The notes under the pieces: generated by a model
The model's database searches: none
The model's input: the letters and a program-made list of their open reading frames with translations, nothing else
Told to the model about the DNA's origin: nothing
Translations under genes and position numbers: made by a program
IMG/VR virus record: IMGVR_UViG_3300046002_005300
Coordinates: 1 to 28,739 of that record
DNA length: 28,739 bases
Direction: 5' to 3' (one strand)
Origin: a virus
In this document: positions 1 to 28,739 of the stretch, piece after piece
How the letters are laid out: every line of letters begins with the position of its first letter
How positions within the stretch are numbered: position 1 is the stretch's first letter

Positions 1-64
1 AAGTTACGTTTGGGGTTATGCATTCGGAGCCTCTTTTTTTGAGAAACCGGGTAGGGGTTCGGCA
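1..64. other. Left genome end, half of putative cos/intergenic region
   Basis: This is non-coding sequence between the HNH stop codon and the window edge. It carries TTACGTTTGGG at 4-14, which also occurs at 28722-28732. If the two window ends are joined, the copies lie in direct orientation exactly 21 bp apart, and the gap between the HNH and TerS genes becomes about 137 bp. HNH-terminase intergenic regions are where cos sites of this phage type are usually found. Assigning cos here is inference; the true cut position and overhang cannot be read from one strand. Confidence 0.4.
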
Positions 65-433
65 TTATTGGCCACGCTCCTGCCTGGTCTTGGCTTTGTG
101 GCATTCGTGACACAAGCTTTGCAGATTGTCCTGGTTGAATGCGTACTCTGCCCGGCCTTTGTGTGGGATGATATGATCAACGTCCGTGGCGCGTGCTCCG
201 CAGGCCCTGCAGAGCGGCTCCAAGGCCAGACGGTCCCTGCGGCATTTGGGCCAGCGTGGATCCTTGTACACCCACCGGTAGGCGTCGCCGCCCCCACGCT
301 CCCAGCGGGCAGCGTTGCTGGCTTTGCGCATTGCTTCGTACTCAAAGCCTTGTTCTTTGTGTGTGGCGCAGAAGCTCCGCGGTTCATCCACCATGTTGTA
401 GCACCCGGGAGCCAGGCAGATGAATCGCTTCAT
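65..433 (-). CDS. HNH endonuclease (terminase-associated)
   Basis: This 122-residue protein has an N-terminal Cys/His cluster (C6, C11, C22, H25) and a C-terminal HNH domain: CxxC at C75/C78, DH at D86-H87, an Asn-Leu near 103, and CxxCH at C108-C111-H112. HNH proteins next to terminases are known to assist cos cleavage during packaging in HK97-like and staphylococcal phages. Here the gene would sit directly upstream of TerS if the ends are joined. An upstream ATG at 502 is in frame but has no Shine-Dalgarno. The ATG at 433 has AAGG 7 nt upstream and overlaps the stop of a small gene (430-561) by ATGA, so 433 is preferred. Confidence 0.88.
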   Translation of the reverse strand: MKRFICLAPGCYNMVDEPRSFCATHKEQGFEYEAMRKASNAARWERGGGDAYRWVYKDPRWPKCRRDRLALEPLCRACGARATDVDHIIPHKGRAEYAFNQDNLQSLCHECHKAKTRQERGQ

Positions 434-561
434 GCTTTGGCCTTGCGCTTTCTTTCGGCTGGATCTTTCTTGTACGTCTCTGGAGATTTGTACTGAAACC
501 ATGGGGCTGTGATCACTAGATGCTTGGGCATGTCTGGGCTTGGGCAGGCGCGGACTTTCAT
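430..561 (-). CDS. Small basic hypothetical protein, 43 aa
   Basis: This small ORF starts MKVRACPSPD and ends in a Lys/Arg-rich tail (ERKRKAKA). Its ATG overlaps the TGA of the upstream gene (558-911), and its own TGA overlaps the ATG of the HNH gene at 433. Both overlaps are ATGA, the pattern used by nearly every gene pair in this operon, and it fills what would otherwise be a gap of about 125 bp. No domain is recognised. The basic tail next to an HNH/terminase gene is compatible with nucleic-acid binding, but that is inference. Confidence 0.6.
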   Translation of the reverse strand: MKVRACPSPDMPKHLVITAPWFQYKSPETYKKDPAERKRKAKA

Positions 562-911
562 TGTTCCCCCATGGTTATTGCGTTTGCCGTATCAAGGGCA
601 TCTTCAAGAACAGCGGTTCCGTAATCGGTCTTCCCTGCATCGATGTAGGCGCAGCATAGCCTGATGTTTGATATCACTTCATCATTCAGATAGCTGTAAG
701 GCATGTTAGCCATGTGACACCCGCTAATACCCTTATAGGTTCCATCCTCGTGGATCTTGCCACGGTATAAAACCATCCGCTCGGAATAAGCGTCCCATTC
801 TCCAGGAGCACGGTACATAGCCCGCCACATCCAGCCGTCCACCTCGACATCGAACAAGTGCCCGGACTTATCGCCCCTGCGCGGCGGTGCGAACAAATCA
901 AGCTGCATCAT
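558..911 (-). CDS. Hypothetical early-operon protein, 117 aa
   Basis: The protein begins MMQLDLFAPPRR, a start seen in many small phage early proteins, followed by an acidic and aromatic-rich body with several Cys and a C-terminal helical stretch. I recognise no domain. An in-frame start at 998 exists, but the ATG at 911 overlaps the TGA of the preceding gene (ATGA) and has a purine-rich AAGGGATGGG just upstream. A second ATG at 908 follows immediately. Its role is unknown; it lies between the replication genes and the HNH gene. Confidence 0.6.
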   Translation of the reverse strand: MMQLDLFAPPRRGDKSGHLFDVEVDGWMWRAMYRAPGEWDAYSERMVLYRGKIHEDGTYKGISGCHMANMPYSYLNDEVISNIRLCCAYIDAGKTDYGTAVLEDALDTANAITMGEQ

Positions 912-1282
912 CCCATCCCTTTCAATTTTTCGGCAACATATAGCCTGGCTGCATCTATCGCAGCCGCCTTTGTTGTTGCCGCGAATCCTTTCCCCCACTT
1001 GCGTAGAGGAGCGAATCCGCCGCCGCCACTGTTAGACTTGTACCAGGTAGCACCCCATAGCCAAACGTCGGGCTGTATCTGGCGTAAGTACACGTAACAG
1101 CGCGGCATTGGCAGTGGCATGGTTTCTACTGGGTATGCTTTGTCTGCATCTTCAAACGCCTGCATTATCTTGTTCCAGCCTTCAAATGTATCATTTTCTA
1201 TACATTCAGTTAGCCAGTCTTTGAATGGTTCGTCTGGTACATCGCCTTGGTCTATTGTGAGGTCAAGCTCTGGCTGGTTCAT
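908..1282 (-). CDS. Hypothetical protein, 124 aa
   Basis: The N-terminus is acidic (MNQPELDLTIDQGDVPDEP). A mid-protein tract is rich in Trp/Tyr and Gly, with WLWGATWYKSNSGGGG at about 74-89, and the C-terminus is an Ala-rich helix. The WYKS...GGGF...A..A...A pattern resembles small phage proteins that accompany replication genes, but no named domain is recognised. The start at 1282 overlaps the upstream stop by ATGA and the end overlaps the downstream gene, so translation is coupled. Confidence 0.6.
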   Translation of the reverse strand: MNQPELDLTIDQGDVPDEPFKDWLTECIENDTFEGWNKIMQAFEDADKAYPVETMPLPMPRCYVYLRQIQPDVWLWGATWYKSNSGGGGFAPLRKWGKGFAATTKAAAIDAARLYVAEKLKGMG

Positions 1283-1614
1283 AGCGTGCCCAGGATCGCT
1301 TCCACCACCCTGTCTTCATCGTCGTGGTGGTAATGATTAGCATCCTTGAGCGCCTCCCTGAGCCGTGCGTTCTCGGCTTTCAGTGCGTCGATCAGCTTTG
1401 CGTCCCCCTGCTGGCTGAACTTGTAGCCGTTGATTGTGACGTCAAGGTAATCAAGCCAGTCGTCCATCTTGTCGGCTGGATACGCCTGCATGCAGTCAGG
1501 TGCCCGATTGATCTCGTGCATCTTCATGCGGTAGCTCTTCGGTTTGGTCATGGCTATACCTGAAAGTTGAGCGTCCGTCTTTTCTGTCTCGTCTTCAACC
1601 AGGGTTAACATCAT
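1279..1614 (-). CDS. Hypothetical protein with C-terminal coiled coil, 111 aa
   Basis: The central part contains DDWLDYLDVTINGYKF. It is followed by a short heptad-like helix (DALKAENARLREALKDA, about 77-93) that should form a coiled coil, and an acidic His-rich segment (HYHHDDED). No family is recognised. The ATG at 1614 overlaps the stop of the replication initiator by 4 nt. An internal Met at residue 22 could be an alternative start (1551), but only the first start preserves the ATGA coupling. Confidence 0.55.
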   Translation of the reverse strand: MMLTLVEDETEKTDAQLSGIAMTKPKSYRMKMHEINRAPDCMQAYPADKMDDWLDYLDVTINGYKFSQQGDAKLIDALKAENARLREALKDANHYHHDDEDRVVEAILGTL

Positions 1615-2543
1615 ACGGTCTCCAGTTCTCTGGCAAAGGATGTGGCTTTGCAGGCGGCGGAAAAGGCGGATGCTGCGGCGGCGCGTTCTTCTGGGGTTGG
1701 TGGCGGCTCTGTGGCTTGCCTGGGTGGCGGCGGGGCTGGGGCTTTGGCTGACAGGCGGGCGGCCATGGTGGCGATGTTTAGGCAGTAGGCCCGGAAGTCA
1801 AAGTCTGGGGCACGACGGGCTGCAGGGGTGTTGCGGTCACATCTGGCGGTGGCAAACCACAGGTCACGCCAATTAGCAAAATACTCTGCCCTGAGCTTCC
1901 TGGCTGCATCCATGGTCTCAGCTACTCGAACAATGGTGGTGGCATAGGTGGTGGACTTGGGCGGTGGGGCTACGTGTGCGCCCGTGAGGTCTGACAGGGC
2001 TTGATACCAGTCATTGACGATGGCCTCCGGAGTACATGCCAAGGTGGAAATATTTCCACCTTGGGCAGCGAGCTGCGTTTCTTCTTGGATCGTTTCGGTA
2101 ACGGTGGCGGGCGGGGCGTTTCTCCCCTCTCCTTCTAATTCTCCTTCTAATTCTCCCTCTCCCTCTGACCGTTCCATTTGCGTTTCATCGGCGTTACATG
2201 GCGTTTCATCGGCGTTACGGTGAATGTCACGGAACCGGCGGACTCGTTTGGTTGACTCGCCAACCTGGTATTCGTCCCAGTTGCAGACCACCATAAGTCC
2301 GTTGTCGTCCAGCTCGACCAGGCCGCGCTTGATGAATACGCCGCGTATCTCTTCGTAGCGCTTGGTCTCGAGCAGACACAGGTCGGCAAATATTTCTTCG
2401 TCCATCTCCAGCGTGCCGTCCTCGCACTTGGTGAGCAGGCCGATCCAAAAGGTTAAGCAGTCGTGTCCGTAGCGGCGGATGATGAAGCTGACCTTCTCAT
2501 CATTGAGAACGTTGCGCCAGAGCTTTACCCAGGGGTTTTTCAT
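1611..2543 (-). CDS. Phage replisome organizer / DnaD-like replication initiator
   Basis: The N-terminus (KNPWVKLWRNVLNDEKVSFI, then ...YGHDCLTFWIGLLTKCEDG) matches the winged-helix domain of phage replisome-organizer proteins, which bind the phage origin and recruit the host helicase. A low-complexity linker at about 108-145 has repeated NADET and GELEGE segments. The C-terminal half, with a WYQALSDLTG helix and a Pro/Ala-rich end, would contact other replication factors. The length of 310 residues is typical. GAGG precedes the ATG by about 8 nt, and a 28-codon ORF overlaps the start by ATGA. The DNA encoding the linker carries direct repeats that could be the origin. No helicase gene is present, so host DnaB is probably used. 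Confidence 0.8.
   Translation of the reverse strand: MKNPWVKLWRNVLNDEKVSFIIRRYGHDCLTFWIGLLTKCEDGTLEMDEEIFADLCLLETKRYEEIRGVFIKRGLVELDDNGLMVVCNWDEYQVGESTKRVRRFRDIHRNADETPCNADETQMERSEGEGELEGELEGEGRNAPPATVTETIQEETQLAAQGGNISTLACTPEAIVNDWYQALSDLTGAHVAPPPKSTTYATTIVRVAETMDAARKLRAEYFANWRDLWFATARCDRNTPAARRAPDFDFRAYCLNIATMAARLSAKAPAPPPPRQATEPPPTPEERAAAASAFSAACKATSFARELETV
2129..2218. repeat. Tandem repeats inside initiator gene, candidate origin
   Basis: Two 18-bp copies of GCGTTTCATCGGCGTTAC lie at 2180-2197 and 2201-2218 (21-bp period, two helical turns). Two adjacent 12-bp copies of CTCCTTCTAATT lie at 2129-2140 and 2141-2152. Both sets are in the linker-coding part of the initiator gene. Lambdoid O genes carry their origin iterons in the same relative place. 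The repeats could instead reflect only the repeated NADET and GELEGE peptides, so the origin assignment is inference. Confidence 0.45.
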
Positions 2544-2626
2544 CGGCTGGCCTCGGTTTCTGCCCCGGACTGCGATTTGAATGCAGCATGCGCTGCCCCG
2601 GACTGAGCGTTCCTTATTTCTCCCAT
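2540..2626 (-). CDS. Small ORF upstream of replication initiator, 28 aa
   Basis: This 28-codon ORF begins MGEIRNAQSG. It has a strong GGAGG (2634-2638) 7 nt before its ATG, located inside the end of the DUF1064 gene. Its TGA overlaps the ATG of the initiator gene. It contains an in-frame 11-codon duplication, visible as CTGCCCCGGACTG at 2560-2572 and 2593-2605. Without it the initiator would be uncoupled from its operon. It may be a real microprotein or a translational-coupling leader; no function is recognised. Confidence 0.45.
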   Translation of the reverse strand: MGEIRNAQSGAAHAAFKSQSGAETEASR

Positions 2627-3054
2627 GCCTGAACCTCCCTAAAATGCATGTCCGGGTAAAGCCACTCGAGCATAGCCCGCTTGACCTTGTAGGTGTCTGT
2701 CGCCCGGCCCTTCACATCCTCTACCCATATCCTGTTTGTACCGGCCTCCAGGTAGCGGAAGTCGGCAATGTACCTCACCCCGGAACACCTGGTCCCGTCC
2801 TTGCGAACATACGGCTTGACCAGCACGTACGGGACTTGCCGCTCAAGGTCTATGATCTTCCCGGCCCGCTCCATGGCCCGCAGTACGCACCAGCGGGCAG
2901 CCTCGGCCTTGCTGTCAAACACGATGCCGTCTATGGTCCGGGCTGCCGGGGCAGCCACCCCATACTTGTTGTGCCGGCGAGCGCCAGACCGTTGCGCGAT
3001 GGTCTGCCGGATGGCCTGGATGTCATCGTACAACGTGTCAGAAGATGGTTGCAT
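2614..3054 (-). CDS. DUF1064 nuclease-like protein
   Basis: The 146-residue sequence matches the phage DUF1064 family: a basic N-terminus with HNKYG, then IVFDSKAEAARW (E51), a hydrophobic strand, RYIADF (D98) and WVEDVKG (E112, D113, K115). The E...D...(D/E)xK spacing is the active-site pattern of PD-(D/E)xK endonucleases, so a structure-specific or resolvase-like nuclease in replication or recombination is likely. The start overlaps the end of the upstream OB-like gene by 17 nt. The neighbouring initiator and OB-like genes support a DNA-metabolism role. No experimental function is known to me for this family. Confidence 0.8.
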   Translation of the reverse strand: MQPSSDTLYDDIQAIRQTIAQRSGARRHNKYGVAAPAARTIDGIVFDSKAEAARWCVLRAMERAGKIIDLERQVPYVLVKPYVRKDGTRCSGVRYIADFRYLEAGTNRIWVEDVKGRATDTYKVKRAMLEWLYPDMHFREVQAWEK

Positions 3055-3586
3055 CGTATGCTGTCCCGCTGGCCTGGGAATATGCTGCCATGCCGTCCCG
3101 TGCCGGGTTGGGCGGTGGCAGCTGGTTGTTGAGCATGGTGAGGATCCATTCGGGTACGTAGCCCGGTTCGGTCTCGGTCGGGAATGCCGTCCAGTTCTTC
3201 GGTGGTGGCAGTACGGCCGCGATCTCTACAAAGGGATCACCGTTGCCTTTGACGATCTGGACCATGTTTAGCTGGCAGGGCTTGCCAAGGATGTTGTCCA
3301 GGTCAAAGCCGTCCAGCTGCTCCGGGGTGAAGGCCCGGCCGCGCCAGCTCTGAAGGTCGGCCGTCAGGGTGGCTTTGTCGGACAGGCTGGCGGTGTACTT
3401 CTTGGTGGCGATAAACCGGGTGCCGTCAGACCGGCGGGATTCCAGCTCCCACATGATAACCACTTTGTGCTGGGGTTTGTTCTGAAAGCCTGGCTGCAGC
3501 CCTACGTCGAAGTAGTTGATGCAGATGGCCGAGACAAGCCCGGATGGCAGTGGTTCAAACTCTGTCGCTGGCCTTGATACGATCAT
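3038..3586 (-). CDS. Conserved phage protein, possible ssDNA-binding OB fold
   Basis: The 182-residue protein shows a pattern I know from many phage early regions: LPSGLVSAICINYFDVG near 14-30, KVVIMWELE, a KYTASLSDKATLTADLQSWRGRAFTPEQLDGFD block (about 63-95) and LGKPCQLNMVQ. It is beta-rich with a proline-rich C-terminal tail, consistent with an OB-like fold. Its position beside DUF1064 and the initiator suggests a replication or recombination partner such as an ssDNA-binding protein. That function is inferred from context. The start overlaps the upstream stop by ATGA. Confidence 0.6.
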   Translation of the reverse strand: MIVSRPATEFEPLPSGLVSAICINYFDVGLQPGFQNKPQHKVVIMWELESRRSDGTRFIATKKYTASLSDKATLTADLQSWRGRAFTPEQLDGFDLDNILGKPCQLNMVQIVKGNGDPFVEIAAVLPPPKNWTAFPTETEPGYVPEWILTMLNNQLPPPNPARDGMAAYSQASGTAYDATIF

Positions 3587-3918
3587 GTCCGGGGCTCCTT
3601 TGCTGTCCGGGGCTGGCTATGCCTTGTCTCTGCCCTGGTGGCGGCTGGATCAACCGCCTTCGTGTAGTGGTTTTTTGTCAGCTGGTACAGCTTGGCGTAC
3701 CGCTCGATGTTGCAGACCCTGCCATACAGCCTGTCGCAAAGCTTGTTCATGGCTATGGCGTCGAAGCGGCGGCGCAGCCCGGGCAGGATGATGCCAAGCA
3801 GGCGCAGATACCAGCGCTTGCGGCTGGCAGCAAACAACGCGGCGGCCTGTGGCAACAAATGCGACCGGACAAACTGGTCCGATCCTATGCGGGCGTACTT
3901 GGCTTGTTTGGCGTTCAT
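3583..3918 (-). CDS. Hypothetical basic protein, 111 aa
   Basis: The protein is highly basic and starts MNAKQAKYARIGSDQF. A helical core includes a hydrophobic stretch (YLRLLGIILPGL, about 37-48) and KLCDRLYGRVCNIERYAKLYQLTK, then a disordered basic tail. I recognise no domain. The hydrophobic stretch is short and flanked by Arg, so a membrane segment is doubtful. Both ends overlap their neighbours by ATGA. Its charge and place between the HTH protein and the OB-like protein are compatible with DNA binding, without further support. Confidence 0.55.
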   Translation of the reverse strand: MNAKQAKYARIGSDQFVRSHLLPQAAALFAASRKRWYLRLLGIILPGLRRRFDAIAMNKLCDRLYGRVCNIERYAKLYQLTKNHYTKAVDPAATRAETRHSQPRTAKEPRT

Positions 3919-4175
3919 CTGGTCTCCTTTGGTTGTCTTTTAAAGCTGGCGATGATCCCGGGGATGTCTGATTCGTCAACTAGGACACGCTTGCCGATGC
4001 GTACCACCGGGATCCGGTGTTCCCTGGCCAGCCGGTAAAGCATCTCGGGCGAAATGACTCCGATCCTGGTGGCGGCCTGCTGGATGGTTACGCAGCAGGC
4101 CCGGCCGGTGGCGGCCATTATCTCATTCTGGATAGTGTCGCGGCGGTCGTAGCTGCCTGGGTAGTCGGTGGTCAT
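3915..4175 (-). CDS. Excisionase/MerR-type HTH DNA-binding protein
   Basis: This 86-residue protein carries an HTH_17-like domain: VTIQQAATRIGVISPEMLYRL, then IPVVRIGKRVLVDESDI. That is the helix-turn-helix plus wing shared by excisionases and other small MerR-like regulators. It could be the excisionase for the integrase at 6872-8110, which would need to bend attP, or an early regulator. The ORF is open to 4235, but the ATG at 4175 overlaps the upstream TGA (ATGA), so that start is chosen. It lies about 4 kb from the integrase, which is unusual for a classical int-xis pair. Confidence 0.7.
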   Translation of the reverse strand: MTTDYPGSYDRRDTIQNEIMAATGRACCVTIQQAATRIGVISPEMLYRLAREHRIPVVRIGKRVLVDESDIPGIIASFKRQPKETR

Positions 4176-4909
4176 GGCGTACCCCGCTGCAGCTGGTTGG
4201 CAATGCCCTTGCAAACCTTGATCACGTTGTAGCATGCCTCGATGCGGCGGCTGTCATCTGGCAGGCCGTCCAGGTAATCCATGATGGCGTCTACAAACGG
4301 ATCGTCTTTGCCTTCGTGGCTGACCCTGATTCGCTCCTTGAAATCCTGCCGGGCTGCTATCTGTTTGGTCATCTGCTCAATGTCATGGCGCAGGGCTTGG
4401 CTTGGCTTCCCAGTGTGACCGTCCCAAGAATAAGGCTCTGGTTTTTCTCTAGTTGCTGTTTCCTGCTCGATCTCCCTTTTGATCTGCTTTACCTTCTCGG
4501 CCTGGGCTTTTTCTTCCTCGGCAAGCTTGTCATCAGTGCCGCGGCGCCAGCCTTCGGGCTTCTGGCCTGTCTTGTTGAACGTGTCCACCCGCTGTCTTGC
4601 CTGCTGCGCTTCGGTCTGCTTCTCCTGGGCTTCGATGGTCTCTATCTGGCGGTAGGCTTCCTGCAAATTTGCAACTGTTGCAATTTTGTTCTGGTGCTGG
4701 TGAAGAGCTATGTAGTTGTACGCTGTGCGTTCGGAAAAGCGGCAGTTCAGCTTCACCCAGGGCAGAAAATCCCCATGCTTGAGATTGTCTTTCATTTCCG
4801 ACAGCAGGCGGCCAACCCTGATGGCGTCCTGGACAGATTGCCGCAGGGAGTCTTCTATGATCCGGTGCAGCGTGTTTATTTGGGTTGCTATGCTGGCCAG
4901 GTCGTTCAT
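4172..4909 (-). CDS. DUF3102-like phage protein, 245 aa
   Basis: The N-terminal 70 residues match the DUF3102 pattern: long helices, a VGRLLSEMKDNLKHGDFLPWV segment and then FSERTAYNYIALH, which looks like a DNA-binding helical motif. The middle (about 90-165) is a charged coiled coil rich in Gln, Glu and Lys (QAEKVKQIKREIEQETATRE). The C-terminus is a globular helical part. Such proteins resemble ParB/Noc-like or plasmid-maintenance regulators, but the phage role is unsettled. The ATG at 4909 overlaps the KilAC gene stop by ATGA and has GGAG 8 nt upstream; an in-frame start at 4942 lacks these. Confidence 0.65.
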   Translation of the reverse strand: MNDLASIATQINTLHRIIEDSLRQSVQDAIRVGRLLSEMKDNLKHGDFLPWVKLNCRFSERTAYNYIALHQHQNKIATVANLQEAYRQIETIEAQEKQTEAQQARQRVDTFNKTGQKPEGWRRGTDDKLAEEEKAQAEKVKQIKREIEQETATREKPEPYSWDGHTGKPSQALRHDIEQMTKQIAARQDFKERIRVSHEGKDDPFVDAIMDYLDGLPDDSRRIEACYNVIKVCKGIANQLQRGTP

Positions 4910-5322
4910 CGGTAGTACTCCACGAGCTTCGGAAGGATCCATGCCAAGCCCTTGCCGGTGAACAGGGGGACCAGCTTCATCCCCACATGTTCGTTGTGCT
5001 TCAAAACCAGCTTGAAATGGTGGGTGTACTGCTGGTACGGCTCGTTGCGGTGGGACTCGGACGCCTGAAGGATGCCTAAGGTGCGCAGGGTATCAAACAG
5101 CCTGTTCTGCCCTATCTCTGCGCCGGTAAGTTCCTTGAGCTTCGGGGACAAAAGTTTGGCTGCTTCGGCGAAGGTATAGCATTCGCCATCATCCATGACA
5201 GCCATGCCCAATTCTGCCGGTGCTCTCATCCTGGAAATGACAGCCATCAACTGGTTGTTGGTGTCTACGGCCTGCTGCAATACGCTGGCAATGTCGCCGC
5301 CAACAAAAGCCAGATCACTCAT
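4906..5322 (-). CDS. Phage antirepressor KilAC domain protein
   Basis: This is a 138-residue protein whose C-terminal about 90 residues match the KilAC (ANT C-terminal) domain: YTFAEAAKLLSPKL, IGQNRLFDTLRTLGIL, NEPYQQY and LFTGKGLAWILPKL. KilAC proteins bind DNA and in several temperate phages counteract the repressor. The usual N-terminal Bro-N or Rha domain is absent and replaced by about 45 residues of helical sequence, so this is a stand-alone KilAC. It is an early gene two positions after the RHH gene at the switch, which fits an antirepressor or early regulator. The start overlaps the upstream stop by ATGA. Confidence 0.78.
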   Translation of the reverse strand: MSDLAFVGGDIASVLQQAVDTNNQLMAVISRMRAPAELGMAVMDDGECYTFAEAAKLLSPKLKELTGAEIGQNRLFDTLRTLGILQASESHRNEPYQQYTHHFKLVLKHNEHVGMKLVPLFTGKGLAWILPKLVEYYR

Positions 5323-5579
5323 GCAAATCTCCTTACCAACGCCTCTTCTTCGTAGAGGTCCAGCACTTGCCGGTTACGGTCGATGGTCTGGCCAAAGGTC
5401 GGAAAGAACCGCAGCAGCCCGACCAGGTCAACCGGGAGGCCAAGCCGGGTGAACCTAGCCGTGAGTACCGTAGTCCAGTCATAAATTTCCGTTTTTTTGT
5501 CCTTGCGGGACATGTTCTGGTACTCGGTGTACATGTGGCCAAACGCTTCGATGGATACGCGGAATGGCGCTGGCTTCAT
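5319..5579 (-). CDS. Hypothetical early protein, 86 aa
   Basis: The protein is all-helical in appearance, with IYDWTTVLTARFTRLGLPVDLVGLLRFF in the middle and an acidic end (DLYEEEALVRRFA). No domain is recognised. It sits between the RHH protein and the KilAC protein, overlapping both by ATGA, so it is co-translated with the first lytic gene. In other phages this position often holds small regulators or anti-host factors, but nothing in the sequence decides this. Confidence 0.55.
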   Translation of the reverse strand: MKPAPFRVSIEAFGHMYTEYQNMSRKDKKTEIYDWTTVLTARFTRLGLPVDLVGLLRFFPTFGQTIDRNRQVLDLYEEEALVRRFA

Positions 5580-5776
5580 GGTTGGCGCTCCATGTATGCC
5601 TGGAGTTCTCTGGCCTGGACAGATTCGTGCAGCTTCAAGTATGCGTCCAATCCGGACTCAAGAAGCCGCAGGCTCATCTCGGCAATGCTGATCTCGTTCT
5701 TCGCAGCTATCAGCCGGATCTGTAACTTTACGTCCCGCGGGAGCTTAATTCCCATGTACTGGTGTTTCTGTTCCAT
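5576..5776 (-). CDS. Ribbon-helix-helix regulator, first gene of leftward operon
   Basis: The 66-residue protein has the RHH pattern: a short strand (YMGIKLPRD), helix one (VKLQIRLIAAKNEIS) and helix two (IAEMSLRLLESGLDAYLKL). RHH dimers bind palindromic operators and act as Arc- or Cop-like repressors. The frame is open to 5869, with ATGs at 5785, 5776 and 5755. A good sigma70 promoter (-35 at 5807-5812, -10 at 5785-5790) would start transcription near 5778, so the ATG at 5776 would be essentially leaderless. The 5785 start is the alternative. It faces another small regulator across a divergent promoter region. Confidence 0.7.
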   Translation of the reverse strand: MEQKHQYMGIKLPRDVKLQIRLIAAKNEISIAEMSLRLLESGLDAYLKLHESVQARELQAYMERQP

Positions 5777-5783
5777 AACTGCC

Positions 5784-5812
5784 ATTATTAGGTCACACTT
5801 GTGATGTGTCAA
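5784..5812 (-). promoter_or_regulatory. Leftward early promoter with embedded operator
   Basis: On the minus strand a perfect TTGACA (5807-5812) is followed after 16 bp by TAATAA (5785-5790), or after 17 bp by AATAAT. Between the hexamers lies a perfect inverted repeat TCACA-CT-TGTGA (5793-5804). A repressor bound there would block RNA polymerase, so this is the natural candidate for the lytic promoter and its operator. Confidence 0.65.
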
Positions 5813-5851
5813 GACATAAAATAAAGTTTTTCTTTTATTTGTCGATTGAAT

Positions 5852-5875
5852 TGATATAATTGAACACACAGGAGG
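5852..5875 (+). promoter_or_regulatory. Extended -10 promoter and RBS of plus-strand lysogeny gene
   Basis: On the plus strand TGATATAAT (TG at 5852-5853, TATAAT at 5855-5860) is a full extended -10 element. No good -35 is visible, as is usual for such promoters and for activator-dependent maintenance promoters. AGGAGG at 5870-5875 sits 6 nt before the ATG at 5882. The element starts about 40 bp from the leftward -35, so both promoters share one control region. Confidence 0.65.
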
Positions 5876-5881
5876 CGCGTT

Positions 5882-6124
5882 ATGCCTAAAAGGAAAGACG
5901 AATCAGATAAAGCTGTTATCGTTAGGGTAAGGATGAATGATGAAATCCGCATCCGATGCGATAAGGCAAGACTCGCAGGAGCCCACTCTCATGAGCCTGA
6001 ATCGTCATTTGTAGGGTACTTAGTTCGTATCGGGCTGGCAAAATACGAAATAACTATCTTGCCAGCAGAAAATGCGCAAGATGAAGGGATGCCTACCCAA
6101 GCCAGAAATTCAGCCGTCTCCTGA
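5882..6124 (+). CDS. Small RHH-like protein, candidate lysogeny repressor
   Basis: The 80-residue protein has a basic N-terminus, a possible strand (AVIVRVRMND) followed by EIRIRCDKARLAGAH, then a second helix (SSFVGYLVRIGLAKYE). This arrangement resembles ribbon-helix-helix DNA-binding proteins, though the loop is longer than usual. It is the first plus-strand gene of the switch, preceded by an extended -10 promoter and a strong RBS, the place where a CI-like repressor is normally found. No CI-type HTH or LexA-like peptidase is present anywhere in the window, so this is the best repressor candidate. The assignment rests on context and a weak motif. Confidence 0.5.
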   Translation: MPKRKDESDKAVIVRVRMNDEIRIRCDKARLAGAHSHEPESSFVGYLVRIGLAKYEITILPAENAQDEGMPTQARNSAVS

Positions 6125-6230
6125 GCCCGCTCCAGCCGTGGCGCGGATGCTCTGTCATCAATGCTCCTGGGCGGGTGCGGCTGTGAGCGCTGTCAAAATA
6201 GATGGTAAAATCCTGCGATTCGATTTATGA
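6081..6230 (+). CDS. Overlapping small ORF with CxxC motif, 49 aa
   Basis: This ORF runs in a different frame and overlaps the last 44 nt of the preceding gene. It encodes MKGCLPKPE, a proline-rich stretch (QPSPEPAPAVA), then MLCHQCSWAG with a CxxC and a strand-like IDGKILRFDL. It fills most of the otherwise unexplained gap 6125-6260. The upstream ribosome-binding site is weak. It might be reached by coupling or by a frameshift from the upstream gene. The composition looks protein-like, but it is short and unrecognised. Confidence 0.35.
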   Translation: MKGCLPKPEIQPSPEPAPAVARMLCHQCSWAGAAVSAVKIDGKILRFDL

Positions 6231-6260
6231 TAATTCAATATTTGGATGGAGGTTTTACAC

Positions 6261-6581
6261 ATGGATCTTGTTTTTGATATTATTTATGCAGTTATCGGCT
6301 TGGTTGTTTTGATTTCGTTTTTTTTGATTACAACAAGGCTGGGTAAAATTGCAAAAACCACAGCGCTTTTATGCAAATATGAACAGGCAAAGCTTATTGA
6401 TGCGGGGCTATATGATCCAACAAGCGGATGTTTTACTAAAATTGAATTTGATGAATTCGGAACGGTTACTGTCATTGATTCGTGGGTTTGCAATAAATGC
6501 CATGCTTTCAACAAGGGCAAGCACAAATATTGTCAAGCATGTGCGGCAGCTAGACCTGTTAAAGAAAAAGGGGCAGTATGA
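6261..6581 (+). CDS. One-TM protein with C-terminal zinc ribbon
   Basis: The 106-residue protein starts with a clear transmembrane helix (about 5-25). A basic juxtamembrane segment (TRLGKIAKT), a helix around 35-50 and an acidic strand follow, then a compact zinc ribbon with C77, C80, C91 and C94. A K/R-rich tract just after the TM segment suggests an N-out, ribbon-in-cytoplasm topology. GGAGG 8 nt before the ATG at 6261 decides the start over 6246. It lies in the plus-strand segment between repressor and integrase, a usual place for lysogenic-conversion genes. Its function is unknown; superinfection exclusion or a host membrane effect is speculation. Confidence 0.65.
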   Translation: MDLVFDIIYAVIGLVVLISFFLITTRLGKIAKTTALLCKYEQAKLIDAGLYDPTSGCFTKIEFDEFGTVTVIDSWVCNKCHAFNKGKHKYCQACAAARPVKEKGAV

Positions 6582-6796
6582 TTGACTTGATTGGCTGGGT
6601 AATAAGCTTAATAATAATTATTAGCTTTTTTGCATTGATCGGCTATGTGCGGAAAATTTTGAGATACATCCAAGCGTTGTATTACTTCGAAAAGACTCGC
6701 ATGATATCCCAGAAGCTGCTTGATCCAGAATCAGATAAAATCATCGAATGGATGTTTGATGACTATGACCATCCTGTCAGGCGCAACAAGCAGTGA
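6578..6796 (+). CDS. One-TM protein, paralogue of preceding gene without zinc ribbon
   Basis: The 72-residue protein has a strong N-terminal TM helix (about 4-24), a basic stretch (YVRKILRY), then ALYYFEKTRMISQKLLDPES, which aligns with ALLCKYEQAKLIDAGLYDPTS of the preceding gene. It ends in an acidic segment and a short basic tail where the neighbour has its zinc ribbon. The ATG overlaps the upstream TGA (ATGA), so the two are co-translated and probably form a pair in the membrane. The paralogy is seen in the sequence; the complex is inference. Confidence 0.6.
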   Translation: MIDLIGWVISLIIIISFFALIGYVRKILRYIQALYYFEKTRMISQKLLDPESDKIIEWMFDDYDHPVRRNKQ

Positions 6797-6942
6797 GAAT
6801 CGATCTGGATGCATACGGCAGATTTTCCGATGCTCCTTCGCAGCTCCAGATACCAGTCAAGGATGATGAACCTACGACTGACCAGCCTCCAGAAGAATTC
6901 TCGATGCCAGATCAGCCGCCGCCGCCCGGCTCTCCTGGGTAA
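6793..6942 (+). CDS. Possible small proline-rich ORF, 49 aa, antiparallel to integrase end
   Basis: A GTG start overlaps the TGA of the preceding one-TM gene (GTGA), and the frame runs 49 codons before TAA. The peptide begins VRIDLDAYGRF (Met when initiated) and becomes acidic and proline-rich (DEPTTDQPPEE, QPPPPGSPG). The last 71 nt lie opposite the integrase 3' end. The start overlap is suggestive of coupling, but composition alone cannot separate it from chance. Confidence 0.3.
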   Translation: MRIDLDAYGRFSDAPSQLQIPVKDDEPTTDQPPEEFSMPDQPPPPGSPG

Positions 6943-8110
6943 TGTGGCTGTACTGTTCGGTCATCGCGGCCGAGCGATGGCCGGTCAGTTGCCGTAGCGC
7001 GTGATCCGGGAGCCGGTCACGCATCTGGCTGTTGTAGAAGTGCCGCCAGCTGTGAAAGGTTATGCCGCTGTCTCCCGGGATCCCGATAGCCAACAGCGCG
7101 TTTTTAAGCCCCTTTTGCAGGGTGGCCTTGTCAACGGGATTGGCCCGGCGGCGGTGGCTGCAGAATACAAAGCCGGAACCCCACGGGTTACCTTCTGCCA
7201 CTTTGCGCAGGACGGCCACAACATGGGCAGGAACAGGGATTGTCCGGAGGCTGCGCCATTTGGGATCCTTGCCGCCTTCCAGGTCCGACCAGCTTTGCAG
7301 TACCTCGATTTCGGTATCATGGATGGCATCCACTGTAAGCGCGCGGACCTCGCCGAGCCGCATGCCGGTGGTTGCTGCCAGCAGGCTGGCGGCATGTGCC
7401 CGCGTATCTGCCCAGGGGGCTGACAGCACGGCCCGAGCCTCTGCCAACGTGAGCACGCCTCGGGCTGTGGCATTTTCGGCCAGTTTCGGGGCTCTGCCGG
7501 ATGGGTTATCTTTAAGCATCCCGAGTCTGGCAGCTTCTGCCAGTGCAACGGTTACAGACTGCCGTATGGCATTGACGGTACGATGGGACAGCAGCTTGCC
7601 GGTATCGCGTTGCGCGCCGCTCCGGTTGCCGGCCTTGGCGTTCTGTGATCGCACATCCATGATGAGCGCCTCGATGTGATGCGCTTGCACATCGCGCAAA
7701 GCCAGATCCTGGTGATGCATCCGTATCCATGGAGTTACGTAATTGGTAATGTTGCGGCGGTTGTTTGCAAGGTATTCCAAACTGATCGACCGTCCACGGG
7801 CCCGCAGGCTGCTGGCATACTGGCCATCTGGATCCCAGAACGACCGCAGATAGTCGGACAGCGTTACCGTAGTACCGCGGACTGGTGCAGGGCTGTGATC
7901 CTGTAGCCAGGCATCCACGATGCGCCTGGCTCCTGCTTTGGTGATGGGGCTGGTTCCGGCCGGCAGTGCCGAGCGCACGGAATCTACCAGGGATCCAACA
8001 GACCGCCGGCACACGTATTTCCCGGCTGCAGCATCCCAAAACCCGACATTATAGACTTTGCCTGCCCTGGCGCTTTCAGGGCGGCGGTAGAGGATGTATG
8101 GATCTCGCAT
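6872..8110 (-). CDS. int: Tyrosine recombinase / phage integrase
   Basis: The 412-residue protein has an N-terminal arm-binding-like region with Arg/Lys-rich stretches, a core-binding SAM-like domain (about 80-200) and a catalytic domain with R251 (TGMRLGE), H353-x-x-R356 (FHSWRH), H378 (LTGH) and Y387 (EQYSH). The spacing is normal and all key residues are present. It would recombine attP, directly upstream at 8111-8400, with a host tRNA-Gly gene. The region just before the start has a palindrome (GGAGT-CT-ACTCC, 8116-8127) that overlaps the weak ribosome-binding site and could be regulatory. Transcription is leftward, convergent with the lysogeny genes. Confidence 0.95.
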   Translation of the reverse strand: MRDPYILYRRPESARAGKVYNVGFWDAAAGKYVCRRSVGSLVDSVRSALPAGTSPITKAGARRIVDAWLQDHSPAPVRGTTVTLSDYLRSFWDPDGQYASSLRARGRSISLEYLANNRRNITNYVTPWIRMHHQDLALRDVQAHHIEALIMDVRSQNAKAGNRSGAQRDTGKLLSHRTVNAIRQSVTVALAEAARLGMLKDNPSGRAPKLAENATARGVLTLAEARAVLSAPWADTRAHAASLLAATTGMRLGEVRALTVDAIHDTEIEVLQSWSDLEGGKDPKWRSLRTIPVPAHVVAVLRKVAEGNPWGSGFVFCSHRRRANPVDKATLQKGLKNALLAIGIPGDSGITFHSWRHFYNSQMRDRLPDHALRQLTGHRSAAMTEQYSHITQESRAAAADLASRILLEAGQS

Positions 8111-8115
8111 GTATG

Positions 8116-8127
8116 GGAGTCTACTCC
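8116..8127. promoter_or_regulatory. Palindrome at integrase translation start
   Basis: GGAGTCTACTCC is a 5-2-5 perfect inverted repeat located 6-17 nt upstream of the integrase ATG. On the mRNA strand it contains the only Shine-Dalgarno-like GGAG. It could hide the ribosome-binding site in a small hairpin or bind an integrase regulator; either is inference. Confidence 0.35.
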
Positions 8128-8171
8128 ACTTTTTTTTAAAAAGCTACACAATTTGCTACACACTAAATAAA

Positions 8172-8191
8172 AAGGCCGCCCGAAGGCGACC
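8172..8191 (-). terminator. Terminator downstream of tRNA-Gly fragment
   Basis: On the minus strand the hairpin GGTCGCC-TTCG-GGCGGCC (one internal mismatch) is followed by TTTTTATTT. It lies 19 bp beyond the tRNA 3' end, as expected for the natural terminator of a host tRNA gene carried within the attachment site. After integration it would keep tRNA transcription from entering the integrase gene. Confidence 0.7.
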
Positions 8192-8210
8192 TAATTCCTT
8201 GTACAGTATA

Positions 8211-8256
8211 AGCGTCCGATGGGAATCGAACCCACATCTCCAGCTTGGAAGGCTGA
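8211..8256 (-). tRNA. 3' part of tRNA-Gly(UCC), attachment core (partial)
   Basis: Minus-strand sequence folds as an anticodon arm (stem TCAGC/GCTGG, loop CTTCCAA, anticodon TCC at 8247-8249), a 5-nt variable region, a T arm (GTGGG-TTCGATT-CCCAT) and a 7-nt 3' acceptor strand (CGGACGC) with discriminator T. The D arm and 5' acceptor are missing, so it is not a complete tRNA gene. It is the piece that would restore the host tRNA after integration. Identity with the host should end just beyond the anticodon stem, near 8258. Confidence 0.8.
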
Positions 8257-8400
8257 CATAATTCTATGCTATACAATGAATTGTGTGTATACAGTTTATG
8301 CTGTGTACCTGTTGTATAGCGTTACATGCCGGGCGTTTGTTTTGATAAAAAACGCTACACAATTTGCTCCCAGGCATGTAGAGGCTGGATCGACAATTGA

Positions 8401-8466
8401 TGCCCCTCCCGGGAGTTGAACCCGGTTGCCCCGGCTCCTGTCTGGATGGCATTGCCTGGCAGGGGC
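8401..8466 (-). other. tRNA-like sequence (T arm and acceptor), incomplete
   Basis: On the minus strand GCCCCT (8461-8466) can pair with AGGGGC (8402-8407). A T arm CCGGG-TTCAACT-CCCGG lies in between, matching the conserved GGTTCRANYCC T-loop consensus. The total length is about 65 nt plus a discriminator, and by eye no normal D or anticodon arm forms. It begins 6 nt after the stop of the last late gene. It could be a decayed tRNA, a relic of an older attachment site, or a structured 3' end of the late transcript. Confidence 0.4.
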
Positions 8467-8472
8467 TGGGAT

Positions 8473-8970
8473 CTAGAATACCATTGACAGCGCAGCCACG
8501 ATCCACCCAATGGCCGCAACCGCTCCGGCAATGCTGGCAATGGCCATCCAGCCGTCGCGGGCTTTTTCTGCTTCCGATCCTTTGCGGATCGCATCGGAGA
8601 GGATCAGGCTGGCCTGCTCGCGCTCAATCATGCGGGCCGCCTCGGATGACTCGTAGAGCCTGGTCGATGCCGTCAATGAGGATCGTAATGCGGCGGTTTC
8701 GGTCTGCAGCTCCTGCAGCGAGCTTTGCAGCCTCTGCCAGTCCTGATCCGACTCGGTCAATTCGCTCTTGAGACTGCTCCAGAGCGACTCGAAGCTCTCC
8801 CATGGATCGGTCGGCGGCAGCTCTGACTGCTGCAAGCTCTCGGTCTGCAGCGGCAATGGCTGCGGCTCCGGCGGCCCGCTCATCGGCTGCGCCTGCAAGG
8901 TAGCCTGCACCAATAAGAGCAACACCAATAATAATAGCAGCGATGATCCTGATTGCGGTCTGCATGTCAT
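8473..8970 (-). CDS. Spanin-like lysis protein, long frame (signal + C-terminal TM)
   Basis: The 165-residue frame has a signal-like hydrophobic N-terminus (about 10-23, with a possible cleavage after LQA), a Pro/Gln-rich linker, an extended coiled coil of Leu, Ser, Gln and Glu (about 60-130) and a C-terminal TM helix (about 141-163, after EKARDGW). This topology resembles a unimolecular spanin, but no lipobox Cys follows the signal, so outer-membrane attachment is not evident. GAGG lies 5 nt before the ATG. The last 150 bp are not shared with the overlapping frame, and they encode a convincing membrane segment. Confidence 0.6.
   Translation of the reverse strand: MTCRPQSGSSLLLLLVLLLLVQATLQAQPMSGPPEPQPLPLQTESLQQSELPPTDPWESFESLWSSLKSELTESDQDWQRLQSSLQELQTETAALRSSLTASTRLYESSEAARMIEREQASLILSDAIRKGSEAEKARDGWMAIASIAGAVAAIGWIVAALSMVF
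8624..8965 (-). CDS. Spanin-like lysis protein, nested frame (N-terminal TM, coiled coil)
   Basis: A second frame starts 5 nt downstream of the first and lies wholly within it. The 113 residues have an N-terminal TM helix (about 6-26), then an Ala/Glu/Arg-rich coiled coil with ADRELAAVRAAADRS and LAAGAADRNRRI. That is the layout of an Rz-type inner-membrane spanin. AGG lies 6 nt before the ATG. Rz and Rz1 genes of other phages are also nested out of frame, so both frames being coding is plausible. The alternative is that the Ala-rich frame is a by-product of the other. Confidence 0.55.
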   Translation of the reverse strand: MQTAIRIIAAIIIGVALIGAGYLAGAADERAAGAAAIAAADRELAAVRAAADRSMGELRVALEQSQERIDRVGSGLAEAAKLAAGAADRNRRITILIDGIDQALRVIRGGPHD

Positions 8971-8972
8971 AC

Positions 8973-10151
8973 CTACCTCGTGAGAGTCCGGTTTATTTCC
9001 ATCCGCAAATAGTCAAGATGGATTATGTCTGCGGCCGCATCGACGCTTGTTTCACCGGCTATTACCCCAAAACCTGTTTCGCGCCCTGCAGCTGTCGGTA
9101 TGTTTGCGTTGACCGTATCGGTCCAGAGAACTGTCTCTGCATCGTTGACCAGGCTGAACGTTACCAGTGTTCCTGCCGCGTTGACTTCGATGATTCCGGT
9201 GTACCATGTGTTGAGTGCCATGGTATACGAGCTTGCGGTAGTCCTTGGCCCTGCGTTGTTTTTTGCGCGTCCGACAATAGTTGATATTGTGCCATTGTTC
9301 ACAATTTCCAGCCATACGCCGTCAGTCGGTGCGGTCTGTATCGCCGTCGAGTCCTGCCATCCGAATCGCGCCGATGCAGTAATTCTTATGTCACGCGTCT
9401 GAAAGGTGAACAATGCTTTTTCACCTCCTGCAATCAGGAATGCGGTGATTTCACTCATGAAACGATAGTTTGCGTTGGCGGTAGCGCTATCCCTGAGATA
9501 TATGACTCCGGGATGACTAGGGGTTGCTGTCACTGCCGCCGCAACGCCCGACCCTGTGGCCGCTCCCAACAAACCGGGGCACGCCGAGTTTGCGTTTGCC
9601 GAGTAAAAATCAGACTCAATGATAAAAGCTGATTTGCGGGTCAGGTTGTCTGCTTTGCCATCAAGTGCGGTTTTAAGATCGGTCTGATTAGCCAGTGTCC
9701 CGGTGATTGTCCCCCATGACGCGGCTGGGCCTGCGGGGCCTACATCGCCTTGTGGACCTTCCGGTCCAGTCGGTCCATCCGGGCCAGCTGGGCCCTGGAT
9801 ACCTTGGGTGCCTTGCGCCCCCGCTTCACCTTGGGGGCCTTGCAGACCGGTGTCACCTTTTGGGCCTGCTGATCCTTGCGATCCAGTCTCACCCTGCGGG
9901 CCTGGTACGGTACTGGCTGGGCCCTGGGCTCCCTGCGGGCCGATATCGCCCTGTGGTCCGGCTGGTCCGGCTGGTCCGGCTGGGCCTGCGTTTCCCTGAT
10001 CGCCTTTCGGCCCGGTAGCGCCCCGCGGGCCGGTGTCAGGGATGACATGGACCTCTATGGTAGCGGGCGTGCTGACTGTGACTGCCGCCGATGTCTCACC
10101 GGTCGCGCTGACGGCTATTTCATCGGGCGGTTGGACAACGACAGTAATCAT
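8973..10151 (-). CDS. Collagen-like fibre protein with C-terminal beta domain
   Basis: The 392-residue protein has a beta-rich N-terminus (about 1-40), a collagen-like Gly-X-Y region (about 40-145, many GPAGP and GPQG triplets) that should form a triple helix, a short linker ([15 protein letters not shown]) and a C-terminal domain of about 200 residues with a jelly-roll or lectin-like pattern. It is likely a trimeric receptor-binding or decoration fibre. The ATG at 10151 overlaps the upstream TGA by ATGA; the in-frame start at 10220 is unlikely. Its place after the holin and before the spanin frames separates it from the tail genes, suggesting an inserted host-range or adhesion gene. Confidence 0.8.
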
Positions 10152-10441
10152 GTCGGCCTCGCCATGCCCCTGAGGATCGTGCGCGGAATGTCGCCCGGCT
10201 CGACCCAGGAGAAGTACCACGATGCCGCGGTGAATACTGCTGTCTGTTCGGCGCTCAGGGTTAGCTGGATTTGTCCTGTTGCCAGGTCTACCGGCAGGAT
10301 CTCGAACTCGACAGAGCCAGCCTTGGATTCAAAGGTGTACCCGTCCAAATCTGTGCCAAAGTCCAGCTGAAAGGTGAATTCGTCACCCTGCACAAACGTC
10401 AAATCCAAAACGCCCGGCAGTTGGGATATGTTTGCCATCAT
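10148..10441 (-). CDS. Fibre-associated conserved phage protein, 97 aa
   Basis: The protein begins [28 protein letters not shown], a pattern found in small phage proteins preceding fibres or BppU-like domains. It is beta-rich and contains [23 protein letters not shown] followed by [10 protein letters not shown]. It is probably an attachment or baseplate-side domain for the collagen-like fibre encoded next, with which it is coupled by ATGA. The frame is open to 10621, but the ATG at 10441 overlaps the holin stop and has GGGGGAG upstream. The virion location is inferred. Confidence 0.6.
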
Positions 10442-10635
10442 GCTCCCCCTCTTGGTTTGGTCAGCGAATCCGCCGCGATGTACCCGCCGGCAACGCCAAC
10501 CAGTAGCGCCAAAGCAGCGCCCATGCCGCCCGGGATGTCTCCCTGGGCTATCCCTGATGCGATGATTGCCGATGCTGCCAGCATGGACCAGAGGCATACC
10601 AGCCAGCGGCGGCTCTGCCACTTGTTATAGCTCAT
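10438..10635 (-). CDS. Holin-like two-TM protein, 65 aa
   Basis: The protein starts MSYNKWQSRRW and has two hydrophobic helices (about 11-29 and 37-56) joined by a short loop (QGDIPGG), with a basic C-terminus (LTKPRGGA). Size, topology and location directly after the M15 endolysin gene fit a class II holin that permeabilises the inner membrane at lysis. The start overlaps the end of the endolysin gene by 11 nt. No experimentally named family is recognised, so the call rests on features and position. Confidence 0.7.
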   Translation of the reverse strand: MSYNKWQSRRWLVCLWSMLAASAIIASGIAQGDIPGGMGAALALLVGVAGGYIAADSLTKPRGGA

Positions 10636-11068
10636 AGTGCGGCTTGTCCGTTTTTGGCGCTGCCCATCGTCCGCCCCAGGTCATCCCGTGGCTCTCGCCG
10701 ATCTGGCCCATGCGCTCCCAGATTTCCTCCGGTGCCAGCCACCAGACCTGACCCTTGCGCATCGGCGCGATGTCGATGGCCTCGCCGCGCAAGTGCTTGC
10801 TGTCCAGTGTCCATGTTATCTGTCGGGCTGCTTCGGCCTCGCTGATCTTCCACAGCCCGGCCGCGCAGTACAGGGCTATCGCATCTGGTGGGGCCATCCT
10901 GCCGCGCGAATAGTACGCCATCTGAGTTGCCAGATCGCGGTGGGTTTCGATAACGACTGGTTTTACTCCTGCGGCCATGAGGTCCGGATCCGTGCGCATC
11001 TCTTTCAGCGCATCCTCGGCTCTGGATGCCAGCGATGGGATCAGCAGGTCCAGTTCGGTGTGCAACAT
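10625..11068 (-). CDS. Endolysin, M15 family peptidase (L-Ala-D-Glu type)
   Basis: The 147-residue enzyme has the zinc-binding signature of VanY/M15 peptidases: SKHLRGEAIDI (H92, D99) and KPHYEL near the C-terminus (H144), with WGGRW in between. It would cleave peptidoglycan stem peptides during lysis. There is no signal peptide, so release depends on the holin. The start at 11068 shares one base with the upstream TAA (TAATG) and has GGGAGG 5 nt before; the longer open frame to 11371 is read-through of the neighbouring gene. The order of endolysin, holin and spanin frames is a standard lysis cassette interrupted by two fibre genes. Confidence 0.9.
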   Translation of the reverse strand: MLHTELDLLIPSLASRAEDALKEMRTDPDLMAAGVKPVVIETHRDLATQMAYYSRGRMAPPDAIALYCAAGLWKISEAEAARQITWTLDSKHLRGEAIDIAPMRKGQVWWLAPEEIWERMGQIGESHGMTWGGRWAAPKTDKPHYEL

Positions 11069-11385
11069 TACAGCCTCCCCGTTAGGAATTCTTCGAAATT
11101 TGAAAACGCAATCTCTACCCCCTGGTGTGCGCTGGTAACATTCCCGTTGGACTTCCCGTCGCGGATAGCCTCCAACGTGGCTTTGTGCGCGGCAAGGCAT
11201 GGCCTCTGGAGTTTGGCCAGCGCGCCAATTGCCAGGGTCTGGTCCTGGTCTGTTTGTATCAACCTGTCGATACTTTTGCGCATGCCGGCCAGTGCGTTGC
11301 CAACCTGGAAAACGCCGCGGACAGCCATGCCAGCCAGAACGGTAATTGCAGCGCTGATAAAGATTGTCCACGGGTCAATAGTCAT
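11068..11385 (-). CDS. One-TM phage protein before endolysin, 105 aa
   Basis: A short polar start is followed by a TM helix (about 8-26), then a helical cytoplasmic or periplasmic part containing RKSIDRLIQTDQDQTLAIGAL. This layout occurs in many small phage proteins next to holins. It could be a second holin, an antiholin or a membrane-anchored lysis regulator. GGGGAGG precedes the ATG closely. The stop overlaps the endolysin start by one base, so the two are coupled. Confidence 0.55.
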   Translation of the reverse strand: MTIDPWTIFISAAITVLAGMAVRGVFQVGNALAGMRKSIDRLIQTDQDQTLAIGALAKLQRPCLAAHKATLEAIRDGKSNGNVTSAHQGVEIAFSNFEEFLTGRL

Positions 11386-11398
11386 AGCCCTCCCCCGG

Positions 11399-11605
11399 TT
11401 ACGCTTTCTTTACGATCTTCTGCGGGCCAGCCTTTTCGCCGTCCTGCGCCATCAGCTCATCGAGGACCTGGATAGCGCCCTGGATCGCGTTGATGTTGGC
11501 GACGAGCTGCTCCTGCTGGCCCTTCAGTTCGTTGAGCTGCCCGACCATTGCCCGCTGCTGTGCTTTCAGGTCATCCGATTTGGTCTTGAGTGTCTCTGCG
11601 GTCAT
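11399..11605 (-). CDS. Small coiled-coil protein, 68 aa
   Basis: The protein is almost entirely one amphipathic helix (TKSDDLKAQQRAMVGQL, then QEQLVANINAIQGAIQVLDEL) with a Lys-rich end. Short coiled-coil proteins of this kind are common between tail-fibre and lysis genes and in some phages bind tail structures, but no role can be assigned here. AGGAGG lies 4-5 nt before the ATG at 11605, which overlaps the upstream stop by ATGA; the longer in-frame start at 11698 is therefore rejected. Confidence 0.6.
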   Translation of the reverse strand: MTAETLKTKSDDLKAQQRAMVGQLNELKGQQEQLVANINAIQGAIQVLDELMAQDGEKAGPQKIVKKA

Positions 11606-12123
11606 AATTCCTCCTGTGGCCGCTGTGGCCATATTATTTGTTCCGGCCAGCCAAGCTGGTCGGTGATATCCCGTAGCGACTGCCGGTACGCTGCCCATAC
11701 GGTCTTATCCACCGGAGAGTCTGCTACCTGAGTCCAGTCGCAAGCTGCGAGTAGTGAATTTCGCTGATTGCGTAATTGTTCGGCCTTCATTTCTGATGTA
11801 ATGATTCGTTCGATGCGTCCGTCTACGATATGGCACCCTTCCGGCATTGGAACGGTTCCATCAATAATCATCTCTACATCGGTTTTCAGGTTTACTTGGC
11901 CATCTTCGTATTTCTCATTCGGCGCAAGGCTGTAGAGACCGTCGCCTATTAGGTCGCCGATTGGTTTTAGGTTCCAGTCTGAGTCATAACATCGTACATC
12001 GTCAAAAGCATAATTCGAGCAAAGGCGTTCAGGGACTTCTATTACTTTTTTTGTATCATATTCCTGCGGTATGTCGCCGCCGAAGATTTTTATAATCTTG
12101 TTGCCTTCAACTAATATGTACAT
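11602..12123 (-). CDS. Tail fibre assembly chaperone-like protein
   Basis: The C-terminal half (RNSLLAACDWTQVADSP, WAAYRQSLRDIT, WPEQIIWPQRP) matches the phage tail-fibre assembly/APC domain. That domain helps fold the distal fibre and in some phages stays attached. The N-terminal about 110 residues form a beta-rich domain (MYILVEGNKIIKIFGG...), with a segment that includes PMPEGCHIVDGRIER. The gene follows the large fibre gene after 8 nt, as expected for a dedicated chaperone. The ATG at 12123 has AGGAG 6 nt upstream; an in-frame start at 12150 would overlap the fibre gene without an RBS. Confidence 0.75.
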   Translation of the reverse strand: MYILVEGNKIIKIFGGDIPQEYDTKKVIEVPERLCSNYAFDDVRCYDSDWNLKPIGDLIGDGLYSLAPNEKYEDGQVNLKTDVEMIIDGTVPMPEGCHIVDGRIERIITSEMKAEQLRNQRNSLLAACDWTQVADSPVDKTVWAAYRQSLRDITDQLGWPEQIIWPQRPQEEL

Positions 12124-12131
12124 GGTTACTC

Positions 12132-15100
12132 CTATGAGGTCCGCTTCCACACTTGGATTGATACGTTTGGCGGCCTTGTTTCTGAAGTATCGGTTGTCAA
12201 CTTATATGATCCATCTGCAATCGGGGTTGATGTGTACAACCTGTTTGTATTGTCGCTGCCTCTGTCCTGAACATTTATGCTAGTTGCTCCTGTTTCCGAT
12301 CCGTACTGCCCAGGTATCACCGTTGCATAGTATGGCCCGTCCTTGTGCTTGTGCGTTTGCAACGCCGAGCCCTGTGCAATAACCAATGTCCCACTTGGTG
12401 TTCCAACAAATGCTGATGAAACTGTAACTTGATTTGGTATATTTATTATTGATATTTGGCGCCACTGAGTCCCAAATTTTATCCAATCGCCAATTGATGC
12501 ATAGTGATCAGTCGTAAATATTATTGATGTTGTTGTTGCGGACGAGACTACTTTTGTCGAGTGGGCAAATGACTTTGCGCTACCAGTACTTTGTGCGCCA
12601 CGGAAAAACATGCTATCCCAGACCTGGTATTCCCATGTTCCGGTAAAAATATCATACGGTGGCGCCTCGCCTGGCAACTGGAAATAGATCATGCCGATCG
12701 CGGCAGGCGCTTTCCCAGAGACTGTAATAGATCCATCAGTCCCATCTATTTTTATTACATTACTTCCATTATATGATCCACCAATAATTCTTACACGAGC
12801 GGTACTTTCTGTTCCATTGCTTCCCAACGCAAGTACAACATTTGAAGCCTGAAGATTACTAGTACCAAACCATATACCGTTAGTAAATCCTAAGTCTTCA
12901 TTTATTCTTAAATATGTATCAGATGTTTTTATAAAGTTTTTTCCCATAAACCCAACAGCGCCACCAGGCGATATTGTCATTACATTAACAGAACTATTCG
13001 GATTATAAACAAGATTACCATCGGTATTCTGATATAACTCTGCACCATTACCACCATTATAAGACCCGGAAAACTTTATTAATGGTGCTCCATCGCTTTT
13101 GATTCTTAACTGATAGTAACTAGCAGGCTTATAGATATCCAATGCATATTCAGGACTAGTGGTTCCAATACCAACATTCCTTCCTTTGGTAATAGTCATG
13201 GCAACTGCACTACTTGCATCATCCCTATTGCGATTATAAAATGATAATGCACCTTCTGGAGAAATTGCAGTAGTTGTAAAACCTATCGCCCATGCATCTG
13301 TAGGTGTGGATCCATAGCCAGTCAAACCTCTAGTGATCATAATCCCTGACCATTCATTATCACCACTATCTATTCGTATACCTTCACTCCATGCAGAAGA
13401 TGTTGATCTTAAATATAGATTATTTGATATTGTTAAAATACCAGCTGGATTTATTCTTGCGACTTCACCGCCTGCTCCATTTCCAAAAATAGTACCCTGT
13501 CCAGAATAATAATTAAGATATGAATTTCCAGATGAATCAACATAAAATCCGCGAATATTACTTAATGCTACTTCTTTTGTAATTCCTCCAGGTTTTGCAG
13601 AGTTAATGACACTTACCACTTGATTAGTTGGATATGTTCCATATGCAATATAGACTCTTACATTATACCCTTCCCAATATCCCATTGATGGAAACCAGAA
13701 GCACAACTTTCCACTTTCATTGAAAGCAACCAAACCACCTAGATTAAGACTTCCTCCAGTTGTCCCTCCATGGTTAATAATTGTTCCGCCATAAATGTAT
13801 CCCTGATATTTGAAATTAAGTGGTGATATTCTACCGTATGCATTTCCCTTTATTTCCAATACCCATGGAGCGCCATCTACAACACTATAATCAATTGCAG
13901 TCCTTATCAATGTCCCTGCAGGAAAATCTCTACCAGAATGATAGTAATCATTAAATGCTCCATAAAATGTCGTTGCATACATATCTACAGATGCGCGTAT
14001 GCTTCCTGTAACACGCACTTCTTTATTAAATAATATTGCAGTGGTAATATTTGTCGTAAAGCTACAATACGTTGTATCGGAAAACTGAACAGATAGATAG
14101 CTTGTATCATCGCCATAAAAATAAAACCCTCTTGTTGCTGGAGTAATTTTTTTATGAATATCATTTGTATAAAAATGTAATCCTTGTGATCCAATATCAC
14201 TGCCAAGCCGTATGATCTCAGACCCACCTGAATGCACGCTGAAACTTGCATCATGCGCGGTCATATCTCCGTTGAGGATTTCCATCGGTCCGTCTACGTG
14301 GACGGTATCGCCCGGTGCTACCCAGAAACCATAATCCTGGGTGGTATATGCTACCGTAGAGACTTCCCAATATGTTGTATTTGTTGGAAGTGTTCCTGCC
14401 GTACCGCCAGTCAACTTACACCGATATACAATTCCATTATAAAGAACGCGATCATTTAGGATATATGCTTTTGTAACATCAAACGCAGGACCGTTTTTGA
14501 GCAGCTCGTTAAGATACCCCATAGCGACTTTTTCTGATGATGTCGAAAAGATAGACACCCTATTTTTTTCTTTGTTCAGCTCTATTCTGTTTGTTGATTC
14601 ATCAAGCGCACTTGATAGTTTCTTATCGTATATCTTCCACCCGCCAATTGCGCCACCGGAAGAATTGATGATACCATCGATCATCAAGGTCGGTGTTGTT
14701 GCAGTGGGGTCCCAGTCCAGTTTTGACCCGAGGGAGAATTTTCCATGGATGTTTACATAAAATGGCGTATCATCACTGTTCCATGTGCCAACGCCAATGT
14801 AAAGGCTGTCGCTTGCGAGACTGACGGCCCCAACCTTTCCCGAGATTGCTTTGATACTTCCGGCGTTGGAAACGCTGAACGGCGCGTCACCAATTGCAGT
14901 TGCACCAGTCCAGATACCAGACCCAGCTTTCATCTGGACCCTGGTAGCACCGGTCCCAGCATAAAGACCATCAGTTCCGTCAACGGTAAACCCGGCAGCG
15001 GTTACCACGCCCGCCGTTGTCCATGCCAGCGTTGACGATGCGCCGAGATATCCTGATCCATCGGATAGAATCTGTGCGCGGACCGTGCCAGCCTGGTAAG

Positions 15101-17063
15101 CTTTTAGGCCGGTTGAATCCAGCTCTGCCCTGGTGTCGGTTGAACCGGTGCGGATTTTTCCTGTACCAAGGGCTGTGAGGTATCCGGTTTCAATAGTCCA
15201 GCCATGGGTTGTTCCTCCGAACGTACCGGCTGATGCGTGGATCGTACCGCGGATCGTTGCACTGGAAAACTCGGCCGCGCCGCTCCCCTCGATCTGCCAG
15301 CCGGCCGAGCCTGCCGCGTAGTTTGACGATTTGACAGTGTTGCCTGCCGAGATGGTGCCGGTAATCAGGCTGTCACCGTCCAGGGTGAGCTGCCCTTTGA
15401 TCAAGAGCTTGGTGCCGTTCCAGTTCACGTAGTTGTCAGCATCGCCGGAGAATGCAAACAGACCGTCGCTGTCAATATAGGATTTCCAGGCTCCGGTTTT
15501 GCGCAGACCGATATAGGATTGTGTCAGATACAAGCCGTCACCGGTCGGGGTGATATCGCTTGCGAAATTGTTGGAATCGATGGGCTGGCGGACCGTGCCG
15601 TCTGTGTTGAGGCCGAGGTCGATTATTGCGGCGCTGGTTTCGGATTGTTCGACTGTGTACCGGCTGCTGTTGACTGGTCGGCTGTTGCCTCCTACATCAA
15701 TTGACCTCGCTATGTAGTTTTTTACTTCTTCCAGATCGTAGGTGATTACCCCGCCAGGGCTGGCTTCGGATTCTACCATACCGATGACCCGGCAGGATAC
15801 GGACAGGCCGGCGTGTATGGCGTCGGTGACCTGGACGTACTGGCCAAGTGTCAGCACGGTGGCGCTCCGGGCTTTTATTTTAAGGTCTGAATAGGCGTAG
15901 TACTGGGCAAGCAGTCTTGCTAAAGTCTGTGCGGATGTATCGTCAAAAATGTGCTCGGCTTGGTGTTCAAGCAGCAGCTTGCCGCCGGTGGTGGATGACC
16001 GCGCGGTGTTTTTGGAAACTACAACATAGGCGTTGCCGGTGATCCGCAGCTTGGTGATTTTCTTTTGCGCTGCTGCAGTGTTGCGGTAGGCAAACGAGGC
16101 TTTGCGGTAATAGTTGGTAAGCGCCAGGGACAGGGTGATGCCGGTTTCGAATGTGGCATCGAGTGCGGCCGATGTGGCGACCCACACATCAAAGCCGTCG
16201 GGAGAATTCCAGGTGGCAAACACTTCGCCAAGCTTGGAGGTGAGCGGATAATAATCCTTGCCTTCGGCGTTGCCGGTGGCTTCCAGGACAATGTTGGCTT
16301 CGTTGGTTTCGTCCCGGCCGCTGGTATCCTGGTACAGGACTATGCCGGTTTTTGATTCCACCAGGTTGTAGTTGATACGGATATCGTCGTATTTTACCGG
16401 GCTTTTGGATATCTCGAGCTCGCCACGGATGTTGGCGGACCCGGCTGCAGTTGTCAGAGTGGCGGTGGTGGTGATGGGTCCGGAGTTGACTGCAGGGACA
16501 ATCTGCAGCTGGCCAGATTCGTTGAACAGGTGAACATGGCTGCATTCAAACAGGATCGCTTCGAGCAGCTGGCCCCAGGTCTTTTTGTCGTCGGGCAATA
16601 CCACTTCATAGGGTACCGTCTGCGATATGGTCGGCAGGCCGGATGCCAGAGTTACTCCGGCAGCGGCAGCGATGACATGCACAAGGCTGGTACTTGTGCT
16701 GGATGGGTTGCAGATCGCGTAGCCAGCCCATGCGACCGGATCGGCAATGGTCGTGCCGAGCAGCTGCAGCGTCGGGTCTTCTGCGATAATCTCCATGTAC
16801 TTGATGCCATCGCGAATGACAGCCCGGTAATTAGGCGACAGGTAACCGGCAAAATAGGCCGACCCGTTTTTGGTGACGGTAATGCCGACCGTGTCGTTTG
16901 CGATGAGGGTGGCAAACAGTGTCTGGTCAAATGTGCAGCGGAACGCCAGCCGGTTGACGTTTGGCCGCAGCTCGGTGAACAACCGCCGTTCCCTGGTGAT
17001 GGACATGACATCGACACGGGCGGTTATGTCGCCCCCGGGGTTTAAAACGAATGACCAGCTCAT
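12132..17063 (-). CDS. Tail hub / central fibre protein, 1643 aa
   Basis: Residues 1 to about 465 resemble a tail-hub or baseplate gp27-like domain (start MSWSFVLNPGG). Residues about 480-820 are repeated beta-rich fibre segments (LYLTQSYIGLRKTG, GGWKIYDKKL). A chitin-binding-like motif (FDVTKAYILNDRVLYNG) lies near 855-885. The distal half contains NVGIGTTSPEYALDI (about 1290), typical of fibres ahead of a chaperone, and the C-terminus has a collar-like end (THKHKD... TRPPNVSIQVW). No S74 peptidase signature is seen. Codon and base use change sharply: about 12.7-14.6 kb is AT-rich. The start overlaps the tape-measure stop by ATGA. It probably binds the host receptor. Confidence 0.82.
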   Translation of the reverse strand: MSWSFVLNPGGDITARVDVMSITRERRLFTELRPNVNRLAFRCTFDQTLFATLIANDTVGITVTKNGSAYFAGYLSPNYRAVIRDGIKYMEIIAEDPTLQLLGTTIADPVAWAGYAICNPSSTSTSLVHVIAAAAGVTLASGLPTISQTVPYEVVLPDDKKTWGQLLEAILFECSHVHLFNESGQLQIVPAVNSGPITTTATLTTAAGSANIRGELEISKSPVKYDDIRINYNLVESKTGIVLYQDTSGRDETNEANIVLEATGNAEGKDYYPLTSKLGEVFATWNSPDGFDVWVATSAALDATFETGITLSLALTNYYRKASFAYRNTAAAQKKITKLRITGNAYVVVSKNTARSSTTGGKLLLEHQAEHIFDDTSAQTLARLLAQYYAYSDLKIKARSATVLTLGQYVQVTDAIHAGLSVSCRVIGMVESEASPGGVITYDLEEVKNYIARSIDVGGNSRPVNSSRYTVEQSETSAAIIDLGLNTDGTVRQPIDSNNFASDITPTGDGLYLTQSYIGLRKTGAWKSYIDSDGLFAFSGDADNYVNWNGTKLLIKGQLTLDGDSLITGTISAGNTVKSSNYAAGSAGWQIEGSGAAEFSSATIRGTIHASAGTFGGTTHGWTIETGYLTALGTGKIRTGSTDTRAELDSTGLKAYQAGTVRAQILSDGSGYLGASSTLAWTTAGVVTAAGFTVDGTDGLYAGTGATRVQMKAGSGIWTGATAIGDAPFSVSNAGSIKAISGKVGAVSLASDSLYIGVGTWNSDDTPFYVNIHGKFSLGSKLDWDPTATTPTLMIDGIINSSGGAIGGWKIYDKKLSSALDESTNRIELNKEKNRVSIFSTSSEKVAMGYLNELLKNGPAFDVTKAYILNDRVLYNGIVYRCKLTGGTAGTLPTNTTYWEVSTVAYTTQDYGFWVAPGDTVHVDGPMEILNGDMTAHDASFSVHSGGSEIIRLGSDIGSQGLHFYTNDIHKKITPATRGFYFYGDDTSYLSVQFSDTTYCSFTTNITTAILFNKEVRVTGSIRASVDMYATTFYGAFNDYYHSGRDFPAGTLIRTAIDYSVVDGAPWVLEIKGNAYGRISPLNFKYQGYIYGGTIINHGGTTGGSLNLGGLVAFNESGKLCFWFPSMGYWEGYNVRVYIAYGTYPTNQVVSVINSAKPGGITKEVALSNIRGFYVDSSGNSYLNYYSGQGTIFGNGAGGEVARINPAGILTISNNLYLRSTSSAWSEGIRIDSGDNEWSGIMITRGLTGYGSTPTDAWAIGFTTTAISPEGALSFYNRNRDDASSAVAMTITKGRNVGIGTTSPEYALDIYKPASYYQLRIKSDGAPLIKFSGSYNGGNGAELYQNTDGNLVYNPNSSVNVMTISPGGAVGFMGKNFIKTSDTYLRINEDLGFTNGIWFGTSNLQASNVVLALGSNGTESTARVRIIGGSYNGSNVIKIDGTDGSITVSGKAPAAIGMIYFQLPGEAPPYDIFTGTWEYQVWDSMFFRGAQSTGSAKSFAHSTKVVSSATTTSIIFTTDHYASIGDWIKFGTQWRQISIINIPNQVTVSSAFVGTPSGTLVIAQGSALQTHKHKDGPYYATVIPGQYGSETGATSINVQDRGSDNTNRLYTSTPIADGSYKLTTDTSETRPPNVSIQVWKRTS

Positions 17064-19210
17064 GCATACCTCGCATTGCGCTGGATCAGGTTGTTGATGA
17101 TGGTGGCGAGCTCTTCCATGCCTCCGGAGCCGACAACGTTACCCTGGTTGTAGAATTTGAACGTGATAGGCTGGCTGCCAGTGTAGGTAGGGCCGCCCCC
17201 GGGGCCGCCCCCGGGGCCGCCCCTGGGTCGCGTTGGCAAACCAGGATCATCTGCCCATATAGCGTCTTGCCGATCTGGTATCCCTGTAAATGCATCGGAT
17301 GAAAATGTTTCGTAGCTTCTCTGGTTGAATATATTGGCAGGGTTGAGATTGTACATGAACGTCTGCAAAGACCGGCCAAGCCACCCGAACAGATCGCCAA
17401 GCCATTTTATTGGCGATAAAAGTGCAATCATGACATGGGCAATGGCCTGTATTATCGGTTTTAAAACTTCTCCAAGCCCTTTGGCCAGATCGGCAACTCC
17501 GACCGCAAGATCTTCAAAAAGTGGTAGCATGTATTCCCCCAGTTGCGCGCCGATGCCCCACAGCAGATCTGATATCGGGATCAAGACTTGTTCCAACGTA
17601 GGCCCGATGGTGTCGAACAACCCATTGAACATGGTAATCAGGGGGTCTCCAATTTCTTTCATGCGCTGGAATGTCCCGGTAAGGCCCTGGAACTGTGAAA
17701 AGAATTCCTGCAGCATGTTGCCGGTGTCTTCTTTTGGTGGCGTGTAGTTGAATCGTTCCCCCTCGAAAAATGGCAGCAGGCTTCTTCTTGGATTGGATTC
17801 GGTGTTGTCACCTGAGGGCAAAGGGACGTTTTGCGATGGAGGGGCGAATGACAAGCCTGTATTTAACAACCGATCAGACAGTTCTTTTTGATATCTGATA
17901 AGCCCGATGAGCGTGTCTGACTGCGTCTGGAACTGGAAATTACCGGCATTGTTGCCAGTCATAAGGTTTACAATTATAGACCCGATCTCATCGATTTCGC
18001 TTTTTACGGCCTGGGTCCAGTCTTTACCGGCAACGTTTGCGGCTTTGAGTTCGAGTTCTGTCCGTTCGCGGTAGCGCTCGTTGAACAATACGCCGGTCAT
18101 GCCGGATGATGTAGCCGCTTTGAGAATATCCGCTAACGCTTTTCGCCAGTCTGGCTCACTGGTTTCCCCGCTGCCGCCAAGCCCGCCAGCAGCGCGCCCA
18201 CCAGTTGGCTGCACGCCAACGGTTCCACCAGGGGTTTTTAGTTCCTGCAATGCCCGCTGAGCCGACCCCCAGGCCCGCATTAGATTTTCGTATTCTGTTG
18301 CGGCGCGGCTTATTGCTCTAGCATCTTGCTCCTGGTTGCTGCTCGAGTTTTTTAGCATTTGCCAATTTGCAAAAGCATTGTCTCTTTGATTGCGCAAATC
18401 AGATTCGGCACGTATTGCTTCTGCCAAAGATGTATTACCTGTTCCCAAAGCTTCGTTGTAATCTTTCCTGGCCCTGTATGCTTCGTTCCATCGGCTTATT
18501 ATTTTTTCTATGCCTTCGATCATCGGGTTTATGAATTTGGTGACTTGCTCGCCCATGTTGGTTTTCATCTCGGCAAATGCTGTGGACATGTCTTTGATAT
18601 CCTGAGACACGCCGCCGGCCATTGTTTCGGAAATGTCGCCAAAGCGGTCATTGACGATTTTGGCAGCGTCTCCGGCTTTGAGTTGCTCGCTGGTCAGCTG
18701 CCCGATCTCCGGCACCAGCTTGGCCAGCTCCCCGGAGTTGCCCTGGAATGTCTCTGCCAGTTTCTTCATTGACTCGTTGAGGCCCTGGCCGGTAACATTG
18801 GACAGGTTGACGGCCGCCCGGCTGACGCTGTCTATCTCGGAATCCGTTGCACCCAGAGCGGCCAGATCGGCGACCATGTCGCTGATCTCTTTGCGGCTGG
18901 ACAGGGTCTGCCGGCCAAGGTCTTCGATGAGCGTGTTGAGCTTTTTGAATGACGCGTCGTTGCCGTTGACGGCCGCGCGCATCTGCAAGGCGGACCGTTC
19001 TATTTCGCCGAATTCTTTTACTGCATCGGCAGAAAACTTGACAAACTGTTTGCCAAGCTCGGCGAGGCCAAGCAGCGTAAAAGCGCCGGCAATGCCTTTG
19101 GCCATTTTTTTGACTGCATCTTCTACCCCAAGAATGTTTTTTAATGTGCCTTGGATGCCTTGGCGCGTCTGGTCTTCAGCCGCTATTACAATCTTGGCTT
19201 TACGCGCCAT
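17060..19210 (-). CDS. Tail tape measure protein
   Basis: This 716-residue protein has an N-terminal helical region (RKAKIVIAAEDQTRQGIQGTL), long coiled coils (about 60-300) with an ALGATDSEIDSVSRAAVNLS repeat-like pattern seen in tape measures, a hydrophobic segment near 545-600 that may insert in the host membrane, and a Gly/Pro repeat (GGPGGGPGGGP) near the end. At about 1.5 angstrom per residue it predicts a tail near 100 nm, consistent with a siphovirus. The ATG at 19210 has GGGGGA about 5 nt upstream; a TTG 4 codons earlier is less likely. It follows the chaperone frames, as in lambda. Confidence 0.9.
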   Translation of the reverse strand: MARKAKIVIAAEDQTRQGIQGTLKNILGVEDAVKKMAKGIAGAFTLLGLAELGKQFVKFSADAVKEFGEIERSALQMRAAVNGNDASFKKLNTLIEDLGRQTLSSRKEISDMVADLAALGATDSEIDSVSRAAVNLSNVTGQGLNESMKKLAETFQGNSGELAKLVPEIGQLTSEQLKAGDAAKIVNDRFGDISETMAGGVSQDIKDMSTAFAEMKTNMGEQVTKFINPMIEGIEKIISRWNEAYRARKDYNEALGTGNTSLAEAIRAESDLRNQRDNAFANWQMLKNSSSNQEQDARAISRAATEYENLMRAWGSAQRALQELKTPGGTVGVQPTGGRAAGGLGGSGETSEPDWRKALADILKAATSSGMTGVLFNERYRERTELELKAANVAGKDWTQAVKSEIDEIGSIIVNLMTGNNAGNFQFQTQSDTLIGLIRYQKELSDRLLNTGLSFAPPSQNVPLPSGDNTESNPRRSLLPFFEGERFNYTPPKEDTGNMLQEFFSQFQGLTGTFQRMKEIGDPLITMFNGLFDTIGPTLEQVLIPISDLLWGIGAQLGEYMLPLFEDLAVGVADLAKGLGEVLKPIIQAIAHVMIALLSPIKWLGDLFGWLGRSLQTFMYNLNPANIFNQRSYETFSSDAFTGIPDRQDAIWADDPGLPTRPRGGPGGGPGGGPTYTGSQPITFKFYNQGNVVGSGGMEELATIINNLIQRNARYA
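17191..17226. repeat. 12-bp GC-rich tandem repeat in tape measure gene
   Basis: Three consecutive 12-bp units (GGCCGCCCCCGG twice, then one with a single change) start at 17191, 17203 and 17215. They encode the Gly/Pro-rich linker near the tape-measure C-terminus. Copy number could vary by slippage, lengthening the linker by 4 residues per unit without shifting the frame. Confidence 0.8.
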
Positions 19211-19211
19211 T

Positions 19212-19466
19212 TCATCCCCCAATCAAGCTGGTAGCTTCGCGTGCGTATTCCTGGAAGGCCGTCTGGACCGCTTGCAGGATCCGCATGGTTGCAGCCGGCT
19301 GGTCCATGTATGATCCAGCAAACGGCCAATGCACGAAATGGCCATCCTGGTTGCTGCAAAGCGGAAGGAAAAGCTGGACCCATCGTTCCCACTTGGCCCC
19401 CTGGCAATCTTCCCATAGCTCCGGGTCAATATTCTCCCCTCGGAATATCATCCCGGCTATGGCCAT
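19212..19466 (-). CDS. Tail assembly chaperone, frameshift extension (T-like)
   Basis: The frame encodes 84 residues from an ATG (start MAIAGMIFRG...) and is open upstream to the slippery G7 at 19484-19490. No Shine-Dalgarno lies at a useful distance from the ATG. A -1 shift in the previous gene would enter this frame as EERRQL followed by MAIAG, giving a fusion of about 203 residues. That is the G/GT arrangement of lambda-like tail chaperones, which load the tape measure and recruit tube subunits. WELDC-like and aromatic content (ELWEDCQGAKWERW) is compatible with the T part. Independent translation from the overlapping TGATG remains possible. Confidence 0.65.
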   Translation of the reverse strand: MAIAGMIFRGENIDPELWEDCQGAKWERWVQLFLPLCSNQDGHFVHWPFAGSYMDQPAATMRILQAVQTAFQEYAREATSLIGG

Positions 19467-19822
19467 CAGTTGCCGGCGCTCTTCCCCCCCAGGGTAAAAA
19501 GGACTTCATCCCTGTACTTGTTCAAAACGTGCATCATCATCGACAGCTTGCTGAATACCACTGTGGCGACTTCTTCGGCTGTCATGAGCTCTGTTTCGGT
19601 CTTGTACAGATTGTGGCCAACCATAAGGCTTGGCATGTTTTCGCGGAACCACTCCACAATTTTGCGGGTGTTGCCGCCGCTGACAACCTCATCCATGGCC
19701 ATGCTGCCAAGTGCATCCGTTTCGCGCAGTTCGATGTAGACATCCTCATCCGGCACATCGAAAAACGCCCCGAGCTGGATTTTCGTTGACACCAGATAAT
19801 TCTTTTTAGGTACGACTACCAC
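19466..19822 (-). CDS. Tail assembly chaperone (G-like)
   Basis: The 118-residue protein starts at a GTG (VVVPKKN) preceded by a G-rich ribosome-binding site. It has an N-terminal beta part with FDVPDEDVYIELRETDALG and a helical C-terminal half (TAEEVATVVFSKLSMMMHVLNKYRDEV). Position between tube and tape-measure genes, size, and a slippery G7 tract 5 codons before the stop identify it as the upstream chaperone of a frameshift pair. It would act in the cytoplasm during tail assembly and not remain in the virion. Sequence similarity to a named family is not obvious to me, so the call relies on synteny and the frameshift signal. Confidence 0.7.
   Translation of the reverse strand: MVVVPKKNYLVSTKIQLGAFFDVPDEDVYIELRETDALGSMAMDEVVSGGNTRKIVEWFRENMPSLMVGHNLYKTETELMTAEEVATVVFSKLSMMMHVLNKYRDEVLFTLGGKSAGN
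19484..19490 (-). promoter_or_regulatory. Slippery G7 tract for -1 ribosomal frameshift
   Basis: On the minus strand codons read CTG GGG GGG AAG, so G GGG GGG is a perfect X XXY YYZ-type heptamer in the zero frame. Slipping back one base lets both tRNAs re-pair fully and continues into the overlapping chaperone frame (19212-19466) without a stop. The zero-frame stop is 5 codons downstream. Frameshifting at this place is conserved in tail chaperones of long-tailed phages. Confidence 0.7.
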
Positions 19823-19831
19823 AATCCCCCC

Positions 19832-20806
19832 TTAGTACGCAGCGGTGTTGCCGTCGTAGATGACAGCAGTGATCGGTTCGGTTGCGCCAACGGCGGTGGC
19901 TTCTGAGGTGATGCTGGACATGAGCACGCCGCGGCCGCTGACGTTGGTTTTGCGGTCCAGGATGGCAACGTTGGCCAGGGTGATATCCATCCGGTACTTG
20001 CTGGCTACGGCTACGATCTCCGGGCTTTCGACGTGCAGGACAACTGTTGCTACCACGGCCTCTGCCAGGTAGTTGGTGGTGTGCAGTGTCTCATCATTGG
20101 CGTCATATGGCTTTTCGATCATCAGCTTGATCTTACGGCTGCCGTGCATCGGCTCGGACTGGTACAGCCCGGATATGCTTGTCTGCGGTCCGTCTTCCAG
20201 GGCGTTGTCGATCTCCAGATCAAAGCCAGTGATTTCGTAGGCTGTACCGCCGACAGTCAGCGTTGCCCCTATGAATTTGTAACTTTTGAGCGTCGGCCCG
20301 GTGGACGTTGTGATGGTGCCGGTAGACTCATCTTTGCCCCGGACAGACATGACCGCGCGGATGTAGTCTCCAGCCTTGCCAGAAAGCTTGAGGCTAGAGA
20401 CCTTGCAGCCGGAATACTTTTTGATGGCCTGCTTGCGGTCGATGATCAGGGTGTATGATGGCAGCTGTGCCGTGGCGCTCTGTGCAATGATGGTGTGTTG
20501 GTGCTGGCCGGTTACGCCGCCTTGGTTCTGGACAACGGTATCCGTTCCACCCAAGGCAGCTTTCATGGTAAACCCGGCATTTTCCGGCTTGAGGATCCAC
20601 GATACATCCCCACCGGCCTTGAGGCCAAGGAGGGCATACCCGGCGGCCGCTTTGGCTGCAAGGAGGCTTTCTTCTTCTGCTTTGTTGGCTTCCGGAATCA
20701 GCGACTCGGACAGGAAATTGATCAGCATGGTGTCTGCAACGGCCGTACCCCAGGCGGATTCTTTGCCGATGGCACATTTAGCCCCGGCTCCCATGTTGAA
20801 TGCCAT
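19832..20806 (-). CDS. Major tail tube protein
   Basis: The 324-residue beta-rich protein starts MAFNMGAGAKCAIGKESAWGT, the typical opening of phage tail-tube proteins, with TMLINFLSESL, an internal GGDVSWILKPEN segment, and a DLEIDNALEDGP stretch followed by ISGLYQSEP. It forms the stacked rings of the tail. A perfect AGGAGG sits 6 nt before the ATG, stronger than most neighbours, matching the high copy number needed. It is followed by the chaperone pair as in other siphoviruses. Its length exceeds a minimal tube subunit (about 200), so an extra surface domain is likely. Confidence 0.88.
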   Translation of the reverse strand: MAFNMGAGAKCAIGKESAWGTAVADTMLINFLSESLIPEANKAEEESLLAAKAAAGYALLGLKAGGDVSWILKPENAGFTMKAALGGTDTVVQNQGGVTGQHQHTIIAQSATAQLPSYTLIIDRKQAIKKYSGCKVSSLKLSGKAGDYIRAVMSVRGKDESTGTITTSTGPTLKSYKFIGATLTVGGTAYEITGFDLEIDNALEDGPQTSISGLYQSEPMHGSRKIKLMIEKPYDANDETLHTTNYLAEAVVATVVLHVESPEIVAVASKYRMDITLANVAILDRKTNVSGRGVLMSSITSEATAVGATEPITAVIYDGNTAAY

Positions 20807-20807
20807 G

Positions 20808-20969
20808 TCATTCCTCCTTGGCGGGCGGTGCCGCCAGCTCTATAATGCCAACCCCGATGCCGGCCAGCTCGATGGCTTCGGCTTCGGGCATGTCGTAGGT
20901 TTTGCCGTTGTCGTAGTGCCGGTGGTTGCCCAGCATCCTGACCCGGACGGTTTTTTCTTTTGTGGCCAT
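20808..20969 (-). CDS. Short conserved tail-module protein, 53 aa
   Basis: The peptide MATKEKTVRVRMLGNHRHYDNGKTYDMPEAEAIELAG ... resembles small phage proteins in head-tail modules that begin with a basic strand followed by G..Y.MP and an AxELAxxG helix. Their role is unknown; they may bind tube or connector subunits. An AGGAGG lies 7 nt before the ATG at 20969. A nearer ATG at 20975 overlaps the upstream stop but would be only one base from that RBS. The open frame to 21161 is not used. Confidence 0.65.
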   Translation of the reverse strand: MATKEKTVRVRMLGNHRHYDNGKTYDMPEAEAIELAGIGVGIIELAAPPAKEE

Positions 20970-20971
20970 TG

Positions 20972-21400
20972 TCATACCTCCTCGCTCTCGAACATGTAGC
21001 GTATTTTGTACGCCTTGGTATCCGGCTTGCCTTCTACGCCTTCGTAGGCTTCGGTTTCCTGCGTGGTCATGTACTCGGCGTGCCTGCTTAGACAGTCGTA
21101 CAATGCCAGGCTGTAGTTCCTGGCCTGCTGCCGGAGCACTGCTTCTGTTGCTCCCAGGCAAAACACGTACACATCAACGATGTACTGGACATACAATCCT
21201 GATACCGGGCGGTCTTCCGTCTCGGTCTGGCTGGAATCAATCTCGATGAACACTTCGGCTTTAAGCGACGGCTGCCGGTATTCGCCTGCATAAACCTGCT
21301 TGGTTTCGAGCGCCACCAGCGGTACGCCTACGGTTGACCTTGCTGCGATGTACGCGGCGGAGTTGGCGACTATGTACGTGGCAAGCTCTTCCTGCGTCAT
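20972..21400 (-). CDS. Tail completion / terminator-like protein
   Basis: The 142-residue alpha/beta protein has an N-terminal helix (LATYIVANSAAYIA), strands such as KAEVFIEID and VQYIVDVYVFC, and a C-terminal EAYEGVEGKPDTKAYKIRYMFES. This resembles Gp17/gpU-like tail completion proteins, which cap the tube and join it to the connector. Its location between the gp10-like protein and the tube gene is the expected place. Similarity is at the pattern level, so the precise family (DUF3168-type or other) is uncertain. Confidence 0.65.
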   Translation of the reverse strand: MTQEELATYIVANSAAYIAARSTVGVPLVALETKQVYAGEYRQPSLKAEVFIEIDSSQTETEDRPVSGLYVQYIVDVYVFCLGATEAVLRQQARNYSLALYDCLSRHAEYMTTQETEAYEGVEGKPDTKAYKIRYMFESEEV

Positions 21401-21401
21401 C

Positions 21402-21872
21402 TCACTCCCCGTTGAATTTCTTCATGGCTTTGTCCAGGCCCTTGTCTATGGCTGCTTTATACTCGGCTGACCCATCAAACCCCTCGATGCTGCGGGTGAA
21501 CCAGCGCTTGGCCGGTATGGTGACTGTCTTGGCTTTTGTCCAGCGGCCATCCGGGCCTTTGAAATGCAAATGATGCCGCTTGTAGGTGATGCGGCGGTGT
21601 TTGATCACTGCACCACGTTCCAGGGTCTCCGAAACATGCCGAGGGGCAGCTATTACCAGATGCGTATTGCTGCGGCGGTAGCCATACACATGCTTTTTAA
21701 GCCAGCCGGTGCGCTGGGTGATGCCGATCATGCGGCGCTTTACCCAGTTTTTACCGGCGGTGGCAATGGTGTTGAGGATGTAGCGGATAGATATTGCGAT
21801 TTCGACATCCGACAGATGGCGCAGGGCGTTCTTGGCGTCTTCGAAGTCTGCATCGATTTTCATGAGTATCAT
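21402..21872 (-). CDS. HK97 gp10-like head-tail joining protein
   Basis: The 156-residue basic protein has an N-terminal helical half (DAKNALRHLSDVEIAISIRYILNTI) and a basic strand-rich part with RTGWLKKHV, APRHVSETLERG and PAKRWFTRSIEG, the usual features of gp10/neck-type minor tail proteins. It probably sits at the neck. The ATG at 21872 overlaps the gp6-like stop by ATGA; a second Met at residue 4 is an alternative. Synteny with gp6-like and tail completion genes supports the call. Confidence 0.75.
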   Translation of the reverse strand: MILMKIDADFEDAKNALRHLSDVEIAISIRYILNTIATAGKNWVKRRMIGITQRTGWLKKHVYGYRRSNTHLVIAAPRHVSETLERGAVIKHRRITYKRHHLHFKGPDGRWTKAKTVTIPAKRWFTRSIEGFDGSAEYKAAIDKGLDKAMKKFNGE

Positions 21873-22408
21873 AGCCGCACCACCCGGAAGGAACTGAGCG
21901 GTGCCAGGTATTTTGCAAAGTTAGTGTAGTTTATGAACGTGCGGGAGTTGCCGCCATCGAACGTGGTGGATGTTACGCCGATGTTTTCGCCGGCCTCCAT
22001 GGCCAAAAGCGAAGCGATGCGCATGACCGCCAGCTTGATGATGCCTGGTACGCTGGACCAGCCCGCGGTATAGGCCACAACCACAGTAGCGCCGAGATAA
22101 AAGATATCGCCGGTCGTGTCATACAGCCGTTCGTCTTCCAACCGAAAGTCCCCGACAGCGCGCGATGCGCCGTCTATCGTTACGCTGGTCAGCGCTGTGA
22201 CAGGCTTGGCGCGCAGCTGCATGAATGACAACCCGGATCCGGACAGCGTATGGGTGTACGCCTGGGATGCCGGGTTATAGGACAAGTAGTCTTTGACGAT
22301 CTGTTCTGCAGAATCGATATAGATCTGATACAGGGCTTCGCCTGCTACGTCTTCTTCGACTTTCTTGGCGTATTTTTTGAAGTCTGCAAGCGTGACGTAG
22401 CTGGCCAT
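21869..22408 (-). CDS. Head-tail connector protein, gp6-like
   Basis: The 179-residue protein starts MASYVTLADFKKYAKKVEEDV and has helical segments (YIDSAEQIVKDYLSYNP), then beta strands (FMQLRAKPVTALTSVTIDG) and a helical IIKLAVMRIASLLAMEAG. This is the pattern of gp6/gp15-type adaptors that dock on the portal after DNA packaging. It is the first gene after the terminator at 22432-22474, so it must be transcribed by read-through or from another promoter. GGGGAAGGG precedes the ATG by about 6 nt. Confidence 0.8.
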   Translation of the reverse strand: MASYVTLADFKKYAKKVEEDVAGEALYQIYIDSAEQIVKDYLSYNPASQAYTHTLSGSGLSFMQLRAKPVTALTSVTIDGASRAVGDFRLEDERLYDTTGDIFYLGATVVVAYTAGWSSVPGIIKLAVMRIASLLAMEAGENIGVTSTTFDGGNSRTFINYTNFAKYLAPLSSFRVVRL

Positions 22409-22431
22409 CGATAACCCTTCCCCGCCTTTTT

Positions 22432-22474
22432 AAAAAAGCTCCCGGAGAGTAAGGAGGCGAACCTCCCCGGGAGC
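22432..22474 (-). terminator. Rho-independent terminator between head and tail genes
   Basis: On the minus strand GCTCCCGG (22467-22474) pairs with CCGGGAGC (22438-22445). A nested stem GGAGG-TTCG-CCTCC is inside, and six T residues follow directly. It lies between the capsid-adjacent gene and the connector gene. It should reduce tail transcription relative to capsid transcription. Confidence 0.85.
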
Positions 22475-22481
22475 AGTGGCC

Positions 22482-23213
22482 TCATCCCAGAGTGACAAAC
22501 GCCAGTTCGGCAATGCTGGCGGTGACAGCAGCGGCAGCGCCGGTGCGAACGTTGATGCTGGGGGTGAGTTCTCCGTCTGGAAGTGAACCGGCAAACTTGG
22601 CTACTTCGGTTCCGTCCAGAAAAGCGTGGAGGTTTACGCCGTCCCACCACAGCGCATAATCGATGTCGTCAGTGGACAGGTCGCCGACCGCTACGATCGA
22701 TACAAGCGCGCCGGAGACATACACCTTGAGGTAGAGCGTCTTGACGGATGCATGGGCGGCGTGGTGGAAAAACACTCCGGCTACATTGGTCGAGGTGACC
22801 GCATGGCTGAGCGATGTGTTGAGCAGATCGGTCTTCAGTTCGCACAGGCCGAAAAGAAGATCTGACTGCAAGTCAACGTCAAGCTTGATCTTGCCGCGCA
22901 GCCAGGTAGGTTTGTCGGCGGCCAGCTTGGCGGTTTCGCCGCGCAACTGCATGTTGACGCCGTTGTAGTCGGTACCGCCCGTGGTGATCAGCAGTGGATA
23001 CCCGGCGGCCACTCCTGCAGTGATCGGGCTGGTACCGCCCAAAGTGTTTATGAACTCATCGGGTCTGAGGGTGGTGTCGTCGCAGGGCAGGCCGGGGCGG
23101 AGCTCCCAGGAGCGGGCACCTTCGCCGATGGCCCCGTAAATCTTGTACGGAGCGCGGTCGTCCTGCCAGACTTTGGCACCTTTGGTCCCGTATTCAATAA
23201 GCTGTAATCCCAT
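22482..23213 (-). CDS. Capsid-adjacent virion protein, possible decoration protein
   Basis: The 243-residue beta-rich protein begins MGLQLIEYGTKGAKVWQDD and contains a jelly-roll-like pattern in its C-terminal two thirds (KTLYLKVYVSGALVSIVAV, DIDYALWWDGVNLHAFLDGTEV). That pattern resembles concanavalin-like surface domains. It directly follows the major capsid gene and precedes a terminator, so it is probably made in high amounts with the capsid and may decorate the head. I do not recognise a named family. AGGA upstream of the ATG gives a moderate RBS. Confidence 0.55.
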   Translation of the reverse strand: MGLQLIEYGTKGAKVWQDDRAPYKIYGAIGEGARSWELRPGLPCDDTTLRPDEFINTLGGTSPITAGVAAGYPLLITTGGTDYNGVNMQLRGETAKLAADKPTWLRGKIKLDVDLQSDLLFGLCELKTDLLNTSLSHAVTSTNVAGVFFHHAAHASVKTLYLKVYVSGALVSIVAVGDLSTDDIDYALWWDGVNLHAFLDGTEVAKFAGSLPDGELTPSINVRTGAAAAVTASIAELAFVTLG

Positions 23214-23244
23214 GGGATCCTTCCTTTCTCGAAGGCATGCGGGC

Positions 23245-23270
23245 GGCGCGCCGGATCAGCCCGGCGCGCC
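23245..23270. other. Perfect 10-bp hairpin after capsid gene
   Basis: GGCGCGCCGG (23245-23254) and CCGGCGCGCC (23261-23270) form a perfect stem with a 6-nt loop in the gap between the capsid gene and the next gene. No T tract follows on either strand, so it is not a standard terminator. A role as an mRNA-stabilising or processing element for capsid mRNA is inference. Confidence 0.6.
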
Positions 23271-23276
23271 TTGCAC

Positions 23277-24428
23277 TTAGCCGGTCTTGAGCCTGCGGAA
23301 AGACGAGCCTACAAGTGGCTTGCCCATCATGTACATGAAGGACTGAAAGGTGATGTTGTCGGAGCCCACTGTTTTGATCTTGTCGATAATGATTTCCTGG
23401 GCTACCGCCAGCGCGTAGTGATCCCAGTACCCGCCCACGGCCACGTAGCTGCCGCTGGTCAGAGTGGTGAGGCCGTAGTTAGACAGCACTACCGGGATGC
23501 CTAGTATGGTGCGGTTGAACAAAAACTCTTGTTTCATGGGCTGGTCGCCCACGGCGGTGGATCCGATCAAAGGCGCGATCAGATCGGAGTTGGCCGCAAT
23601 CGCCAAAGAGGAGCTGTCGCCTTCCAGCGAAAGCAGTTTAAGCGCCATCTTGGCGTAGTCCCCCCAGGTCGGAGCAGCTCCGGAGCCGGTGGCGGTGATG
23701 TCGCTGGCGGTAGGTACGCCGGTAGCACTGGCGATGAAAACACCGAGCATGTCCTGCCCCGAGCCAGCGCCGGCAAGAATACCTTTGTCTATCGCACCTC
23801 CGAAGGCTTTCCGGAATTCATCGGGCAAATAGCGTTCTATGTCGGTGGAGTTCAATGCACCCATGCTGATTGCCAGTGTGCTGTACCAGGGATACAAGGT
23901 CAGAGCGTCGCCAGCCAGTACAGCGGTGCTGTCTGAGCTGGTGCCGGTGGCTCCCTGGACACTGCCGACTGGAAGCGCGAGGGTCGGAGAAAACACGGGC
24001 ACGACAGTTTGCGCGTTTGGGCCGGTGAAGACGCTCACCTTGGAGCGGAGCTTGCCGCCGTCTACAAGCGCAGACACTATGCCAGGAGCGGTATTCACGC
24101 CAGCGCCGTTGCTGGTGATGGCGCGGATTTCGTCGTAGCCGAGCTTGAGCACGCCCGGTCGCTCGCCGGCTGCAATGGCCCGGATCTGGTTGGCTACGTT
24201 GCGCCAGCCAGTGGCCCGCTTTTCGGTGGGGGCGGGCATGTTGGCTTCAGCCTCTTTCATGGCGCGGACTTCGGCGTCCGCCTTGTCCATTGCGCGCAGC
24301 TGGTCGCCGATTACGGTTATTTTCTCCGTAAGGCTTTTGAATTCATCGACTTTTGCGGGGTCGCCAAGCATGGTTTCTGCCTGCTTTACGCGGGCTTCCA
24401 TGTCGGCAAACAGTTCTTTACGGGTCAT
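23277..24428 (-). CDS. Major capsid protein, HK97 family
   Basis: The 383-residue protein shows the HK97 design: an N-terminal helical delta-like scaffold (about 1-75, with KELFADMEARVKQAE and KSLTEKITVIGDQL) that the protease would remove, then the capsid fold with IVSALVDGGKLRSKVSV, PVFSPTLALPVGSVQGATG and the C-terminal NRTILGIPVVLSNYG, FMYMMGKPLVGSSFRRL. The start overlaps the protease stop by ATGA, linking the two. A separate scaffold gene is absent, as expected. The C-terminal FRRLKTG end is normal for this family. Confidence 0.92.
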   Translation of the reverse strand: MTRKELFADMEARVKQAETMLGDPAKVDEFKSLTEKITVIGDQLRAMDKADAEVRAMKEAEANMPAPTEKRATGWRNVANQIRAIAAGERPGVLKLGYDEIRAITSNGAGVNTAPGIVSALVDGGKLRSKVSVFTGPNAQTVVPVFSPTLALPVGSVQGATGTSSDSTAVLAGDALTLYPWYSTLAISMGALNSTDIERYLPDEFRKAFGGAIDKGILAGAGSGQDMLGVFIASATGVPTASDITATGSGAAPTWGDYAKMALKLLSLEGDSSSLAIAANSDLIAPLIGSTAVGDQPMKQEFLFNRTILGIPVVLSNYGLTTLTSGSYVAVGGYWDHYALAVAQEIIIDKIKTVGSDNITFQSFMYMMGKPLVGSSFRRLKTG

Positions 24429-25153
24429 TTGGTTACCTCGTGTTTAATGCCGTTCGTGGCACAGATCAGCCTCAACTGATCCAGTTGCCTGGTTACAAGC
24501 GCTTCTTGCGCTGCCGCTGCGACGGGGTCCTGGTCGGCCGTGCTCCGGGCCTCGGGTGCAGTCTCCTGCGGGCCGGGGGTGGGCTTTGGCGGTTCTGACG
24601 TGTCTGGTTTGTATTTGCTTCTGATTTCGTTTATGCGTGGAAGTTCGCGTTCGACAGATCGGCGGGCGGCCTCGGACTGGGCTCCAGGGTACGCAGGGAA
24701 TGCGACACCTGGAGACACTTCCAGAAGGTGCACGCTTTTGAGAATCCGCAATGCGGGTTCCTGGGTATGGTCCCAATCCTCTTGCTCGGAGAAAAACCCG
24801 AAGGAAACGCCCTGCACATCGCCGCGGGCAACGGCATCGTAGTAATCGTCGTTGACAGGGTTGGCGCGCATCTCAACGGAGAAATGAAGCCCGTCGGCTC
24901 TGTCGTCCAGGACCAGCGATCCGGAGCGCCTGGAACCGAGGATTTTGGTATCGTCGTGCGCCCAGAAGGCGTAGATGTCTGTACCGTTGTTCAATGTGCG
25001 CTTGAAAGCGCCGGGGGCGATCTGTTCGACGAATCCCCACATTTCCTCACTGCGGGAGTTGTACGGGATAAACCCGTCTATGTATTTCTTGCCGTTGTCG
25101 GCTTTGCGGGCTTCGACTTTGGCGTATACGTCGTGGACTCGTTTGTCTTTCAT
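24425..25153 (-). CDS. Prohead protease, HK97 type (S78)
   Basis: The 242-residue protein has the U35/S78 protease core: GFIPYNSRSEEMWGFVEQIAPGAF, the catalytic His (FWAHDD, H66), VSFGF with the serine (S117), and LLEVSPGVAFPAYP. It would remove the capsid delta domain during maturation. The C-terminal 70 residues are Pro/Glu/Ala-rich and probably disordered, perhaps a scaffold-like extension. It lies between portal and capsid genes as in HK97. GGAGGC lies about 6-8 nt before the ATG. Confidence 0.9.
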   Translation of the reverse strand: MKDKRVHDVYAKVEARKADNGKKYIDGFIPYNSRSEEMWGFVEQIAPGAFKRTLNNGTDIYAFWAHDDTKILGSRRSGSLVLDDRADGLHFSVEMRANPVNDDYYDAVARGDVQGVSFGFFSEQEDWDHTQEPALRILKSVHLLEVSPGVAFPAYPGAQSEAARRSVERELPRINEIRSKYKPDTSEPPKPTPGPQETAPEARSTADQDPVAAAAQEALVTRQLDQLRLICATNGIKHEVTK

Positions 25154-25167
25154 TTTTGGCGGCCTCC

Positions 25168-26445
25168 TTAGAGCTTGTCGTCGCCGGCGGCCCGGGCTGG
25201 GTCGGTTGCGCCAGGCTCCAGCAGCCCGGCAGCGGTGGCTTTGGCCTTGGCCATGTAGGCGGCCATGTTGTCATCGGTCAACGGCATCAGCTGTGCCGGT
25301 ACAAAACGGGTGTTGCCGGCCTCGGTCGGCGGGTCCAGGTTTTCTTTTGCGCAGATGCCGGCGGGGCTGATGGCTCCCATCATGAACAATTTGTTGTAGA
25401 ACTCGCCGCGGCTTTTTTCGTCCGGACGCAGCAGCACGTTGAAATCAAACTCGAAGTAATTGGCGGCTCGTTCGTGTGGTTTCAGAAGCTCGGCAAAGCT
25501 TTGTTCGATGTGCCGCAGATACGGTGACAATGTGAAATTCAGGTAAACAGTCATGGCCGATTCAAGCCCGCCGTATTTTACATCGTACGAACCGTTGACC
25601 ATCCAAGGTGCCACGCCAAAGACCTTGCATATCTCGATTTCCTGCCAGCGCCTGGATTCCAGTAGTTCGGCATCGCGGTTGCTGCTTTGGTGGGTAAGCT
25701 CTTTGACGCTCATGCCGGCCCATGTGACCAGAGGTTTACCGGCGTTGTCGGCTCCGGCATAGTTGGCTTTTACGTAGTTGCTGACCACCCGGGCGGTGGC
25801 GCTGGCTTCCTCTTCGTTCTTGGCGTCTTTGGTCATCTCGGCAATGTCTATAAGCAGTTTGGTGTTCAACCCGTTGCCGAAGGAGGACAGGCTGTAGTCG
25901 TCAAGCTGTATGCCGAGAGTAACGGCGGCTTTGGCCAGGTCAACCGGAGCGATGCCGTTGCCGGCCTCATCGGTTACCAGACTCGGAATGTGCAGTATCT
26001 GGTCTGCCGGGATTTCATGCCGCTGGTACATGTACCGTATTGCCGGCCACTGGGTCACATCGCGCTTCATTTCTTCGGGATCCAGCAAGCGCAGGGCGGC
26101 GATGTCTGCCCCTTTGATGCCTTTGAGAATGTAGGCGTTGCCGCGCTGCAGGATGTGCCGCATCAGCTTGCCCATGAACAAGGTGGGAGATTCGGAGGTG
26201 TTTGGGCGGAGCTTGAGAAGTTTGTAAAGGTTGTGTTCTGTGGCTTTATTGCGGGATCCATCAGCCTGGCGGGTGTACAGGTTGAGCGGCAGAATGGCGA
26301 TAGGGTTGGCTATCGCGTTGACGCAGGCTTGTACGGTGGTGTTTTTGTGGATGTCGGTATAGCTGAAGCTTGAAACACGCGGCCAGCCTGGAAGCTGACT
26401 AGGGGCTGTGGTGGTTACTTTTGTCCGACGGCCAAATATGCCCAT
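25168..26445 (-). CDS. Portal protein, HK97 family
   Basis: The 425-residue protein starts MGIFGRRTK and contains portal signatures: VQACVNAIANPIAILPLNLY, LYKLLKLRPNTSESP, RGNAYILK, LDDYSLSSFGNG and FGVAPWMV followed by QSFAELLKPHERA. The C-terminal 30 residues (MAYMAKAKATA ... DDKL) are flexible. It forms the dodecameric DNA channel and connector. The frame is open to 26511 through the promoter region, but the ATG at 26445 has GGGGGA 3-6 nt upstream and is the natural start. Confidence 0.9.
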   Translation of the reverse strand: MGIFGRRTKVTTTAPSQLPGWPRVSSFSYTDIHKNTTVQACVNAIANPIAILPLNLYTRQADGSRNKATEHNLYKLLKLRPNTSESPTLFMGKLMRHILQRGNAYILKGIKGADIAALRLLDPEEMKRDVTQWPAIRYMYQRHEIPADQILHIPSLVTDEAGNGIAPVDLAKAAVTLGIQLDDYSLSSFGNGLNTKLLIDIAEMTKDAKNEEEASATARVVSNYVKANYAGADNAGKPLVTWAGMSVKELTHQSSNRDAELLESRRWQEIEICKVFGVAPWMVNGSYDVKYGGLESAMTVYLNFTLSPYLRHIEQSFAELLKPHERAANYFEFDFNVLLRPDEKSRGEFYNKLFMMGAISPAGICAKENLDPPTEAGNTRFVPAQLMPLTDDNMAAYMAKAKATAAGLLEPGATDPARAAGDDKL

Positions 26446-26478
26446 CAATCCCCCACTGTATAGCACCGTATACAATAG

Positions 26479-26507
26479 AGTGTATTCTATATGGCAATTG
26501 GTGTCAA
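26479..26507 (-). promoter_or_regulatory. Promoter upstream of the portal/head genes
   Basis: On the minus strand TTGACA (26502-26507) is followed after exactly 17 bp by TACACT (26479-26484). The region from 26446 to 26543 is AT-rich and non-coding. It contains an inverted repeat ATAGA...TCTAT around the -10 and further TATAC/GTATA elements, including CTGTATAGC at 26456-26464. It looks like a regulated sigma70 promoter that raises head-gene expression above the terminase genes. Confidence 0.6.
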
Positions 26508-26543
26508 CCAAACAGTATAATATATGATACTTTTTACAGCCAT

Positions 26544-28244
26544 TTAGTATTGTATTTTAGACAAATCAAAGATTTTGGGCCTTGCTGCCTTGGCTGCGAT
26601 CTGTTCGCGCAGTACTGCATAAGCCATCATCGAGGTGATGACGCCGTCAATACGCTTCCTGGCTTTGTTGTTCTGGCTTTTGGTGATGAAATAGCTGCCG
26701 CTGTCCGGGTTTGATTTGTTGATCGTGTTTGATACCATCCAACGCAAAATCGGGCAGTCATCAATGATCAACTTGTCAACAATGGCTTTTTCCCACGCTT
26801 TGGCTGCAGGGCTCAGGTTGGCCGAGCGCTGCAGAAACGGGATGATGGTGGCCTTGGTGCTGTACTCCATTTCAAACTCTTTGGCCTTGGCCGGGTCATA
26901 GGTGACCGCCAGGATATCGCTGTCTGCCAAGTCTGCATCGAGGTCTTTGTACACAAAGCTATAGTCGATGGTTTCGCCCGGGGTGGCTACCAGGCGGCCG
27001 GCTTCTATCCATGCCCTGATACTAGGATTCTCCAGATGCATTTTTGTTTCCACCTGAGCCTCTGGGATGTAGTACCTATGCCTGGCAAAGTATTTACCCA
27101 GGCGCTCGATGTAATAGTATTTGGTATTGGCGGTCCAGTCCCAGATTGTCGAAAAGTCCAAGGCAGCTACACATGGAGCCGTCCGAAGCTCTTCGCTGGT
27201 GATCTGTGCGGTTTTGGCCAGCTTGGCACAAACTTGCCATGTCCGATCCGGGATCCACGTATCGACTGCAGCCTGCCACAGGTTGCAGTATTTGACTTTG
27301 TATTCCAGAGCGATCAGAGGTATGGCGTGAGCTCGCTTGACTTCGTCTTTGAAATACTCGACAGGAACAGTTACGCCGAGGTTAGGGCAGGATTTTTGCA
27401 GCTTGTCCAGGTCGTCCCATTTATCGGTTTTGTCATATTCGTAGATGGATACCAGGTAGCTGTCATCGGACAGGGACCCGTCCAGGATTTTCTTGGCATA
27501 GCTGTATTCGTCTATCAGCGGGTTGGTCAGTGATGCGGCGGCGGTCGATATGATGACAGTCAGGCGTTCCGGCCTGGCTCCCATGCCGCTGGTCAGCTTG
27601 TTGTAGGCTTCTCCGTTCTTCTGTGCGGCAAGCTCATCGATGATCGCCACCAGAGGGTTGAGGCCGTCAAGGTCGCCATCACTGGACAGCGGAATGAACC
27701 GACTACCGCGGGCTTCGTTTATGACTGACTTGGGGCTTTTGTGGATGTCCAGAAGCTCGCTTAGCCGCGGGTTCCGCTGGATGAACCGGCTGATGTTCTC
27801 GAAGCTCTTGTTGGCGATCAGCTGCACGGTTGCCAGCGAATAGGCTTCCACTCCATGCCGGGTGATTATTTCGAACAATGCGATAACGGATGCCAGGATT
27901 GTCTTGCCCTGCTTGCGCCCCATGAACAGCATGGCCTTTTTGAATCGCCGCAGTCCTGTCTTTTTGTCCCTCCAGCCGTACAGCTGGCCAAGAAAGAAGC
28001 ATTCCCACGGCTCCAGGTGGATCGGCTGCCCGGCAAAAGGATCTTCGAACTGTACCAGCTTTTCGGTAAAGCGTATGATGCTGTCCGCCTGGGCCTCATC
28101 AAATACCCAGCGGGCCCCGCGCTTGCGGCTGGCTGCCAGATCAGTCTTGAACCTGGCCACGGCTTTCTTGAGTGCATCGCACGCCAGCACTTTGGAATGC
28201 CGTACATTCTCCACATACTGGTAGTAGCGTTTCAGCTCACCCAT
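26544..28244 (-). CDS. terL: Terminase large subunit, HK97/Terminase_1 type
   Basis: The 566-residue packaging motor has an ATPase domain with Walker A (GRKQGKT, 109-115) and Walker B (VAIIDE, with D203 and E204), then a C-terminal RNase H-like nuclease with ALDFS (D363) and a later TYDPAKAKEF. The C-terminus (KARKRIDGVITSMMAYA) matches Terminase_1 proteins. It cuts and pumps phage DNA into proheads, with TerS and probably the HNH protein. The start overlaps the TerS end by 13 nt. This type, linked to P27 TerS and HNH, is normally a cos packager. Confidence 0.95.
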   Translation of the reverse strand: MGELKRYYQYVENVRHSKVLACDALKKAVARFKTDLAASRKRGARWVFDEAQADSIIRFTEKLVQFEDPFAGQPIHLEPWECFFLGQLYGWRDKKTGLRRFKKAMLFMGRKQGKTILASVIALFEIITRHGVEAYSLATVQLIANKSFENISRFIQRNPRLSELLDIHKSPKSVINEARGSRFIPLSSDGDLDGLNPLVAIIDELAAQKNGEAYNKLTSGMGARPERLTVIISTAAASLTNPLIDEYSYAKKILDGSLSDDSYLVSIYEYDKTDKWDDLDKLQKSCPNLGVTVPVEYFKDEVKRAHAIPLIALEYKVKYCNLWQAAVDTWIPDRTWQVCAKLAKTAQITSEELRTAPCVAALDFSTIWDWTANTKYYYIERLGKYFARHRYYIPEAQVETKMHLENPSIRAWIEAGRLVATPGETIDYSFVYKDLDADLADSDILAVTYDPAKAKEFEMEYSTKATIIPFLQRSANLSPAAKAWEKAIVDKLIIDDCPILRWMVSNTINKSNPDSGSYFITKSQNNKARKRIDGVITSMMAYAVLREQIAAKAARPKIFDLSKIQY

Positions 28245-28666
28245 TCGGCGAATTCGTCTTTTTCTTGCGGTCTTGAGTTGGCTTTAACTGCCCGGCGGAT
28301 TTCGGTTACCAGACGCTGGAAGCTGCTGGTGGCGCTTGCGGTTGCGCCCTGGTACTTTGTCACATCGCTGGGGCTGGCTTCTGGGTCTGTAAGCGACTGG
28401 TCAAACACTGCCTGCAGCTTTATCGCGTTGCCCAGCTGCGTGAAGGCACGTTCAAGCAGACACAAGTCTGTCCGTGTCACCGTGCCAGCAGTTTTAAGAT
28501 CGTCGACAATTGCCAGCCATTCAGCATGCAAACCAGCCGGAACGGATGCAGGCGGTGATACATCCAGGGCAGAAACTGCCGGTGCAGCGGGCGGCTTGCC
28601 GTGCCGGCTGGGGCGGTAAGTGCCGTTGGCCTTGTGTTCGTCTATGGTCTTTTTTGCCCGCGGCAT
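28232..28666 (-). CDS. terS: Terminase small subunit, P27 family
   Basis: The 144-residue protein has an N-terminal HKANGTYRPSRHG motif typical of P27-type small terminases, a proline-rich linker, and a helical core (AGLHAEWLAIVDDLKTAGTVT, CLLERAFTQLGNAIKL, FQRLVTEIRRAVKANSRP). It recognises the packaging site and regulates TerL. AGG lies about 5 nt before the ATG. It is the first gene after the putative cos at the window edge, and it overlaps the terL start. Confidence 0.87.
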   Translation of the reverse strand: MPRAKKTIDEHKANGTYRPSRHGKPPAAPAVSALDVSPPASVPAGLHAEWLAIVDDLKTAGTVTRTDLCLLERAFTQLGNAIKLQAVFDQSLTDPEASPSDVTKYQGATASATSSFQRLVTEIRRAVKANSRPQEKDEFAEWVS

Positions 28667-28739
28667 CTACGCCTGCCCATGCGCGTGGGATTGGGGGAAT
28701 CGCACAATCTGTAAATCAAACTTACGTTTGGGTCCCCTT
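28667..28739. other. Right genome end, half of putative cos/intergenic region
   Basis: This non-coding stretch upstream of TerS contains TTACGTTTGGG at 28722-28732. It ends GGGTCCCCTT, which would join to AAG at position 1 to make CTTAAG. Together with 1-64 it would form an intergenic region of about 137 bp with two direct 11-bp repeats spaced 21 bp, a layout consistent with terminase or HNH recognition sites. Confidence 0.4.

Follow-up and report, generated by a model that had tools for sequence, protein, structure and literature searches.

Several two-gene exclusion systems have already been found at the sites where phages carry lysogeny-side passengers. Lambda RexAB, Sbash gp30/gp31 and CarolAnn gp43/gp44 are two-gene prophage exclusion systems with a membrane partner; the exclusion genes of lambda and CarolAnn are expressed with the repressor, and all three systems occupy a lysogeny-expressed site (PMC6426596, PMC6426606). 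SieA of P22 is an inner-membrane exclusion protein encoded by a single gene, with three spans and 162-164 aa (PMC10883804).

Here, we analysed the DNA of a virus record over its whole length of 28,739 bases (hereafter, the window) and focused on two small adjacent genes, A and B, which together measure 536 bases. A first-pass annotation knew of no described system with such a pair, and we also found none that matches it.

Genome context of the pair

The window is most likely a nearly complete genome of a temperate siphovirus-like phage. One end carries an HNH-like gene and the opposite end the terminase, portal and capsid genes, with the lysogeny region at approximately 4-8.3 kb. The ORF layout and the family matches place nearly all genes of the window on the minus strand. 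The sole rightward block (5882-6796) contains a regulator-like gene, A and B, with the pair at its end (Table 1).

Table 1. Features of the lysogeny region around genes A and B, in window positions
Feature	Position	Strand	Description	Evidence
Divergent small regulator, weakly Arc-like	5576-5803	-	Opens the leftward early block	phrog_228/582 (Arc-like repressor), E = 0.015-0.017
Candidate -10 (TATAAT)	5855-5860	+	Would serve the rightward (lysogenic) block; lacks a good -35	Read from sequence
Small regulator-like gene	5882-6124	+	80 aa; first in the rightward block; AGGAGG before start	Ribbon-helix-helix-like by eye only
Gene A	6261-6581	+	106 aa; single membrane span near the N-terminus (~residues 5-24), with a basic helix and a RanBP2-type finger	ORF, hydropathy, PF00641
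Gene B	6578-6796	+	72 aa; paralogue of A lacking the finger; single membrane span; coupled to A by ATGA	
Tyrosine integrase	6872-8110	-	Convergent with the pair	PF00589, E = 8e-17; phrog_1, E = 4e-43
Partial tRNA-Gly(TCC)	8219-8274	-	Lacks the 5' acceptor strand	Rfam tRNA, 31.8 bits (cut-off 29), model positions 10-63

A and B lie on the strand opposite to the early and late genes, between a divergent regulator pair and the integrase with its attachment site. On the early side, the Arc-like gene has a promoter-like site (5812-5784), and beyond it lie a KilAC antirepressor-like gene and then a DUF3102 gene. The gene that opens the rightward block is likely, but not proven, to be the repressor; its product had no significant family match in Pfam or PHROGs. 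ARAGORN found no full tRNA at the tRNA-Gly remnant, and a tRNA part that keeps the TCC anticodon loop and lacks the 5' acceptor strand is the form expected of an attP, so this element is likely to be the attP within the 3' end of a tRNA-Gly gene. These surroundings are the right position for a lysogenic-conversion slot. Thus, of the earlier placement of the pair between repressor and integrase on the lysogenic strand, the slot beside the integrase and attP stands, whereas the integrase itself is on the minus strand and the supposed repressor has no significant family match to name it.

Other ORFs in this part of the window deserve mention. A short plus-strand ORF (6072-6230) with a CxxC (MLCHQCSWAG) runs in another frame over the end of the regulator-like gene, and it may be a small gene of its own, a regulator tail in a shifted frame, or a chance ORF. 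Between attP and the tail-fibre gene, two minus-strand ORFs (8473-8970 and 8624-8965; 165 and 113 aa) overlap in different frames, both with a hydrophobic N-terminus; they are possibly a nested spanin-like pair, or a real gene and its shadow. The tail-fibre-like ORF (8973-10220, minus strand) contains a long collagen-like Gly-X-Y repeat.

For the host, a terminase-based scan of genomes gave no match. The DUF3102 gene of the window matched Leptospira phage LE1 (E = 6e-5), a faint hint of a link to spirochaetes. Two near-identical contigs (L008 and L009) span 17.4-28.7 kb, short of the pair.

Features of A and B

The ORFs and the hydropathy profiles confirmed the coordinates, the ATGA coupling and the single membrane span of each protein, as first annotated. 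The two genes overlap by the ATGA at 6578-6581; GGAGG lies 8 bases 5' of the start of A, and AGGGG lies close 5' of the start of B. Each product has a single strongly hydrophobic stretch (best 19-residue mean of 2.67 in A and 2.69 in B) with basic residues after it, which by the positive-inside rule predicts an N-out/C-in topology for both.

By sequence comparison, A and B are homologous, beyond chance similarity. BLASTP aligned them without gaps over 63 residues with 32% identity (E = 3e-4), and none of 2,000 shuffles reached this score when the membrane and soluble parts were shuffled separately, which guards against an effect of membrane composition. For the soluble part by itself, none of 5,000 shuffles scored as high, so the homology extends past the span. 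The identities per codon position were 0.43, 0.56 and 0.35, with the second position kept and the third near random; they point to an ancient duplication kept under constraint at the protein level and support that both frames are coding. Residues L37, Y40-E41, L50 and D52-P53 of A align with L, F-E, L and D-P of B. The common pattern proposed earlier (ALxxxYE..K.....L.DP) is not exact in B: relative to this alignment its 'AL' is shifted by one residue, and B has R at the position of its K.

The zinc ribbon had been assigned to the first protein only, and its cysteines are there exactly as described (C77, C80, C91 and C94). The finger of A, DSWVCNKCHAFNKGKHKYCQACAAARP, matches the RanBP2-type pattern W-x-C-x2-C-x3-N-x6-C-x2-C (W75, C77, C80, N84, C91, C94), within the pattern W-x-C-x2-4-C-x3-N-x6-C-x2-C used for testing. 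Against PF00641, A scored 24.8 bits (E = 1.3e-5) and 26.8 bits in a second measurement, both below the curated cut-off of 27, and the nearest solved structures to the finger were those of Nup153 (E = 9e-4). With its four cysteines, A would be expected to bind zinc. Ubiquitin-binding NZF fingers have Thr-Phe after the second cysteine, and RNA-binding RanBP2-type fingers have a Trp together with Arg-Arg. A has H81-A82 in place of Thr-Phe and lacks the Trp and Arg-Arg, so neither ubiquitin nor RNA can be assumed as its ligand.

At the structural level, both models begin with one long N-terminal helix. In the model of A (mean pLDDT 62), a helix at 2-47 is followed by a hairpin and a tail of poor model quality, and the model of B (mean pLDDT 78) has helices at 2-47 and 50-61. 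The long helix predicted in both proteins is compatible with their pairing. Structure searches with the two models gave no significant match.

Composition and relatives

The pair differs in composition from the rest of the phage. The G+C content is 37.7% in A and 38.4% in B versus 54% in the window, and this suggests acquisition. The regulator-like gene preceding A has 46%, the integrase 61% and the other measured phage genes 51-62%. In A, GC3 is 0.30 versus 0.59-0.76 in most genes of the phage. The pair thus has what is looked for in a moron, a foreign composition outside the phage core. Elsewhere in the window, comparable AT-richness is confined to one long ORF (12132-17063, minus strand; 1643 aa), which had no PHROG match. 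Near 12.7-13.9 kb its G+C content falls to ~36%, the lowest of the window, so part of this ORF may be exchanged.

Peptide-seeded scans of viral contigs with A, B and their alignment retrieved no relative, and neither did a scan of bacterial genomes with A. Since these scans require exact short peptides and miss distant relatives, the absence of matches is not proof. The sole tblastn match in phages and plasmids covered 29 residues of the finger, in Listeria phages (E = 0.8). Neither A nor B matched a PADLOC model at E <= 1, and NCBIfam and PHROGs gave nothing informative. The match of phrog_35529 to B (E = 0.004) was discarded as a family assignment: at a loose threshold this model also matches two archaeal controls, and we treated it as an effect of membrane-helix composition.

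One related phage, L014, shares the KilAC and DUF3102 genes at ~50% identity. In the same place, a small regulator in divergent orientation, with an RHH match at E = 0.005-0.008, is followed by an orphan protein unrelated to A and B, and this one example fits an exchangeable cargo slot. The regulators of L014 and those of the window did not align. The orphan (1-573, minus strand; at least 191 aa) is truncated by the contig edge, and neither family nor structure searches gave it a match. Repeating the scan with an alignment of DUF3102 added no related phages. L015 is another phage whose DUF3102 gene is related; the gap that separates its HTH regulator from its serine integrase encodes a protein of 137 aa (6029-6442, plus strand), which has a WYL-like match (PADLOC E = 1e-7, phrog_6785 E = 5e-7).

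Scanning viral contigs for the finger pattern retrieved at least 77 distinct fingers in ORFs of up to 250 aa, and in at least seven of them a membrane-like stretch precedes the finger; at least one of the latter (L021) may come from read-through into unrelated sequence. Small phage proteins of L121, L059, L045, L019 and L133 combine a span and a RanBP-like finger in the domain order of A. Among the matches listed, that of L121 (103 aa) is the nearest to A in build, with an alignment confined to the finger; the L045 protein also aligns with A in the finger only, and the L059 protein in a weak span match. We looked for a B-like gene in 12 finger-bearing and related records and found none. Thus, anchored RanBP-like fingers recur in phages, and this is the only record in which we saw a tandem paralogue without the finger. 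In L045 (region 8303-10314) and L059 (region 12756-13633), membrane-plus-finger genes adjoin lipoprotein-like genes, and in L045 a secreted barrel-like gene as well; the L045 cassette is encoded on the other strand from the late genes beside it. Both regions look like passenger cassettes.

Discussion

The best-supported part of our interpretation is that A and B are acquired, translationally coupled one-span membrane paralogues on the lysogeny side of the phage. Going further, we favour an acquired lysogenic-conversion pair whose membrane complex most likely interferes with infection by other phages, and we give this reading as a whole a probability of about 0.35. A and B would be expressed in the lysogen from the rightward block starting at 5882 and inserted into the inner membrane, each crossing it once in an N-out/C-in orientation. 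They would then probably form a complex through the common span and the long helix continuing from it. In such a complex, A would present its zinc finger in the cytoplasm with B as the finger-less partner, and the assembly would most likely interfere at the membrane with incoming phages.

The exclusion function itself is a guess from the position of the pair, by analogy to RexAB, Sbash 30/31, CarolAnn 43/44 and SieA. Beyond that position, we found no support for the superinfection-exclusion or defence role proposed in the first-pass annotation. Points counted against it are the lack of a PADLOC match, the lack of any homologue in the scans above, the three or four spans of the known exclusion membrane proteins, the unproven identity of the repressor and the failure of the L014 regulators to align with their window counterparts. 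Nor did we find support beyond position for the membrane sensor or effector complex suggested there. The structure models of A and B carry no functional signal. A more specific version, in which the paralogous one-span proteins form a two-component exclusion system, the cytoplasmic finger of A senses infection and B is effector or brake, is decidedly unlikely.

We ranked the alternatives from a non-defence passenger through a decaying duplicate, a switch regulator and an addiction pair to a lysis pair. The evidence for acquisition and position also fits passenger genes that change the physiology or envelope of the host by lysogenic conversion and have no action on other phages. In L045 and L059, the neighbours of the membrane-plus-finger genes look by eye like host-surface passengers, namely lipoproteins and a secreted barrel protein. 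However, no homologue was found in any cellular context and nothing points to a host pathway, and we hold this explanation as possible but doubtful.

That B is A minus the finger is simply explained by tandem duplication followed by loss, and B could be a decaying duplicate with A alone functional. The frame of B is nevertheless intact, ATGA-coupled and preceded by AGGGG, and its soluble part is still homologous to A despite near-random third codon positions; we consider decay unlikely.

The pair also lies directly downstream of the regulator-like gene, on the same strand and with no terminator-like site between them, as it would if A and B were a membrane-bound regulator of the lysogeny switch that senses membrane or host state and acts on its neighbour. 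Against this stand the 137 bases that separate them, the different G+C content (0.46 vs 0.38) and the other gene found there in L014, and we regard such a role as distinctly unlikely. Being small and coupled, with one of them very short and hydrophobic, A and B also resemble a toxin-antitoxin-like or addiction pair at the membrane; partners of that kind are rarely paralogues and A and B have no family match, so this is improbable. Finally, two related small membrane proteins could be a holin-antiholin or similar lysis pair. We rejected this very improbable reading because the lysis cassette is elsewhere: the endolysin (10625-11371) and a two-span ORF resembling a holin (10438-10635) are encoded on the other strand, while the pair is lysogeny-side and A has a finger.

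Comparison with known systems

The finger pattern of A is common to the RanBP2-type fingers of Nup153, Mdm2/Mdm4 and ZRANB2, which are eukaryotic. Should the two proteins prove active in the lysogen, they would add an unfamiliar build, one-span paralogues of which one is zinc-fingered, to the passengers on the lysogeny side of phages.

Like SieA, A and B are predicted to be small prophage-encoded inner-membrane proteins made in the lysogen; SieA, however, is single, has three spans and has no finger, whereas A and B are a pair of one-span proteins. Like RexAB and the Sbash and CarolAnn systems, the pair consists of two adjacent genes with a membrane protein at a comparable site, its lysogenic expression being predicted only. 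In those systems the membrane protein has four spans and its partner is a DUF4747 protein, whereas A and B are paralogues with one span each and neither has a DUF4747 match in Pfam. With both the four-span protein and the DUF4747 partner absent, we rejected A and B as a RexAB-like member and place them beside these systems by gene arrangement and site.
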